Source of the DNA: Ktedonobacteraceae bacterium
Lineage (GTDB): Bacteria; Chloroflexota; Ktedonobacteria; Ktedonobacterales; Ktedonobacteraceae
Direction of reading: 5' to 3'
Assembly (NCBI GenBank): GCA_035653615.1
Contig: DASRBN010000015.1
Coordinates: forward strand, 62,001 to 126,000
Length of the DNA stretch: 64,000 nucleotides
Positions 1 through 64,000 of this stretch are shown piece by piece. Positions within the stretch are counted from its first letter, which is position 1, and the number at the start of each line of letters is the position of its first letter. Under the pieces are notes generated by a model, which was given only the letters and a program-made list of their open reading frames with translations, was not told the DNA's origin and made no database searches. The position numbers and the translations under genes are program-made.

Positions 1-621
1 GAACATTGGGACGGCACACAATGGAGCGTAATTCCCAGTCCCAATCCCAGTTCGAATGTCGATTATCTCTATAGTATCTCAGCGGTCTCCAGTAATGACG
101 TCTGGGCGGTGGGTTATTCTTCGCCTCCTAGCGGAGGGACCTATATCTTAATTGAACACTGGGATGGCTCCCAGTGGAGTGTCGTCGCTAGTCCTAGTCC
201 TGGCCCCTATGTCAATTATCTCTACGGGGTCGCGGCTGCTTCCAACACCGACGTCTGGGCGGTCGGAGGCTACTCACCGCGTAAAGGTGGGGCAGCCACC
301 CTCATTGAACACTGGAATGGCTCCCAGTGGACGAAGGTGAAAAGCCCCAATCCTGGCAGCTTTGCTAATCTTTTGTACGCTGTCTCTGCACTCCCGAACG
401 GCAATGTTTGGACGGTTGGGTACTACTTTCCCAACCCCTCGACCGTCTTGAACTTGACCGAACACTGGACTGGTGGTCATTGGAAGGCGGTGAAGAGTCC
501 CAATCCGGGACCTGATAACCTGAGAGGAGTAGCGCTGGTACCTGGAACTAGTCGGGCCTGGGCAGTAGGCTACTATAGTAATGGCACCGATGAGCAAACA
601 CTTATTGAGGCCTACTGCTAG
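1..621 (+). CDS. Secreted beta-propeller-like repeat protein, 3' end (5' end outside window)
   Basis: The frame is open from the first base, so the gene starts upstream of the window. The visible 206 residues are four tandem repeats of about 51 residues, each opening with EHWDGSQW-like residues, then SPNPG, and closing with DVWAVG. The regular Trp/Gly spacing resembles blades of a beta-propeller (Kelch-like or BNR-like surface proteins). The last repeat is degenerate and the protein ends EAYC. A GTG at 109 is internal to the repeat array and is not a credible start. Such proteins are normally exported and may bind glycans or proteins, but ligand and function are unknown. The repeat structure is directly visible; the fold is inferred. 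Confidence 0.75.
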   Translation, partial: EHWDGTQWSVIPSPNPSSNVDYLYSISAVSSNDVWAVGYSSPPSGGTYILIEHWDGSQWSVVASPSPGPYVNYLYGVAAASNTDVWAVGGYSPRKGGAATLIEHWNGSQWTKVKSPNPGSFANLLYAVSALPNGNVWTVGYYFPNPSTVLNLTEHWTGGHWKAVKSPNPGPDNLRGVALVPGTSRAWAVGYYSNGTDEQTLIEAYC

Positions 622-914
622 TTTGCTTCGCTGCCCAGCGAAAAGTCTAGTCGTTGTAGCCTATGCCCTGGTATGTTTTCCTTTTCTGCAAATACCCTCT
701 TGAGTCATTTCTGTGTGCGCATAACTTTTCTCTTTTTTGCTCATGCAAAAGGTTAACTTTCACGATAATCGCTGGTATACTGGCAATTGTAGAGATAACT
801 ATGCGCGTCGAGTCTCTCGCTTGGTTTGAGGAATCATGGGTCAGGCCTCTCCTTTCCCTCGCGTGTCCTGCTGGCTCTCTCCTCACGCTCGTCATCATAG
901 AGGGGGAATTATAT

Positions 915-1839
915 ATGAAAACGAAATGTTGCTTTGCTCTTGTCCTTGGTCTAGTGAGCGTATTGAGTGCTGTCCTCATCTTTCCTCAAGTGTTGGGAAC
1001 TAAAAGTATTCCTCTCGCTCGTGGCAAGCCATTTGCCCCGAACACCTATGGATCCCCGGTGACCTATTATGGAGGTCCAGTGATGCCAGGGGTGGTCAAT
1101 GTGTACCCCCATCTACTGGTTCCCCAATGATAATGGAGCTAACGACCAGTACATCAGCCATATCAATCAGTATTATCAGGATGTGGGTCCCAATTGCCTC
1201 TATCAACTGGTAGCCAGTGAATATGCCGGCGACAATGGTAGCATCCATTCAGCTGTGCTGGCTAACTGGTGGGAAGATACTCAGACCCCTTACCCGTGTC
1301 AGAACTGCTCACTGAGCAAATCGGAGATTGTCGCTGAGGTCAAGCTCGCCATCGCCACCAATGGCTGGCCAACAAGTGGCTACAGCAACTATTTTCCGGT
1401 CTACACGCTGCTGGGTGAGCAGGTAGCCGATCCCAGCGACGATGGCACCTGTGGCTATCAATCCTTTTGGGGACCACTCGATAGTCCAACCATCTATGCC
1501 CATATCGTCTTTCCTTCCGCTGGCGATTCCCTCAGTGGCTGTCCGATACATGTGCCAACGGCTCCCAGCGGGAATATCTACATCGATAGCAGCATCGATG
1601 TCTCGGCCCATGAGCAACTGGAGGCGGTTACGGATCCGGTTCTCAGAAGTGTCGGCTGGTATGGGAACGGTGAGATCGGCGATATCTGTTCCAAAGATTT
1701 TGGGGGCTCCTATCCCTTTCTCTATGATAATGGACTGGCCAACCAGGCCTGGACGAATCAAGCCGGGCATATCGATTATTACATCATCCAGACTATCGCC
1801 AGCAGGACACCGGCAGGCTGCCTGTTGGGTCCCTCGTGA
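915..1839 (+). pseudogene. Secreted protein with HE-x3-EAVTDP motif, split by one frameshift
   Basis: An ATG at 915, behind AGGGGGA, opens a signal-peptide-like N-terminus (MKTKCC, then a hydrophobic stretch) and runs to YYGGPVMPGVVNVYP before stopping at 1130. The mature protein continues in another frame from about 1104 (IYWFPNDNG) to 1839. Removing one C from the CCCCC run near 1105-1109 joins the two parts into about 307 residues. The SAHEQLEAVTDP motif recalls HELxEAVTDP of secreted bacterial proteins distantly like plant EXORDIUM/phosphate-induced proteins. The second His of a zincin HExxH is absent. The lesion is a single-base insertion, so it could be a sequencing error, real phase variation or inactivation. 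Function is unknown. Confidence 0.7.
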
Positions 1840-2177
1840 GCAACCCCGTGCCTTGCTCAAGAAACCCGAAAGTGACGAAGCAACGAACGTACCGTGTTGG
1901 GGGAACCTGCTCTTCTGGTTTTCAGAACTGCCCAGGCAACTCCAACCCCAACTGCTATTGCGTGACCGATATTAACGGCAGGGCCGAATGCGCATGTAAC
2001 CAGACCTGTGACGGCTTAGAATTCTGCGGCTCTGATGCGGCCTGCGGCAGGGGTAGTATTTGTGTCATCCTGATCCCTTGTACCGGGTGTGATAGCTCTA
2101 GTGGCATGTGCATGTACAAGTGTACGGGCAAGAACAAGAATTGCTCAGGAGGTGGGCAAGGCATGAGAGCTATTTAA
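1836..2177 (+). CDS. Small cysteine-rich protein
   Basis: This 113-residue reading frame has 16 cysteines in patterns such as CYC, CAC and CTGC, resembling disulfide-knotted EGF-like or defensin-like extracellular domains. It starts at a GTG overlapping the upstream stop (GTGA), which suggests translational coupling. It has no signal peptide of its own. It may therefore be the C-terminal Cys-rich domain of the upstream secreted protein, detached by another frameshift. It ends 4 bases inside the end of the convergent MFS remnant. Composition supports a real coding region; the start and the independence of the gene are uncertain. I do not recognise a named family. Confidence 0.5.
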   Translation: MSNPVPCSRNPKVTKQRTYRVGGTCSSGFQNCPGNSNPNCYCVTDINGRAECACNQTCDGLEFCGSDAACGRGSICVILIPCTGCDSSSGMCMYKCTGKNKNCSGGGQGMRAI

Positions 2178-3386
2178 TCCACCTTCCGAATAGCCGGGTG
2201 CAGCAGCCCCAGCGCAATAACGATTGCGCTGATGGCCCCGCCGAACACAAAGACCGGCGATGCCCCCAATCGATCTGCTGCAATACCCGCCAGTCCATAG
2301 CCGATGGGGGCTAGCGCCGTGGAGACCAGCATATCGATACTGGCAACACGCCCCAACCTGCCAGCGGGAACGAACTCTTGCAATGTATTTATCCATGCCA
2401 GCCCAAATGAAGTGTATGACGCGCCCTGGATCAGGAACGCCAGGCTTATTATGCTCGCGGGAAGCGGTAAGCCTGCGACCAGCAGCATCAAGCTGGCAAG
2501 AATCTATGCTCCATAGATAAATGGCCCGCGTCTCCGCAGTCGCTTGAAATGTCCGAGCCAGAGCGCCGTGCTGATGGAACCGAGCGCGGACAGCGAGGTG
2601 AGAAGCGCGTAGAGGTTTACCTGTGTCCCGAATCGCTCTTTCACCAGCAGGGGCAATACTGCCTCATCGGGCCGCTGAGAAAAATCGTGCTGACACAGGC
2701 GGCCGCAATAGTGACCCACAGCCAGGGAGATTGCAACACTGTACCTATCCCCGCCCGCAGGTCATGGAGTGGGCTTGTTCTTTCTTTTGAGCTGGAATTG
2801 CGGCGTGCCGGCTTGCCAGGCAGGGCCAACAGGCATGCCGCCGAAATGACGAAGGAAGCCCCATCCAGCGCGAATGCGAGCGGAGTTCCACCCAGCGCGA
2901 TAATTGCCGCGCCGATGCCCGGCCCGAACACTTGTGCCACTTGCAGGCTGATCCTGCGCAGCGAGTTGGCGCTGAGCAGGTGTTCAGTTGGTACCAGGTC
3001 GGGAATGGCAGCAGTAGAGGCCGGGTAGAAAAAAGCGCCTACAAGGCCAAAAAAGGCGCTCATGGTGCAGAGTTGCCAAAGTTCGAGCCGCTGCGTGAAG
3101 GCCAGCAATGCGATGATGCCGACCGCTACTCCTCGTGAAAGGTCGGAGGCGAGCATCAGACGGATGCGGGGAAAACGGTCCACGGCAACGCCACCAACCA
3201 GGAGCAGCAGGAGCATGGGGTCGTAGAGCAGATCAGGACGATGCCCATAGCCGTCGCCGAGCCGGTTTTTTCGAGTACCCACCATGCTAGAGCAATCGTA
3301 TAGAGGCTATCGCCCAGGCGCGAGATGGTCTACCCCCACCACAGCAGTGCAAAGGAACGCTGGGAAAGTGCGCGAAATACGGTCAT
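2174..3386 (-). pseudogene. Decayed MFS transporter gene
   Basis: Read from the ATG at 3386 (MTVFRALSQRSFALLWWG), the sequence spells a major facilitator protein of about 400 residues but carries several lesions. A TAG stop interrupts WWG-stop-TISRLGDSLYTIAL, where the family usually has Gln. A frameshift near 3210-3225 leads to MLLLLLVGGVAVDRFPR. A second frameshift near 2660-2690 precedes LPLLVKERFG. A TAG at 2504-2506 follows GPFIYGA. The last segment ends HPAIRKVD. The order of segments matches MFS proteins of the macrolide-efflux/enterobactin-exporter type (VDRFPRR-like loop after TM2). Two stops plus two frameshifts mean real decay, not one sequencing error. Confidence 0.85.
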
Positions 3387-3419
3387 TGTCGCTACGGTTT
3401 CCTTTCGTATCGAATGTCG

Positions 3420-4370
3420 TTATAAAGCAGGCAATGACAATTCGTGCAAGCCAAACTTCCAGTACAACAGGTTCGTCTCGATCATCTCCTGGCCGGGATG
3501 ATAGTGATCCCAGGTGAGCATCGACCATATGGGCTGCGTCAGGCCCACGTATTTGAGGGCGGATTCAAGATGTGCCAGTTCATAGGCTGAGAACGGGCGC
3601 ACGCTGGTATAGCTCTCAAAGAGGGCGCGGTACAGTCTGGGATCGAAGAGCGCCCAGTAATAAGACCCGGCAGGCGAATCGACGAAACAGAAGCCCAGCA
3701 TCGTCATCGCAAAATCCATCAATGCCGCGCTGACGCCAATTTCCTGCCAATCGACAAACGCGACCAGTTTGTCCCCATCGAACAGGCAATTGGTTGTATC
3801 CAGGTCGCCATGCACGATGCTCTGCGGGAAGGTCGCGGGTCGAAAATCGTCTAGGGAGTGAAAGACTGCCAGTGTTTCACGCAGCCTACCGGCGCTATAT
3901 TTCTGGACAGCCGCCTCTATAGACTCGGGCAGGTAGCGCGCAGCGAGCCAGTGACGTTTCTCCGGCAGGCCATCGCATGGGATGAGATGGAGTCGTGCAA
4001 GGTGCAGGCCAACCTCGCGGTTAACAGCATCTGAAAGTTCGGGCATTGCGCCCTGCAGCCTGTGCATAACCACTGCTTCGCAGTCCGGGCTAGAATAGCA
4101 CATCGAGCCGTCCGGCGCCTGAAGGTAATAGGCGGTCGCCTCGAAATGATATGCCTGCAGGCGCTGTAAGAAAGGCAGGCCACGCAGTATATCCTCAAGC
4201 GTCGTATTGACGATGATCTTGAAGAGGTAGTCGCCCTCTGTCGTGTTGACGATGTAGTTCTCGTTGGTGCCGGGAGCGCGCTCAAATGACTGAATCTGGC
4301 CCAGGCCAAAATGGTTCGCGATGGCCGCCAGTTTTTCGTCCAAAGTGCGTCCGGCGTGTGAAGAAGGCAT
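3420..4370 (-). CDS. APH/homoserine-kinase-type phosphotransferase
   Basis: This 316-residue protein has the aminoglycoside phosphotransferase/choline kinase fold. A Brenner motif HGDLDTTNCLF lies around residues 200-210 (catalytic Asp and metal-binding Asn), followed by VDWQEIG (the metal-binding DxD/DFG equivalent). The N-terminal GTNENYIV and YLFKII match the nucleotide-binding lobe with its Lys. Family substrates include homoserine, choline, aminoglycosides and sugar amines, and the sequence does not tell which. I prefer the ATG at 4370 over the upstream start at 4430 because AAAGGGAA lies 8 bases before it and homology begins there. It faces the same way as the neighbouring MFS remnant. 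Confidence 0.8.
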   Translation of the reverse strand: MPSSHAGRTLDEKLAAIANHFGLGQIQSFERAPGTNENYIVNTTEGDYLFKIIVNTTLEDILRGLPFLQRLQAYHFEATAYYLQAPDGSMCYSSPDCEAVVMHRLQGAMPELSDAVNREVGLHLARLHLIPCDGLPEKRHWLAARYLPESIEAAVQKYSAGRLRETLAVFHSLDDFRPATFPQSIVHGDLDTTNCLFDGDKLVAFVDWQEIGVSAALMDFAMTMLGFCFVDSPAGSYYWALFDPRLYRALFESYTSVRPFSAYELAHLESALKYVGLTQPIWSMLTWDHYHPGQEMIETNLLYWKFGLHELSLPAL

Positions 4371-4821
4371 AAGAATGTTCCCTTTCTGCAATGGGAGTGC
4401 GAACGCGGGAGGCGAACCAGAGGCAAGCAACTATGCGTAGATGACAGCGGGCAGCCTGCGCGCTCGCCTCACGGTCTATCGATCTAACAATTCAGCTATG
4501 TAGTTAGGAGAATCAAAAAGCCGCGGGCGAAGCTGAACAATCGCCCGCGGCCACTATGCTGTTTCCCCTTGCGTTTTAAGAAGCTCTACAATCGAAAAAG
4601 GGCATAGTAAACCCCTGGGCGACTGTACAGGTAGTGCAATGCCCACAGCAGCGGGTGCGAAAGCCGCGTTTGCGCATGAATCTCACCACAAAGCTGCCCA
4701 TATTATGCGAATAATCCTTTACCGTAAATGTCTACGAACCCGGTAGCGCTTCTACTGGCTCTTGTTGAAGATTACCTGAGTTTGAGCAAGATGTCAAGCG
4801 GACCCGGTCACTTGCTACACG
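4371..4821. other. Intergenic region with one terminator
   Basis: About 450 bases without a credible gene. The only structure seen is the strong hairpin at 4511-4551, which ends the sugar-uptake operon. The promoter of the phosphotransferase gene should lie between that hairpin and 4371, but no convincing -35/-10 pair was identified. Confidence 0.6.
4511..4551 (-). terminator. Rho-independent terminator of the sugar-uptake operon
   Basis: GCCGCGGGCGA (4520-4530) pairs perfectly with TCGCCCGCGGC (4541-4551) around a 10-base loop. On the minus strand the 11-bp GC-rich stem is followed by CTTTTTGATT. It lies about 270 bases past the stop of the last operon gene, so that gene has a long 3' untranslated region. 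Confidence 0.8.
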
Positions 4822-6174
4822 TTACAGGTGCAGCGAGACGAGGTAGAGCGTAGCTGCGGCCGTCCATGCCTGGATGCTGCTGGCGTAGTAGTAGTCTACC
4901 AGCACATAAGGCTGGGCGATGCGCGGGGAGCGTATCCAGGTCGAAGGAAGAACCACGTAGAGTTCGACGGGCTCGTTGATGGTGTGCATGGCCTGCAGGA
5001 TGGTGTGAGCGATATGGCGTGCTTCATCCTGCAAGCCATAGCGCATCATGCCTGCCGCGATGACGGCGTTGTCGAACGGCCAGACGGCGCCACAGTGATA
5101 TTTGGAGGGGTTGTAGTAGTAGGCGGTTTCGGAAAGCGTGCGGATGCCCCAGGGCGTGAGCAGGTCGGGCTGCAAGAGGCGCCGGCAGACCTGCTGCGCC
5201 TGCTGTGTTTCGAGTACTTCGCTCCAGAGCAGGTGGCCGGGATTGGATGAAACAACCTCGACCTGTTTTTTGTTGCCGTCGAGGATCATGGCCGGGAACC
5301 CCTCGCCGGCCATCCAGAATTGGGAGATGCCCTGGCGCAGTCCGGTGATACGCTGCTGAACTTGCTGGCGCAGCTCGGAATCGCTATGTCCCAGTGTTTC
5401 GGCCAGTTCAATATAACTGGCATAGGCGGCGAGGGCATATCCCTGCATCTCTATCCAGGCGAATGGGTGAAGCAGCGTTTCGCCTGCGCGCGGCTGAATC
5501 GATTCGCTGCTATCCTTCCAGACCTGGTTATCGAGGCCTATTCCTTCGGGATTGCGCCGGAGGTATTCGACGAGGCCATCGTTGTCGAGGTCAGACCATG
5601 CTAAGGCCCAGAGCAAGGCGGCGTGAATATATGGCCAGAGTTCTTCGAGCAATTGGCGATCATGGAAGTAGGTGAAGACCCGCGCGGCCGTGATGAGAAA
5701 GAGGAAGGTGGCATCGAAGGCGCCGTAATAGCGGCCGTCGATGACGGGCCAGCGAGCGACAAGCATACGATGCGGGACGGGGTTCCAGTACTCGTGAATG
5801 ATGCGGCCTGGCTGCTCTTCGTTGGTGTCATTGATGGCGCGCCCCTGCAGGCTGGCGAGGCCGCGCAGTACGTCGCGAGCGAGGCTATGCAGCCAGTCAT
5901 CGTAGGATGGGAAAGGCACGATAGATGAGACGGGGAGATGGTTTTCCCCCAGGGCGCGCAGTCGCTGACCGGCCTCGAGCGCCAGCAAGACGGTCCAGAG
6001 AGAGTCACGGCCAAAGATGGCATGGAAGAAACCATTCTGGCCGCTTGCCATGACGCCCAGCGAGGTGCGCAAAGAGTGCAACGCGCCGAGCGATTTCTCC
6101 CACAGGATCGCCAGCACGGCGCTGCTGAGGTCAATCTCGCCATGCGACTGTGTATCGATTTTAAAGCTATCCAC
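4822..6174 (-). CDS. Glycogen-debranching-like / MGH1-type glycoside hydrolase
   Basis: A 450-residue cytoplasmic protein with an (alpha/alpha)6-barrel glucosidase look. Recognisable segments include FFHAIFGRDSLW near residue 50, a DLDNDGLVEY segment and GLDNQVWKDSSES near the middle, and YHCGAVWPFDNAVIAAGM towards the C-terminus. These match amylo-alpha-1,6-glucosidase (debranching enzyme) and related GH63/GH15-like proteins. It is probably a glucosidase acting on the oligosaccharide imported by the adjacent transporter. It starts with GTG 9 bases after the permease stop (AGGATAAG serves as the ribosome binding site) and is the last gene of the operon. Bond specificity cannot be read from the sequence. 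Confidence 0.75.
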   Translation of the reverse strand: MDSFKIDTQSHGEIDLSSAVLAILWEKSLGALHSLRTSLGVMASGQNGFFHAIFGRDSLWTVLLALEAGQRLRALGENHLPVSSIVPFPSYDDWLHSLARDVLRGLASLQGRAINDTNEEQPGRIIHEYWNPVPHRMLVARWPVIDGRYYGAFDATFLFLITAARVFTYFHDRQLLEELWPYIHAALLWALAWSDLDNDGLVEYLRRNPEGIGLDNQVWKDSSESIQPRAGETLLHPFAWIEMQGYALAAYASYIELAETLGHSDSELRQQVQQRITGLRQGISQFWMAGEGFPAMILDGNKKQVEVVSSNPGHLLWSEVLETQQAQQVCRRLLQPDLLTPWGIRTLSETAYYYNPSKYHCGAVWPFDNAVIAAGMMRYGLQDEARHIAHTILQAMHTINEPVELYVVLPSTWIRSPRIAQPYVLVDYYYASSIQAWTAAATLYLVSLHL

Positions 6175-6183
6175 TACTGATAC

Positions 6184-7062
6184 TTATCCTTTTACGCCAG
6201 AAGAGACGGCTCCTTCAATGAAGTAACGTTGGAAGATGAAGAACAAGACCAGGATGGGAATGGTGTTGAACATCGAAGCGGCCAGTAGCAGCGCGTACTG
6301 GGTGAAGTGTTCGGATTTGAAGAAGAACAATCCCAGTGGAAGCGTGTACATGTCCTGCGTGCCTAATGCGACCAGGGGCCACTGGAAGTCGTTCCAGGCG
6401 CCCTGGAAGGTGATAATAGCCACGGCAGTGAGGGCCGGCCTGACCTGAGGGAGAATAATCTGGAAAAAGGTACGGAAGCGAGACGCGCCGTCGATAAAGG
6501 CGGATTCTTCCAGCTCTTTTGGCAACCCTTTCATGAATTGCACCATGATGAAGACCGAGAACGGCTGTGCCATTGCCGGAAGGATCAGCGCGAAATAGGT
6601 GTTGGTCAGGTGCAGGCTATTGACTACCAGGAACTTGGGTATGAGGTAGATCGCCGAAGGGATCATCATGACGCCCAACGTTAGCAGGAAAATGAAGTTC
6701 TTGCCGGGGAAACGCATTCGACCCAATGCATAGCCTGCCATTGCGGAGAAGACGACATTGAGTACCATGGCACCAACGGCGTAAATGAAGGCATTTAGCA
6801 TCCAGCGCAAGAACAGCGGGTTGCTGAGAATTGTCACGTAGTTGGAAATGATAAAAGGATTGGGCAGGAGCGTGGGCGGAAAGGCCAGCACATCGTGTTC
6901 AGTTTTGAATGAAGAGATGATCGTCAGGATCAGCGGCCCAATCGAGGTGATAGTGAAAATTATCAGGAAGATGAGCACAATCAGTTGCCACCAGCGTATG
7001 GTGGGACGTTCTCTCTGTATTGTTTGCACGGCTTCGATTGGACGTGCCTGTATTTGTGCCAT
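6184..7062 (-). CDS. Carbohydrate ABC transporter permease, MalG type
   Basis: This 292-residue inner-membrane protein has six hydrophobic segments and the EAA loop (EESAFIDGASRFRTFFQIILP region, about residues 190-212) that docks the ATPase. The C-terminal QRYFIEGAVSSGVKG is typical of MalG/LacG-type permeases. It pairs with the MalF-type permease immediately upstream. Its AAGGAGG ribosome binding site overlaps the stop of that gene, so the two are translationally linked. No ATPase gene lies in the operon, so an MsiK-type shared ATPase encoded elsewhere is probably used. Confidence 0.9.
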   Translation of the reverse strand: MAQIQARPIEAVQTIQRERPTIRWWQLIVLIFLIIFTITSIGPLILTIISSFKTEHDVLAFPPTLLPNPFIISNYVTILSNPLFLRWMLNAFIYAVGAMVLNVVFSAMAGYALGRMRFPGKNFIFLLTLGVMMIPSAIYLIPKFLVVNSLHLTNTYFALILPAMAQPFSVFIMVQFMKGLPKELEESAFIDGASRFRTFFQIILPQVRPALTAVAIITFQGAWNDFQWPLVALGTQDMYTLPLGLFFFKSEHFTQYALLLAASMFNTIPILVLFFIFQRYFIEGAVSSGVKG

Positions 7063-7073
7063 GGTTAGCCTCC

Positions 7074-8057
7074 TTATCGTGAAGCGTCAATATCAATGAA
7101 GCGGCGCTGTATGATGGTGACGATGAAAATGACGATGAAGAGAATGACGGACATTGCCGCGGCGAGGCCAAAGCGACCATCGGCGAAGCCAGCGTTGTAG
7201 ATTTCCAGCATGGGAGTGAGGGTGGAATTGAGCGGCTGGCCGTTGGTCATGAACTTGGCCTGGTCAAACATCTGGAAGGCGCCGATGGTTCCCAGCGCCA
7301 CTACGAGGAAGATGGTTGGGCGCAGCAGTGGCACGGTGATGTACCAGAAGGTCTGGAAGCGGTTGGCGCCGTCAACTTCGGATGCCTCGATCAACTCCCG
7401 TGGCAAATCCTGCAATGCTGCCAGGAAATAAATCATGAATGAAGCGGCTGTCGTCCAGATGTTGAGGAGCATCAACGCGGGCAATGCCCAGAACACATTG
7501 TTCAACCAGTCTGGCCCGTTGATGTGAACCAGCGAGAGGATATAGTTGATGATCCCGTCAGGATTATACAGCCAGAGGAAGATCAGCGCAGTGGCAACCG
7601 AGGAAGTCACGGCCGGCACGTAGAAGATGGTGCGAAAGATGCCACGCCCGCGTACAATGGCCTGTAAGACCAGCGCCATTGCGAGAGCGAGGATGGTTTG
7701 CCCGATCACAACAAAAAAGGTGAACTTCACGATGTTGATCATGGAAGTCCAGAAGTCGCTCAGGCCAACATTGGAAAGCTGATTGAAGATAAAGGTGTAA
7801 TTTCTCAGTCCAATGAAGACGGGGCCGGTGAAGCCGAGGTCAACGCGGAAGAAGCTTAACCCCAGCCCAAATATTGAAACAAAGACGAGAAAGACCGCCA
7901 GTACGAGCAAGTATGGCAGGAGGAAGAGGTAAGCGGCAATGGCTTCGGCGCGGTCGCGATTTGACCGGCTCCCTCCACCCTGCGAGAGCCGGTGGCCCTT
8001 TTCTTTAGTAAGTGCAGGAGCTGTGGACATAGATTGTCCTACCGGTTGAGTAGCCAT
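7074..8057 (-). CDS. Carbohydrate ABC transporter permease, MalF/UgpA type
   Basis: A 327-residue protein with a polar N-terminal tail (about 45 residues), six membrane segments and an EAA motif in ELIEASEVDGANRFQTFWYITVP, around residues 225-245. Length and motif match the MalF/UgpA half of CUT1 sugar importers. GAAGGAG precedes the ATG. It lies between the binding-protein gene and the MalG-type gene and should form the transmembrane heterodimer with the latter. The substrate is unknown; the flanking glucosidases suggest an oligosaccharide. Confidence 0.9.
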   Translation of the reverse strand: MATQPVGQSMSTAPALTKEKGHRLSQGGGSRSNRDRAEAIAAYLFLLPYLLVLAVFLVFVSIFGLGLSFFRVDLGFTGPVFIGLRNYTFIFNQLSNVGLSDFWTSMINIVKFTFFVVIGQTILALAMALVLQAIVRGRGIFRTIFYVPAVTSSVATALIFLWLYNPDGIINYILSLVHINGPDWLNNVFWALPALMLLNIWTTAASFMIYFLAALQDLPRELIEASEVDGANRFQTFWYITVPLLRPTIFLVVALGTIGAFQMFDQAKFMTNGQPLNSTLTPMLEIYNAGFADGRFGLAAAMSVILFIVIFIVTIIQRRFIDIDASR

Positions 8058-8109
8058 AAATGTTCTCCTTCGATCTACATTGGTTCAGTAAGGGCGGGAG
8101 CAGGGTGGT

Positions 8110-8205
8110 GGGGAGCTTGCTCCGCCGCGGGGTGGGGAGGGGCCAACCTCGGATATCCTCAAGGCCTGCTCTCCCGTTTCCCCAGGAGAACGGAGCAAGC
8201 TCCCC
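8110..8205. repeat. Perfect 15-bp inverted repeat in the binding-protein/permease gap
   Basis: GGGGAGCTTGCTCCG at 8110-8124 recurs inverted at 8191-8205, 66 bases apart, in the 235-base gap between the solute-binding protein and permease genes. In many sugar operons a hairpin here lets the binding protein be made in excess of the permeases. There is no U tract, so RNA stabilisation or attenuation is an inference. Confidence 0.45.
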
Positions 8206-8292
8206 TGTCACCTAGCCGCCACAGCCCGCGCCCCTACTGGTACACGCCATTTCAAGAATCGACCCGTTCATGCCACGGGTTGCTACAGGGCG

Positions 8293-9663
8293 TCATGGGG
8301 CCTGTAGCTGGCTGTTGACCTTGGTAGCAGCGTCGTTGAGGGCCGATTGTGCGTCCTGCTTGCCGAGCAGGACGGCATCGATGGCGTTACTGACATCCGT
8401 ATGGATGGTGGCGTCCTGTGGGCCATAGTAGTCGGCGTAGCTATATGGCGCTGCGTCAAAGAGTACCTTGAAGCCCGGGTTGGTGGTGAAGTAGGGCGCG
8501 TTGGCCAGGCTCTTGAGGGTCGGCAGGGCGAAGCCCGCGTTCAACTGGCTCTCCTGTACGGTTGAGCCAGTCATGTACTTAATCAGTTCCCAGGCTGCCT
8601 CAGGATGCTTGGTGCCGGAATAGGCTGACCAGGCATTGGTGAAAGTTAGATTGGCACGCTTACCGGTAGGAGCAACCGGCAGGGGAGCGATGCCGTACTG
8701 GACGTTTGGATAGGTTGAGGACAGGAAGGGGAGCATCCAGCCGCCCTCGATTACCATTGCCGCACGCTGCTTACCAAAGGCTTCACCGTTCCACCCCGCG
8801 CCCACCGTTGTTGGCAGCGCGCCGGTGTTGTTCTTGAAGAAGCTGTCATAGTAGTTCAGCGCATTGACACCTTGCTGATTGTTGAAGGTAGCCTGCGTGC
8901 CGTCTTTGTTGAGGACGGAGCCGCCATCCGCGAACAGGAAGGCGCCCCAGCGGGACAGGTCGGCGGAAAGGACGATGCCGTAGACCGAGTTGGGGGAGCC
9001 AGGATTTTTGGTCAGCTTCTGGGCGTCATTCTGCAAATCGGTCCAGGTCCAGTTGGCGCTGGGGGCAGATAAGCCAGCTGCCTGGAACATCTGCTTGTTG
9101 TAGAAGACACCCAGGCTGTTCCAGTCTTTTGGCAAGCCATATACTTGCCCACTGGTGCAGACAAACGGGTTGATCAAGGCGGAGTAGTAGTCGCTGGCCT
9201 TCACGCCGTCGCGCGCCATGTAGGGTGAGAGGTTGAGCAGTTTGCCGCCGCTAATGTACTCACTGGCCATGGCCGGCTGCAGGTAGAAGACGTCGGGAAC
9301 GGTGTTGCTGGCGATGTTGGCGCGCATCTTGGTGGGATAATCACCGGTGATGGGCGCCCAGGTGATGTGAATGTTGGGGTGCAGCTTTTCGAAGTTGTTC
9401 AGGTTTTGCTGCACCAGCGCGTCCTCTGCTGGCGTCGAGGTCCAACCGGAGACGGTCAGCGAGATATTGCCGCTTTCAGGCGCGGCAGCTGTCGTGTTCG
9501 TACTGCTGGGGCAGGAGTTGTAGGGGTTACCACCCGCAAGCCCCTGCTGGCTCACTCCGTTGTTGCCACTTCCACCGCTGCTGCCGTTGTTGTTACCGCA
9601 GGCGGCCAGGATCAAGGTAAAGATAACAAAGATAGGTACGAGCGTTGTAATGAGTCGTTTCAT
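8293..9663 (-). CDS. Sugar-binding lipoprotein of the ABC importer
   Basis: A 456-residue extracellular solute-binding protein (family 1, MalE-like). The N-terminus MKRLITTL, a hydrophobic core and the lipobox ILAAC (Cys22) show lipid anchoring outside the membrane. A Ser/Gly/Asn linker follows. The body carries typical features such as DVFYLQPAMASEYI, PKDWNSLGVFYNKQMF and AAMVIEGGWMLPFL. I choose the ATG at 9663 because AGGAGG sits 7 bases upstream and the signal peptide begins there, although the frame is open to 9732. It delivers substrate to the two downstream permeases. Confidence 0.9.
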   Translation of the reverse strand: MKRLITTLVPIFVIFTLILAACGNNNGSSGGSGNNGVSQQGLAGGNPYNSCPSSTNTTAAAPESGNISLTVSGWTSTPAEDALVQQNLNNFEKLHPNIHITWAPITGDYPTKMRANIASNTVPDVFYLQPAMASEYISGGKLLNLSPYMARDGVKASDYYSALINPFVCTSGQVYGLPKDWNSLGVFYNKQMFQAAGLSAPSANWTWTDLQNDAQKLTKNPGSPNSVYGIVLSADLSRWGAFLFADGGSVLNKDGTQATFNNQQGVNALNYYDSFFKNNTGALPTTVGAGWNGEAFGKQRAAMVIEGGWMLPFLSSTYPNVQYGIAPLPVAPTGKRANLTFTNAWSAYSGTKHPEAAWELIKYMTGSTVQESQLNAGFALPTLKSLANAPYFTTNPGFKVLFDAAPYSYADYYGPQDATIHTDVSNAIDAVLLGKQDAQSALNDAATKVNSQLQAP

Positions 9664-9762
9664 AACAAGCCTCCTGAAGGTGACTTTTGAGAAGCCACGC
9701 TTTGTGCTGCCTGGTAGGGCGAGCGACGGCACTCAGGAAGATGAGTGAAGCGACTCACAACA

Positions 9763-12189
9763 CTACCAGGCTACAAGGAATTCATACCGGTGGTATCCTC
9801 TGATGGGAGAGGCTGCTACCACCTGCCATGCCGGTTGATCATGCTCCTTTGTACGATCATCTACGATGTATCTATGATACTGAATGGCGTCCCCGTTCAA
9901 GGAGACACAACGAGGCTCCCTTGAATCAGGATACGTAATACCGAGTGTTACCTGATACAGCGGGTCCCCGGTTTCCAGAATGAGGCGCGTTTCCGCTCCG
10001 GTTTCTTCCACTTGAAGATGCATGCTGGTTGACCCGACACGCACATTGCTGAGGCGCACATGCTTCCAGCTGGCGGGAAGATGCGGAACGAAGCGCACAG
10101 AACGCGAAGCGGCGTCAGGCCGGAATCCAAGAAAGTAATGAACCACGGGCCAGATAATGCCGACGCTTGACCAGGCCTGGATAAAACACCCGCCATCCGG
10201 CGAAACCTCGCTCATCGCGCCTGGCATGGCATAGGGCAGTGTGGCCGCTATTTTGCGGCAGAGCATCAAAGCCTGCTCTACGCGTCCGTAGCGTGCCTCA
10301 GCTGCCACCATCAAGCCGCTGGGCAGGGTCATGGTGACGCGATGCCGGTCTGGATTGAGGTAGATGCCCCAGGGTCCCATGAACTCGTCCGACTCCAGGC
10401 GAGCAAAAGCGCGTTCCGCCTGTTTATAGGTTGCCAGTCCCGTCTCCATGGGAGTCAGGGCGATCATATGCTTCAGCAACCAGGGACGTTCTTGCTCCAG
10501 CGCTTCCTGGTCAAGAGGATGCTGCTGGGCAAAGCGTTCGAGCATGCTATCGCTGTACTCCAATTCGACCAGGTCGCCCGGCCACAAGGGTTTTTCTGCA
10601 CGCAAAAGCTGGTGCGAGGTGGCGAGCGCTTGCGCGGAGGTGAAGATATCACCGTACATGCCCTCGCCGGGCATCCACCACACGCTATTGACATGCGCGC
10701 GTAGTTGCTGCGCCTTTTGCCGCAGTTCGGGAACGAGGGCCTCATCGCCGGCAGCTTGAGCGAGTTCTGCCAGGCAGAGCAGCGCCTCGTAGGTGTAGGC
10801 AGCGATATCCAGCGTTTTGAATCCCTCGCCATATTGCAGCTCGCGCGATTCAACCAGGCCCTTGCCGGTCGCGCACAGGTTGCCGTCCAGGTCGCGCTTC
10901 CCTAGCACAAGGTCGAGCAGGCCGCGTTTGCAGAAGGCATAGTGTTCTTGCAAGAACTCGCGGTCGCCCGTCCACATGAACGCGTGATAGCAGGCGCGGA
11001 CGAAGAGCAGCACTTCAACCAGGTGTCCGCTATCATGCACGTGTCCCTGCGTCAGAATTTCATGAACGACTCCGCCATCCTTGTTAATGGCCTGGCTATA
11101 ACGGGCAAGGTTGCGCAGCGAGGTTAGCGCCAGCTCGAACTGGCCGCTCGCGACAAGCGGAAGGGTCGTATAGGTTGTATCCTTGCCGAACCACCACGGG
11201 AAGTCTGGCAACCCGGCGGCCATTCCCTGCCCGATACCGGGAACCTTGCGTTCCAGCATCTGCAACGTGACTTTGGCCCAACCAAAGGCCGTGTCGATTA
11301 ACTCATCGTCGCTCGCCAGCGCGCAGCGTTCAATGATCTCCTGGTAGACTTGCCTCTGTCGTTCGATCAGTTCGCGAGAGTGAGCGCAGAGACGCTGGTA
11401 GGTCGCGAGAGCTGCATCAGCGGAGCGCGTTGAGCCTGCTATGATGCACATCACCTCCTTTGTCGATTCAGGCGGCAGTTCCACCTGGTAGCGCAAGTAC
11501 CCGCTGATGCCCTGGCCGCCGGTCTGCCTGGTCGCCCACAGGTCGTTTCCGATGGTGACGGCGAACGGTCGCCGCTGCGATCCAAAGAGTACAAAAGCCG
11601 GATTGACAGTATTGTAGGCCGCGATACATGCCTGTTTATCAAGGTAGGCTGCCTCATCGCGTCCATCGCGCCAGGGCAGGCGGTTCTCGCCCAACCAGGC
11701 TGTCCGCAGGTCGGTGCGGGCTAGAAAATGCAACACGAGAGCCAGCTTTTTCCGGTGCTGATTCCGCAGCACCAGCTGGATCAGCATGCCTTCTTCATCA
11801 TCCACGCCGTATTCGTGGCGGGCCACTTCGAGCTTCGGTAACTGGTAGGTGATCTCTACCTCGCCGGGCGTCATACGCCAGTGGCTGGCCTGAGTCAACC
11901 AGTGAATCTTCTCACCGGCGCCTGCCAGCTTGCCGGTTCCAAAAGAGATGCCGAGCCAGAAGCCATCCAGCAATTTGATGGGATGATCCCAGACGCCGGC
12001 CATCTCACCAGGCTGTCTCCAGCCGATATCAGGAAACTCGCCATTTTGCGTGGCGATGCTATAGACACGGTTGCCTGCCGTAACAAAAGGCTGGTCGAGG
12101 TTTGCAGTATGTTCAAGTGACCAGGGCCAGCGTTGAACTCGCACGTCTTCGAGCGTCAAGCGTTGTTGTTCGATAGGGGGAACCACCAT
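9763..12189 (-). CDS. Large glycoside hydrolase-like protein (debranching/GH-type alpha/alpha barrel)
   Basis: About 808 residues. The N-terminal half is beta-rich (ASHWRMTPGEVEITYQLP, LHFLARTDLRTAW), like the N-terminal domain of debranching or bacterial trehalase-like enzymes. The C-terminal half is a helical barrel with GLPDFPWWFGKDTTYT (about residues 330-345) and WVSS-like loops (IQAWSSVGIIWPVVHYFLG). It probably hydrolyses the imported oligosaccharide. There is no signal peptide, so it is cytoplasmic. The frame is open to 12276, but I favour the ATG at 12189 behind GGAGGG. It is the first enzyme gene after the regulator and precedes the binding protein. Exact specificity is unknown. Confidence 0.7.
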   Translation of the reverse strand: MVVPPIEQQRLTLEDVRVQRWPWSLEHTANLDQPFVTAGNRVYSIATQNGEFPDIGWRQPGEMAGVWDHPIKLLDGFWLGISFGTGKLAGAGEKIHWLTQASHWRMTPGEVEITYQLPKLEVARHEYGVDDEEGMLIQLVLRNQHRKKLALVLHFLARTDLRTAWLGENRLPWRDGRDEAAYLDKQACIAAYNTVNPAFVLFGSQRRPFAVTIGNDLWATRQTGGQGISGYLRYQVELPPESTKEVMCIIAGSTRSADAALATYQRLCAHSRELIERQRQVYQEIIERCALASDDELIDTAFGWAKVTLQMLERKVPGIGQGMAAGLPDFPWWFGKDTTYTTLPLVASGQFELALTSLRNLARYSQAINKDGGVVHEILTQGHVHDSGHLVEVLLFVRACYHAFMWTGDREFLQEHYAFCKRGLLDLVLGKRDLDGNLCATGKGLVESRELQYGEGFKTLDIAAYTYEALLCLAELAQAAGDEALVPELRQKAQQLRAHVNSVWWMPGEGMYGDIFTSAQALATSHQLLRAEKPLWPGDLVELEYSDSMLERFAQQHPLDQEALEQERPWLLKHMIALTPMETGLATYKQAERAFARLESDEFMGPWGIYLNPDRHRVTMTLPSGLMVAAEARYGRVEQALMLCRKIAATLPYAMPGAMSEVSPDGGCFIQAWSSVGIIWPVVHYFLGFRPDAASRSVRFVPHLPASWKHVRLSNVRVGSTSMHLQVEETGAETRLILETGDPLYQVTLGITYPDSREPRCVSLNGDAIQYHRYIVDDRTKEHDQPAWQVVAASPIRGYHRYEFLVAW

Positions 12190-12372
12190 AAAGCCCTCCA
12201 TAACAGAAGTGACATACGCTCGCCGGTGTACTCCTCCGGGAAATGCTGTAGGATAGAGTGCGGATTGATCCAGCACGTCGCCTTGTAGGAAGTGTAACGA
12301 GCAAGCGTCACAATAACGTTACAGACAGGTTACATCGTGGTTGCAAAAAAGGAAAGAAAGCCACATTTCGCC

Positions 12373-13869
12373 TTATTGTAGCGAAGGAGAGAGGACGAGT
12401 TCGGCGAGTGCATTCTGGCGAAACGCGCTCTGGCGTAAAGGCGTCAATCGTTTCTCCGCGCGCCCGGTGCGGGCCGTTCCCAGGATGTAGACACTGCCGC
12501 GTTTGGTATGGCGAACGAGGTGGCCGACCAGGGCCAGGGTCGCTTTGTCTGCCCAGTGGAGATCATCGAGTTGCAGCAGCACAGGGCGTTGCGGTTGAGC
12601 GAGTTGGTCGAAGAGCGCGACAATCGCGTCGGCGAAGATGAGTGGCTCGATGGGGCCTCGCTCCTGCCACGTCACTTCGCATGGAAAGAGGTCTGGGAGA
12701 AAGCGGGCAAGCGCGGCGAACCAGATTCCGGGCAGGTTCACCCGGTGAATATCCTGCTCTTTCAGGCCGCCTCGTAGGGCCTCGATGATGGCATGATAAG
12801 GAAGTTTGCGCTCGACCTGCTGGCAGGCTCCCCATAACACCAGCCAGTCGGCAGGCAAACGCTTGCGTAGTTCGTTCAGAAGGGCTGTCTTCCCGCTGCC
12901 CGCCTCACCGAAGAGCAATAATAAAGGCGCGTCTAGCGTGGAACCGGCCAGCCGTTGCTGGAGCCACGCCAGTTCGTGGATGCGCCCAACCAGAAGCGAC
13001 GGCGAGGCCTCGATTGGCTCCAGCGCCGGTCGAACGGGAAGAAAGGTTGGCGGGCCTTGTATCGCTGGAGATAAAGTTGAAGAGAGAGGCGATGGGGAAG
13101 ATGAGATTCGCGAGGGCGTTGAGGTGGCAGGCCACTTACTGCTATGCACGATTTGCTCGTAGAGAGCCCGCGTGGTAGCAGAGGGTTTTACCGAAAGCTC
13201 CTGCGCCAGCACTGTGCGGAGTCGCTCGTATTGACGTAGGGCCTCGGTTCTATCACCCATCGTCCAGTAAAGGCGCATCAGGCAGGCATGCGCCTCTTCT
13301 GCCAGCGGGTCGGCATCCAGCAGCAGGTGAAGACACGTAATGGCCTGCTCGTACTGCTGGTCGGCCTCATTTAGCTCCGCCAGCTGGCGCAGGGCCGACA
13401 GGTAGCGATGGCGAAAGTGGTCCCGTGTGCTGCGCACCCAGGCATCGAAGCTGGTAGAATCCTTCAGGAAAAATCCGTCAAGAAAATCGCCGCGATAGAG
13501 TTGTATCGCCTGGTTCAGATTGCGTGACGTGGCCGCTGTATCTTTTTCGAAGATTTCGGTATCGAGCCAGATGGGGGCGAGGGGATTGAAGGTCAGCAGG
13601 TCACCATCGCCGGTGATCCATTCGACAGAAGCGTCGAAGCTGCGTAGTTGAGCGCGCACCTCGGCCAGCGCGGTCTTGAAAGCGTGGCGCGCGCTCTCCT
13701 CATCCATCTCGCCGCACAGCAGGGCCAGTAGACGCTCCCGTGGCTGGGGCGTATGCGTTGAGACCATGTAGTAGAGCAGGGCACGCGAGCGCCTGCGCGG
13801 TATGCGGATCAGTCGTTCATTGTAAGATATCTCTGGTGGCCCCAGGAGCCGGAAAATAAGCTGTTGCAT
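12373..13869 (-). CDS. BTAD (SARP-like) regulator with AAA ATPase domain, C-terminally truncated
   Basis: 498 residues: an N-terminal OmpR-like winged helix (1-95), a bacterial transcriptional activator domain of helical repeats (about 100-245), a Ser/Pro-rich linker and an AAA/STAND ATPase domain. The ATPase has Walker A GEAGSGKT (about residue 325) and Walker B LLQLDDLHWAD (about 440). Full-length relatives run to about 1000 residues with a TPR tail. This one stops right after the NALAELVLSP segment, where the family normally continues, so the sensor region has probably been deleted. GGAAGG precedes the ATG. It is the promoter-proximal gene of the sugar operon and probably its regulator. 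Confidence 0.8.
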   Translation of the reverse strand: MQQLIFRLLGPPEISYNERLIRIPRRRSRALLYYMVSTHTPQPRERLLALLCGEMDEESARHAFKTALAEVRAQLRSFDASVEWITGDGDLLTFNPLAPIWLDTEIFEKDTAATSRNLNQAIQLYRGDFLDGFFLKDSTSFDAWVRSTRDHFRHRYLSALRQLAELNEADQQYEQAITCLHLLLDADPLAEEAHACLMRLYWTMGDRTEALRQYERLRTVLAQELSVKPSATTRALYEQIVHSSKWPATSTPSRISSSPSPLSSTLSPAIQGPPTFLPVRPALEPIEASPSLLVGRIHELAWLQQRLAGSTLDAPLLLLFGEAGSGKTALLNELRKRLPADWLVLWGACQQVERKLPYHAIIEALRGGLKEQDIHRVNLPGIWFAALARFLPDLFPCEVTWQERGPIEPLIFADAIVALFDQLAQPQRPVLLQLDDLHWADKATLALVGHLVRHTKRGSVYILGTARTGRAEKRLTPLRQSAFRQNALAELVLSPSLQ

Positions 13870-14285
13870 ACCTTTCCTTCCCAGCCAGACCTGTAGGGAC
13901 AGCGCCTTGTGCCTATCCTCTTATATCCCCAAGTATATATCAAGCCCGTTGAATGCTCCAAGCTCAACAAACAAACGCTTTAATACTATGTATAGCTCTG
14001 ATACCGATTTTCATGGCTTGCCACTGAAAGCCAGTTCGGACGTATCATTCTGAGCGCAGCGAAGAATCTGAAGCAAGCCCCTGATCGATCTGGTTCTTAC
14101 AGATTCCTCGCTGCGCTCAGAATGACAAGCGAGGAGGTATTTTCAGAGCAAGCTATTGGAATAAAAGTTACTTACTTTTATGTTTCACCGTTAATAAAGA
14201 ACATTTCTGCAAGGTGTGTGACGCCCATAAAGGAAAGGGGGGAGCCACACGAAGCCTGCATCAAATACTTTTCAGGAAAGGGGTT
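13870..14285. other. Divergent intergenic region
   Basis: About 415 bases between the divergently transcribed regulator and DoxX genes. It must hold both promoters and contains the palindromic repeat at 14044-14126. No convincing promoter boxes or small gene were seen. Confidence 0.5.
14044..14126. repeat. Dispersed palindromic repeat, family A, copy 1
   Basis: TCATTCTGAGCGCAGCGAAG with following AATCT (14045-14069) recurs inverted at 14101-14125 with one base different, enclosing about 30 unrelated bases. The same arms occur near 41663, 47589 and 59748. There is no open reading frame in it; it behaves like a REP/MITE-type non-coding repeat. Confidence 0.85.
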
Positions 14286-14855
14286 ATGTGTATGGGTATC
14301 TCGCTTTCTCTCGGTCTCCTTCTTCTCCGGCTGGTCGCCGGATTGACGATTGCCGCGCATGGGGCGCAAAAACTTTTTGGCTGGTTCGGCGGTCCGGGTT
14401 TAGCCGGAACCATGAAAATGCAAGAAAGAATGGGCTTGAAGCCGTATGTGCTGTGGGCCAGTTTCGTTATCCTCGGCGAACTTGGCGGCGGCCTCTCCTT
14501 AGCGCTCGGCTTCCTGACACCTCTGGGAGCTGCAGGTATATTTGGCGCCATGTCCATGGCGATTGCCAAAAGCCACTGGAAGAACGGTTTCTGGAATAGC
14601 AAGCGGGGCATTGAGTTTCCGCTACAGTTGCTCGCAGCTGCCATGGCTCTTGGCCTGACCGGTCCGGGCAGCTATTCTCTAGATGCCCTCTTCGGCATCT
14701 CCCTCCCGGCGCCATTGCTCTTTCTCATTCTGGCTCTGGTGGCGCTCCTCGTAGACATCGTTGGCCTCGCCATAGGCCGCGCGGCCGCTCCTGCTGCCGC
14801 TCCTGCCTCGCCGCCCGCGACCACACAGAGTGAACCTCGACCTGGCGCACCATAA
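14286..14855 (+). CDS. DoxX family membrane protein
   Basis: A 189-residue membrane protein with the DoxX signature: LRLVAGLTIAAHGAQKLFGWFGG at residues 12-35, then three further hydrophobic segments and a Pro/Ala-rich tail. DoxX proteins are four-helix membrane proteins, some of which associate with thiol redox or terminal oxidase systems. The ATG at 14286 lies close behind AAAGGGG; a second ATG at 14292 is equally usable. A thioredoxin-like gene follows on the same strand, compatible with a membrane redox role, though the hairpin-forming repeat at 14865-14919 lies between them. Confidence 0.85.
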   Translation: MCMGISLSLGLLLLRLVAGLTIAAHGAQKLFGWFGGPGLAGTMKMQERMGLKPYVLWASFVILGELGGGLSLALGFLTPLGAAGIFGAMSMAIAKSHWKNGFWNSKRGIEFPLQLLAAAMALGLTGPGSYSLDALFGISLPAPLLFLILALVALLVDIVGLAIGRAAAPAAAPASPPATTQSEPRPGAP

Positions 14856-14864
14856 GCGACTCTG

Positions 14865-14919
14865 TAGATGCTCATCACATGGTACTTCGTTCAACATGCT
14901 ACGATGTGATGAGCATCTA
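14865..14919. repeat. Perfect 16-bp inverted repeat after the DoxX gene
   Basis: TAGATGCTCATCACAT (14865-14880) pairs perfectly with ATGTGATGAGCATCTA (14904-14919) over a 23-base spacer, 10 bases past the DoxX stop. There is no T run after it, so it is not a classic terminator. It could be an mRNA 3'-end stabiliser or an operator for the downstream gene. Confidence 0.6.
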
Positions 14920-15016
14920 TCAGGAGAAAAAGCGCCAGCATGTCACCGGCTGATTCCTCTTGCACGCACTCAACCATGGCCTTATACTATATATGGTCTG
15001 GAAGGAGTTTTTTTGT

Positions 15017-15688
15017 ATGTCCCGGCAGTTATCGAAAACAAAAGAGCAGGCAAAACAGGAGCAGCAACTGGCGCGTACCCAGCGGCAAGAATTGAAAGCC
15101 GAACTGGCAGAACACTACGCAGAGCGTCCGCGCGCCCCTCGAAACCGGCGCAGGACTATCACATTTGTCGTCCTCGGCATCATCGCAGTCCTGGCCGGCA
15201 TCTTTGCTTTTCTCGTCTTATTGCCATCGCCAACGCAACAGCCAACGGGCGGCGTACCCGTGGGTACTGCTGCGCCCGGGTTTGTCTTGCCAATTTATGG
15301 TGGTTCAGGCAGCGGATCTATAGACCTGCGTGCCCTGCGCGGCCATCCCGTCGTCATCAACTTCTGGTCCGAATCCTGCACACCCTGTCGCAGCGAAATG
15401 CCGTTTCTCGAACACACCTACACGCAGCTGCACGGCGCCTTCGTTTTGCTCGGCGTCGATCAGGCCGATCCAAAGGATGACATCGCCTCTTTTGGCAAGA
15501 CGTTTCAGATCACCTATCCACTCCTGTTCGATCCAGGAGATAAAACCAATATTGCATACGGTGTCACTGCCATTCCCACAACCTATTTCATTGACAGCAA
15601 TGGCATCGTGCGCTCCGTCTTCGTAGAGCAGCTCACAACAAAAACCTTGCAGCAGGGCCTGGCCTCGATAGGCGTACATGTTGCGTAG
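15017..15688 (+). CDS. TlpA/ResA-like membrane-anchored thiol-disulfide oxidoreductase
   Basis: A 223-residue protein. A charged, Gln/Lys-rich cytoplasmic start (residues 1-45) is followed by one membrane anchor (ITFVVLGIIAVLAGIFAFLVL, about 48-70) and an extracytoplasmic thioredoxin fold. The redox motif is FWSESCTPCRSEMPF (about 117-131), and the cis-Pro loop is AIPTTYFID. Such proteins reduce disulfides in exported proteins, for example apocytochrome c. The ATG at 15017 is chosen because GAAGGAG lies 10 bases upstream. The TAG stop lies inside a family B repeat. Confidence 0.88.
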   Translation: MSRQLSKTKEQAKQEQQLARTQRQELKAELAEHYAERPRAPRNRRRTITFVVLGIIAVLAGIFAFLVLLPSPTQQPTGGVPVGTAAPGFVLPIYGGSGSGSIDLRALRGHPVVINFWSESCTPCRSEMPFLEHTYTQLHGAFVLLGVDQADPKDDIASFGKTFQITYPLLFDPGDKTNIAYGVTAIPTTYFIDSNGIVRSVFVEQLTTKTLQQGLASIGVHVA

Positions 15689-15785
15689 GGGCCGATTGAT
15701 CGCGCCCAGCGCCGATTGATCGGCCCGCATCCCTTGCCACGTAGGGGCCGATTGATCGCGCCCACCGCCGATTGATCGGCCCCAC
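15685..15785. repeat. Dispersed palindromic repeat, family B, two tandem copies
   Basis: GTAGGGGCCGATTGATCG begins at 15685 and again at 15741. Each is followed by the inverted counterpart CGCCGATTGATCGGCCC. Related copies are at 54380-54491, 55378-55397 and 61032-61144. The first copy supplies the stop codon of the thioredoxin-like gene. Confidence 0.85.
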
Positions 15786-15940
15786 GAGATTGCTGAACTC
15801 TTTTGTTCAACAACATCATCTGGCCCCTACGCCCTCATTCACAAAGCAATAAGGACTGTTAGAAACGCCATGAGCGTCAAGCACGTATTATTCAAGGTAC
15901 AACCTGTAATGACACATTCTGGCTCGCAAAGGAGAACTAC

Positions 15941-18388
15941 ATGGCCATAGAAATCTCGACATCTCGCGTATCAGCCAACGCTCACCCACTTTCCATCCAG
16001 GAAATTCGCCAGGCTCACAGTGAAGAATTGGATGCTATCGCACGCTTTCGCCGCGTCACCAACTATCTGACAGCCGCGCAGTTATATCTAAAACGCAACG
16101 TCTTGCTGCAACAGCCGCTCAAACCGGAAGACATCAAAGATCGCCTGCTGGGCCATTGGGGCACCAGTCCCGGCATTAATCTGATCTACGCGCACTTGAA
16201 TCACCTGATTATGCGTTATGATATCGACATGTTCCTGGTGACAGGACCCGGTCATGGCGCGCCCGCCAATCTCGCCAATCTCTATTTAGAGGGCACCCTG
16301 CATGACTACTACCCGGAATTATCCTTCGGTTGGGAAGGGCTTGAAAAGTTCGTGCGTCGTTTTTCCTGGCCCGGCGGTTTCCCCAGCCATCTCTATCCCG
16401 GCGTCCCCGGCACCATCCATGAAGGGGGAGAACTTGGCTACGCCCTCGCCACCGCGTTCGGCGCAGCGATGGATAATCCAAACCTCATTGTCGCCTGCAT
16501 CGTAGGGGATGGCGAGGCAGAGACAGGCCCTACCGCCACTGCCTGGCATAGCTACAAATTCCTCGACCCCGCCGAATCCGGCGCCGTTCTGCCCATCGTA
16601 CACATCAATGGCTACAAAATCGCCAATCCCACTATTTATGGCACCATGAGCGACGACGAATTGCTGGCCCTTTTTACCGGTTATGGCTACAACGTCCAGT
16701 TCGTTGAGGGCGATGACCTGGATGCCGCGCTTTATGGCGCCCTGGATTGGGCCTATCATGAAATCCGTCATATTCAGGAAGCAGCCCGCTCAGGCAATCC
16801 CATCGAGAAGCCGCGCTGGCCTGTCCTTCTCATGCGTTCTCTCAAGGGCTGGACGACCGTCAAGGAAATGGATGGCGAGCCTATCGAGGGTTCTTTCCGC
16901 TCGCACCAGATACCAATTACCGATCCCAAGACCAATCCCGAACACTTTCAACTCTTAGAAGGCTGGTTGCGCTCCTATCATGTACAGGAACTCTTCGACG
17001 GAGACGGGCGCCCATTGCCCGAAATTCTCGATCAATGTCCAAAAGGCGACCGGCGCATGGGCAGCAACCCCCATACCTTTGGTGGCCGCATCCGCCGCGA
17101 CCTCGATCTCCCCAACATCTTCGATTATGCGATCCCCGCCGAGCGCGTGGCCGAAAGCATTTCCGACTCCGAGGATAGCAAATTTGTCAGTAGCGTTGAG
17201 CAGGTAGCGTTGTATCTGAGAGAAGTTGTGAAGCGCAACCCGCACACATTCCGCATCTTCAGTCCTGATGAACTTGAATCTAACAAATTGACGGCGGTAT
17301 TAGATGTGACGAAGCGCGATTACCAGTGGCCCGTTCCCCCATTTAACGAGAAGGTCACTTCTCATGATGGTCGTGTGATCGAGATACTCAGCGAGCACAC
17401 CATCCAGGCCTGGTTGCAGGGATATCTTCTGACCGGCCGGCATGGCCTTTTCCCTTCCTATGAGGCATTCCTGAACATTGTTGTCTCGATGATGGACCAG
17501 TTTTCCAAGTTCCTCAAAATGTCACAGGAAATACCCTGGCGCCTGCCTGTCGCCTCACTCAACTACTTCGAAACTTCCACTCTGTGGCGCCAGGAACACA
17601 ATGGCTTCTCGCACCAGAGTCCCGGGCTCATCAATGATGTGCTCAACCGGAAAGCCAGGGTATCTCGCGTCTACCTGCCACCGGATGCCAACTGTCTTAT
17701 CAGCACCGTTGACCATTGCCTGCGCAGTAAAGAATACGTCAACCTGATCATCGCCAATAAGCCACCCATGCCGCAATGGCTTTCGATGACCGATGCCATT
17801 GCTCATTGTCGCGCAGGCGCTTCCATCTGGAAGTGGGCAAGCATCGATGATGGCATAAGCCCCGATGTCGTACTGGTGGGAATTGGCGATAGCCCCACGC
17901 TCGAAGTCATGGCTGCCGCGCACATCCTGCGCAAAGAACTGCCCGAACTGCGCGTGCGAGTCGTCAACGTTACCGACCTGTTCATCCTGGAGAAAGAAAC
18001 TGCTCACCCGCATGGGCTGGACGATGAGATGTTCGAGGCCCTGTTTACCGCCGATTGCCCCGTCATCATTAACTTCCACGGCTATCCCTCGGCTGTGAAG
18101 CAGTTGCTGTTCGGGCGTTATCATATCCATACGCAGCGTTTCCAGATCAACGGCTACCAGGAAGAGGGCACAACCACTACTCCATTTGACATGAACGTGC
18201 GCAACGGCACCGACCGCTTCCACCTCATCACGCAGGCCATCCGAATGGGTGGAGTGCGCAACCCGCGTGTTGCGGTACGCGCCAGCGAACTCGTTCATCA
18301 TTACGAATATGTCCTCGCCGATTTCCGCCGCTACATCGAGGAAAACGGCGTCGATCCCAAAGAAATCACTGACTGGCACTGGAGTTGA
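15941..18388 (+). CDS. xfp: Xylulose-5-phosphate/fructose-6-phosphate phosphoketolase
   Basis: 815 residues, the normal length for this thiamine diphosphate enzyme. It converts xylulose-5-P or fructose-6-P plus phosphate into acetyl-phosphate and an aldose phosphate. Family hallmarks are GPGHGAPA (about residue 103), SFGWEGLEKFVRRFSWPGGF and IHEGGELGYALATAFGAA. The TPP-binding region is VGDGEAETGPTATAWH (about 188) and the C-terminus is GVDPKEITDWHWS. AAAGGAG lies 7 bases before the ATG. The acetate kinase gene follows after 56 bases, giving a complete route from sugar phosphate to acetate with ATP. Confidence 0.96.
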   Translation: MAIEISTSRVSANAHPLSIQEIRQAHSEELDAIARFRRVTNYLTAAQLYLKRNVLLQQPLKPEDIKDRLLGHWGTSPGINLIYAHLNHLIMRYDIDMFLVTGPGHGAPANLANLYLEGTLHDYYPELSFGWEGLEKFVRRFSWPGGFPSHLYPGVPGTIHEGGELGYALATAFGAAMDNPNLIVACIVGDGEAETGPTATAWHSYKFLDPAESGAVLPIVHINGYKIANPTIYGTMSDDELLALFTGYGYNVQFVEGDDLDAALYGALDWAYHEIRHIQEAARSGNPIEKPRWPVLLMRSLKGWTTVKEMDGEPIEGSFRSHQIPITDPKTNPEHFQLLEGWLRSYHVQELFDGDGRPLPEILDQCPKGDRRMGSNPHTFGGRIRRDLDLPNIFDYAIPAERVAESISDSEDSKFVSSVEQVALYLREVVKRNPHTFRIFSPDELESNKLTAVLDVTKRDYQWPVPPFNEKVTSHDGRVIEILSEHTIQAWLQGYLLTGRHGLFPSYEAFLNIVVSMMDQFSKFLKMSQEIPWRLPVASLNYFETSTLWRQEHNGFSHQSPGLINDVLNRKARVSRVYLPPDANCLISTVDHCLRSKEYVNLIIANKPPMPQWLSMTDAIAHCRAGASIWKWASIDDGISPDVVLVGIGDSPTLEVMAAAHILRKELPELRVRVVNVTDLFILEKETAHPHGLDDEMFEALFTADCPVIINFHGYPSAVKQLLFGRYHIHTQRFQINGYQEEGTTTTPFDMNVRNGTDRFHLITQAIRMGGVRNPRVAVRASELVHHYEYVLADFRRYIEENGVDPKEITDWHWS

Positions 18389-18444
18389 GCTTTATATCAA
18401 GAGCCAGGGCGTACCCTGGTGGTCGCCCTGGAAAACAGGATCAT

Positions 18445-19659
18445 ATGAAAATACTCATTCTTAACGCGGGATCAAGCGGCCAGAAGAGCCGCCTCTATGA
18501 AATAGGCGATTCTCTCCCCGATAACGCCCCGCCACCTTTGTGGGAAGCCGATGCTGACTGGGGAGAGCATCCAGGCGCTACAACGCTCAAAGTGAAGAAC
18601 AGTCAAGGCGCGTCACTGGAAGAAGAGCTTCAGACCGACTCGCGTCCAGAAGTCATCAGGCACATACTGGAAACGCTGTGGAGCGGAAAGACCGCTGTCA
18701 TAAGGCAACCCTCGGATATCGATATGGTGGGGCACCGCGTCGTTCACGGCGGGCGGGAATTTGAGCAGAGTACACGCGTAACGCCGGAGGTGAAGGATGC
18801 CATTGCGCGCCTTGCCGAAATTGCGCCACAGCATAATCCCGCCAATTTAGCAGGCATCGAAGCCGTTGAGCATATCCTGCCCTCAATTACCCAGGTAGCC
18901 GTATTCGACACGGCTTTCCATAGCTCCATGCCTTTACCGAATGTCGTCTATCCCGTCCCCTATGCCTGGTTCGAGCAGGGCATTCGCCGCTTCGGTTTCC
19001 ATGGCATCAGCTATCAATATTGCACGCGGCGCACAGGCCAGGTACTTGGACGCAATGTACGCGACTTGCGTATCATCGCCTCTCACCTCGGCAATGGCTG
19101 CTCCATAACCGCTATTCAGAACGGTCAGAGCGTAGACACCAGCATGGGCTTCACGCCGCTCGAAGGGCTGATGATGGGTAGCCGCTCCGGCTCGATTGAT
19201 CCCGGCATCTTATTTTACTTGCAACGCGAAAAAGGCCAATCAGCCGGAGACCTTGATACGACCCTCAATAAATCGTCGGGCCTCAAAGGAATTGCGGGTT
19301 CAAGCGACCTGCGGCAGGTTTTACAACGTATGCGCGCTGGTGATACCCGCGCCAGGCTGGCATTCGACATGTTTGTGCATCATCTGCGCTTCTACACCGG
19401 CGCCATGCTTGCGACCCTGGGTGGCGTAGATGTTCTCGTCTTTACCGGCGGCATCGGCGAGAATTCCCCCGATGTGCGTGCGGCCACCTGCGAGTCCTTC
19501 AGCTTCCTCGGCCTGAAACTCGACCAGCAAAAGAACTCGCAATCCCCTCCCGACCAGGATATTGCTACTGCCGATTCAAAAGTGCGCGTCCTCATCATCC
19601 ACACGCAAGAAGATTGGGAAATTGCCAGGGAGTGCTGGAATCTGGCAAAAAAGGCTTGA
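18445..19659 (+). CDS. ackA: Acetate kinase
   Basis: 404 residues of the ASKHA fold: ILNAGSSGQKSRLYE at the N-terminus, HRVVHGGREF, VAVFDTAFHSSMP (catalytic Asp region), SHLGNGCSITAIQNGQSVD, GLMMGSRSGSIDPGI and FTGGIGENSPDVRA. It makes ATP from the acetyl-phosphate produced by phosphoketolase. The usual FHGTSHRYV segment reads FHGISYQYC here, a deviation in a conserved stretch worth noting. ACAGGA precedes the ATG at 18445. An in-frame TTG at 18385 would add 20 residues without homology. Confidence 0.93.
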   Translation: MKILILNAGSSGQKSRLYEIGDSLPDNAPPPLWEADADWGEHPGATTLKVKNSQGASLEEELQTDSRPEVIRHILETLWSGKTAVIRQPSDIDMVGHRVVHGGREFEQSTRVTPEVKDAIARLAEIAPQHNPANLAGIEAVEHILPSITQVAVFDTAFHSSMPLPNVVYPVPYAWFEQGIRRFGFHGISYQYCTRRTGQVLGRNVRDLRIIASHLGNGCSITAIQNGQSVDTSMGFTPLEGLMMGSRSGSIDPGILFYLQREKGQSAGDLDTTLNKSSGLKGIAGSSDLRQVLQRMRAGDTRARLAFDMFVHHLRFYTGAMLATLGGVDVLVFTGGIGENSPDVRAATCESFSFLGLKLDQQKNSQSPPDQDIATADSKVRVLIIHTQEDWEIARECWNLAKKA

Positions 19660-19740
19660 CTCTCCAGTTACGGGAGATGGTAGAGTCTACTTAGAAGCAA
19701 TTGCTGCCTAAACACATACCCGTCCGGATGGAGTGCATGT

Positions 19741-19965
19741 ATGATTAGAAGCAGCAACAGCTGGCTGAAGAGCAGGAGCCGATTTCATCAACGCTTGTGT
19801 GAGGATTTGAAAGACCCGGAGTTCGCAGTTGCTTTCTGCAATACAAGCGCAGAAATCGCCCGGCTTCAGATATTTGAACGGGCGGGGCAGGCGCTCAATA
19901 TAAGTGAGAACCTACCTTCGCCTCGTAAGCGCGAATCCCAGGATACCCAGCACAAGCAGGACTGA
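19741..19965 (+). CDS. Possible truncated HigA/XRE-like antitoxin fragment
   Basis: A 74-residue frame with RLCEDLKDPEFAVAFCNTSAEIARLQIFERAGQALNISE. The DLKDPEFA...AEIAR pattern is that of the N-terminal segment of addiction-module antidote proteins, which should be followed by an HTH. Here the HTH is missing and the tail is polar (KRESQDTQHKQD), running into the end of the convergent anti-sigma gene. A weak GGATGGAG precedes the ATG. No toxin partner gene is adjacent. It may be a remnant rather than a working gene. Confidence 0.4.
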   Translation: MIRSSNSWLKSRSRFHQRLCEDLKDPEFAVAFCNTSAEIARLQIFERAGQALNISENLPSPRKRESQDTQHKQD

Positions 19966-20646
19966 ACCGATAACCAGGTGACTCGAAGGCGTACTCAAGT
20001 CGAAAACTGCAGGCGAAGGTTGGACCGGCGGCCCCGTACTCGTTGGAGCCGGTTTGACAACCTGCGGGGGAGTTGGAGTGGGCGTTTGCACTCCCGTTAC
20101 CGATGGCGACCCTACTCCTGCCGGGTGAGTACCAACCCCTGTCGTTGGATGCTGGGTTGCAGTCGATGCATTATGAGTAGCTCCTCCCGAAGTAACAGCG
20201 GGAGCGGACCCCGACGACGCGGTATTGGTAGCTCCCCCCTGTGATAGTGCCGTCGCAAAGAACGAGAGGATAAAGATCAGACCAAGCACAGCCGCCAGTG
20301 TGCTCACCGCCCGAAATGCAAGTTGTAGAGAATTTCGCCTTGCGCGCCTTTTTGCCGGGATAGGTATTACTACCGGATTGCCTGAATGACCGGGTAACGG
20401 CTGTTCCTGGACAAGCGCCAGGCGAGCAGGCAGTGTGAATGAACGAGGTACTTCTACCTGGGGCAGCGCGCGCAGCAGTGCAACTGTCTGCCGCAACTCT
20501 GCCAGTGCAAGCCGGCACTGCTGGCACGTCTGAAGATGAGCATCGACAATCACCTGTTCCTGCGCGGAAAGCTGCTTGTCGAGCAGTGCGGAAAGCTGTT
20601 CGGTTGTCAGATGCTCGTCGTCCCGTTTTGTCACTGTCCACTCCAT
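19912..20646 (-). CDS. Zinc-finger anti-sigma factor
   Basis: 244 residues. The N-terminal cytoplasmic part has the zinc-binding anti-sigma motif AHLQTCQQC (HxxxCxxC, residues 37-45). A Pro/Arg stretch and a membrane segment (TLAAVLGLIFILSFFATAL, around 115-135) follow, then a long Ser/Thr/Pro-rich outer region and a second hydrophobic segment before a final RRR. It should bind and hold the sigma factor encoded 17 bases upstream. The Thr/Pro-rich exterior suggests an envelope-exposed sensor stalk. Confidence 0.85.
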   Translation of the reverse strand: MEWTVTKRDDEHLTTEQLSALLDKQLSAQEQVIVDAHLQTCQQCRLALAELRQTVALLRALPQVEVPRSFTLPARLALVQEQPLPGHSGNPVVIPIPAKRRARRNSLQLAFRAVSTLAAVLGLIFILSFFATALSQGGATNTASSGSAPAVTSGGATHNASTATQHPTTGVGTHPAGVGSPSVTGVQTPTPTPPQVVKPAPTSTGPPVQPSPAVFDLSTPSSHLVIGSVLLVLGILGFALTRRR

Positions 20647-20663
20647 GCTGGCATGAATGCTGC

Positions 20664-21302
20664 TTACTCTCTATCTGTATGTAAACGATAACTCCTCGGT
20701 AAAAGTTCCCGGTGCTCGTACAGGTATTTGCGCAGGCGTGTGCGCCCCCGTGAAATACGCGAGCGCACAGTTCCCAGCGTAGTCTGAGTCGTGGCCGCGA
20801 TTTCTTCATAGGAGAGACCCTGTATGTCGCATAAAACGACCGCCACCCGTTGATCTAGAGGCAGTTCCTCTAAAGCCCGCTGGATCAACTCCTGCAACTC
20901 CTGGCTAAGCAGGGCTTCCTCAGGATTCCCCTCCTGATCGCTTGCCGCCAAAGAACTCAGGATGCCGGCGCTACGCGGCTCATCCTCATCGGTCATTGCC
21001 TCTATTGACTCGATGGGATGGCGATGCGTACGCCGCCAGTAATCGCAGGCCTGGTTAGAGGCAATACGCAGCAGCCAGGCGCGAAATGAGGTGCCGCCCC
21101 GGAAGGTTTGCACGCCGCGAAAAGCAGCAATAAACGTATCCTGCGTCACATCTGCCGCGACATCAGCATTGCCGAGCATACGCAAGATCACGTTATAAAC
21201 CATTTGCTGGTAAAGCAACACCAGCTCATTGAACGCGCTAACATCCCCGTTCTGGCTGCGAATAATGAGCTGTAGCTCGCTCTCTTGCCCTGATTCTGCC
21301 AT
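20664..21302 (-). CDS. ECF RNA polymerase sigma factor (SigW/RpoE type)
   Basis: About 212 residues from the ATG at 21302 (MAESGQESE). Region 2 spans FNELVLLYQQMVYNVILRML through DVTQDTFIAAF and RAWLLRIASNQACDYWRR. Region 4 is LEELPLDQRVAVVLCDIQGLSYEEIA and TVRSRISRGRTRLRKYL, a helix-turn-helix for the -35 element. GAGGCGG stands before this ATG; the frame is open to 21380. It is co-transcribed with the anti-sigma gene downstream. Confidence 0.92.
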   Translation of the reverse strand: MAESGQESELQLIIRSQNGDVSAFNELVLLYQQMVYNVILRMLGNADVAADVTQDTFIAAFRGVQTFRGGTSFRAWLLRIASNQACDYWRRTHRHPIESIEAMTDEDEPRSAGILSSLAASDQEGNPEEALLSQELQELIQRALEELPLDQRVAVVLCDIQGLSYEEIAATTQTTLGTVRSRISRGRTRLRKYLYEHRELLPRSYRLHTDRE

Positions 21303-21549
21303 GAACCGCCTCGTTTCTTCTCCTCTCCTCTCCATGCCAGTGTAGCATAATTCAAAGCATATGCATACAGGATACTTCATGATCTACACCCTTTGGGGGA
21401 TGTAGGGGCCGGATTATAGAGGTGAATAAAGATAGAAAAAATTGCCCAAAGGTACAAAACCAAGTCTTTCCATTGAACTCGTTCGTTATTACTAAAGATG
21501 TTGGTAAGAGGCAAGTTGCTAAAAGAGTCCAAATAGAGCCGGTAATGGA

Positions 21550-22998
21550 ATGAGTACATTCATAGCCTATCTTCGCTACCCCTTTCTCTGGCTACAATTT
21601 GTCATCCATCGCGTAGGTCAATGGCTAGCCAATCTGTTTGAGGAAAGTAAGCAGAATAAAGGTAAAAATTCGATAGCTGTTCTGGATGGTGTACGCGCCT
21701 GCGCTATCCTCTTTGTGATCATCTTTCATGTCAATCGCATGACAGGAGACAGGCTCTGGAGCAGTGTTCAGTATCCCCTGGCCAGTTCTATATCCACCGC
21801 AGGGGGAACCGGCGTGACGCTCTTTTTCGTGCTATCAGGCTTCCTGCTTTTCATGCCGTTTGCCAAAGCGCTCTTATTTAAGACAGAATGGCCCCTAAAT
21901 CGTGTATTCTACCTGCGCCGCTGCCTGCGCATCATTCCCGGCTATTATGTCTCGCTTTTTTTGCTGATCCTGTTTGCGAATCCGCAGTATCTACAGCGCG
22001 ATCACTTGAAAGACCTCTTGTTGTTTGTCACCTTTTTCATGGATTCCTCGCGGGCAACATTCCGGCAACTGAACGGCCCATTCTGGACACTGGCGACCGA
22101 GTGGCAATTCTATATGATCCTACCCATCATGATGCTTGTTTTCGTTCTGCTTGTGCATCGTGTTCCTATTCAAAAACGTCTGAAAGCCGTCACATGCTGT
22201 CTCGCGGGCGTCATTGTCCTGGGCTTATTTGTGCGCTTCTGGGGCTTTTACTTTCAGTCCCATCCCTCGGCAACATTTCTGATCCCGCGTAACGATCTCA
22301 ACATCGTGTTATTCTTCACGTTTGGTATGACCGGCAAATACACCGAAGATTTCGCCGTAGGTATGTTTGTCAGCCTCTGTTACATCTATGCGCAGCATCC
22401 GTCAACTGACAGGAAGTTTGCTCAAACCTGGGAGCGCCTCAGTATGTGGCTCTGGGGCGCCGGTATCATCATCCTCGTCTTCAGCGCCATGTGGCATTTT
22501 AAGGCGAACTCAACGGCGGCATGGCCTTTCTTAAGTGGCCTGATGCCCTATTTCAACTGGTTGAGTGAAATGGTGCTGGCATTTGGCTATGGCGCCTGCA
22601 TCGCGGCTATCCTGTATGGGCCTTCCGGCTTGAAACGCTTTTTTGCGTGGCCTCTGATGCGCTGGATCGGTCTGATTTCGTATAGCCTCTATATGTGGCA
22701 TCTGCCTTTACTCGAGCTCTTCCAGACGCGAGTGCTTCCACTCTTGCATATTCAAAACTACTACTTCGCCTACAGCCTCTACTGGGTCTGGGTCTTTCTC
22801 GTCATCTTCCCATTTGCGTTGCTCTTCTATGCCATAATTGAGAAACCATGGATGAATTTGGGCGATCAATGGAGGCGCAGCATCGAGCAGAAGCATCGCG
22901 CGAAGCTGGCCTTGAAAAAACAGGCGAAAGAGGCTGCCGCGCACCCAACTCCAATGGATCAAGAAATTGCCAGGGAGCAAGAGGCCGTCAGCCTCTAG
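21550..22998 (+). CDS. Acyltransferase 3 family membrane protein (OafA/YrhL type)
   Basis: A 482-residue polytopic membrane protein with about ten hydrophobic helices. The N-terminal signature is VLDGVRACAILFVIIFHVNRM (about residues 40-60), with the His proposed to be catalytic, followed by GGTGVTLFFVLSGFLLF. RVFYLRRCLRIIPGYYVSL is also typical. These enzymes transfer acyl groups onto extracellular glycans or lipids. The C-terminal 50 residues are charged and probably cytoplasmic. The gene stands alone; the target is unknown. Confidence 0.88.
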   Translation: MSTFIAYLRYPFLWLQFVIHRVGQWLANLFEESKQNKGKNSIAVLDGVRACAILFVIIFHVNRMTGDRLWSSVQYPLASSISTAGGTGVTLFFVLSGFLLFMPFAKALLFKTEWPLNRVFYLRRCLRIIPGYYVSLFLLILFANPQYLQRDHLKDLLLFVTFFMDSSRATFRQLNGPFWTLATEWQFYMILPIMMLVFVLLVHRVPIQKRLKAVTCCLAGVIVLGLFVRFWGFYFQSHPSATFLIPRNDLNIVLFFTFGMTGKYTEDFAVGMFVSLCYIYAQHPSTDRKFAQTWERLSMWLWGAGIIILVFSAMWHFKANSTAAWPFLSGLMPYFNWLSEMVLAFGYGACIAAILYGPSGLKRFFAWPLMRWIGLISYSLYMWHLPLLELFQTRVLPLLHIQNYYFAYSLYWVWVFLVIFPFALLFYAIIEKPWMNLGDQWRRSIEQKHRAKLALKKQAKEAAAHPTPMDQEIAREQEAVSL

Positions 22999-23240
22999 CC
23001 CTGGCCAGCCCTCCCGGTTTTAGTCACCTGGCACACTTCTGGGGAATCGCCAGCTCGTTTTCCGTTGACATTCTACAGGTTATATGGCTATAATACTTTA
23101 CAGAACCGCATATCATTTGTTGTGTTGAAAGTTGTTGCTTCGCCGTGGAAGCAGCAGTTTCCCGACAGCTGCAAAAAATACCAGGCGCCGACCTGATTGC
23201 GCCGTGGCGAGGCGTACATCTCCTAGAGGAGTATCTATCT

Positions 23241-24362
23241 ATGACCACCACCGATGGACTCGAAGACGTTGTAGCTTCCCATTCGCGCATTTGCGACCTG
23301 GATGGCAAACTTGGTAAACTCTCGTACTTTGGCATTGATATTCACGACTTAGCCAATCATTCTTCATTTGAGGAAACAGCTTACCTGCTCTGGAACGGTA
23401 CTCTACCTACCAGGTCACAGCTCGATGAGTTCAAGGCACAGCTGCTCGCCAATCGTACATTGCCTGAACCCGTTAGTGAACTGATGCGATTGCTGCCAAC
23501 AACGTCAACTCCCATGGATGTACTGCGCACGGTTGTTTCATCTCTCTCTTCTTTTGATCCCGAAGCCAATGATAGGTCTCCTGAGGCCAACCAGCGACGT
23601 GCCATACGTCTTACCTCCATGATGGGAACCATCGTGACAGCCTGGGATCGCATTCGCAATGGCAAAGACCCGGTTACTCCTCTGCCTGATAGTGATTACG
23701 CGACCAACTTTCTCTATATGCTAACCGGAGAGATGCCGGATGCTTATAAAGCGCATATGCTGGACGTGGTATTGATCCTGCACGCCGATCACGAACTGAA
23801 CGCCTCCACATTTGCCGCGCGCGTCACTGCCGGTACCCTGGCAAGCATGTATGCTGCGATCACCTCTGCTATCGGAGCTCTTTCCGGCCCATTGCATGGC
23901 GGCGCAAATGAACAGGTGATGCGCATGCTCTTGAGGATTGGCGATGTTGACAATGCCGAATCCTACATCGCGGGTGCCATTGAACGTAAGGAACGCATTA
24001 TGGGCTTCGGGCATCGCGTCTATAAGACGGAAGATCCTCGCGCCACGCATCTACGGGCAATGTCGAAAGAATTGGGCGAGCGTACCGGCCAGTCGAAGTG
24101 GTATCAGATCTCGCGCATTGTTGAGGAATATATGAAAGAGCACAAAGGCCTCAATCCCAACGTTGACTTCTACTCCGCCTCGGTCTACTACATGATGGGC
24201 ATTCCCATCGATCTGGATACACCCATTTTCGCCTGCAGCCGCGTCACCGGCTGGACGGCTCACGTCCTCGAACAATATGCCAATAACCGCCTGATTCGTC
24301 CCCGCGCCGAATACGTCGGCCCGAAAAATGTCGAATATCTGCCGATTGACGAGCGGGGCTAA
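23241..24362 (+). CDS. gltA: Citrate synthase
   Basis: A 373-residue type II/short citrate synthase that condenses acetyl-CoA with oxaloacetate. Catalytic motifs are visible: GALSGPLHGGANE (first His, about residue 222), GFGHRVYKTEDPRA (second His, about 257) and NVDFYSASVYYMMGIP (Asp, about 310). GAGGAG lies before the ATG at 23241; the frame is open back to 23145 but homology begins at MTTTDGLED. A long bidirectional hairpin follows its stop. Methylcitrate synthase activity cannot be excluded from sequence alone. Confidence 0.93.
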   Translation: MTTTDGLEDVVASHSRICDLDGKLGKLSYFGIDIHDLANHSSFEETAYLLWNGTLPTRSQLDEFKAQLLANRTLPEPVSELMRLLPTTSTPMDVLRTVVSSLSSFDPEANDRSPEANQRRAIRLTSMMGTIVTAWDRIRNGKDPVTPLPDSDYATNFLYMLTGEMPDAYKAHMLDVVLILHADHELNASTFAARVTAGTLASMYAAITSAIGALSGPLHGGANEQVMRMLLRIGDVDNAESYIAGAIERKERIMGFGHRVYKTEDPRATHLRAMSKELGERTGQSKWYQISRIVEEYMKEHKGLNPNVDFYSASVYYMMGIPIDLDTPIFACSRVTGWTAHVLEQYANNRLIRPRAEYVGPKNVEYLPIDERG

Positions 24363-24364
24363 GA

Positions 24365-24440
24365 GAGACTATTGTGAACATGAAAAAACTGCCATCTCGC
24401 CCAGGCGGGATGGCAGTTTTTTCATGTTCACAATAGTCTC
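24365..24440. terminator. Bidirectional terminator with 37-bp arms
   Basis: Positions 24365-24401 pair with 24404-24440 with a single mismatch, giving a very long stem. The central part, AAAAAACTGCCATC with its complement GATGGCAGTTTTTT, is a normal bidirectional terminator between convergent genes. The outer arm duplicates the last codons and stop of the kinase gene on the other side. Confidence 0.9.
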
Positions 24441-26338
24441 TGCAAATCCCTCTTCATTTCCGCGTAACTCTGGTATCTATATTCCCTATCCTCCATCAAT
24501 GCCTTGCTCAAAATTGTCTCCAGTCTTGGTGACACTAATGGATTCAGCATCCGTACCGGCGGGTAGGAAGGATAGTGTGGCGGCGCGATATTCGTAAGCG
24601 CGTGGTGCATGGTTGCGGCCAGCATATAGATAGAGGTGCGCTGGTCATATGGCTGGTCTTTGACCGGCAGGTAGGGCGAGAGCGCTATTTTCAAAGTTGT
24701 CCGATGCTTTGAGCGCGCATTCTGGTTCTCAGGCGCGGGCGGAATGACCTGAAAACCTGTCAGTATCGCTCTACCACGAGACTTTTCAATAATGATATTG
24801 GCGGGCGAAATATCGAAATGGCGCACGGGCGGCTTCGCTTGCTCCAGGGCGATCAATGTATTCAAGATGTTGTTCATATAGCCAACTACATCGCGCTCCA
24901 GTAGGGGTCTGAGCAGCTTTTGTAAGCGTGCTATGAGACTTTCGCCATCAATGTATTCCGCTACCATGTAGTAATGTTTTCCCTCGATGAAGCGATCTAG
25001 CACACGTGGAACGAGCGGGTGCTGCAGACCCGCCAGTGGCGCGGTGGCCTTTTCATAATAGACCAGCTCCGTCCGGCGGCGGGCAACCGGCAAATCGGTA
25101 CATTCCCAGCGTTTCAGGAAGACTTTGCGCTCGCTTGCCTGCGTATCCAGCGCCACAGCGGTCATTATGCGAGTCTCTTCCGAGTTTTTGAGTACATGCT
25201 TGATGAGATAGCGTCCCTGGCGCGCGCTCACTCCTGAGAGCGGACTGTGTAGGACGAACTCCGGCGGGAAAACCAGGCGCCCGCAGGTGGAGCAGCAGCG
25301 CTGGCCAAAACGCACCGGCGCGTCGCAATAGGGGCAGCGGCGTCCATCATACGCGGTACCGCAGTTGCTGCACCGCTGAGCGCCGGTTCGATTTTGATAC
25401 CCACAGTTCTGGCAGACGTAGCGCTGCAAAGCGATTTCTACCGCGTTTTTGTACTCCCCGGCAAATTCAAGAATATTGCGATAACGCTGGTGGTAATCTT
25501 TGGAGAGCGCGCGCAGCAATACGGCCCCGACCTCAGCGGGAACGCGTGGATTCCACATTTGCGGCGACATTGGCTGCTCATTCAAGTGAGCGTTCCACAT
25601 CTGTTCAATGAATTTATACATAAATGGCGGGCGACCTGCCAGCAATTCATACATGCAGATAGCCAGCGCGTACTGGTCGGAGTCACGGCGTGGGTTGCCC
25701 TGCCACTGCTCAGGTGGCATATAGGGAGCGGTACCCGTTACCTCACCCAACGAGGCATGCGTTTGCATACCAAGATCGAAGGTTGCCCCGAAGTCGGAAA
25801 GCAAGATTTGCCTGTTCTGCCCTATCAATAAATTGCCGGGTTTGACATCCTGGTGAATGAAGCCGTTCTGATGAATAAAGTAGAGGGCAGATGCCGCTTG
25901 CTCGAGATATGGCACCAACTCTTCCGCGAAAGCAGGCCTTTTGCTGCCATCTTCTTTACGGAAGAGATCATAGATCGTGCGAGGTGCATACTCCATCACA
26001 AGATAGGGCCGCTCATCCGCTAACTCGCCAAATTGATAGATACGCAGGATATTGGGATGCTGCAATTTCGCGATACGCTCCGCCTCGCTGCGAAAATTGT
26101 TCAGTGCCTGCTCGTTGAACTGGTCGATGCGCAGCACCTTGAGTGCCATGATGCGATTGAGCGGCGCCGATTCGCGAACCTGGTAAACATAGCCATAGCT
26201 GCCCATGCCGACAAAAGAGATCACCTCGTAATTGCCGACATGCGCGCCTTTTACCAGGAAATCGCAGCGCTGGCAAGATATGGCGTAATTCGGGTTCTCA
26301 TGTCCCCCGCCAACTCGTGGATTCAAACAACGAGCCAA
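24428..26338 (-). CDS. Ser/Thr protein kinase with zinc ribbons and a second kinase-like domain
   Basis: 636 residues, apparently cytoplasmic. A short Cys cluster (CLNP...CQRC) leads into kinase domain 1 (about 35-300): GMGSYGYVYQ loop, MALKVL Lys, HQDVKPGNLL catalytic loop, LSDFGATF and PYMPPEQW. Zinc ribbons follow at about 305-355 (CQNCGYQN, CSNCG, CPYCD, CCSTCG). The second kinase-like domain (about 370-636) keeps HFDISPANIII but has LTGFQVI where DFG is expected, so it is probably a pseudokinase. The start is a TTG at 26338 behind AGTAGGAT. The targets are unknown. Confidence 0.88.
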   Translation of the reverse strand: MARCLNPRVGGGHENPNYAISCQRCDFLVKGAHVGNYEVISFVGMGSYGYVYQVRESAPLNRIMALKVLRIDQFNEQALNNFRSEAERIAKLQHPNILRIYQFGELADERPYLVMEYAPRTIYDLFRKEDGSKRPAFAEELVPYLEQAASALYFIHQNGFIHQDVKPGNLLIGQNRQILLSDFGATFDLGMQTHASLGEVTGTAPYMPPEQWQGNPRRDSDQYALAICMYELLAGRPPFMYKFIEQMWNAHLNEQPMSPQMWNPRVPAEVGAVLLRALSKDYHQRYRNILEFAGEYKNAVEIALQRYVCQNCGYQNRTGAQRCSNCGTAYDGRRCPYCDAPVRFGQRCCSTCGRLVFPPEFVLHSPLSGVSARQGRYLIKHVLKNSEETRIMTAVALDTQASERKVFLKRWECTDLPVARRRTELVYYEKATAPLAGLQHPLVPRVLDRFIEGKHYYMVAEYIDGESLIARLQKLLRPLLERDVVGYMNNILNTLIALEQAKPPVRHFDISPANIIIEKSRGRAILTGFQVIPPAPENQNARSKHRTTLKIALSPYLPVKDQPYDQRTSIYMLAATMHHALTNIAPPHYPSYPPVRMLNPLVSPRLETILSKALMEDREYRYQSYAEMKRDLQRLL

Positions 26339-26602
26339 CTATCTATCCTACTCTCCAACTTGATGCTATACTTTGCCTCTATCATTATGTACGCTGGTAG
26401 TGATTTGTGGTTGCGAGCGCCGTTGAATAGTACTTTCTCGTGCGCAATAGTCCTTCGCAGATTGACAGGCCGCTTTATACGCGTATAATATCGCTTTAAA
26501 TCAGAGATGCAATCTTTACCATAGTTCCCTGTTGGATTTTGACAACCGGAGAGAGGCAATGCTGTCCCTACAGCAAATAAAATGAAAAGATGGTAGTGTA
26601 AC

Positions 26603-28066
26603 ATGAATATCCAGGATCAACCATTATTCGCATCGACCACTCCGCTGGCGCTGGGCGCTGGCTACCATAATGTAGGCAGCGAGGGAGTATTACGCGCCTC
26701 CAATGAAAGCATGGTCGAATACGTACAACACTATTATGGAGAACGATGCGGCCATCTTCCGCTCAATGCTACAAATATACGCGCAATCGTGAGCGAAGCC
26801 TCACCGGAGATTCAAGCGCAGATGGCCTATCTCAGCACGCTCTTTGGCAAACAAATAATCCCTGTAACATTTGACGAACTCAAAAGAGAAATGGAGCGCA
26901 TGCCGGGACAAGTGCCCTTGATTGTACCCTATATCAATGTTCCTGAGTTAGAGGCGCACTTGCGCAATGACTTCGGCACACTGGCATGGGGCCTTCCGGC
27001 AAAGATGACCCACGCGCTGAAAAATAAAGCCAATTTTTACACGCTGGCGCAAGAGTTTGCCCTGGAAGGCTTTTATCCTCCCGATTTTATAGTCGCCACT
27101 ATCTTCGAGGTTGCCACGCAGTCAGAAAAGTTTCTCCAGCGCGTAGAGGAAATCTACCAGCAAGCAGGAGTAGCGGCAGATTATCCCCTGGGCGTGATGC
27201 TGCGGGCAAGCGAGGAAGACGGCAATTATGGCTGCTGCATGGTCTATGAAAACGCGGGTAGCATCGTTGTCGTACAGGATGGGGACGCCGAACGCGCTCA
27301 ATACTATACGAACTGGCAAGAGGCGCTGGCTATCTCGCAGCAACACCTGCTTGCGACCATGAATGTGGAGAAGGAGCAGCGCGTCGTCATCAGCCGCTAC
27401 ATCGACTTTGCCGACTCGCCCGGCATGTCCGTGGTGATTATGGATAATCAAATCGAGTCGCTCGGATGGAATGGCCAGTTGCAAAAGCCGGGTAGTAAAG
27501 CCTGTATCGGCACCAGTACATATGTCCCTCGAAATGCCTACATCCGGCGCATGCAGCAGGAATACGAGGCAAAAACCGCCGCGTTCTTCGAGGCCCTGTT
27601 GAGAAAAACGGCCCAGAAGTGCGGGATAGATTTCGCCTCTATTCGTGGCGTGGCAAACCTGGATATCATGATCCCTGGAGAACTGGAACAGCGCCTCCAG
27701 CGACAGAGGAAGCAACCAGAAGGCAATTACCTGGCCGAATGCAATCCGCGCTGGACGAACTACACCGATGCCATTCTGACCGTCATCGGGGCCAATCGCA
27801 AAGAACAGACCATCGCTACCATGAAAGCGACCATTCTGGCAGGCATAGCCACTATCGACAAGCAGCCCTTACCCAAAAATGCAAATCCCCAGGATGTGAG
27901 AGCCTGTATCGCTGAAAAAGATGAGATCCTGAAGCAGGATGGAACCAGGATCATCTGCCGCATGGCAAAAAATCCCATGGGCCTGATCTTCGCCGGAGAT
28001 ATCGCAAGGGGGCAGCAAGAGGTCAACGATATCCTGTCAATGCTGGCAACGGAGACGGTTCTCTAA
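26603..28066 (+). CDS. ATP-grasp superfamily ligase, substrate unknown
   Basis: 487 residues. GLPAKMTHALKNKANFYTLAQEF (about residues 132-155) matches the start of the ATP-grasp domain, where a lock on substrate precedes the ATP lid. VVISRYIDFADSPGMSVVIM gives the central strands, and YLAECNPRWTNYTDAI (about 380) carries the Glu-Asn-Arg metal/ATP site. ATP-grasp enzymes make amide or thioester bonds through acyl-phosphates. The arrangement resembles PGM1-like peptide ligases and carbamoyl-phosphate-synthase-like ligases. No biosynthetic neighbours are present, so the substrate cannot be assigned. It converges with the macrodomain gene, overlapping by 4 bases. Confidence 0.7.
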   Translation: MNIQDQPLFASTTPLALGAGYHNVGSEGVLRASNESMVEYVQHYYGERCGHLPLNATNIRAIVSEASPEIQAQMAYLSTLFGKQIIPVTFDELKREMERMPGQVPLIVPYINVPELEAHLRNDFGTLAWGLPAKMTHALKNKANFYTLAQEFALEGFYPPDFIVATIFEVATQSEKFLQRVEEIYQQAGVAADYPLGVMLRASEEDGNYGCCMVYENAGSIVVVQDGDAERAQYYTNWQEALAISQQHLLATMNVEKEQRVVISRYIDFADSPGMSVVIMDNQIESLGWNGQLQKPGSKACIGTSTYVPRNAYIRRMQQEYEAKTAAFFEALLRKTAQKCGIDFASIRGVANLDIMIPGELEQRLQRQRKQPEGNYLAECNPRWTNYTDAILTVIGANRKEQTIATMKATILAGIATIDKQPLPKNANPQDVRACIAEKDEILKQDGTRIICRMAKNPMGLIFAGDIARGQQEVNDILSMLATETVL

Positions 28067-28731
28067 TTTGCTATACCGGGAAGTGTGGCCTGAGCAAATT
28101 GCGGAGGATTGTTCTTCTTAGATTTTTTCCTCTTTGCCGCGCTTCGTCGAGAACTGGATTTAGCACCAACAGGGATGATGGAATGGATTTCATCAGAAGA
28201 AATCTCTTCTGACGAGGATATATGCGAATTATCACTTTGCGAATTGTGCTGATAGATCGTGTCACTCTCAGCCTGATATTCTTTATCCCCATCGGCAATG
28301 TAGATATAAACATCGATATCGAGTTGGCTAAGGTATTTAGCCATGAGCGGACCGACTTCATCCCATGATAATTTGCCATTCTGAGTTCCAAGTTTAGGGA
28401 AAGCAATGCTTGTTATGCCAGCTTTTTTATAATGAGTTACCAGAAACTCCAGACCTTTTTCCAGGTATTCTAATTTTGAGGGGAAGCGCCAATGATCTTT
28501 AGTAGGAAAATTAAGTATCCAGGGAGTGCTTTCTCGATAGAGGGTTGGTCTGCCAATCCGAAGTTTTCCATTTTTACATTCCTGCTGGTAGACAGCGAAC
28601 ATCGCAGGATATCTTTCCTTAAAAGCCAGGGCCAATCCTTTACCCATAACTCCTTTGCAGTTAACAGTATTAACGATGACCTGAGCATTTGATGTGAAGA
28701 TATCTCCTTTTTGATACTGTATGCGTGCCAT
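28063..28731 (-). CDS. Macrodomain ADP-ribosyl hydrolase, DarG-like
   Basis: 222 residues. The N-terminal macrodomain (1-155) shows QKGDIFTSNAQVIVNTVNCKGVMGKGLALAFKERYP, LNFPTKDHWRFPS and SIAFPKLGTQNGKLSW. These are close to DarG, the antitoxin that removes ADP-ribose from thymidine in DNA. The C-terminal tail is Ser-rich and then Lys/Arg-rich rather than the usual DarG C-terminal domain. AGGGG precedes the ATG at 28731; an upstream ATG at 28749 is possible. The truncated darT remnant lies divergently 225 bases away, so this may now be an orphan antitoxin. Confidence 0.82.
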   Translation of the reverse strand: MARIQYQKGDIFTSNAQVIVNTVNCKGVMGKGLALAFKERYPAMFAVYQQECKNGKLRIGRPTLYRESTPWILNFPTKDHWRFPSKLEYLEKGLEFLVTHYKKAGITSIAFPKLGTQNGKLSWDEVGPLMAKYLSQLDIDVYIYIADGDKEYQAESDTIYQHNSQSDNSHISSSEEISSDEIHSIIPVGAKSSSRRSAAKRKKSKKNNPPQFAQATLPGIAN

Positions 28732-28955
28732 TGCTATTTCCCCTCTCATGCATTGCGTCTTGTCGGATTAGTAAATTTGTCCCATTTTTTACAATTGTAA
28801 CATCCATCAATGATAAATACAATTATTCACGAGACCGGATACTACCTATTTCCCAGCAAAAGCTGATGAATTGACATCTCACCCTCTTGTTATCTATAGT
28901 GGTTAATCAATTGATGAGAAAGGTATGTAGGGTGTGTCAGGTAAAGATTATTTGA

Positions 28956-29453
28956 GTGGTTCTGCTGTTGTATGTGCAGTATACGCGTAGGATTCAGGAT
29001 CAGATAGGTATCTTTGAGGTTAGCCGTGCCATTCTTAAAGAACCGGGAGTGGTCTTTACAGATGGCAATGCTAGTAATCAGCAACTCTCGAAATTCGGAC
29101 GTGAAAAAGTTGGGATTAGGCCAGCAACTCTTTTAGAGCCTCACTGTCAACGTAAGTACTATCCTTATGGCCCGCTAGGCAGCAATCGCAATCGTTCCAA
29201 TTTTTATGCTAATACAGCATTTCTCGATCAACTAGATTGGGATGTTATAAACGATCGTTGGTTTGATGATGATGAGAAAAAGCGTATCAAGCATGCCGAG
29301 GTACTTGTGCCTGACCTTCTTCCATTGGCGCGTATTACAGGCATTTTTGTAAGATCGCGCGATATGGTAGGAGCAGTAAATGCTCTAATTGAGGAGTGTG
29401 GACTTAAAGGGCGAATCCCATCCGCTATAAGCCGACCTGACTTATATTTTTAG
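28956..29453 (+). pseudogene. DarT-like DNA ADP-ribosyltransferase toxin, N-terminus lost
   Basis: The frame after a TGA at 28953-28955 encodes LYVQYTRRIQDQIGIFEVSRAIL, PGVVFTDGNAS, LDWDVINDRWFDDDEKKRIKHAEVLVPDLLP. This matches the middle and C-terminal part of DarT (DUF4433), including the Glu in the R/K-x-x-AE segment that acts in catalysis. Full-length DarT has about 210 residues with an N-terminal NAD-binding stretch (His and Arg). No such segment is found in any frame of 28750-28955. The only start is GTG at 28956 without a ribosome binding site. The toxin is therefore very probably inactive. Confidence 0.75.
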
Positions 29454-29461
29454 GTAGGCAA

Positions 29462-29505
29462 CAAGAAGAAGAGGTCACCAGAACCCCGGTAACCTCTTCT
29501 TCTTG
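29462..29505. terminator. Bidirectional hairpin terminator between darT remnant and sufB
   Basis: CAAGAAGAAGAGGTCACC (29462-29479) pairs with GGTAACCTCTTCTTCTTG (29488-29505) with one mismatch. The stem is purine-rich on one arm and pyrimidine-rich on the other, followed by CTCTTTCG on the plus strand. It sits between converging genes. Confidence 0.75.
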
Positions 29506-29535
29506 CTCTTTCGTGTTACGAAGATTCTAATCGGT

Positions 29536-30936
29536 TTAGCCCACGCTCCCCGACATCTCCAACTGGATCAGCCGGTTCAGCTCGACCGCGTACTCCATCG
29601 GGAGTTCCTTGGTGATTGGCTCGATGAAGCCGTTGACGATCAGCGAGTAGGCCTCGGACTCGTCAAGGCCGCGGCTCATCAGGTAGAAGAGCTGATCTTC
29701 GCCGACTTTGGAGACGGTCGCCTCGTGACCGATCTCGGTCTGATTCTCTTCGACACGGATGGTCGGATAGGTATCGGTGCGAGCATCTTCGTCGAGCAGC
29801 AGCGCGTCACAACGCACGCTGGACTTGGTGTGGTGCGCGCCAGGATTGACACGAACCAGCCCGCGATAGGATGCGCGGCCCGTTCCCTTGGAGACAGACT
29901 TCGACAGAATCTGCGAGGTCGTATATGGCGCGAGGTGCGTGACCTTGGCGCCAGCATCCTGGTGCATGCCATCGGAAGCAAACGCGACCGAGAGAATATC
30001 ACCGCGCGCGCCTGGCTCCATCAAGAGCACTGCCGGGTACTTCATAGTCACCTTGGACCCTAAATTGCCATCGACCCATTCCATCGTCGCATCGCCATAA
30101 GCGGCTGCGCGCTTTGTGACGAGATTATACACGTTCTTGGACCAGTTCTGGATCGTCGTATAGCGCACGCGCGCGCCCCGCATGACCTTGATTTCTACAA
30201 CGGCGCTGTGCAGGCTATCGGTAGTATAGGTTGGCGCTGTGCAGCCCTCGACATAATGCACATAGGAGCCAGGAGAGGCAATGATCAGCGTGCGCTCGAA
30301 CTGGCCCATGTTCTGAGCATTGATACGGAAGTAGGCCTGCAGCGGAATTTCGACGCGCACGCCCTCTGGCACGTAGACGAAGCTGCCGCCGCTCCAGACA
30401 GCGCTGTTCAATGAAGCGAACTTGTTATCGGATGGCGGAATGATGGTGCCGAAATGCTCTTTCACCAGGTCTGGATACAGGCGCAAAGCCGTGTCCATAT
30501 CGGTGAAGATCACGCCTATTTTCTCCAGGTCTTCACGAACTTTATGATAAACCGCTTCGCTCTCGTACTGGGCGGTCACGCCTGCCAGGAACTTGCGCTC
30601 GGCCTGTGGAATGCCCAGGCGATCAAACGTATCCTTAATCTCGACCGGGATATCATCCCATGTCTTGCCCTGTTGCTGGACGGGCTTGATATAGTAATAA
30701 ATGTCGTCGAAATTGATCCCCGACAAATCCGCGCCCCAGGTGGGCATCGGGCGTTTTTCAAAGAGTTCCAGGCTCCTCAGGCGGAACTTGCGCATCCAAT
30801 CGGGCTCGCCCTTCATTTCAGAAATTTGCTCAACAACTTTGCGGCTCAACCCCTTTTCGGACTTGAACGCATAGTTTTCGGCCATATGGAATCCAGGACT
30901 ATACGTCTCTTGCTCCACATCGAATACCTGACTCAT
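29536..30936 (-). CDS. sufB: Fe-S cluster assembly scaffold protein SufB
   Basis: 466 residues, the usual length. The protein forms the SufBCD scaffold that builds Fe-S clusters in the cytoplasm. Typical segments are [82 protein letters not shown] (conserved Cys), [21 protein letters not shown] and [30 protein letters not shown] precedes the ATG. SufC and SufD are not adjacent here, which is unusual but occurs in split suf loci. Confidence 0.95.
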
Positions 30937-31273
30937 AAACTCTACTCCATCTGCATGCAGGCGAAAACCTGATAATAACTATTTTCTCTTGCTAAGAGCA
31001 TAATGCTTGTTACTAATCCTACCTCTATACTCGGATTTAACCATATTATATGCCCCCCGGTCAAGGTTGTCAAGGCAAGTGGGAATACTGGCAGGTCGCC
31101 GGAAACCAGGATGAAAGGCTGTTGAGGTCAACTGGCTCTATCACTCAAGGTTCGCGCCTGGTTCTGTGATCGAAACGATATTGTTGACAGTAGCGAGGAA
31201 ATCCCCCGAAATGCTTGTAAGGTCACTTTGCGCCAGGCAAGCGTTATTCATTGCGGAAGAGTATGAACTGTAA
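30937..31273. other. Intergenic region between sufB and tRNA-Arg
   Basis: About 337 bases with no credible gene. It should contain the sufB promoter. No recognisable riboswitch, IscR-type site or repeat was found by eye. Confidence 0.5.
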
Positions 31274-31347
31274 CGTCGGTGGGGAGACTCGAACTCCCGA
31301 CATGCAACTTAGAAGGTTGCCGCTCTATCCAACTGAGCTACACCGAC
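31274..31347 (-). tRNA. tRNA-Arg (anticodon UCU)
   Basis: On the minus strand the 74-base sequence folds as a cloverleaf. The acceptor arm is GTCGGTG/CACCGAC, the D arm GCTC/GAGC, the anticodon stem GCAAC/GTTGC with loop CTTCTAA, and the T arm GGGAG/CTCCC with TTCGAGT. The anticodon TCT reads AGA/AGG. The discriminator base is G. CCA is not encoded. Confidence 0.96.
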
Positions 31348-31470
31348 CCAGTGGTATTCTAACATAGAGATCAAGAGGGAACAACATCTGTAAGCTGATC
31401 AGCTGATCGAATGAAACCTACTGAGTTTGTTCCCTCTGGCCTCCTTCTAAGGACTCCACCAGAAGCAATC

Positions 31471-31521
31471 CACCATCCTTCTAAAGGTGTGGCTGTCAGT
31501 TCGAATCCCGCCGGGTGCGCC
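31471..31521 (+). other. Decayed tRNA 3' fragment (possible attachment-site relic)
   Basis: The plus strand contains CCTTCTAAAGG (an anticodon-loop-like TCT), then TCAGTTCGAATCCCGCC and GGGTGCGCC. This looks like the T loop and 3' acceptor strand of a tRNA-Arg. The T stem no longer pairs properly and no 5' half lies upstream. It is not a copy of the adjacent tRNA-Arg(UCU). tRNA 3' ends are common integration sites, so an old att scar is possible. Confidence 0.5.
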
Positions 31522-31544
31522 TGATAATAAACAAGCCATTGTGT

Positions 31545-31976
31545 TCAATTGAAAATCATATGCATGATAGCGGATAAACTGGCTTGAAAGGCGGGGTAGG
31601 GGCGGAGTCTAAATCCATACGCCAGCGATACATCGATGCCGATGCGCCAGAAGTCTTTCAGGTAGGGCGAATAGGGTTCACAGAATACCTGCTCTCCCAC
31701 GGGCTCTTCAAGGATAAATCCATGCGTCGCAAGGGCCGGAAATTCTTTGGGGCTGGGACTGGTAGAGGACTTACCATACCACCAGATCTGTGACATTACC
31801 ACCTGGTCCTGACCCCTGGGCAGACAATGTATTTTTTCCCAGATATCTTGCATCCCTTGCTGGTAACATTCCTGTGGCGTGATAGTTGACTCCTGGCTTT
31901 GCTCCTCAGGAGTCAAAGCCAGGAAGACATTCAAATTTGTAGTTGTGTCCTCTCTTTTTCTATCCGTAATTGTCAT
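31545..31976 (-). CDS. Hypothetical protein
   Basis: A 143-residue soluble protein (MTITDRKREDTTTN...) with Trp- and aromatic-rich segments such as SQIWWYGKSS and FRLRPYPAF. There is no signal peptide, membrane segment or recognised motif. GAGGAG lies 5 bases before the ATG, supporting a real gene. The neighbours (tRNA, Gfo/Idh oxidoreductase) give no clue to function. Confidence 0.6.
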   Translation of the reverse strand: MTITDRKREDTTTNLNVFLALTPEEQSQESTITPQECYQQGMQDIWEKIHCLPRGQDQVVMSQIWWYGKSSTSPSPKEFPALATHGFILEEPVGEQVFCEPYSPYLKDFWRIGIDVSLAYGFRLRPYPAFQASLSAIMHMIFN

Positions 31977-32211
31977 TGCATCTCCTCGAGGTTTTAGACC
32001 CCCGCCTCCTATTATTTATGTGTTGGAATTTTTTCCAGCATTCTGGAAAAAGTCGATAAGCTGATGAAAATAATTATAGCGGAATTCAGTCCAAACTACA
32101 AGGGGTAAAAGGATGATATTCGGTTGAGGCAAGGTTATAATACAATAAGATCTGTAAAGAACTCAACGTTCGAAGACCTCTACCGGTCACTATCCGTTGT
32201 TGGAGTAACAA

Positions 32212-33303
32212 ATGTCATCTTCTATTCCTGCAATTGAACCGCTGCGTGTCGCCATTATTGGTTATGGACTGGCGGGTTCGGTATTCCATGCTCCCCTCAT
32301 CGCGGCCACACCCGGTATGGCTGTAACTGCCATTGTTACGGGCAATCCCGAACGCCAGCAGAAAGCGAGCCATGATTTCCCGTCCGCGGCTATCCTATCT
32401 TCAGCCGAGCAACTCTGGCATGATTCTGCGCGCTATGACCTGGTTGTGGTAGCATCTCCCAATCGGACGCATGCTGCGCTTGGCATAGCCGCCATGAAAG
32501 CCGGATTGCCCGTCGTGATCGATAAGCCCATGGCAGCTTTCGTCGCCGATGCTGAACAGTTAATTGCGACGAGCAAAGATACGGGCAAACTACTGACTGT
32601 GTTCCAGAACCGGCGTTGGGATAATGACTTTCTGACAGTGCAACGCATGCTGAATGCAACTCCCGACTTGCTTGGCACAATCACACGCTTTGAGTCGCGC
32701 TTCGAGCGTTATCGTGCGGCCCCACGTCCAGGCGCGTGGCGCGAACTTCCAGATTTAGAGGAGGCGGGCGGATTGCTCTACGATCTTGGCAGTCACCTGG
32801 TCGACCAGGCCTTGCAGCTTTTTGGGCAGCCGGTGCGTGTCTACTCTGAGATGAATCAACGTCGTACTGGGGCGCAAGTCGATGATGATACCTTTGTTGC
32901 GCTTGAATTTCCTGGCGGCGTGCGTGCTCATCTCTGGATGAGCGCTATTGCCCGCATTGCAGGCCCTAGAATGATGCTGAGGGGCCTGCGCGGCACCTAC
33001 GTGAAGTGGGGACTCGATCCCCAGGAAGATGCGCTCCGTTCTGGTATGCGACCGGGAGACAGTGGCTGGGGCCAGGAACCTCGCGAAAGCTGGGGACAGC
33101 TCTCCACAGATATCGACGGCCTGCACTTTGATGGACCTGTAGAGACGATTCCCGGTTGCTACGAATGTTTCTATGCTCTGCTGCGCGATGCGCTTCTCTC
33201 CGGAGGGCCACCACCGGTAGACCCCGCCAGCGCTATTGCGACGTTGAAGATAATCGAGGTGGCAAAGTCGAGCGCGGCTAATAATAGGGTAATTGAATTG
33301 TGA
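32212..33303 (+). CDS. Gfo/Idh/MocA family NAD(P)-dependent oxidoreductase
   Basis: 363 residues. The N-terminal Rossmann fold has VAIIGYGLAGSVFHAPLI (about 12-29) and the family hallmark VIDKPMAAFVADAEQL (about 100), whose Lys and Pro line the active site. GGLLYDLGSHLVDQALQLFG (about 185) is the C-terminal-domain signature. It is similar to scyllo-inositol/other sugar dehydrogenases (YvaA/IolW type). The substrate is probably a sugar or inositol. GGAG precedes the ATG. The FrnE-like gene follows after 13 bases and is probably co-transcribed. Confidence 0.92.
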   Translation: MSSSIPAIEPLRVAIIGYGLAGSVFHAPLIAATPGMAVTAIVTGNPERQQKASHDFPSAAILSSAEQLWHDSARYDLVVVASPNRTHAALGIAAMKAGLPVVIDKPMAAFVADAEQLIATSKDTGKLLTVFQNRRWDNDFLTVQRMLNATPDLLGTITRFESRFERYRAAPRPGAWRELPDLEEAGGLLYDLGSHLVDQALQLFGQPVRVYSEMNQRRTGAQVDDDTFVALEFPGGVRAHLWMSAIARIAGPRMMLRGLRGTYVKWGLDPQEDALRSGMRPGDSGWGQEPRESWGQLSTDIDGLHFDGPVETIPGCYECFYALLRDALLSGGPPPVDPASAIATLKIIEVAKSSAANNRVIEL

Positions 33304-33316
33304 AAGGGGTACTGGC

Positions 33317-33916
33317 ATGCCTGTTCGTATCGATGTCTGGTCCGATTTTGTTTGACCATTCTGTTTTCTGGTAGCCTCCAGTTTGGAGAAGCTTCAACAG
33401 CACTATGACCTGGATATTCACTGGCGCTCCTACCAGCTGCGTCCTCCTGGCTCGCCTCCTATCCCGCCCCAGCGCCTGGAACAAATCAAGGCCGCGCGCC
33501 CGCAGCTCCAGCGCAGGGCACGCGAGCAATACGGCGTGGAGATCAACCAGGGCCCTATGAATATCGATAGCCGTCCGGCCCTGGACGCTGAAAAGTATGC
33601 CGAATCGCAGGGCAAAGGCAAGGCGTTCCACGAGGCCGTCATGCGTGCCTACTGGCAGGAGGCATGCGATATCAGCGACCTCAACGTCTTGCAGGAAATC
33701 GCGCAAAGTGTTGGCCTGGATACTGAAAACTTCGCGTCAAAAATAAAAAATCCTGAATACGATGCCCAGGTCTCCGCCGACATTGACCTGGCAAATGAAT
33801 ACGGACTGGATGGCGTACCGGCGCTTGTCTTTGCCGAGAAATACCTGGTCATGGGTGCGCAGCCCTACAGCGTTCTGCAACAGGTCGTAGAAAGGGTTCA
33901 GGCCGAAAGCGTGTGA
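33317..33916 (+). CDS. FrnE/DsbA-family oxidoreductase with in-frame TGA at the first redox Cys (candidate selenoprotein)
   Basis: From the ATG at 33317 (AAAGGGG 8 bases upstream) the frame reads MPVRIDVWSDFV, then TGA (33353-33355), then PFCFLVASSLEKLQQHY and on to a TAG-free stop at 33916, 199 codons. Family members have CPxC at this spot, so TGA replaces exactly the first redox Cys while the second is kept. Later segments (LRPPGSPPIPPQRLEQI, NEYGLDGVPALVFAEKYLVMGAQP with the cis-Pro loop) are normal FrnE/2-hydroxychromene isomerase-like thioredoxin folds. A SECIS-like hairpin follows at 33373-33393. Read as selenocysteine this gives a UPFC active site. A Cys-to-stop point mutation is the alternative, with only a 177-residue fragment from TTG 33383. 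Confidence 0.7.
33373..33393 (+). promoter_or_regulatory. Candidate bacterial SECIS element
   Basis: AGC-CTCCA, loop GTT, TGGAG-AA-GCT: a 5-bp upper stem, a 2-base 3' bulge and a 3-bp lower stem. The apical loop begins with G and lies 25 bases after the TGA at 33353. This fits the known bacterial SECIS geometry (short loop with early G, roughly 16-37 bases from UGA). Hairpins this small arise by chance, so this supports but does not prove Sec insertion. Confidence 0.5.
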
Positions 33917-33934
33917 GGTGAATGCACCAGGCAT

Positions 33935-35761
33935 TCACCTCGTCAGATATTGTACGAACCAGCGCGTGATAGCGACAACCGCTCGGATGCGATTGGACGT
34001 TTTGTTGAAGCCGTGTCCCTCGTCTGGGAAGAGTACGTATTCTACCGGCACCCCGCGCCTCCGCAGGCTCTCTACCGTCTGTTCCGCTTCGATGACGGGA
34101 ACGTTGGTATCATTGGCGCCATGCAGCACAATCGTTGGCGCTTTCACTCGGTCAATCTTGTGGATAGGAGAAAGTTCGCGCAGCATAGCAGCCTGAGTTT
34201 CAGGGTCGCCATACTCGATCTTTGAAACCGCACCCATCCAGGGGACACTCTGCGCGAAGAAGGTCTCGAAGTTGACGATGCCGAAGAGGTTCGCCCCTGC
34301 CGCAAAGAGGTCAGGATACTCCGTCAGTCCCGCCATGGTCATATAGCCGCCATAGGAGCCGCCCATGATGCCGATACGCTTCGCATCTGCAATGCCCGCC
34401 TGGATCACATATTCGACGCAGGCCTGAATATCGCGAATCGCGTTGAAGCGCAGCGGTCCGTTATCAAGGTTGACGAACGTTTTGCCGAAACCTGATGAGC
34501 CACGCACATTTGGCGCGAAAATGGCTATCCCCTGGGAAAGCAGTGCCTGCAGGTAATAGTTGAAAAAAGGTCGCTCCTGGCTCTCAGGACCACCGTGAAA
34601 GTAGAGTACAATCGGCCCGGGAGCGGTAAAGTCGTGCGGGCGATAGAGCCAGCCACTGAGCTGTAGCTGATCATGGGCCTGAAAATATACCAATTCAGGA
34701 CGAACAATGTCAGACAGCACTACTCCGGCATGCGGGCTATATGTCACCTGCCACAAACGACCGGATGCGAGTTCAAACACCCAGATATCCCGCGGCGCGG
34801 TCGCTCCTGATGCGCTCAACGCCAGGAAACGCCCATCCTTCGACCATATAATGTCGAAGATTATCTCCACCGGTAGTTCGGGGCCTTTTGAGATTTCGAG
34901 CGTGGCGAGGTCGATGAAGGCAAGTTCGTTCCGCCCCGCGATATTCCATACCAGGACTGCCATCGTTCCGCCCTCATTGATAGCAAACGTTTGTAGTTCG
35001 GCGTCTTCTCGCCCTGCAAGAACTTCAATTGGCCCTGGTTGACCGTCTCCGTCCAATTTTATACGCGCGAAAGCAACCATTTCGCGGTCCTTGTTGGAAG
35101 AGAGATAAATGGTCCTACCATCGGGAGAAAAATATCCATCTGTGAAATGACCGGGTCCCTCGTGAGGAGTCAGCAGCATCTCTGCTCTACTTGCGAGATC
35201 GATGAGAAAAAGGTTATCATCGCTGCGGTTGAGCATACGGAAAAGAATCGCTTTTTGTCCATCGCGGCTGATGTCGCTCAGGTTGCCAATTCCCTTGTTC
35301 TCGGCCACCAACTGAAACGTACCGTCTGCAACATCGACGAGATAGGCATCCATAGCATCGGCACTGCGGCGATTCGAGCTGATAGCAAGTTTGCGACCAT
35401 CGTGCGTCCAGGGACCGAGCCAGTTGTTCACCTCGCCTCCTTCCGTAAGGCACCTCAAGCCGGTGCCATCCGGGTGGACGAGATACACCTGTGAGTTCAT
35501 CCCGCCGCCGGGCGCAAGCGAAAAAGCCAGCCAGTTGCCATCCGGCGACCATGAGACGCCCTGGATTTGATCGTCGAGCGCGGTCACCAGTTCCGGCCAG
35601 CCTCCCCCGGTAGCAACCGTCCAGACCTGCGGGATACCATTGAGGTCAGAAACAAAGGCGATGCGCGACCCATCTGACGAGAAACTGGGCGAAATGCAGC
35701 GACGAATCTTTGCCATATAGGATACTGTGGTTTCAAGTTCGTCGAAGGTAGATTTTGTCAT
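33935..35761 (-). CDS. S9 family prolyl oligopeptidase/acylaminoacyl peptidase
   Basis: About 608 residues. The N-terminal part is a TolB-like beta-propeller (repeats such as SPSFSSDGSRIAFVSD, VSWSPDGNWLAFSL, SPDGRTIYLSSN). The C-terminal alpha/beta hydrolase has VLYFHGGPESQERPFF, the nucleophile in GIMGGSYGGYMT, the Asp in VLHGANDTNVPV and the His in FPDEGHGF. It cleaves short peptides. There is no signal peptide, so it is cytoplasmic. The ATG at 35761 is preceded by GGGAG; the frame is open to 35857. Confidence 0.92.
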   Translation of the reverse strand: MTKSTFDELETTVSYMAKIRRCISPSFSSDGSRIAFVSDLNGIPQVWTVATGGGWPELVTALDDQIQGVSWSPDGNWLAFSLAPGGGMNSQVYLVHPDGTGLRCLTEGGEVNNWLGPWTHDGRKLAISSNRRSADAMDAYLVDVADGTFQLVAENKGIGNLSDISRDGQKAILFRMLNRSDDNLFLIDLASRAEMLLTPHEGPGHFTDGYFSPDGRTIYLSSNKDREMVAFARIKLDGDGQPGPIEVLAGREDAELQTFAINEGGTMAVLVWNIAGRNELAFIDLATLEISKGPELPVEIIFDIIWSKDGRFLALSASGATAPRDIWVFELASGRLWQVTYSPHAGVVLSDIVRPELVYFQAHDQLQLSGWLYRPHDFTAPGPIVLYFHGGPESQERPFFNYYLQALLSQGIAIFAPNVRGSSGFGKTFVNLDNGPLRFNAIRDIQACVEYVIQAGIADAKRIGIMGGSYGGYMTMAGLTEYPDLFAAGANLFGIVNFETFFAQSVPWMGAVSKIEYGDPETQAAMLRELSPIHKIDRVKAPTIVLHGANDTNVPVIEAEQTVESLRRRGVPVEYVLFPDEGHGFNKTSNRIRAVVAITRWFVQYLTR

Positions 35762-35857
35762 GAACGAATAGCTCCCATTCTTTTTGCATTGAGAGAGGTC
35801 AGTTCGGTGTAATTGTTGGTATGAGAGTATTATACAATGCGCCGCGAGCAGGCTCAT

Positions 35858-36160
35858 TTAAAGCAGGTGTCGCAGTATCCACACCATCGCTATCCCGGCA
35901 ATCATTGCCACCAGCACATTTTTCGTGCGCCATGCCACCAGCACTGCGATTACCGAGGCCAGGGTCTCTGCGATGCTGCTGGCAAGCACGGTTGGAGCAA
36001 CAATCGCTACCAGCACGGCCCCCGGAATCTGTCGCAGCCACGCCTCAACTCGTGGCGAAGGAGTCACGAATCTCATCAGCCACAAGCCACCGGCCCTGGT
36101 AAGATAGGTGACGAGAGCCATCCCAAGAATAGTTAAGAGCGCGAGCATATCATTTGGCAT
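35858..36160 (-). CDS. azlD: AzlD-type branched-chain amino acid exporter subunit
   Basis: A 100-residue, very hydrophobic protein with about four membrane helices (LLTILGMALVTYLTRAGG, VLVAIVAPTVLASSI). Size and the YLTRAGG motif fit AzlD/YgaH. It acts with the AzlC-type partner encoded just upstream, whose end it overlaps by 11 bases. The pair exports branched-chain amino acids or analogues; the exact substrate is not evident. Confidence 0.85.
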   Translation of the reverse strand: MPNDMLALLTILGMALVTYLTRAGGLWLMRFVTPSPRVEAWLRQIPGAVLVAIVAPTVLASSIAETLASVIAVLVAWRTKNVLVAMIAGIAMVWILRHLL

Positions 36161-36887
36161 GCGTCATTGCTCCAGTTATGCTACCGGCCAACCCGCCCAG
36201 TAGAATATACCATTTGCCGGGCAGCCAGTGAGCCGCCGCGACTGCTACCATTGCCGCAACTACCCACGGCAGCAGGTTGGATTTCCCCTTCCACATGCCT
36301 GTCAGCAATGCCAGGAAGACGGCCGTGAAGGCGAAATCCAATCCCCATTGCGCCGGGTCCTGGATAGAAGATCCAAGTGCCTGTCCAACAATCGTCGAAC
36401 TGACCCAGACAACGAAGAGGATCACGCCGCTGCCGGGTAGAAAGGCCATATCGCGGCCACCCACCGTAAAATTGCTCATTGACAGGGCCCAGCTCTCATC
36501 AACCATGAAAAAGACGGATGTATAAGCTTTCAACGGAGAGAGGCGAGAAAACCATGGACGCAATGAGGCCCCCATCAGCAAGTGGCGCAGGTTGACCACC
36601 AGCGTAGTGAGAATGATCGCTATCACCGGCAAAGGCACTGCTGCCCACAAGGACAACGCTACAAACTGCGATGCCCCCGCGAAAACCAGCCCGCTCATCA
36701 AAAACGATTCCAGCGTCGTCAGATGTGCCTGCCGCGCCAGCACTCCAAAAACAAGGCCAACAGCAAAGACGCTGACCGCGAGGGGAATAGTGCGCCGCAC
36801 ACCAAGTAATGCGCCCGCCAGGGTAAATGTAATCGCTTCGTCTTTAGCCCCTGCCGTTGCGCTTTCAATCGAATTCGCTTTCTCCAT
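36150..36887 (-). CDS. azlC: AzlC-type branched-chain amino acid exporter subunit
   Basis: A 245-residue membrane protein. GVRRTIPLAVSVFAVGLVFGVLARQAHL and MSGLVFAGASQFVALSLW are AzlC/YgaZ signatures, and VNLRHLLMGASLRPWF is also characteristic. About seven to eight hydrophobic segments. It forms the large subunit with the overlapping AzlD-type gene. Its own promoter should lie in 36888-37186. Confidence 0.88.
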   Translation of the reverse strand: MEKANSIESATAGAKDEAITFTLAGALLGVRRTIPLAVSVFAVGLVFGVLARQAHLTTLESFLMSGLVFAGASQFVALSLWAAVPLPVIAIILTTLVVNLRHLLMGASLRPWFSRLSPLKAYTSVFFMVDESWALSMSNFTVGGRDMAFLPGSGVILFVVWVSSTIVGQALGSSIQDPAQWGLDFAFTAVFLALLTGMWKGKSNLLPWVVAAMVAVAAAHWLPGKWYILLGGLAGSITGAMTHAK

Positions 36888-37186
36888 AAGCTCGCACTCT
36901 CAAACTCTACCTGCTCATTTTGACAAAACCAGGCTCTGGGACCCGGCTTCCTTCCGAATAGTAACATCGCTCTCGAAAAGAATTGGTCAACCAATCAGGC
37001 CATTACCTGAAAGCCAATCTTCATAACCCGTTCACAAAATAGCTCTACGTGGATATAACCTACAAAATATGTTTTGAAGGTTATAGAAAGTGTAACAGAA
37101 GGAGATGCAGATGTCAAGAGGACAATACGAGGTGGTTCCATCTTTCAGGTATAGGGGCGGGATCAGCCTGCCCCTGTCCCTCAGAG

Positions 37187-37861
37187 CTAGGGTTTCACCT
37201 GAGTATAGACTGACTGATAGGTGTTAATGGACTCCCAATCGCTGATCGGCCAGTACACCATCACAGCCTCACCTATGATGTCATCTCGTGGTAAGAGGCC
37301 CCAGTCACGTGAATCGTCGCTAACGGGACGATTATCCCCCATGACGAAGTATTCATTGGCCGGAACTGTCACAGTTTCTGCTGGAGGGCCGTTAGGCGCG
37401 CTGATGTATGGTTCATTGATCGTCACACCATTAATCGTCACAGAGTTCGGCGTAATCACCAGTTTATCCCCTGGCAGGCCGATAACGCGCTTAATCAGAT
37501 TTTCGCTGGGATCCCCAGGCAGTTCAAAAACGATCACGTCGCCTCGTGCCGGTTGGTGGAAGGTGTAGGCCAGTTTGTTCACCAGCACATATTCGCCGGT
37601 GTGCAGGCCTGGCTGCATGCTAGGTCCATCGACCTGAAAATTCTGCACGGTGAAGCGAATTGCGAGGAAGATCAACACGGTCAGCGCCACGGTTTCGAGG
37701 ATTTCCCGTGAGAAGCCCGATGAGCTTTTCTTCTCCGGGGCCTTCGTTGCTGTTTTTTGCTGGGGCTGGCTATCGTCTACCGGCTTTGCGCTTTGTTGTG
37801 GCTGGCTATCATCAGCCTGCTCTGTGCTTTTTCCCGGCAAGCTGTTCTCTGATGAACTCAT
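37187..37861 (-). CDS. lepB: Type I signal peptidase
   Basis: 224 residues. A Gln/Lys/Ser-rich cytoplasmic stretch (1-50) precedes one membrane anchor (ILETVALTVLIFLAIRFTV). The catalytic Ser lies in DGPSMQPGLHTGEYVLVNK (about residue 80) and the general-base Lys in ENLIKRVIGLPGD (about 120). MGDNRPVSDDSRDWG is box E. It cuts signal peptides on the outer face of the membrane. GAAGAGG lies 10 bases before the ATG. Confidence 0.95.
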   Translation of the reverse strand: MSSSENSLPGKSTEQADDSQPQQSAKPVDDSQPQQKTATKAPEKKSSSGFSREILETVALTVLIFLAIRFTVQNFQVDGPSMQPGLHTGEYVLVNKLAYTFHQPARGDVIVFELPGDPSENLIKRVIGLPGDKLVITPNSVTINGVTINEPYISAPNGPPAETVTVPANEYFVMGDNRPVSDDSRDWGLLPRDDIIGEAVMVYWPISDWESINTYQSVYTQVKP

Positions 37862-37933
37862 GAATTTGAACCTCTTCTTTCACGAAATACGGGCACATGT
37901 TCAGTATTCGACCGAGTTTGCCTGAACGACAGG

Positions 37934-38374
37934 CTATCCCCCGATAGCCTTTCTGATCTGTTTCAAAGATGCTCCTTTACCGGAGCTGGTGACGCGATTG
38001 AGTCGGCCCAACCAGAGAAGTATGAATGCCCCGGTCGAGAGCGCGGCCAGCACGACCTTCGTCATATCCATGATGGGCTCTACCCTGACGCCTTCGTCGG
38101 TTATGATGATAGCCGCGATTGGCCGCCCATTTGCGCCTCCACCCATCCCATATCCTCCGCCCATCGAATTTCCCTTTTCATTGATTGGTCCACTGCCCGA
38201 ACCCAGGCCCATACCGACCGAAACTTCGGAGCAGGGGATAACGGTAGCGTTCCCGCGCTCCACCGGTTGGCCAAAAACAGCATCTGCCCTTGCCACGCTC
38301 ACCAACTGGTTCAGAGCCTGTTCTATCGTCTGGTTCGTGGTTGTAGGTCGAGTTGCCTTCTGTTCTTCTATCAC
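37934..38374 (-). CDS. YtfJ/GerW-family sporulation protein
   Basis: 146 residues. TIEQALNQLVSVARADAVFGQPVERGNATVIPCSEVSVGMGLGSG is the GerW signature, followed by a Gly-rich stretch (GGGYGMGGGANGRP) and AAIIITDEGVRVEPI. A hydrophobic helix follows (VVLAALSTGAFILLWLG). In Bacillus, YtfJ/GerW is a spore protein involved in germination. The start is a GTG. Its presence fits a spore-forming host but related proteins also occur in non-sporulating bacteria. Confidence 0.85.
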   Translation of the reverse strand: MIEEQKATRPTTTNQTIEQALNQLVSVARADAVFGQPVERGNATVIPCSEVSVGMGLGSGSGPINEKGNSMGGGYGMGGGANGRPIAAIIITDEGVRVEPIMDMTKVVLAALSTGAFILLWLGRLNRVTSSGKGASLKQIRKAIGG

Positions 38375-38456
38375 AAGGTTCTTCCGTTCTAGCTAAGAGT
38401 AGCTAATTCGTTAACCGCGTGGTTGCGAAACATTCTTGAATATCATACCACATGCA

Positions 38457-39032
38457 TTAAAGAGTTTTCCCATCTTTGAGTTTTTGCCACCAAAGATAGA
38501 GTTTGTGTCTAAGTGGGGGTTCATACTTTGCTTTTATGCGGATTCTCTGGAGAGCGAGGCGAATTACTTCTCCTGGAGGATTAGTGGTATCAATCCAATA
38601 TTTGATCAATTCCGGTGTCGATAGCACTTGTAGATGTGGCGCGTGCTGATTGAAAAAATTGGTTGCTTTCCGGTCATCACTGGCAATGGACCAGTTACGA
38701 TGGAAGGCAATAGCACATGTAATGGCTTCACCGTCATCAAGCGCAGCAGCGAAATTAACGAAAGAGGTGTTCTCAGCTTCGGATTCGGGCGTGACAACAA
38801 TCAGCAGACCAGAATCGATAAAAGGCTGCAAGTTGATCTGCTCATACTTTTGAGTTGTCGCACTATCAACTTCGCTAATAATCCTTAATGCTTCATGATC
38901 ACGAACGTAGGCAGCAATTGCGACAGACTTTGAAACCGCTTTCAGGATACTTTCCATCTCTCCTGACGCATACAAGTTGATAACACAGCAAGCATCCAGG
39001 ATAATACAATCCTGCTTAAAAACGTCCCCCAT
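38457..39032 (-). CDS. PIN-domain-like ribonuclease toxin candidate
   Basis: About 191 residues. CIILDACCVINLYASGEME gives the first PIN acidic residue, LDDGEAITCAIAF the central Glu, and SIASDDRKATNFF the later Asp pair, in the order expected for a PIN nuclease. The last 50 residues are basic (ALQRIRIKAKYEPPLRHKLY). It starts 16 bases after the XRE-ImmA-like gene. AGGAGG precedes a cluster of GTG, TTG and ATG codons (39041, 39038, 39032), so the exact start is open. The pairing suggests a toxin with its regulator. Confidence 0.7.
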   Translation of the reverse strand: MGDVFKQDCIILDACCVINLYASGEMESILKAVSKSVAIAAYVRDHEALRIISEVDSATTQKYEQINLQPFIDSGLLIVVTPESEAENTSFVNFAAALDDGEAITCAIAFHRNWSIASDDRKATNFFNQHAPHLQVLSTPELIKYWIDTTNPPGEVIRLALQRIRIKAKYEPPLRHKLYLWWQKLKDGKTL

Positions 39033-39048
39033 CGTCAACACTATCCTC

Positions 39049-40257
39049 CTATGCGCCCAATGATTGTGTCATGTCGAGATCAATAGGCGTATCGTCCATA
39101 ACGCCACTTGTATGCTGCCGCAAAATTTCGCCAATATGACGGGCTTCGATTCTATCCACTCCAAGAAAACGAGCAAATTGGCCCTCGCTGATCAGTGCTC
39201 TGTCGAAGGCGTCGAGCGCAAGGTATTGGTAGCGCACAGGCAATTTCTCATCTCGCACCTGAGTAGCTGATAACCCATGTTGCTGTTTACCGGCTTGTGT
39301 CTTAAATCCTCCTGCTCTCAGCTTATTCCAGGTGCTGGCAGGGAGTAATCTCATATCTTCGAGGCATAGCGTAATGGCAGCAACAGAAACTCCATAGTAG
39401 AGAGCAAGGGTGCAGAGATCAGCAGGAGTTAAATGCTGTTTTGTGCGGCGAATATCATTAAACCGTCTCGTTAAACCACTGGTAGGCATTAAAAAGTAGC
39501 GCGCAAATTCACCGGCGAATCGCTCGCTTTCTGAGAGACGCTGGTGGTTGCCGTCAATAAATATGCCAGGTTTATGACGATACACCAGAAAATGACCATA
39601 AGCATGTGCCAGCGACCAGCGACGATGCTCTTCTGAAAGAGAGCTATTAACAGCAATACATGCGCCTGCCCTATGGTCATAAACATATATGTAAGAAAGT
39701 TTGGATGGATAGAAAGGCAAGTAGAATATGCGCAGGCCAACATCTTGTTCGAGGATATCACGCAAAGTCCGAATTGGCCCATCGCCAAGTCCAAGGCGAT
39801 TACGCTCTTCAATGGCAACACCCATTGCTGCCTGTTCAATGCGTAACCCGCTGATCTGATATTCAGGTGGATACTTTCGCACAAGCGGCGTTCCCGTAAT
39901 CTGTTCGAGTTCAAGATAATTCCTGGATAATTCCTCCAGTGTATCGATGTAAAGAGCTATTTGAGTGTTTTCCTGGGATGAGAATAGAGGCAGATTGCGA
40001 AACTGAGCCTGGAACGGTTCGAACTGCGGACGTGGACGAATAAAATCAGTTACTTCACGGCCATAGGCATACGCCAGCTTAATCAACTCCTCAGCTTTGA
40101 TGCGTCGCTCACCTTTCTCGATAGCTGTAATCGTCGTGCGTGCAACATCAATAATTTTGGCCGCCTCTTCCTGAGTCAATCCTCTCCTGCTGCGTGCCTG
40201 TTGCAATTCTTTCCCGAGTTCGCGCATATCAATGACATCAAGAAAGTCGCTGTTCAT
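39049..40257 (-). CDS. XRE-family regulator fused to ImmA/IrrE-like domain
   Basis: 402 residues. The N-terminal HTH is GKELQQARSRRGLTQEEAAKIIDVARTTITAIEKGERR (about 12-50). The C-terminal half resembles ImmA/IrrE metallopeptidases: RWSLAHAYGHFLVYRH (about 212-227) and ERFAGEFARYFLMP. In active members the motif is HExxH; here it reads HAYGH, so the catalytic Glu is replaced and proteolysis is doubtful. GGAGG lies 8 bases before the ATG at 40257. It is probably the antitoxin-like regulator of the downstream PIN gene. Confidence 0.82.
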   Translation of the reverse strand: MNSDFLDVIDMRELGKELQQARSRRGLTQEEAAKIIDVARTTITAIEKGERRIKAEELIKLAYAYGREVTDFIRPRPQFEPFQAQFRNLPLFSSQENTQIALYIDTLEELSRNYLELEQITGTPLVRKYPPEYQISGLRIEQAAMGVAIEERNRLGLGDGPIRTLRDILEQDVGLRIFYLPFYPSKLSYIYVYDHRAGACIAVNSSLSEEHRRWSLAHAYGHFLVYRHKPGIFIDGNHQRLSESERFAGEFARYFLMPTSGLTRRFNDIRRTKQHLTPADLCTLALYYGVSVAAITLCLEDMRLLPASTWNKLRAGGFKTQAGKQQHGLSATQVRDEKLPVRYQYLALDAFDRALISEGQFARFLGVDRIEARHIGEILRQHTSGVMDDTPIDLDMTQSLGA

Positions 40258-40443
40258 AAGAGTTGCCTCCGTTCCATCCAACTTTTCTACCGTGAATGAG
40301 ATGTGATCTCTCTCCAATCATTCTAGAGATATGCATTTAGCTATTCCTGATCAATGGTAGAAGTATAAAGCATAATTCTGACATTGTCAAGTAATTAACA
40401 AGTAATTTCGTGCTAAATGTCAGCTTCCCTTTCTCAGGAACAT

Positions 40444-41559
40444 TTATTTGAACCGTTCCACCGCAAACGCCTCCACAATCTCCGGCGCCTTGCCCGTCGT
40501 TACCAATTCAGCGATAGCCTGCCCTGTAATTGCGCTCAGCAAAATGCCCACACTGCCGTGGCCGGTAGCAAGGGTGACGTTTTCCCAACCGGGCGCGGAG
40601 CCGAGAATGGGGCGCTGATCAGGCGTTTTGGGCCGCAGGCCTGTCCATAAGCGCTCGATTGCGCTGTATTCGAGCGAGGGAATGAGGCGCATTGCCGTAT
40701 CGAGCAGCCATCTCACTCCTCCTGCCGTAAGCTGCCTGTCAAAGCCTGCCTCATCTTTGGTAGCGCCTACGACGATGGTTCCATCTTTCCTTGGTACAAG
40801 GTAGGCCGCCTCTCCAAAGATGATATGATGCAGTGAAGGACAGGACTGGCGAAGCGCGAGCATCTGACCGCGTTGTGGGCTGACCGGCAATGAGATATTG
40901 AGCCACTCGCCGCAGCGAGCAGACCATGCTCCTGCCGCGATCACCAGGTGATTGCAGCGAATAGCTTCTCCTTCAGAAGTCTGTACGCCCGTCACCCTGG
41001 TTTTATGTCTTGTGATACCTGTAACTCGTGCGGAAGTAAAGAACAGTGCCCCCTTTTTCGCTGCTGCTTGCGCGTATGCCTGTACCACGCGTGGAGCCAG
41101 TATTTGTGACTCCTCCGGCGCATAAACAGCGGCAGTGATCTCCGGCGTTAACAGGGGTTCGCGTTGACGGCTCTCCTCGCCGCTTAGCCAGTCTGTTTGC
41201 AAGCCGAGCGGTTGCCATGCTTTCAAGCGCTTGCGCAGGTTGGGAACACGCTTCGCATCGCGCACGACTCGTAGCGCGCCCGTTTGCTCATATTCCAGTT
41301 CGATGCCAGTCGTCTCTTCAAGTTCCGTGACAAGTGATGGAAACAGGTCAAAACCTGCTAGTAAGAGATCAGCAAAAGGGCCGGGACCCGGAAGTGGCCC
41401 CAGCGGGGCCAGCAATCCAGCTGCGGCGCTCGAAGCCCCGGCGCCGATCTCGTCCGCGTCAACCACCATAACCTCCGTGCCTGCTTTGCAAAGATAATAA
41501 GCAATGCCGCAGCCTATCACACCGCCTCCCACAATCAGTATGTCGGTCGAAGTTTTCAT
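40444..41559 (-). CDS. FAD-dependent glycine oxidase / D-amino acid oxidase family (ThiO-like)
   Basis: 371 residues. The N-terminal dinucleotide-binding motif is ILIVGGGVIGCGIAYYL (7-23), followed by DADEIGAGASSAAAGLLAPLG, which is typical of ThiO. RLWTGLRPKTPDQRPILG and VTLATGHGSVGILLSAITGQAIAEL form the C-terminal FAD-binding part. ThiO oxidises glycine for thiazole synthesis, but no thi genes are adjacent, so another amine or amino acid is possible. Confidence 0.85.
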   Translation of the reverse strand: MKTSTDILIVGGGVIGCGIAYYLCKAGTEVMVVDADEIGAGASSAAAGLLAPLGPLPGPGPFADLLLAGFDLFPSLVTELEETTGIELEYEQTGALRVVRDAKRVPNLRKRLKAWQPLGLQTDWLSGEESRQREPLLTPEITAAVYAPEESQILAPRVVQAYAQAAAKKGALFFTSARVTGITRHKTRVTGVQTSEGEAIRCNHLVIAAGAWSARCGEWLNISLPVSPQRGQMLALRQSCPSLHHIIFGEAAYLVPRKDGTIVVGATKDEAGFDRQLTAGGVRWLLDTAMRLIPSLEYSAIERLWTGLRPKTPDQRPILGSAPGWENVTLATGHGSVGILLSAITGQAIAELVTTGKAPEIVEAFAVERFK

Positions 41560-41626
41560 GGTTAGGAGATTGGGTACCCTCCGGAAAAGAAATCGTCGTT
41601 GACGATGAACATGTTATGGCTATTAA

Positions 41627-41672
41627 GAAGTGGCCGGTGCATGTCATTCGAAGTGGCCGGTGCATGTCATTC
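41627..41672. repeat. 23-bp direct tandem duplication
   Basis: GAAGTGGCCGGTGCATGTCATTC occupies 41627-41649 and again 41650-41672, back to back. The second copy runs into the left arm of the family A palindrome. Confidence 0.85.
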
Positions 41673-41748
41673 TGAGCGTAGCGAAGAATCTGAGGCCTCC
41701 GGTCGAATCCGCTCACCAGAGATTCTTCGCTGCGCTCAGAATGACATG
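41663..41748. repeat. Dispersed palindromic repeat, family A, copy 2
   Basis: CATGTCATTCTGAGCGTAGC and the following GAAGAATCT are mirrored by AGATTCTTCGCTGCGCTCAG and AATGACATG, with about 28 bases between the arms. It lies in the gap between the oxidase and MazG-like genes. Confidence 0.9.
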
Positions 41749-41772
41749 CGAGAGGATCTTCTTCATGTAATA

Positions 41773-42093
41773 TTATTCCCAGGTTCTTTTCTCATTCACC
41801 GCCTCTTTCTCACGAAATGCCTGCTCCAGATCGACCTGGAAATAGTTAGCCAGGTCAAGAAGATAGCTGAGTACATCGGCGAACTCTTCGGCCAGTTCAA
41901 GCTGCCTCTGTTTTGCTTTCTCCTGGTACAGGCCTCTTGCTTTGCGCATGGCCTTGGCGAGTTCGCCGACTTCTTCGCTGAAGAGCAAGAACTTTTCCGA
42001 CCAGCTATCTTTCGTCCAACCTCGTTCCTGGCAGACGGCTTCCATATATGTTTGCAGGTCTTTTAGTGTGGGATGTTCAGGTAAGGATGCCAT
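41773..42093 (-). CDS. MazG-like nucleotide pyrophosphohydrolase
   Basis: A 106-residue all-alpha protein. FLLFSEEVGELAKAMRKARG and ELAEEFADVLSYLLDLANYF carry the EExxE and ExxD metal-binding motifs of the MazG/dUTPase-like NTP pyrophosphatase family. Such enzymes hydrolyse aberrant or canonical (d)NTPs. GAAAGGAAT lies just before the ATG. It is a single-domain form. Confidence 0.85.
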   Translation of the reverse strand: MASLPEHPTLKDLQTYMEAVCQERGWTKDSWSEKFLLFSEEVGELAKAMRKARGLYQEKAKQRQLELAEEFADVLSYLLDLANYFQVDLEQAFREKEAVNEKRTWE

Positions 42094-42312
42094 GGTATTC
42101 CTTTCAAGATGCTACAAGGTTCCTCTAAAACAGTTGTAGTATACACGATAGAGGTTTATGGTGACGCTCTCTGACCATTGTTGCGGTCAAAGTATATGAA
42201 GCGAAAGCTCTCCTGCTTATTCCATTACTGTATTAACTATGCTATACTATTCCCGTACTCATCGTAACACAATCAAATCTAACCTCGCCAGCTTTTAGAT
42301 CGGGGGTAAATT

Positions 42313-44400
42313 ATGGCCCTGGAAGGGATGCAACTCGGTCGCTATCGTATTTTGAGTCTGATCGGCAGTGGTAATATGGGTGAAGTCTACCTTGCCGAGG
42401 ATACACTGCTCAATCGGCAGGTGGCTATAAAATTGATACGGACAGAAGGCTCTTCTTATCCCAATCCTGAAGCTGTAAAAGAGTCCGAGCGCCTGTTCCA
42501 GCGGGAGGCGAAAGCCATTGCCGCCCTTGATCATCCTAATATTTTGCCTCTCTATGATTACGGCGAACAGATTGTAAATGGAGCTCCTACGACCTATATG
42601 GTTATGCCGCTGCGCAAAGATGGCTCATTCGCTACCTGGCTACAGCAACGAGGGACTTCAAACCTGCTTTCGTTCGAAGAGGTAGGATATTTTGTGCGTC
42701 ATGCGGCAGATGCTCTGCAACATGCTCACAATCACCAGGTCACGCATCAAGATGTGAAACCATCCAACTTCCTGATCCAGCGTAACGAGCAGGCTAACAG
42801 CTTGCCCAATCTGCAACTGGGCGATTTCGGTATCGCGAAATTCACTACCGGCACCGCCGGTGCCAGCCGTACTATCCGTGGAACTCCAGCTTACATGGCC
42901 CCCGAACAGTGGATGGGTAATCCAGCTCAGGCCAGTGATCAGTATGCCTTGGCGATAATGGCGTATGATCTGCTCACCGGGCGGCTGCCCTTTCAAGGGA
43001 CACTCGCGAATCTCATGTACCAGCATTTTCAAGAGCAGCCCAGACCTCCGAGCCAGTTGAATCCGAAACTGCCACCGGAGGTCGATGCCGTATTTAATGT
43101 TGCGCTGGCGAAACAACCGGAAGCGCGTTTTAAGAGTGTCTCTGCTTTTGCAGAGGCATTGCGGCAAGCATTACATCTCCAGTCCACCGGTGCAATTGCT
43201 ACCAGTATTACTAACAATGATGATTCTACCGTGGTGCGTACTCCGCCTCCGCTAACGGGCAACGATATTCATACCTCGATTGCAATCAGCGCAGCAGAAG
43301 CGCAGACCGGTACGCAACGCGTACTCAATTTTGCGGATGGAAGGCAAGCGAACGTCGTGATACCGCCGGGAGCATATCATGGACAAATACTGCGCCTGGA
43401 GGGTCAGGGCCGGCCATCTCCTTATGGAGGGCCAGCCGGGGCCTTGCTGATCTCTATCATTATCGCAGGAGCACAAACGATTCCTACTATACCAGGACAG
43501 GATGATCTTGCGCCAACGGTAGCTGCAGCGCCTCTAACTCCTCCGCCTCCACCTCCCATTTCTCCGGTCGAGGCCTCATACACAAGTCAACAGCGTCAGG
43601 GCGTGCCTATGAGTATAATAATCCTGCTGGTTGTGTTCGCACTTCTGGCAGGACTTGGAGGTGGTGGATTCCTCTATTTCAGCAGAGCAAACTTGTCGAA
43701 TACAAATCAGATCAATACAGGCTCAACAAATCCAGAGACTACACCGTCGCACCCACAAAACACTGTCACTACGGGCACCACCCCTCAAGGTCAACCCGAT
43801 GCAACGGCGACTACTCCAACCAATAGTGGGCCAGCAAACCCGTATACGCAGGGCGGCACGCTGGTACTGAATGACCCACTGACGCGAAATAACTACGGTT
43901 GGGATACCGGCACAAATAGCAATAACGCTGTGTGCCAGTTCACTTCACAGGGCCTTGAAGTCATCCAACCAAAACAGGGATATTTCCATGGCTGTATCGC
44001 GAAGAGTACCAATTTTAGTAACTTCGCTTATGAGGTGCAGGTAAACATGATCTCGGGCGATTATGTTGGCATCATCTTCTGCGCCAATAAAGCGCAAGGA
44101 AACTATTATTTCTTCTATATCAAGCCGAATGGCGATTATGCGCTTCAAATTTATAGCGGGGACAAGGCTCAACGCACGATAACGTCAGGTACCAGTTCAG
44201 CAATAACGACGGGCCTGCCCGCGACCAATGTGCTGGCTGTTGTGGTACAAAATGGGAGCATCCGTTTGTACGTGAATCAAACCGATATCGCGAATATCAG
44301 TAATACCCTCTACCCATCTGGACAAATCGGTGTTTTCAGTGGCAATGACACAGATATTGCCGATGCCGTGTTTAGTAATGCCCGCGTCTGGCAGTTGTAA
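42313..44400 (+). CDS. Membrane Ser/Thr protein kinase with DnaJ-C-like segment and extracellular domain
   Basis: 695 residues. The kinase domain (about 10-275) has GSGNMGEVYLAED, VAIKLI, HQDVKPSNFLI, LGDFGIAKF and YMAPEQW, all active-site residues present. Residues about 333-388 (NFADGRQANVVIPPGAYHGQ, LRLEGQGRPSPYGGPAGALLI) look like the substrate-binding C-terminal domain of DnaJ. A Pro stretch and one membrane helix (about 433-456) follow, then a Thr/Asn-rich linker and an exported LamG/DUF1080-like domain (515-695). GGGGGT precedes the ATG. It probably senses an external ligand. Confidence 0.9.
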   Translation: MALEGMQLGRYRILSLIGSGNMGEVYLAEDTLLNRQVAIKLIRTEGSSYPNPEAVKESERLFQREAKAIAALDHPNILPLYDYGEQIVNGAPTTYMVMPLRKDGSFATWLQQRGTSNLLSFEEVGYFVRHAADALQHAHNHQVTHQDVKPSNFLIQRNEQANSLPNLQLGDFGIAKFTTGTAGASRTIRGTPAYMAPEQWMGNPAQASDQYALAIMAYDLLTGRLPFQGTLANLMYQHFQEQPRPPSQLNPKLPPEVDAVFNVALAKQPEARFKSVSAFAEALRQALHLQSTGAIATSITNNDDSTVVRTPPPLTGNDIHTSIAISAAEAQTGTQRVLNFADGRQANVVIPPGAYHGQILRLEGQGRPSPYGGPAGALLISIIIAGAQTIPTIPGQDDLAPTVAAAPLTPPPPPPISPVEASYTSQQRQGVPMSIIILLVVFALLAGLGGGGFLYFSRANLSNTNQINTGSTNPETTPSHPQNTVTTGTTPQGQPDATATTPTNSGPANPYTQGGTLVLNDPLTRNNYGWDTGTNSNNAVCQFTSQGLEVIQPKQGYFHGCIAKSTNFSNFAYEVQVNMISGDYVGIIFCANKAQGNYYFFYIKPNGDYALQIYSGDKAQRTITSGTSSAITTGLPATNVLAVVVQNGSIRLYVNQTDIANISNTLYPSGQIGVFSGNDTDIADAVFSNARVWQL

Positions 44401-44403
44401 TTA

Positions 44404-45918
44404 TCAGGAGGAACCTACTGCGATACCCCCCTCAATGGTATACATGGCTTCGTTGAAATAGCCTCCAGATGGCGCGGTTGCAAGGGCAAAAATAGGAAAG
44501 GCCCGGCCATTGCAAAAAGCTGTTGCGATGTAATCGCCGACTTTGTTGTTGCCCTGCGCAACCCAGGAGCCAGGGATAGGACCGCCCAGCCGTATTTTGC
44601 TACTCCAGGTGTTGCCTCCATCAATTGACGAGACAAAACCAACGGAGAGGGCGCAATTGTTGTGACAAGCGGCGGGGTAATAATAGAAGGTGAGGCCCAG
44701 GTGTGCCCCGGCGCCGGAAGTTGCCGGATCAATGCCGAAGCCTGAAACGTAATAATTAATGCCGCTTCCTACAGGTGCAATAGGGATGCGTCGCACCGGC
44801 GACCAGGAGATACCATTGGATGATGACATCATCACCAGGTCGTTTCCCTGGCAGTTCGACTCAAAACGGCAGTCCACCCACACCAGGTAAACTTTTCCGG
44901 ACTGGTCAACCTGTGGCGTAAGCAAGATATTATCGGTGAAGTAGGCATTGCCGGAGAACGACGTAACAGCAGTAAGTGGAACAGCGCTGTTCCAGCTGGC
45001 TCCCCCATCGGTTGACCGGAAGACCATGATTTCCGTTTCGTGCCTGTTACTGATAGGCACAATCACCGTTCCGTTGGGCTGTACAAGCGGATAGCCACTC
45101 GTACCCGTGTCTCCATTGGCCGTGGTCTTTATAGCGCCCCAGGTTCTTCCTCCATCTCGTGATGTACTCATCTCAATCAGGTCGCCTTTCGTATAGTCAT
45201 CCCATTGCGCGTAACAATTGCCGAAATAGGGGCTGCCAGGGGTGTTATCGCAGGTAATCCAATCCTTGTCGAATCCACCGTAGCTGCCGGTATCTGCAAT
45301 CGCGATAGGCGTATTCCATGCTGTTCCGCCATTCGTTGACAGGCTGATCAACACCGCCGGTGCTGAAATGCCCGCTTGATTTGCCAGGAAAGCGACAGTG
45401 GCAATCATCCAGGTAGCATGCCTGACATCATAAGTGACAGAGGGGTCAGTGATACGGTCATAGGGACCGCCAGCAGGCTTTGTCGTACCTCGTAAGAAGC
45501 CATTCTGCCACGTATCGCCGCCATCGGTTGAGGTGGCCCAACCGATGTTGGAACTGCCGACATCGATAAAGCGACCAGCCTGGAATGTATCGACGATAGT
45601 ATTCCCATAGGCATAGGATGAAGGCTCGACCTCCGTTCTATGCTGGCCCTCGCTGTTGCCATACGGATCGGTGCTGAGCTTGACGGGAATGTTGGGATGC
45701 GGAGTGGGTGTAGGGGTGGGTGGCATAGTAGCTTGCGGTGTATTTGTGGGCTGCGTTGGCGATCTGGAAGCCTGTGGCCGCGATTGGTGTGTATCGCCAG
45801 GGGTCGATTTTACAGACGCGAAGTTGGAGAGGAGATCGAACGTGAGGAACGTAAAAAGCGCCAGTAACAATATGACAAGAACAACTAGAAACCAGCGTTT
45901 CTGCAATAGTTCAGGCAT
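44404..45918 (-). CDS. Sialidase-like BNR-repeat surface protein
   Basis: 504 residues. An N-terminal membrane anchor (FLVVLVILLLALFTFLTFDLL, about 9-30) and a Thr/Pro linker lead to a six-bladed propeller-like region. Asp-box (BNR) motifs are repeated: STDGGDTWQNG, STNGGTAWNTP, SRDGGRTWGAI, STDGGASWNSA and SIDGGNTWSSK. These occur in sialidases and other glycan-binding propellers. Catalytic sialidase residues could not be confirmed. AAGGAGG precedes the ATG. It ends only 3 bases from the convergent kinase gene. Confidence 0.82.
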   Translation of the reverse strand: MPELLQKRWFLVVLVILLLALFTFLTFDLLSNFASVKSTPGDTHQSRPQASRSPTQPTNTPQATMPPTPTPTPHPNIPVKLSTDPYGNSEGQHRTEVEPSSYAYGNTIVDTFQAGRFIDVGSSNIGWATSTDGGDTWQNGFLRGTTKPAGGPYDRITDPSVTYDVRHATWMIATVAFLANQAGISAPAVLISLSTNGGTAWNTPIAIADTGSYGGFDKDWITCDNTPGSPYFGNCYAQWDDYTKGDLIEMSTSRDGGRTWGAIKTTANGDTGTSGYPLVQPNGTVIVPISNRHETEIMVFRSTDGGASWNSAVPLTAVTSFSGNAYFTDNILLTPQVDQSGKVYLVWVDCRFESNCQGNDLVMMSSSNGISWSPVRRIPIAPVGSGINYYVSGFGIDPATSGAGAHLGLTFYYYPAACHNNCALSVGFVSSIDGGNTWSSKIRLGGPIPGSWVAQGNNKVGDYIATAFCNGRAFPIFALATAPSGGYFNEAMYTIEGGIAVGSS

Positions 45919-46241
45919 TGGAGACCCTCCTTACCCAGCTTTCCTAATCTGAGCAAGAGTATACCACACCTCCAAAATTCACGGATAGGCTGTGCAAAAG
46001 CCATTTTCACCACGTAGTTAAGACAGCTTGATAGCAGAAGTTAAAAAAATGTTAGTTTTGGCTAAAAAATAACTTAGAGTTTTTACTGCTGACTTGTTGA
46101 ATCCCAAGATTACAGTTATTGTTAGTAGGAGAAGCGCAAAGAGAAGGGAGCTTCATCAAATACGGTAACTGAAAACAGTTACTATTACCCAGGAGATGAT
46201 AATTAGTTTATGCAGTTAATTAGATTTGAGAATTGCAACAG
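45919..46241. other. AT-rich intergenic region upstream of the glycan cluster
   Basis: About 320 bases, richer in A and T than its surroundings (46030-46080 especially). It should hold the divergent promoters of the sialidase-like gene and the gmhA operon. No defined boxes, repeats or small genes were recognised. Confidence 0.5.
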
Positions 46242-46940
46242 ATGTTAAGCCATAAGGAATGGGCGGTGCAGGCGCTGCCCGATCAGCCGGTAACGCAGGG
46301 AATTGACTATCAAGGCCTTGTTGAAGACGTACTGGCTCTTCGTCGCAGAGTATTGGATGATGCGCTACTTCAGTTCGCCGCGCGGGCGCAAGCATTGGCG
46401 CAGATCGCAAAGCTACTGGTTGGGACCTTACGAGCCGGACATAAAGTGCTTGTTGCAGGGAACGGGGGGAGCGCTGCTGAGGCACAGCATTTTGCTGCGG
46501 AACTGGTGGGCCGATTTAAGCGCGAACGCCTACCCTATGCAGTCCTTTCTCTTACCACCGATACTTCGATCCTTACTGCTGTGGCCAACGATTATGGCTA
46601 TGCCGAAGTCTTTGCGCGCCAGGTACGAGGATTCGGCCAGCCGGGCGATCTGCTGCTGCTTTTCAGTACCAGCGGCGAGTCCGAGAATCTTGTGCGTGCC
46701 GCACTGGAGGCTCAGCAATGCCTGATGAGCGTGGCAGCGATTACTGGTGATCGGTCCAGTCGCCTGGAACAAATTGCCGATATTACGCTACGCGTGCCGG
46801 TCGTCGATACGGCCATAGCTCAAGAGCTGCATATGATGGCGACGCATATTCTCTGCGATATTACCGAAACCGAACTCGCGCAGTGGGAAGTGCCAGCCTC
46901 GGTCGAAGACCGTTTCCGATTGGAACAAGAGGGCATATGA
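46242..46940 (+). CDS. gmhA: Phosphoheptose isomerase-like SIS protein
   Basis: About 232 residues with one SIS domain: GHKVLVAGNGGSAAEAQHFAAELVGRFKRER is the GmhA signature, followed by FSTSGESENLVRAALEAQ and HMMATHILCDITE. GmhA converts sedoheptulose-7-P to D-glycero-D-manno-heptose-7-P. The ATG at 46242 is preferred; a TTG at 46233 is also possible. The next gene overlaps by 4 bases (ATGA), so the two are translationally coupled. Confidence 0.85.
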   Translation: MLSHKEWAVQALPDQPVTQGIDYQGLVEDVLALRRRVLDDALLQFAARAQALAQIAKLLVGTLRAGHKVLVAGNGGSAAEAQHFAAELVGRFKRERLPYAVLSLTTDTSILTAVANDYGYAEVFARQVRGFGQPGDLLLLFSTSGESENLVRAALEAQQCLMSVAAITGDRSSRLEQIADITLRVPVVDTAIAQELHMMATHILCDITETELAQWEVPASVEDRFRLEQEGI

Positions 46941-47575
46941 GGCGACCGGCTCTCTTTCTCGATCGCGATGGAACGCTGGTCTATCCTCGTCATTATCCAT
47001 CCAGACCTGAGGAACTGTGTCTTTATGATGGTGTGGGAGAAGCACTGAGGACGTTCCAGGAAGCTGGCTTCCGGCTGGTAGTGGTAACAAATCAAGCAGG
47101 CATTGCGCGTGGGTATTTCAAGGAGGATGACCTGTGGCGCATGCATACATACCTTGCGAAGGAACTGGCGAAGTCAGGCGTTCATCTCGATGCCATCTAT
47201 TACTGCCCGCACCATCCAGAGGGCGTCATCCCGGAGCTGGCTGTCGTGTGTGATTGTCGTAAGCCGCAACCGGGAATGTTGTTGCGAGCCGCCAGAGACC
47301 TGGCCTTGAATCTGCCGCGTTCATGGTTCGTGGGCGACATCCTTGATGATATCGAGGCGGGAAACAGGGCAGGTTGCCGTACCGTTCTCGTCGATCTGGG
47401 AACCGAAAAACCGCCCGCAAGCCAGTTGCGCCGTCCAAATTTTATTGCGCGCAACACTATACATGCGCTGCGTATCATCGCTGCATGCGAGCACCTTGGA
47501 GCGGCAGCGGAGCTTACCTATCGTCCACCGGCCTGGCAAGAAGACGCCGAATTAATGGGACGCATCGCACTTTAG
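46937..47575 (+). CDS. gmhB: D-glycero-D-manno-heptose 1,7-bisphosphate phosphatase (HAD, GmhB-like)
   Basis: 212 residues. The HAD motif I is LFLDRDGTLVYPRHYP, motif II VVVTNQAGIARGYF, and motif IV FVGDILDDIEAGNRAG. The zinc-site cysteines appear in YYCPHHPEG and CDCRKPQPGML, typical of GmhB and histidinol phosphatase. It would remove the C7 phosphate of heptose bisphosphate. It starts inside the gmhA stop codon. Confidence 0.88.
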   Translation: MRRPALFLDRDGTLVYPRHYPSRPEELCLYDGVGEALRTFQEAGFRLVVVTNQAGIARGYFKEDDLWRMHTYLAKELAKSGVHLDAIYYCPHHPEGVIPELAVVCDCRKPQPGMLLRAARDLALNLPRSWFVGDILDDIEAGNRAGCRTVLVDLGTEKPPASQLRRPNFIARNTIHALRIIAACEHLGAAAELTYRPPAWQEDAELMGRIAL

Positions 47576-47588
47576 CCCTTGAATGCAC

Positions 47589-47635
47589 GTCATTCTGAGC
47601 ACAGTGAATGTCATTCTGAGCGCAGCGAAGAATCT
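47589..47635. repeat. Family A repeat, two left half-copies
   Basis: GTCATTCTGAGCACAGTGAA (47589-47608) is followed directly by GTCATTCTGAGCGCAGCGAA plus GAATCTT (47609-47635). Both are left arms; the inverted right arm is missing, so this copy is incomplete. Confidence 0.75.
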
Positions 47636-47711
47636 TCAGTCTCTGGCACTATCACATCTATACAAAAGAACGATCATTCAAACCGGTTAATGATACGAAC
47701 GAGGGGAAATA

Positions 47712-48887
47712 ATGATTGACGAGCGATGGTTGACAGTCAAAAAAGTACTGGCTGTCAGGCTTGATAACCTTGGTGACGTGCTGGTCACCACGCCTGCTTT
47801 GCATGCTATAAAAACTTCGCTGCCGCGTGCCAGTTTGACATTGCTGGCCAGCCCGGTCGGTGCCCAGGTCGCCCGTCTCAATCCTGATCTCGATGATGTA
47901 ATTGTCTATCAAGCCCCCTGGATGGACCCCTGGCACAAACTGCCGCAAGATAGCCAACGCGAGCAGCAAATGATCGACCATATTCGCGAACAGCAATTCG
48001 ACGGCGCCATTATTTTCACTTCGTATCATCAAAGTTCGCTGCCGGCCGCTTACCTGTGTTACCTGGCGGATATCCCGCTGCGTGTTGCCGCTTCTATTGA
48101 CGGCCCCGGTTCGCTGCTAACCACGCGCCACAAACACCCGGAGCGCATGATGCACGAAGTCGAACGCGGCCTCGACCTGGTGGGTGCGATTGGCCTCACA
48201 ACTGACAACCTCGACCTGGTTTTGCAGGTGCCGCAAGAGGCGCGCGCTCAATTAGCCCGGCGTTTATCTGCTGCCGACCTCGACTCGCGCCGCCCACTGA
48301 TAGTTATTCATCCCGGGTGCAGCATGCCGGCCCGCACCTACCCCTGGGAAATGTACGCGCAGGTGGTCGATTTAGTAGTCGAACAGCTTGGGGCGGTAGT
48401 CGCGCTTACCGGCGCAGACGACGAGATGGCATTAGTCGAGCAAGTGCTGGATCAACTGGGACCGGAGACGCGCCAGTCCACCTTTGCTTTTGCCGGAAAA
48501 CTGTCTTTCCCTGAGTTTTGCGCGCTCATCGAGGCCGCTGATTTGACCATTACCAACAATACAGGGCCGATGCATATCTCAGCAGCGCTAAAAACTCCTG
48601 TCGTGGCATTGTTTGCCCTCACCAATCCCCCTGAACAATGGGGACCCTGGCGTGTGGCTCATCGCCAACTGTATCATGATGTATCCTGCCGCATCTGCTA
48701 CAGCCGCATCTGCCCTTATGGACACGAGTGCCTGCGCCTCGTCTCGCCGCAGATGGTTGTCAACGCAGCAAGCGAGCTACTCGTGCAAGCTGTAGGGGCG
48801 AGGGATGAGAACTTACCCGCCTCGAAAAATGTGCCAGGAACGGCACATCATATGTATGAAGCGCAACAAGTGGAGGTAGAGCGATGA
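47712..48887 (+). CDS. Glycosyltransferase family 9 (heptosyltransferase-like), first of three
   Basis: 391 residues of GT-B fold. VKKVLAVRLDNLGDVLVTTPALHAIK (about 10-35) is the ADP-heptose:LPS heptosyltransferase opening. PLIVIHPGCSMPARTYPWEMYAQ (about 197) starts the donor domain, and LTITNNTGPMHISAALKTPVVALF (about 278) is the DTGP-like donor site. CRICYSRICPYGHECL is a Cys cluster near the C-terminus. GAGGGGAAA precedes the ATG. It overlaps the next gene by 4 bases. Confidence 0.9.
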   Translation: MIDERWLTVKKVLAVRLDNLGDVLVTTPALHAIKTSLPRASLTLLASPVGAQVARLNPDLDDVIVYQAPWMDPWHKLPQDSQREQQMIDHIREQQFDGAIIFTSYHQSSLPAAYLCYLADIPLRVAASIDGPGSLLTTRHKHPERMMHEVERGLDLVGAIGLTTDNLDLVLQVPQEARAQLARRLSAADLDSRRPLIVIHPGCSMPARTYPWEMYAQVVDLVVEQLGAVVALTGADDEMALVEQVLDQLGPETRQSTFAFAGKLSFPEFCALIEAADLTITNNTGPMHISAALKTPVVALFALTNPPEQWGPWRVAHRQLYHDVSCRICYSRICPYGHECLRLVSPQMVVNAASELLVQAVGARDENLPASKNVPGTAHHMYEAQQVEVER

Positions 48888-50017
48888 AGGAATGGCTTGA
48901 GGCTCGTAACATACTGGCCGTGCGGCTGGACAATATCGGCGATGTCATCATGCTTGGCCCTGCCTTACGAGCGGTAAAGGAAACTTCGCCGCAGGCTCGT
49001 CTCACACTCCTGGCGAGTCCCGCCGGGGCGACCGCGGTTCCATTGCTGCCCTGGATCGATGATGTCATCACGTGGCGCCCTATCTGGCAGGATGTCGGTG
49101 GGCGCATGCCTTTTGACCCGTCACGCGAGCGCGAGTTGATCGATATCCTGGCTCAGCGCGGATTCGATGCCGCTTTGATCTTCACCTCGTTCAGCCAGAC
49201 GCCGCATGTTCCCGGCTATGTCTGCTACCTGGCGGGTATTCCACTTCGTGCCGGAGAATCGAAGGAGTTCGGCGGCAGCACCCTGACGAACGAATTGAAA
49301 GGCTCGCCCGATCAACTGCACCAGGCAGAGCGAAATTTGCGCCTCGTCGAGCAGCTTGGCTTCGTCGTTCATGACCGCCAGCTCATGGTTTCCCTATCTT
49401 CAGAGGCGCGAGCAGCCGTACCGGCTTTACTCAATAACGCCGGAATCAACCCGGACAGGCCATATCTGCTGCTTCATCCGGGCGCCAGCGCGCAGGCCCG
49501 CCGCTATCCACCAGAACGCTATGGCGTGCTCGCTCGTCTGTTGACCCGGCGCGGCTGGCAGGTGCTGGTAACCGGCGTTGAACGCGAAGCGGCGTTGATC
49601 GAAGAGGTCATTGAACATGCGCCCCAGGCCCATTCCCTGATTGGTGGAACCACACTGGCTGAATATGCTGCCCTCGTCGAGAGCGCGGCTCTCGTCATCT
49701 GCAATGATACCCTGCCCATGCATCTTGCCGATGCCCTGAGAACTCCGGCAGCCGTCCTGTTCTCCGGTACCGACTTCGAGGAGCAATGGCGTCCAAGAGC
49801 AACGCGCGCGCGGTTGCTGAGGCGAAACACCTCCTGCCACCCTTGTTATCTCTTTACCTGCCCTATCGGCCAGCCCTGCCTCGACATCTCGCCCGAAGAG
49901 GTAGTCGAAGAGGTTGAATCCTTACTGACCTCGCTGCCCGATTCGCGTAGGGACGAACCCATGAGGTCTCCCGTTGGCAGCCGTCCAGAATTGGATGGGA
50001 GTGTGGATGTATGTTAA
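48884..50017 (+). CDS. Glycosyltransferase family 9 (heptosyltransferase-like), second of three
   Basis: 377 residues, clearly paralogous to the preceding gene: NILAVRLDNIGDVIMLGPALRAVK, LLLHPGASAQARRYPPERY and ALVICNDTLPMHLADALRTPAAVLF. The Cys cluster CHPCYLFTCPIGQPCL is kept. GGAGGTAGAGCG lies before the ATG, and the start overlaps the upstream stop. The donor is presumably the heptose nucleotide made by the GmhA/GmhB pathway. The acceptor is unknown. Confidence 0.9.
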   Translation: MKEWLEARNILAVRLDNIGDVIMLGPALRAVKETSPQARLTLLASPAGATAVPLLPWIDDVITWRPIWQDVGGRMPFDPSRERELIDILAQRGFDAALIFTSFSQTPHVPGYVCYLAGIPLRAGESKEFGGSTLTNELKGSPDQLHQAERNLRLVEQLGFVVHDRQLMVSLSSEARAAVPALLNNAGINPDRPYLLLHPGASAQARRYPPERYGVLARLLTRRGWQVLVTGVEREAALIEEVIEHAPQAHSLIGGTTLAEYAALVESAALVICNDTLPMHLADALRTPAAVLFSGTDFEEQWRPRATRARLLRRNTSCHPCYLFTCPIGQPCLDISPEEVVEEVESLLTSLPDSRRDEPMRSPVGSRPELDGSVDVC

Positions 50018-51093
50018 GCAAGGAAAGGGAAATACGGCGTATCGCCATCTTCCGAGCGCTCCAACTCGGCGACCTCCTGGTGGCTGTACCGGCATTGCGC
50101 GCGCTTCGCGAACGATTTGCTTGCGCCGAAATAACACTCATCGGCCTTCCCTGGGCGGCCTCATTTGTACGGCGCTTCAGCCGCTACATTGACCGCTTTG
50201 TTGAATTTCCCGGCTTCCCCGGTATTGACGAAGTGGAAGTCAATCCCAAGCGTACCGCGCGTTTTCTCGCGCAACAGCGGGCCTACAGTTATGACCTGGT
50301 CATCCAGATGCATGGAGATGGCACCGCCAGCAATCCGTTCGCGCTTCAACTTGGAGGAGATGTAACGGTTGGCTACTTTCAAGGCAAACGACCCGCTAGA
50401 TTGACGCTCGGTCGAAAGTACCCACAGCACCTCTCAGAAATTGAGCGCAATCTCGCGTTAGTCCGATTGCTCGGTTGCCGCGACGTTGATCCCAGGCTGG
50501 AGTTTCCATTGTACAACCAGGATTACGCGGAGGCATCGGCGTTGCTCCAGCGGCTCCCCCTGGCGACGCGCCCCTGGATTGGCATTCATGCAGGCGCCCG
50601 ACCGCCGTCTCGCCGCTGGCCTGCCGAATACTTTGCCCGGCTCGCCGACACATTCGCGCAACGCTTTAATGCACAGGTAATCTTGACCGGAGGTCCTGCT
50701 GAAGAGCCAATTGTACAGAAAGTCGTAGATTTGATGGCTACATCGCCGTTGAATATAGCGGGACAAACTTCGCTCGGTGGCCTGGCCGCCTTAATCAGCG
50801 AATTGGACCTGTTCATCAGCAACGATACCGGCCCTGCCCATATCGCGAATGCTCTCGATGTGTCCAGCGTCACCATCTTTGGCCCGGCGGATTACCGGCG
50901 CTGGGCGCCGCTCGATCAAGAGCGGCATCGCGTCATCCGGCGCCCGGTAGCATGCAGTCCCTGCGGTTACTGGGATTGTCCTATCGATCATCGCTGCCTG
51001 CGCTGGATTCATCCCGACGAGGTTGCAGAGGCGGCAATATCCTTGCTGTCGCCTGTCATAGCAGAACATTCGACTATAGTGAAAGGTGTGTGA
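50011..51093 (+). CDS. Glycosyltransferase family 9 (heptosyltransferase-like), third of three
   Basis: 360 residues: IRRIAIFRALQLGDLLVAVPALRALRERF, WIGIHAGARPPSRRWPAEYF, VILTGGPAEEPIV, and DLFISNDTGPAHIANALDVSSVTIFG. CSPCGYWDCPIDHRCL repeats the C-terminal Cys cluster. It begins 7 bases before the end of the previous gene. It diverges more from the first two, so it probably adds a different residue or uses another acceptor. Confidence 0.9.
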   Translation: MLSKEREIRRIAIFRALQLGDLLVAVPALRALRERFACAEITLIGLPWAASFVRRFSRYIDRFVEFPGFPGIDEVEVNPKRTARFLAQQRAYSYDLVIQMHGDGTASNPFALQLGGDVTVGYFQGKRPARLTLGRKYPQHLSEIERNLALVRLLGCRDVDPRLEFPLYNQDYAEASALLQRLPLATRPWIGIHAGARPPSRRWPAEYFARLADTFAQRFNAQVILTGGPAEEPIVQKVVDLMATSPLNIAGQTSLGGLAALISELDLFISNDTGPAHIANALDVSSVTIFGPADYRRWAPLDQERHRVIRRPVACSPCGYWDCPIDHRCLRWIHPDEVAEAAISLLSPVIAEHSTIVKGV

Positions 51094-51102
51094 AGGTATT
51101 CC

Positions 51103-52062
51103 ATGCGGCGTCTCAACATATTGATCTGGCATATTCATGGTAGCTATCTCAATACCCTGGCCCGGCTCGACCACAACTGGTACCTGCCCATCAAACCCGG
51201 TCGCCCGGAGGGATATGGCGGTCGCGGCCCAACATTCGACCTGCCCGATTACGTGCGCGAAGTTCCAGCAGAGCAGGTGCGGAATCTCGATCTTGACCTC
51301 ATCATCTATCAAACGCCGAAGAATTACTTCGAGGATCAATTCGAGCTATTGAGTTCGGAACAACGCCGCCTGCCGAAAATCTACCTGGAACACAACACGC
51401 CCAAACCCAATGCCGTCGACACGCGTCACCCGATTGACGATCCCGATGTCCTGCTTGTGCATGTCACCCACTACAACCGGCTGATGTGGGACAACGGACG
51501 TACCCCAACCATCGTTATCGAACACAGCGTAGCCATTGACCCTACAATTCGCTACAGCGGGCATCTTGAGCGCGGTATTACCGTCGTCAATGGCATGCAG
51601 AAGCGGCCCCGCGTTGCCGGCTACGACCTGTTCCTACATGCCAGACAGAAGGTGCCCCTGGACGCTGTAGGAATGGAGACCGAGGCGTTCGGTGGCCTGG
51701 GAGATATCCCATACCGCGAATTACATCATCTCGTGGCAGGATACCGCTTCTTATTCAGCCCGATTCGTTATACCAGCCTGCCCCTGGCTGTGATCGAGGC
51801 CATGACCATCGGTATGCCGGTCGTCGCCCTGGCGACAACAGAACTGCCAACCGTCATCGAAAATGGTAAAACCGGCTATGTGTCCTGCGACCTCGATACA
51901 CTTGTCAACCAAATGCGCTCTCTACTCGTGGATAAAGAGAAAGCCTACCAGTTAGGGGAGAATGCGCGAGCCGTTGCTCGTGAGCGGTTCGGCCTTGATC
52001 GTTTCATCCACGATTGGAACCACGCATTTGAAATGGTTATGCCAGCAGCATGGATGCGCTGA
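51103..52062 (+). CDS. GT4-like glycosyltransferase
   Basis: 319 residues. The N-terminal half (LNILIWHIHGSYLNTLARLDHNWYLP) is an acceptor-type Rossmann domain. The C-terminal half has YRFLFSPIRYTSLPLAVIEAMTIGMPVVALATTELPTVIENGKTGYV, the donor-binding EX7E-like region of GT-B, GT4-type enzymes. The overall length is short for GT4. It starts 9 bases after the third GT9 gene and is in the same operon. The sugar is unknown. Confidence 0.8.
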   Translation: MRRLNILIWHIHGSYLNTLARLDHNWYLPIKPGRPEGYGGRGPTFDLPDYVREVPAEQVRNLDLDLIIYQTPKNYFEDQFELLSSEQRRLPKIYLEHNTPKPNAVDTRHPIDDPDVLLVHVTHYNRLMWDNGRTPTIVIEHSVAIDPTIRYSGHLERGITVVNGMQKRPRVAGYDLFLHARQKVPLDAVGMETEAFGGLGDIPYRELHHLVAGYRFLFSPIRYTSLPLAVIEAMTIGMPVVALATTELPTVIENGKTGYVSCDLDTLVNQMRSLLVDKEKAYQLGENARAVARERFGLDRFIHDWNHAFEMVMPAAWMR

Positions 52063-52152
52063 GAACTGCTTTTCTGACCGGATGAGTGCGAGCGGCGTTT
52101 CCGGTCGGAATAAGATCAGTAATGCCACCTTGTGGCATGGAGAGGATACCGA

Positions 52153-53526
52153 ATGAATATGGATCGACCAACACGGATTGCGTTTTTAAGTGAGCATGCC
52201 AGTCCCACTGCCATCCTGGGAGGAGCCGATGCAGGTGGGCAAAATGTCTACGTGGACGAGGTCAGTCGTAACCTGGCGCGTCGAGGGTACGCCGTCGATG
52301 TCTTTACTCGCCGTGATAGTATCGAAACTCCCGAAGTCATCGAGTGGGGCCCTGGCGTTCGCGTCATACACCTCAAAGCCGGGCCATTACAACCGCGTCC
52401 CAAGGATGAGCTCTGGCCGTTCATGCCCGAATTTCGTGACTCCTTCCTCGAATTTATGCAGCGCGATGAAGTTCATTACGACCTGCTGCATGGCAATTTC
52501 TGGATGTCTGGATGGGTCGCGGGCGAGCTACGGCAGCGACTCGGTATTCCCGTCATTCAGATCTTCCACGCTATGGGCAAGACCAAGCGCCGGCATCAGA
52601 AAAAAGTCGATACCAGCCCGGGCGACCGTATCAAGATCGAAATGGAGGTCATCCGCCAGGTTGATAGACTGATTGCCCAATGTCCAAACGAACGCACGGA
52701 ACTGGTCGATGATTACAAAGCTGATCCCGCCAAAGTCGTCATTATCCCCTCTGCCGTTAACACCCGTGTCTTCAAACCCGTGCCGCGGGAAGAGGCCCGG
52801 CGGTGTATCGGATTGCCTGTAGAGGGCAACGTTATCGTCTATGTTGGGCGCATGCTGCCGCGTAAGGATATTCGCAACATCGTGCGCGCCCTCGCTGTAT
52901 TGCTAAAACAGGATACAGGCGCTGCAAAGGCATCTTGCCGGCCAATCACCCTCCTGGTCGTGGGAGGTGAAACAGAGGAGCCAGACCCGGTTGCCACACC
53001 TGAAATCGGAGAGTTACAACAACTCGCCGCGGAACTCGGCGTCACCGATTTTGTGCGCTTCGCAGGCAAGCGGCAGCCGAATGAGCTGCGTTATTACTAT
53101 AGCGCTGGAGATGTAACCGTTACCACGCCCTGGTATGAGCCATTCGGTCTCACTCCACTGGAATCCATGGCCTGCGGTCGCCCCGTGATTGGCTCAGCCG
53201 TCGGCGGTCTCACATTTACCATTAAGGATGGCGAAACCGGTTTTCTCGTCCCGCCGCGCAATCCAGAAGCGCTCGCTGGCCGCCTGCGTGATCTTCTCAC
53301 TCAACCCGGCTTATGCGAGCAGATGGGCCATGCCGCCCGGACGCGTGTGGAACATGAATTTACCTGGTCAATCGTTGCCATGCGCACCGCCGCCCTCTAT
53401 GATGCAGTCCTCGCCGAGCGTATGCATGAAACATTGCCGGTAGAAAGCCTCTCACTTGCCGTGTTGCCAAAGGCATCAATGTCGGATGACACCTTTACAG
53501 GAGGTAGAGACCTTGGCGCGAGTTGA
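52153..53526 (+). CDS. GT4 family glycosyltransferase (sucrose-synthase-like/MshA-like)
   Basis: 457 residues. RIAFLSEHASPTAILGGADAGGQNVYVDEVSRNLARRGYAVDVFTRRD is the GGxxxGGxxxYV opening of the sucrose-synthase/MshA branch. IVYVGRMLPRKDIRNIVRAL starts the donor domain, and VTVTTPWYEPFGLTPLESMACGRPVIGSAVGG carries EPFGLxxLE. GGAGAGGA lies just before the ATG at 52153. It probably uses a UDP- or GDP-sugar to extend the glycan. Confidence 0.9.
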   Translation: MNMDRPTRIAFLSEHASPTAILGGADAGGQNVYVDEVSRNLARRGYAVDVFTRRDSIETPEVIEWGPGVRVIHLKAGPLQPRPKDELWPFMPEFRDSFLEFMQRDEVHYDLLHGNFWMSGWVAGELRQRLGIPVIQIFHAMGKTKRRHQKKVDTSPGDRIKIEMEVIRQVDRLIAQCPNERTELVDDYKADPAKVVIIPSAVNTRVFKPVPREEARRCIGLPVEGNVIVYVGRMLPRKDIRNIVRALAVLLKQDTGAAKASCRPITLLVVGGETEEPDPVATPEIGELQQLAAELGVTDFVRFAGKRQPNELRYYYSAGDVTVTTPWYEPFGLTPLESMACGRPVIGSAVGGLTFTIKDGETGFLVPPRNPEALAGRLRDLLTQPGLCEQMGHAARTRVEHEFTWSIVAMRTAALYDAVLAERMHETLPVESLSLAVLPKASMSDDTFTGGRDLGAS

Positions 53527-54376
53527 TGTCCTGATACCCACCTATGCTCGCAAAACCGGCCTCGCCGTTGTTCTAACCAGCCTGCTCGGCCAGACGTTTA
53601 CTGATTTCGACGTCATCATCTCGGATCAGACAGACGACGACTTTTCGTACCTCGACAGCATCGAAATTACTACGCTGGTTCAGGCCCTGCGCTGGCATGG
53701 TCACGACGTGCAATTGCACCGTCACCTGCCGCGCAAAGGCCTCGCCGAGCAGCGCAACTTCCTGCTCGAACAGAGTCATGCTCCATATGTCCACTATCTC
53801 GATGATGATGTGCTGCTCGACCCGCCCGTCATGGAGCGTATGCTGCGCGTGCTCGAGGCGGAGAGATGCGGCTTCGTCGGCTGTCCCGCCACCGGTCTCG
53901 GCTACCTCAATGACGTGCGACCTCACCAGCAACACATCGAACTCTGGACCGGCCCCGTCCAACCAGAACCTTTTACTGCCAGCACCATTCCCTGGGAGCG
54001 CCACGCCGTCAATAACGCCGCCAATCCATTGCACCTCGAACAACAACTCGTCCACGCCGGCGGCATTGTCCGCTATAAAGTTGCCTGGGTCGGCGGTGCC
54101 AATATCCTCTTCGACCGTGCCAAACTTCTCGACGTCGGCGGCTTCTCCTGGTGGCAGCGACTCCCGCCCGTCCATGCAGGAGAAGAGGTCGTCGTCCAAT
54201 TCCTCTTGATCCGCAAATATGGTGGCTGTGGCATCCTCCCCAGCGGTACCTATCACCTCGGCCTGCCCACCACCGTCGAAGATCGCACCTCCAACGCCAC
54301 CGCCCTCTTCGAGCAACTCATCGAGGAATTTCATGTCTACCTACCCGTCCACGTAAATGAACATGCCGGCGGGTAA
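53513..54376 (+). CDS. Family 2 glycosyltransferase
   Basis: About 287 residues of GT-A fold: VDVLIPTYARKTGLAVVLTSLLGQTF at the start, RNFLLEQSHAPYVHYLDDDVLLDPPVMERML with the DxD-type metal site DDD (about 100), and VAWVGGANILFDRAKLLDVGGF. The start is taken as TTG at 53513 because AGGAGGT lies 7 bases upstream. An ATG at 53486 is possible. It overlaps the end of the GT4 gene by 14 bases. Acceptor and donor are unknown. Confidence 0.85.
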   Translation: MARVDVLIPTYARKTGLAVVLTSLLGQTFTDFDVIISDQTDDDFSYLDSIEITTLVQALRWHGHDVQLHRHLPRKGLAEQRNFLLEQSHAPYVHYLDDDVLLDPPVMERMLRVLEAERCGFVGCPATGLGYLNDVRPHQQHIELWTGPVQPEPFTASTIPWERHAVNNAANPLHLEQQLVHAGGIVRYKVAWVGGANILFDRAKLLDVGGFSWWQRLPPVHAGEEVVVQFLLIRKYGGCGILPSGTYHLGLPTTVEDRTSNATALFEQLIEEFHVYLPVHVNEHAGG

Positions 54377-54379
54377 CCC

Positions 54380-54491
54380 GTAGGGGCCGATTGATCGTAC
54401 ACAGCGCCGATTTATCGGCCCGCCGTGGTTTCGCCACGGGATGGCTGTAGGGGTCGATTGATCGTACACAGCGCCGATTCATCGGCCCCCA
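54380..54491. repeat. Family B palindromic repeat, two copies
   Basis: GTAGGGGCCGATTGATCG at 54380 and the variant GTAGGGGTCGATTGATCG at 54447, each followed by an inverted arm ending ATCGGCCC. Between them GTGGTTTCGCCAC forms a small extra palindrome. The array starts right after the GT2 stop codon. Confidence 0.85.
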
Positions 54492-54597
54492 TGCGAATTA
54501 CCACAATAACTTATAAACGGCATTATCGCCCTTGGGGCCTCGGCTTCTCCCGCCTTGCCCCAAAAAACGAAGCACTCAAAAACAAAGGAGCAAACAC

Positions 54598-55341
54598 ATG
54601 CAAGAAAATATGTTGAAAGACAAAGTAGTCCTCGTCACCGGAGCCGGCAGCGGCCTTGGTGAAGCCACCGCCCGCGCTTTTGCAGCCGCCGGTTGCGCCG
54701 TTGCCTGCATCGATATCAACGAAGCCGCCGCCCAACGCGTCCAACATGACCTGCAGGCGCAAGATACTCAGAGCATCGCCTTGCAATGTGATGTCAGCAA
54801 TGCGCAGGCTGTCTCCAATGTTGTCAGCACCGTCCAGCAGCGCTTCGGGCGGCTCGACATTGTCGTCAACTGCGCCGCCATCGACCACACGCTTTCCGTC
54901 GAAGATATGTCCATTGAGCAGTGGGACCAGGTCATCGCCGTCAACCTGCGCGGCCCCTTCTTATTCGCCAAAGCCGCGCTGCCCATCATGCGCGAGCAGC
55001 ATTCCGGCCATATCATCAACATCGCCTCCACCGCCGCTACCCGCGCCTGGGCCAACGCCTCCGCCTATCATGCCTCCAAGTGGGGACTCGTGGGCTTCAG
55101 TCGCGGCCTCGGCGTCGAGGGCAGACCCTATGGCATACGCGTTACCACCATCATCCCCGGCGGCATGCGCACGCACTTCTTCGACCGCTTCGTCGACCAG
55201 GGCATCCCTATGCCCGAACAGGCAAATTTACAGGACCCGGCCAACGTCGCGCAGGTGATCGTCTTCGCGGCCCAGGTGCCACCCGAATCGGCCCTGCAAG
55301 AAGTCATCATTACGCCTTTGACCGAGACGAGCTGGCCATGA
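54598..55341 (+). CDS. Short-chain dehydrogenase/reductase
   Basis: 247 residues of classical SDR: VVLVTGAGSGLGEATARAFAAAG (NAD(P) site, about 9-30), VNCAAIDHT (NAG-like), IINIASTAATRAWANASAYHASKWG with Ser, Tyr and Lys of the catalytic triad (about 140-160), and IPGGMRTHFFDRF. AAAGGAG lies 7 bases before the ATG at 54598. It is the last gene of the glycan cluster, separated by repeats, and may act on a sugar or a carrier precursor. Confidence 0.9.
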   Translation: MQENMLKDKVVLVTGAGSGLGEATARAFAAAGCAVACIDINEAAAQRVQHDLQAQDTQSIALQCDVSNAQAVSNVVSTVQQRFGRLDIVVNCAAIDHTLSVEDMSIEQWDQVIAVNLRGPFLFAKAALPIMREQHSGHIINIASTAATRAWANASAYHASKWGLVGFSRGLGVEGRPYGIRVTTIIPGGMRTHFFDRFVDQGIPMPEQANLQDPANVAQVIVFAAQVPPESALQEVIITPLTETSWP

Positions 55342-55743
55342 TGATGAAATTTAGCGAATAATGAGGGGATAGCACGGCGGGCCGATCAATCGGCCCGCGT
55401 CCATTGCTAGATTATTTTGTCAAACACCATGATCGGCCCACAGGTGAGAAACCAGCCCCTGCCGAACTCTTGTATCAAACTCCATCATTAGTCCCGGAAA
55501 GTGATCGTCTCGTCGCGATCTGTCCCAAACGGTGAAAACGCCTGTTACACCCTCTTCACGCTATTGCGAAAGAATGAGGTATTCATCTCGCTCTTCTTTG
55601 ATTTTCTTATACTCATTGTTGTTGCATGAAGATCATTGCCTTTCCTATTCAGCGTCTCATTTCAGCTGCATTTGCAACCGAAATGAAGAATAACACAGTT
55701 CAAGTCATTTACCAGTTATTCCGTCAAACTTCCTCATCCCACC
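55342..55743. other. Intergenic region between convergent SDR and ABC exporter genes
   Basis: About 400 bases without a credible gene. It contains the family B palindrome at 55378-55397. No other structure was recognised. Confidence 0.5.
55378..55397. repeat. Family B palindrome, single minimal copy
   Basis: CGGGCCGATCAATCGGCCCG is an almost perfect palindrome and the minimal form of the family B repeat, here in inverse central orientation (GATCAATC). Confidence 0.8.
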
Positions 55744-57597
55744 TCATATTTTGGCCTGCATGTTGTACAGGTTCGCATACACACCGTTCAAAGCGAGTAA
55801 CTCCTCGTGTGTACCCTGTTCGGCGATCCCGGCGTCAGATAACACGACTATTCTTTGTGCATTGCGGATGGTTGACAAACGATGCGCAATCACAAGCATA
55901 GTGCGGTTATTGGCTAACTTCTCTAATGAATCCTGCACAGCCCTTTCGCTTTCATTATCCAGCGCGCTCGTCGCCTCATCAAAAATGATAATTGGCGGAT
56001 TTTTGAGGAAGACACGCGCGATACTCAAGCGTTGCTTTTGCCCGCCTGAGAGTTTGACGCCGCGCTGACCGATATCCGTATCATAGCCATCCGGTAACGC
56101 CATAATGAAATCGTGCGCGTGCGCCTTTTTGGCCGCGTTGATGATTTCTTCCCGGCTGGCGTCAAGTTTCCCGTAACGGATATTATCCGCGACAGTTCCG
56201 GCAAACAGGTACACATCTTGCTGGACAATCCCGATGTTCCTGCGCAGCGAGCGTAAGGTCACTTCCCGGATATCCCGCCCATCCAGCAATATTTTCCCCG
56301 CGTTCACATCGTAGAAACGCGGAATTAACGAGCAGAGCGTTGTTTTGCCAGCGCCGGAAGCGCCAACCAGGGCCACGTATGCTCCCGCCTGTATCTCCAG
56401 CGAGAGGTTCTTCAGGACATCCTTCTGGTCTTCTTTATACCTGAAGCTGACATCTTGAAACTCTATATGGCCCCGCACCTGTCTCAGATCAATCGCGTCT
56501 TCCGCGTCTTGGAGATCAGGCACAATCTCCATCATGTCCATAAAGCGGTGAAACCCGGTAATTCCTTCCTGGTAGAGCCTGCCAAAATTGACTAATTTCT
56601 GGATGGGGTCTATCAGGATACTGATGCATAAGAGGTACGTCACCAGGTCGGCCACATCCAGGGAAGCGTGAACGATGGCAATGCCGCCAAAGATGATCAC
56701 ACTGATGGTAATGAGCTGCGTGAACGCCATCAATCCGCCGGAAAAGTACGCCTCGCTTTTATAACCTTCGTTGCGGCTTGCCAGGAAACGCCGGTTGGCG
56801 TAGGCAAACTTGCTTGTTTCAATATCTTCGTTGGTAAACGACTTGACCACGCGAATGCCCGCGAGCGTATCTTCAACCTGCGCGTTAATATCGCCGATCC
56901 TGTCCTTGCTGCTGCGTAACGCCCTGTTCATCTTCTTATTGAAGTACAGCGCGAAAACGGCCATCACCGGCAAAAAGAGAAAGACGATCAGCGTCAGCGC
57001 GATATTGATCTTCACCAGGATAATGAAGGCGCCCACGACCGTCAAACAGGTAACGACGATATCCTCAGGCCCATGATGATACAATTCGGCCAGCGCGAAT
57101 GTATCATTGGTAATCCGGGTCATTAATTGCCCTGTTCTTTGTTCATCGTAAAAGCTGAACGAGAGCTTTTGATACTGCTCGAATAGTTCACCGCGCATGT
57201 CGCTTTCCATCCTGGCGCCCATCATATGCCCTTGAAAGTCAATGAAGATGGTACACAGCGTATAGATACCAACCAGCGCCAGCATGAGCGCGCCCATCAG
57301 GTAGATATCATCCAGCTTCTGAGGCGAATTGCTTGCTAAGATGTTTTTAATGATGTATTGCGCGCATAACGGCAGTAGCAGCATAATCGCTGATACAATC
57401 AGCGCGCAGGCCATATCCGCGAGAAACAGGCCCAGGTATGGTTTGTAGTACGACAAAAATTTTTTACCGCGCGAGCGTGCAGGCGCCATCGCACCCCGTG
57501 CAGAGCTAGCTTTTCCCGCGGCAAGATCATTTGCCGGGGGCTGCACAGGCGGTTCTGTCGTAATCGAATCGGTTGATTGCAAAAGGATGCTCCTCAT
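55744..57597 (-). CDS. ABC exporter, fused permease and ATPase
   Basis: 617 residues. A polar N-terminus (1-50) precedes a six-helix exporter domain (about 50-350) with EQRTGQLMTRITNDTFALAEL. The ATPase domain has Walker A VALVGASGAGKTTLCSLIPRFYD (about 405), the signature LSGGQKQRLSIARVFLKNPPIIIFDEATSALD with Walker B, and VIAHRLSTIRNAQRIVVL (H-loop). It forms a homodimer or pairs with another half-transporter. Substrates of this MsbA/LmrA-like class are lipids, drugs or peptides. A short possible leader ORF precedes it. Confidence 0.93.
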   Translation of the reverse strand: MRSILLQSTDSITTEPPVQPPANDLAAGKASSARGAMAPARSRGKKFLSYYKPYLGLFLADMACALIVSAIMLLLPLCAQYIIKNILASNSPQKLDDIYLMGALMLALVGIYTLCTIFIDFQGHMMGARMESDMRGELFEQYQKLSFSFYDEQRTGQLMTRITNDTFALAELYHHGPEDIVVTCLTVVGAFIILVKINIALTLIVFLFLPVMAVFALYFNKKMNRALRSSKDRIGDINAQVEDTLAGIRVVKSFTNEDIETSKFAYANRRFLASRNEGYKSEAYFSGGLMAFTQLITISVIIFGGIAIVHASLDVADLVTYLLCISILIDPIQKLVNFGRLYQEGITGFHRFMDMMEIVPDLQDAEDAIDLRQVRGHIEFQDVSFRYKEDQKDVLKNLSLEIQAGAYVALVGASGAGKTTLCSLIPRFYDVNAGKILLDGRDIREVTLRSLRRNIGIVQQDVYLFAGTVADNIRYGKLDASREEIINAAKKAHAHDFIMALPDGYDTDIGQRGVKLSGGQKQRLSIARVFLKNPPIIIFDEATSALDNESERAVQDSLEKLANNRTMLVIAHRLSTIRNAQRIVVLSDAGIAEQGTHEELLALNGVYANLYNMQAKI

Positions 57598-58168
57598 AGT
57601 CGTGTTTGAACAATCGCAAATGACACAAACATCTCACCCCACAGCAAAAACAAACAGGTGGGGTCAGTGAATGAGGATACGCGCGACAAGGAGTTCCAGC
57701 ACAAGAGGAAGCGAAGTGGAAGACAGGATCATCCTGATTAGATGACGTTTATGGAGATTGAGAAGAGGATGCATTTTCTAATAATCGAGAACAATGGGAC
57801 GCGAAGGGATAGTTCAACGTCTATATTTTCCCGGCATCCTCGCTATAACTCCATGCCTTCATACTGGATATCGATGTTGCGCGACGTGCGCTTTTGCTCA
57901 TCTTTCTACCTCCTTTCCAGACTGGCGGCGCGGAAAAGTGTGCGCCAGGGACAATAACGTTTGCAGGGTGATGATACCATGTGGGAGAGGAATGGTCAAC
58001 TATAACATCTGCTGAGTGGAGGTTATAGAGAGTCTTTTGTCTGCTTTTGGTTGTTCATATTGTTATACCTGTTAGGATGGCTATGTAGATAGAGACAGAT
58101 ATATGAACAAGGGAGTTATGTAATATAAGGCAAGCAGAGTACCAAAACGAGCCAGGTGAGGCTTCGGT
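57598..58168. other. Long divergent intergenic region
   Basis: About 570 bases between the ABC exporter and the sigma remnant. Apart from the small minus-strand ORF at 57821-57901, no coding signal was found. Promoters for both flanking units are expected here. Confidence 0.5.
57821..57901 (-). CDS. Possible 26-residue leader peptide upstream of the ABC exporter
   Basis: GGAAAGGAGG, a near-perfect ribosome binding site, stands 6 bases before an ATG at 57901. The frame MSKSARRATSISSMKAWSYS... ends at TAG 57821, 220 bases upstream of the exporter start on the same strand. A neighbouring frame reads RTSRNIDIQYEGMEL and then stops, so a frameshifted remnant of a longer protein is also possible. 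No homolog is recognised. The signal rests mainly on the ribosome binding site. Confidence 0.35.
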   Translation of the reverse strand: MSKSARRATSISSMKAWSYSEDAGKI

Positions 58169-58291
58169 ATGGATATATCAGCGGGTATACAAGAACTTGA
58201 GTGGATACAACAAGCTAGTAGGAGTGATCAAGAGGCGTTTCGTTGTCTTGTACACTCCTATAAAGCCCTGGATATGGAGGAACTAGTATGA
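58169..58291 (+). pseudogene. ECF sigma factor gene with most of the middle deleted
   Basis: ATG at 58169 gives MDISAGIQELEWIQQASRSD, then QEAFRCLVHSYK, then KALDMEELV and a stop whose TGA overlaps the ATG of the anti-sigma gene. The first part matches the start of ECF sigma region 2 (QxAxxGDQEAFxxLVxxY). The rest of regions 2 and 4 is missing, as if an internal in-frame deletion joined the start to the last few codons. At 40 residues it cannot be a sigma factor. The translational coupling to the anti-sigma gene survives. Confidence 0.6.
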
Positions 58292-59388
58292 GCAATCAAC
58301 GCCATGTTACCGGGAACTCTGCTTATCCAGATACCCCTCATGAAAAAATGGTTCTTTTGCTGGACGCCTATTCCACCGGTGAGCTTGAGAGGAATGAGCA
58401 GGAAGCAGTAGAAAAACATCTGGCTACTTGTCGTGAGTGTCAGCACCTGTTAGCAACAGTTCAACATTTTCGGGGGCTTTTCACCAGGCTCCCTGCTTAT
58501 GATCACGAGCATAATCAGGATGGAGAGACTGTACAGATGCCGTATGATGAGGAGCCCTTTCCGCTTACTAGCCGGGTTCTCGATGAAATTACGATAAAAA
58601 GAGAAAAAAAGATGAGGCGGGAGCCAATTGCCGGGATATTACAAGAGAATCACACGAAAAATAGAGGACCTGGCCAGAGGACCTGGCGAACTTCTCTGCC
58701 TCTCATTGCATCTATACTTTGTCTCTTGCTGCTCGGCAGTTCCCTGCTTCTGGTACTTCCCTATTTCCGCCAACCGTCGTCTGGCCCAGGAACCGGTGAA
58801 TCTCGACCGCCAACACTTGTTTGGCAGAGGCAACAGGAGCAGTTCCTGGCTCAAAATACCGAGGCTACATTCAGCATTAAGTATATGGACATTACTAATC
58901 AGGAGTTTCGTTTCTTCTATGCATTTCGTTCTGCCGGTGAAAAGATTCCACATGTTGAGGTTGTATCATACCTGTCATCTGATCCTAATACTTCTACCAC
59001 ATTGCCGACCACCATCCAATCGTTCGGATCCGTTGGCTCATTTAATGTTGGTGTTGTCCGCGCTCGTGGATTGAACAGGGTTGGTCAAATTATTACGCTC
59101 CAAATAACTCTTCCAGGGAAAAGTACACCTGCCTGGCATTTGGCCCCACTCAAGCAACTATTCAATTATCCCTTCGATAGCTCTCGTACATACTGGGGGT
59201 TCCCTATTGAACAGGCAGAGCTTCCAGCTGTTCTTTGGTACGGGCCGGTCACGAAGGCGTATGTTGCTTTCTTCAAGAACACGGTCACAGGTGTACACCT
59301 TTTTGTACGAATCGATGATCCTGTTGCGGTGAAGATCATTACTCAGAAAGAGTATCTTGCGATTGCCGGACAACAAAACTTTTTCTGA
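58288..59388 (+). CDS. Zinc-finger anti-sigma factor-like membrane protein
   Basis: 366 residues. The N-terminal zinc anti-sigma motif is KHLATCRECQHLLA (HxxxCxxC, about residues 46-52) after LLLDAYSTGELERNEQ. One membrane helix (SLPLIASILCLLLLGSSLLLVLPYF, about 131-155) separates it from an extracytoplasmic domain of about 200 residues with no recognised family. GGAGG lies 8 bases before the ATG. Its sigma partner immediately upstream is a deleted remnant, so it may be an orphan or control another sigma factor. Confidence 0.75.
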   Translation: MSNQRHVTGNSAYPDTPHEKMVLLLDAYSTGELERNEQEAVEKHLATCRECQHLLATVQHFRGLFTRLPAYDHEHNQDGETVQMPYDEEPFPLTSRVLDEITIKREKKMRREPIAGILQENHTKNRGPGQRTWRTSLPLIASILCLLLLGSSLLLVLPYFRQPSSGPGTGESRPPTLVWQRQQEQFLAQNTEATFSIKYMDITNQEFRFFYAFRSAGEKIPHVEVVSYLSSDPNTSTTLPTTIQSFGSVGSFNVGVVRARGLNRVGQIITLQITLPGKSTPAWHLAPLKQLFNYPFDSSRTYWGFPIEQAELPAVLWYGPVTKAYVAFFKNTVTGVHLFVRIDDPVAVKIITQKEYLAIAGQQNFF

Positions 59389-59976
59389 CAATTTGCGCCT
59401 GACTATTCTTTCATCCTTCAATGCCCCTAACATTTCTACCTTTAGTAGCATCGTGAACTTGCAGGTAATCACTCGTAAACATGCCGGAGTTCGCGAATAC
59501 GTTTCTTTGTCCCTGCCATGTATCATGAACACCTCGTTCCCTTTCACCAGAATCGTTTACCTTTAAGCCATCGTCGCTCAATCTATCAACATCCACAACC
59601 GCATGACCCACACGATTCATCAGAAGACAAGGGTAAAAGAAAGCTTGCAAAACATTTATGAGCATTGTTAGGTAGCCAGGATACACTAAATAGAGAGAGC
59701 AATCATGACCATATCACCTGGTGAACATGAAGGATCAAACCTGATCCTGTCATTCTGAGCGAAAGCGAAGAATCTCTGGCTCGCTGGACATGGATTCTTC
59801 GTTTCACTCAGAATGACATGCTATGAGCGATGCGATCCTGGTTGTCACAGTTCATTAGGGGCCATAGTTCTATGCCCCTTTTGAAATACTGAATCGTTCT
59901 TCTTTCTTTTTATGGTCATGGCAGCCGGAAAACTATTTGCGCCACATACTCAACAATAAAGTCGAAGGATGATGCT
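59389..59976. other. Intergenic region with a family A repeat
   Basis: About 590 bases between the anti-sigma-like and epimerase genes. The palindromic repeat at 59748-59819 is the only structure recognised. Several short frames exist but none has a good ribosome binding site and codon pattern. Confidence 0.5.
59748..59819. repeat. Dispersed palindromic repeat, family A, copy 4
   Basis: TGTCATTCTGAGCGAAAGCG with GAAGAATC (59748-59775) is mirrored by GATTCTTCGTTTCACTCAGAATGACA, with about 18 bases between. It is complete, with both arms, but more diverged than the copy at 41663. Confidence 0.88.
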
Positions 59977-60996
59977 ATGAAAATCGCAATAACTGGCGGA
60001 GCCGGCTTTGTTGGTTCCCATATCGCAAGCGCCTACCTGGATGCCGGCCACGATGTCTTTATCATTGATAGCCTGGTAGCCGGCTCCGCACAGGCCATAG
60101 ACTCGCGCGCCCGCTTCTATCAGCTTGATATTCGTGATAGCAAACTCGAAATGATTTTACGCAATGAGCGGCCCGATATCCTCAGCCATCACGCGGCACA
60201 ACGACAATACGGGCCATTTCCCCTTGGACAATCGCCGCTGACCGATGCCGATATACATATTCGCGGCCTCTTGAATGTCCTGGATAGCTGCGTCAATGCC
60301 CATGTCACTAAAATTATCTTCGCCTCAGCGGGAAATAGCCTCTATGGGCAAATTGATATGGCAGAGTGTCTGGCGGACGTAACTCTCATCAAGGAAGATG
60401 CGCCGCTCTGCCCGCGCCGTCCTTTCGATATCAGCAAGGTCGCCGGTGAATCCTATGTCCGCTACTACACGCTTAATTATGGTCTAAAACATACCATCTT
60501 ACGTTATGCCGATATCTATGGTGAAACACACTCCGAACTGGCCCAGCATCCCCTGACCTACTTTATTGCTATGCTGGCGGAAAATCGTCGCCCGGTCATT
60601 CGCGGTAGTGGCAATGAAATCCGTGATCACATCTTCATTGATGATGTCGTGCGCGCCAATCTCAGCGTATTGGAACGCGGCAAGAATGCCACACTCCACA
60701 TCAGTTCTGGACATGGCTATACACTCAACCAGTTCTATGTTGCCGCCGCTCGCCTCTTAGAGAGCGACCTCTTGCCCGTCTACGTTTCCGGTCCATTGAC
60801 AGAACCGCCGGCAATTGCGCTCGATAATACCCTGGCGCAGAAGCTTCTGGGATGGCAGCCCCGCATTTCCTTCAGCGAAGGCGTGCGGCTGGCCGTTGAA
60901 CGATTGGGGGGTGCGGGTGCTGACGTGCAGCCGGATGTTGTTGCTATCCCCATTGAGTCTACGGCTGAGCGACGAGCTGCGCTCGCGCTTGCGTGA
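59977..60996 (+). CDS. NAD-dependent epimerase/dehydratase (extended SDR)
   Basis: 339 residues. KIAITGGAGFVGSHIASAYLDAGHDVFIID gives the GxxGxxG NAD site (7-13). IIFASAGNSLYG and RRPFDISKVAGESYVRYYTLNYG provide the Ser and the YxxxK-like region; the expected Tyr is Phe (PFDISK), a deviation in the catalytic motif. ILRYADIYGETHSEL and SSGHGYTLNQFY follow. Family members interconvert nucleotide sugars (UDP-glucose 4-epimerase, dTDP-glucose dehydratase). AAGGATG precedes the ATG. The substrate is not assignable. Confidence 0.85.
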   Translation: MKIAITGGAGFVGSHIASAYLDAGHDVFIIDSLVAGSAQAIDSRARFYQLDIRDSKLEMILRNERPDILSHHAAQRQYGPFPLGQSPLTDADIHIRGLLNVLDSCVNAHVTKIIFASAGNSLYGQIDMAECLADVTLIKEDAPLCPRRPFDISKVAGESYVRYYTLNYGLKHTILRYADIYGETHSELAQHPLTYFIAMLAENRRPVIRGSGNEIRDHIFIDDVVRANLSVLERGKNATLHISSGHGYTLNQFYVAAARLLESDLLPVYVSGPLTEPPAIALDNTLAQKLLGWQPRISFSEGVRLAVERLGGAGADVQPDVVAIPIESTAERRAALALA

Positions 60997-61031
60997 TCGA
61001 ACAAAAAACTTGAGGTGTCAGAGGATGCGAA

Positions 61032-61144
61032 GCCGATCAATCGGCGGTGCCCGCAATAAATTGGGGCCTACGGCTGTGCCGTGGGGGTCGGGCAGTCCTG
61101 TCTGGGGGACAGGCATACCGCGCCCATCGCCGATTGATCGGCCC
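61032..61144. repeat. Family B palindromic repeat, diverged pair
   Basis: GCCGATCAATCGGC at 61032-61045 and GCCGATTGATCGGC at 61129-61142 are two palindromic cores about 85 bases apart. CCTGTCTGGGGGACAGG between them is a further small hairpin. It lies between convergent genes. Confidence 0.8.
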
Positions 61145-61229
61145 TCTGTGGGGTCATATAATTTTCAAAATCCCTTATCGTAACCCATAGAGCCATTCAA
61201 AGCCAATCAATCTCGCCCTTAGCTGTTCC

Positions 61230-61757
61230 CTACTTTCTCCCGATCAAATGCTTAATCGCCGCTATCGTCTCAGGAACCGCCAATGGTATCGAGGCGAGCG
61301 TCATCACATCTGCCAGAATGCAGTAGCTGCACAGGACTTTCTGTTGAGTGACCTGGTTGATGAAAAGCCTGGCGGACTGGTAGGCATCAAAGCCGATTTT
61401 GGCCGCCATCGCCAGGGGTATCCACGGTTGCCGTTCGGCGCGGTACATGCCACCCATCGCGGCCAGGGCAGCGGTCGCCGTATAGTTGCCGATGGCCAGA
61501 ATGCCATCCGGTATTTCCAGCAGCTTATACGCTTCCGCCGAGGCATCCACCTTGTCGGCATTCAATCCAGGGATGGGCGGCTCCGGCAGGTGCGGGATGA
61601 TACCGGTCTGGTAGAGCGCGATCATGCCCATGGAACCGGCGGCCAGCAGCGAGAGACCGATGATGCCGCGCCTTTGGGATAAGTAATGGCCGAAGCCGTG
61701 GCGCAGTTGCTCGCTCAGTACCTCGGCCTGTTCCGAGCTTTCCATGATCTTCAGCAT
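61230..61757 (-). CDS. VKOR-like membrane thiol oxidoreductase
   Basis: 175 residues with about four membrane segments. The segment VLCSYCILADVMTLASIPLAVPE (about 140-162) has the CxxC in a membrane helix that is the hallmark of vitamin K epoxide reductase homologs. VKOR-like proteins reoxidise DsbA or similar partners through quinones. The second, loop Cys pair seen in many VKORs is not evident here. The ATG directly follows the stop of the SDR gene upstream (TAAATG), so they are co-transcribed. Confidence 0.65.
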   Translation of the reverse strand: MLKIMESSEQAEVLSEQLRHGFGHYLSQRRGIIGLSLLAAGSMGMIALYQTGIIPHLPEPPIPGLNADKVDASAEAYKLLEIPDGILAIGNYTATAALAAMGGMYRAERQPWIPLAMAAKIGFDAYQSARLFINQVTQQKVLCSYCILADVMTLASIPLAVPETIAAIKHLIGRK

Positions 61758-62771
61758 TTATTTGCTCCTCCAGAAGAGTGTAGCTCCGATGACGCCGAAT
61801 AGGCCCACTCCGGCCAGAGCGAGCGGGGCCATGTGCATATCGGCCCAGAGCTGCCAGCTGCGGTTCATGGCTCGCGAATCGAATGCGCCGTGCGCGCCAT
61901 GGTCGCCGCCACCCTTGCCATCGACCGGCTCCCACAGGTTGTTGGGACGATTGGGGTTCTCCGGCTCGTTCGTCTGCTGCGACTTGTAGCCGGTTTTGCC
62001 CAGGTACCAGTCGCCGAATCCCGGCAGGATTTTGTTCCCCTGGATCACGATCACCGTCGAGAGGCCAATGAACATCTGCCGGCGGTAGTGGTCGGCGAGA
62101 TAGGTGATCGCATCGGCGATGATCTCCGGCTGGTAGATCGGCGGCACGGGCTGCGCCTTGTGAGGCAGCCGGCTCTTGACCCAGCCAAACTGGGGTGTGT
62201 TCACCGCCGGCAACTGCACCATGCTGATCTTCACATTGCTCTTATCGTGAATCAGCTCGCAGCGTACTGACTCCGTAAAGCCCTGAATGGCGTGCTTCGA
62301 ACCGCAGTAGGCCGATTGCAGTGGTATGCCGCGATAGGCCAGCGCCGAGCCGACATTGATAATTCTGCCCGAATCACGGGGCAGCATGCGTTTCAGAGCC
62401 GCCAGCGTGCCATAGACCTGTCCCAGGTAGGTCACTTCGGTAACGCGCTTGTACTCTTCCGGCTTCATCTCCTTAGCCGGTGAGAAGACCGAGGCCATCG
62501 CCACATTGACCCAGATGTCAATGGGGCCAAACGCCTGCTCAACCTTTGCCGCGGCATTTTCGACCTGCTCGGCATCGGCCACATCGGTCTCTACGATCAG
62601 CGCCTTGCCGCCCAGGCGCTCGACATCTTTTTTCGCGCCCTCTAATCCATCGATGCCGCGGGCCAGCAGTCCAATATGCGCGCCCCGTTTCGCGAAAGCT
62701 CGTACCGTGGCACGCCCTACACCGGCGGATGCGCCGGTGATAACTACAACTTGTGGTTTATTTGATTGCAT
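61758..62771 (-). CDS. Short-chain dehydrogenase with C-terminal membrane segment
   Basis: 337 residues. VVVITGASAGVGRATVRAFAKRG (NAD(P) site), INVGSALAYRGIPLQSAYCGSKHAIQGF (Ser, Tyr, Lys triad, about 140-165) and VQLPAVNTPQFGWVKSRLP show a classical SDR. An extension of about 90 residues ends in a membrane helix (LALAGVGLFGVIGATLFW). AGGA lies upstream of the ATG at 62771. Proteins of this type are often annotated as SDR membrane proteins of unknown substrate. It is coupled to the VKOR-like gene. Confidence 0.88.
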   Translation of the reverse strand: MQSNKPQVVVITGASAGVGRATVRAFAKRGAHIGLLARGIDGLEGAKKDVERLGGKALIVETDVADAEQVENAAAKVEQAFGPIDIWVNVAMASVFSPAKEMKPEEYKRVTEVTYLGQVYGTLAALKRMLPRDSGRIINVGSALAYRGIPLQSAYCGSKHAIQGFTESVRCELIHDKSNVKISMVQLPAVNTPQFGWVKSRLPHKAQPVPPIYQPEIIADAITYLADHYRRQMFIGLSTVIVIQGNKILPGFGDWYLGKTGYKSQQTNEPENPNRPNNLWEPVDGKGGGDHGAHGAFDSRAMNRSWQLWADMHMAPLALAGVGLFGVIGATLFWRSK

Positions 62772-62843
62772 GGTAAAAAATCCTGTTTCTAGCACCCTGT
62801 CAGGTGATACTACTTCATTTCTCCATTTTTCGGGATGAAAAGT

Positions 62844-64000
62844 TCATCTTTCCGGCTCATCCTCAACCGCAATCATATCCTTTTTATCTGTCCCTTTCCT
62901 GGCTTCCATATCCACTACCTCCCAGCGCGAGTTTCCATCTTCGCGCCAGAAGCGAATGGTGACGGAACAGGGGCCGACCTGCATATGCTGTAACTCGATG
63001 GAAGGTATCCAGTCGGGCAGCGTTGGTTTCACGTACAGGCGTTTATTGGGCGCGTCGGCGCGCAGGCCCAGCATCGTGCGAATCATGTGGAAAATGCTGC
63101 CCGTCGCCCAGGCCTGCGGTATATTGGCACCGCCCGGATAGAGCACCGGAAAATCTTCGGCGCCCTCGCGGTGCGTTCCGGCGAATACCTCCGGCGGTCG
63201 AAACGACTCGAAGCGATCGATGGCGTCGAAAATGCCGCGAATCACTTTATTCGCCTCGTCAACCAATCCATAGCGCTTGAAACCCGCGGCAATGATGCCA
63301 TTATCCTGCGGCCACACCGATCCCAGCTGGTACAGGTACGGATTATAGGCCGGATTTTTAGCCGACAGCGTGCGGATGCCCCAGCCCGACCACATATCTT
63401 CTTCTAACAGTCTGTGCGCCGTCCGTTCCGCCTTCTCAGGGTCAGCAATGCCGCTCCACAACAACTGGCCGGCATTCGAGGCAATAGAAGTGACCAGCTT
63501 CTTATGCGGGTCAAGCGCGTAAGCAAAACAGCCCTCATCCTCCATCCAATACACCTGGTTGAACTTGTGTTTGAGCTCATCGGCCTGCTGTTGTAAAGCT
63601 TTGGCCCGCTCATCATCGCCCAGCACCGCGAAAATTTCGGACATACGCGTTTTGGCATCATACACATACCCCTGCAATTCGCAGGTGCCCTTGGGCTGTT
63701 TCACCTGGCTACCGTCGGCATAGACCACCGCGTTTCCGGCATCCTTCCAGGAAAGGTTCTCGTAACCAAGCGAGGAGAAGGTTTTGTATTCCTGGAATCC
63801 ATCCCCATCCAGGTCGCCATAGTGATCGATCCAGTTCAGGCAGCCCTCGACAGTCTTGCGCAATTTTTTCACCAGGTCCAGGTCGCCTGTCCAGCGATAA
63901 TATTCGGAAAGCACGATCAGGTACAGGATCGTGGCATCCGCCGTGCCATAATAGGGATAAAAAGGAATTTTATGAAAGTGCGATAATTCGCCGGAGCGTA
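62844..64000 (-). CDS. Amylo-alpha-1,6-glucosidase/debranching-like enzyme, C-terminal part (5' end outside window)
   Basis: The frame runs off the window edge; GTG at 63914 is internal because YGTADATILYLIVLSEYYRW continues upstream. At least 385 residues of an (alpha/alpha)6 barrel are visible: DLDGDGFQEYKTFSSLGYENLSWKDAGNAV, CELQGYVYDAK, QLLWSGIADPEKAERTAHRLL, GWGIRTLSAKNPAYNPYLYQLGSVWPQDNGIIAAGF and IPQAWATGSIFHMIRTMLG. It is related to the enzyme at 4822-6174 and to bacterial glycogen debranching enzymes. The tail is charged and Lys-rich. Confidence 0.85.
   Translation of the reverse strand, partial: RSGELSHFHKIPFYPYYGTADATILYLIVLSEYYRWTGDLDLVKKLRKTVEGCLNWIDHYGDLDGDGFQEYKTFSSLGYENLSWKDAGNAVVYADGSQVKQPKGTCELQGYVYDAKTRMSEIFAVLGDDERAKALQQQADELKHKFNQVYWMEDEGCFAYALDPHKKLVTSIASNAGQLLWSGIADPEKAERTAHRLLEEDMWSGWGIRTLSAKNPAYNPYLYQLGSVWPQDNGIIAAGFKRYGLVDEANKVIRGIFDAIDRFESFRPPEVFAGTHREGAEDFPVLYPGGANIPQAWATGSIFHMIRTMLGLRADAPNKRLYVKPTLPDWIPSIELQHMQVGPCSVTIRFWREDGNSRWEVVDMEARKGTDKKDMIAVEDEPER

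Follow-up and report, generated by a model that had tools for sequence, protein, structure and literature searches.

A candidate selenocysteine-containing FrnE-like oxidoreductase gene in a Ktedonobacteraceae genome, with relatives across the Chloroflexota

The DNA analysed here, referred to as the window, is a stretch of 64,000 nucleotides from a soil bacterium of the Ktedonobacteraceae. A previous interpretation made from the letters alone (the sequence-only reading) had described in it a ribosome binding site, an ATG and a 199-codon frame with one TGA at codon 13, and our re-reading of the sequence agrees. The locus comprises the following features:

32212-33303, + strand: Gfo/Idh/MocA oxidoreductase gene, upstream, 13 nt before the ATG.
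33303-33309, + strand: Shine-Dalgarno-like AAAGGGG, 7 nt 5' of the ATG, read from the sequence.
33317-33916, + strand: complete gene for a FrnE-like oxidoreductase of the DsbA superfamily, 199 residues, predicted to contain selenocysteine (Sec) in the active site U13-P-F-C16 (frame, PF01323, homologues and fold).
33353-33355, + strand: UGA codon 13, presumably read as Sec (of 81 homologues, 68 have TGA and 13 have TGC/TGT at this codon).
33362-33364, + strand: TGT, codon of the resolving Cys16 in UPFC, a residue that does not vary in alignment A1.
33376-33388, + strand: hairpin resembling a bacterial SECIS, CUCCA[GUU]UGGAG, with the loop G at nucleotide 26 after the UGA (paired columns and geometry).
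33818-33820, + strand: Pro168 of the GVPA loop, invariant in alignment A1, with a presumed cis-Pro role.

The frame starts at the ATG at 33317 and stays open until the TGA at 33914-33916, the sole in-frame stop being the TGA at codon 13, which falls on the position of the first redox Cys of a CPFC motif. When this TGA is read as a residue, the product matches PF01323 (DSBA) with 119.8 bits over residues 5-190 (cut-off 25.6), in agreement with the FrnE/DsbA-like family proposed earlier, and no NCBIfam model specific for the protein was found (best 33.6 bits versus a cut-off of 190). The second Cys is kept, as had been noted, and the positions of U13 and C16 are both invariant in alignment A1. 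Pro168 lies at what we take to be the position of the cis-Pro beside the active site in thioredoxin folds. The Gfo/Idh/MocA gene and the FrnE-like gene are probably co-transcribed. Since the gene neighbourhood differs in the relative L004, where the upstream neighbour is not the one found in the window, no functional inference was drawn from it.

Relatives of the protein were sought in 400 Chloroflexota genomes and were present in 200; loci were taken from the best matches, and the redox motif could be located by pattern in 81. At codon 13, 68 of these homologues carry TGA and 13 carry TGC or TGT. As sampling was guided by resemblance to a Sec protein, this ratio is not a phylum frequency. TGA and Cys codons thus alternate at this site, within a motif that is nearly always SD[FY][VI]-U/C-P-[FWY]-C. 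The five closest genomes within the family have TGA here too, and it recurs at the same codon in the independent public MAG records L003-L005 (two Ktedonobacterales and one Anaerolineae), so that the sister strains do not all have Cys. Three more TGA relatives outside the pattern count (L101, L113 and L116) were read individually. L113 (genome G208) is a divergent relative in which UVWC (HDVLUVWCFLAS) takes the place of UPxC. L116, also catalogued as L147 (genome G348), is FrnE proper in a Sec form (SDIVUPWCYIGKRRFE), and its close relative L148 (genome G317) appears frameshifted at the active site.

The genome of the window (G000; 6.59 Mb, 44 contigs) contains selA, selB, selC and selD. One tRNA-Sec above the Rfam threshold was found (65.8 bits, anticodon TCA), and SelB, SelA and SelD are encoded with matches of 362, 577 and 381 bits, respectively. 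The SelD gene itself has a TGA within SCAGUASK (L023, C33:206603-207526), and the gene for a molybdopterin formate-dehydrogenase-like subunit (FdhA) has one within RIUHS (L119, C33:143345-144931). Both motifs are classic sites of Sec, and at least three selenoprotein genes are therefore predicted in this genome. Across the Chloroflexota, SelA is present in 71 of the 73 genomes that carry the TGA gene and in 321 of all 400 (hypergeometric p about 5e-6). The two remaining genomes, G095 (94% complete, 220 contigs) and G217 (86%, 1040 contigs), carry the TGA gene and give no SelA match at E 1e-50, possibly owing to incomplete assemblies.

Within the window, 5 of the 33 other frames that result from reading through a TGA were checked against Pfam, and no second selenoprotein was seen among these five: two correspond to neighbouring whole genes and three have no match. 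In one of the former, at 49951-52056, two glycosyltransferase genes lie in one frame with a TGA between them at 51091, which looks like a pair of adjacent genes and not like recoding.

The hairpin with a G-first loop that had been pointed out some 25 nt past the TGA is indeed present; it occupies 33376-33388, and the G of its loop is at +26. Taken by itself it is not significant, since an equal or better hairpin arises in 12.6% of synonymous-codon shuffles (p 0.126). However, 68 of 81 homologues have TGA at the same codon, and all 68 Sec genes have, just downstream, a hairpin whose geometry is that of a bacterial SECIS, with G as the first or second nucleotide of the loop. This comparison lifts the window hairpin above chance. 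In Cys homologues the hairpin is absent or weak. Minimum free energies of the region did not clearly separate Sec from Cys genes (Mann-Whitney p 0.06), and the genes were compared instead by a score that rates hairpin geometry explicitly and by an analysis of paired columns. The mean score was 9.2 for Sec genes versus 1.9 for Cys genes (Mann-Whitney p 1.4e-8, uncorrected for kinship); since the sequences are related, such p-values are optimistic. In the clade of the window, positions 21-33 to 25-29 after the UGA pair in 9 of 9 Sec genes, and the outermost pair is CG, UA or GC, that is, it shows compensatory changes, whereas in Cys genes these columns mostly do not pair. In most other Chloroflexota Sec genes the centre of the hairpin lies 4 nt nearer to the UGA than in the window's clade, and compensatory changes are found mainly at two pairs. 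Bacterial SECIS elements of the E. coli fdhF type are in-frame hairpins immediately 3' of the UGA, with a small apical loop and a G in its first two positions. The window hairpin has in common with them its in-frame location right after the UGA and a small loop with an early G, and differs in sequence and pairing.

Near-cognate tRNAs can read through UGA, and misreading of this kind could in principle place Trp, Cys or Arg at codon 13 instead of Sec. We consider this very improbable here: the site is a redox Cys that alternates only with Cys, the genome encodes SelB and a tRNA-Sec whose anticodon is TCA, and the hairpin tracks the TGA.

Selection was assessed between the relatives L029 and L030. 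Past the TGA, dN is 0.09 and dS 1.6, and the frame downstream of the TGA is under purifying selection. In the first 15 codons past the TGA, pS is 0.10 versus 0.71 in the rest, a difference that comes from just 15 codons and would be consistent with constraint on an RNA element. These data bear on the possibility, raised by the sequence-only reading, that, in this strain, a chance TGC/TGT-to-TGA mutation disabled what had been an ordinary FrnE-like gene with Cys. A single point change would be enough for such a conversion, and that reading had reported other disrupted genes in the window. Nevertheless, a pseudogene is now an extremely remote prospect, and a chance mutation is excluded by the conservation of the TGA, which occurs at the identical codon in 68 homologues throughout the phylum as well as in close relatives of the same family. 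Moreover, selection acts past the TGA with dN/dS far below 1 between relatives, the genome has the Sec machinery, and there is no second lesion or other inactivating mutation in the gene. A true stop at the UGA with a restart at TTG 33383, which mechanically opens an ORF for a 177-residue protein lacking the active site and would make the hairpin incidental, is just as improbable, because the 12 codons before the TGA show conservation at the protein level (pN about 0.1 versus pS 0.3-0.8), the U13 and C16 positions do not vary, genes with a Cys codon have a weak hairpin or none, and this TTG starts inside the hairpin. All three alternatives were rejected on conservation, selection, machinery and hairpin.

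We therefore favour, with a probability of about 96%, a gene for a cytoplasmic FrnE-like thiol-disulfide oxidoreductase whose UGA at codon 13 would be decoded as Sec via SelB and the downstream hairpin. At the computational level, the selenoprotein with a UPFC active site that had been put forward as a candidate is supported by the machinery, the conservation of the TGA, the Sec/Cys alternation and the hairpins, Sec itself being a prediction. By analogy with the known bacterial mechanism, SelB with Sec-tRNA-Sec would bind the mRNA hairpin 20-33 nt past the UGA, and Sec would be inserted at the N-terminus of helix 1. The selenol-thiol pair of U13-P-F-C16 would then reduce or isomerise substrate disulfides, and the UPFC form might be faster, or more resistant to over-oxidation, than the CPFC form. 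Since beta strand 1 is not preceded by a signal peptide, the location is presumably cytoplasmic; catalytic role and partners are likewise putative.

A tree of the 81 proteins, taken as unrooted, requires a minimum of six changes between Sec and Cys. In the branch to which the window protein belongs, the six Cys members of family f24 (L033-L038) are nested among Sec sequences, suggesting a replacement of Sec by Cys; in f24, SelA is still present and the hairpin pairs are lost. As far as can be judged from these sequences, f24 would represent a natural Sec-to-Cys replacement accompanied by hairpin loss.

AlphaFold2, run with a 16-sequence alignment, gave a confident DsbA fold (pLDDT 93.7, pTM 0.88), in which residue 13 lies just before helix 14-29. 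Deinococcus radiodurans FrnE is the best PDB match both in fold (5co3, TM 0.89) and in sequence (E 5.7e-21), in line with the family first proposed. FrnE, a cytoplasmic disulfide oxidoreductase, has been linked to tolerance of cadmium and diamide; the CX4C at its C-terminus, proposed as regenerator of the active site, is not universal in FrnE (PMC8945050). The Deinococcus protein (DR_0659; PDB 5cnw, 5co3, 5cp1) and the window protein have the motif WSD-x-x-C/U-P-W/F-C in common, but the former has Cys first where the latter would have Sec, is about 240 instead of about 200 residues long, and possesses the CX4C that is absent from the window protein, which is therefore named FrnE-like and not FrnE. 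CX4C was found in 0 of the 81 sequences of the window protein's branch, versus all 19 paralogous Cys FrnE sequences obtained from this family of bacteria. Among FrnE-proper loci throughout the phylum it is present in 23 of 29, the six without it being the only Sec one and five Cys ones.

In 29 genomes of the bacterial family, the Sec protein occurs in 6, Cys FrnE in 20 and both in 1, as obtained by comparing loci L128-L146 and L147-L176 with L027-L032. This near-exclusion has a Fisher p of 0.0055, uncorrected for relatedness among the 29 genomes. It might be due to the Sec protein doing the job of the canonical Cys FrnE in this family, with the active-site Sec removing the need for the C-terminal CX4C, so that the two enzymes would exclude each other. 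We regard this explanation as unlikely: the sole Sec version of FrnE proper that was found, which also lacks CX4C, speaks in its favour, but CX4C is likewise absent from some Cys proteins, among them those of f24 in the branch of the window protein.

The gene is of a kind that gene callers will truncate or miss. Natural Sec/Cys pairs are available in genomes still carrying selA, and with the swap and hairpin loss in f24 it becomes testable why Sec is kept or dropped, in an enzyme that is a little-characterised cytoplasmic disulfide oxidoreductase.

A DsbA-like UxxC family of bacterial selenoproteins was reported in 2005 by Zhang et al. and assigned to COG2761 (PMC1088965). A marine survey of 2008 counted it as "DsbA 1" (PMC2398784), a 2016 paper counted it in 41 organisms (PMC5029168), and a 2026 review lists it as "DsbA-like form 1", PF01323 with UxxC (PMC13188914). 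A selenoprotein FrnE has also been named in green algae (Mamiellophyceae, M. viride; PMC6627142); this is a eukaryotic gene, comparable by name and Sec content. As described in the available parts of PMC1088965, PMC2398784 and PMC13188914, the UxxC family has in common with the window protein PF01323, Sec as first redox residue, Cys homologues and a SECIS-like hairpin directly downstream, a likeness drawn from those descriptions. The window gene shows PF01323, TGA at the first Cys together with Cys homologues, and the hairpin, and its genome encodes SelA, SelB, SelD and tRNA-Sec. Since such selenoproteins have been known since 2005, a point on which the sequence-only reading was silent, the gene adds to a known family. 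The available parts of the published accounts give no Chloroflexota distribution and no comparison with FrnE, and our literature search turned up no account of FrnE-like Sec proteins from Chloroflexota. To what we found in the literature on this family, the present analysis adds its spread through the phylum, the swap of Sec for Cys, the displaced SECIS and the near-exclusion between the Sec protein and Cys FrnE. The family appears as a well-supported, largely unremarked group of selenoproteins across the Chloroflexota, including the Ktedonobacterales.
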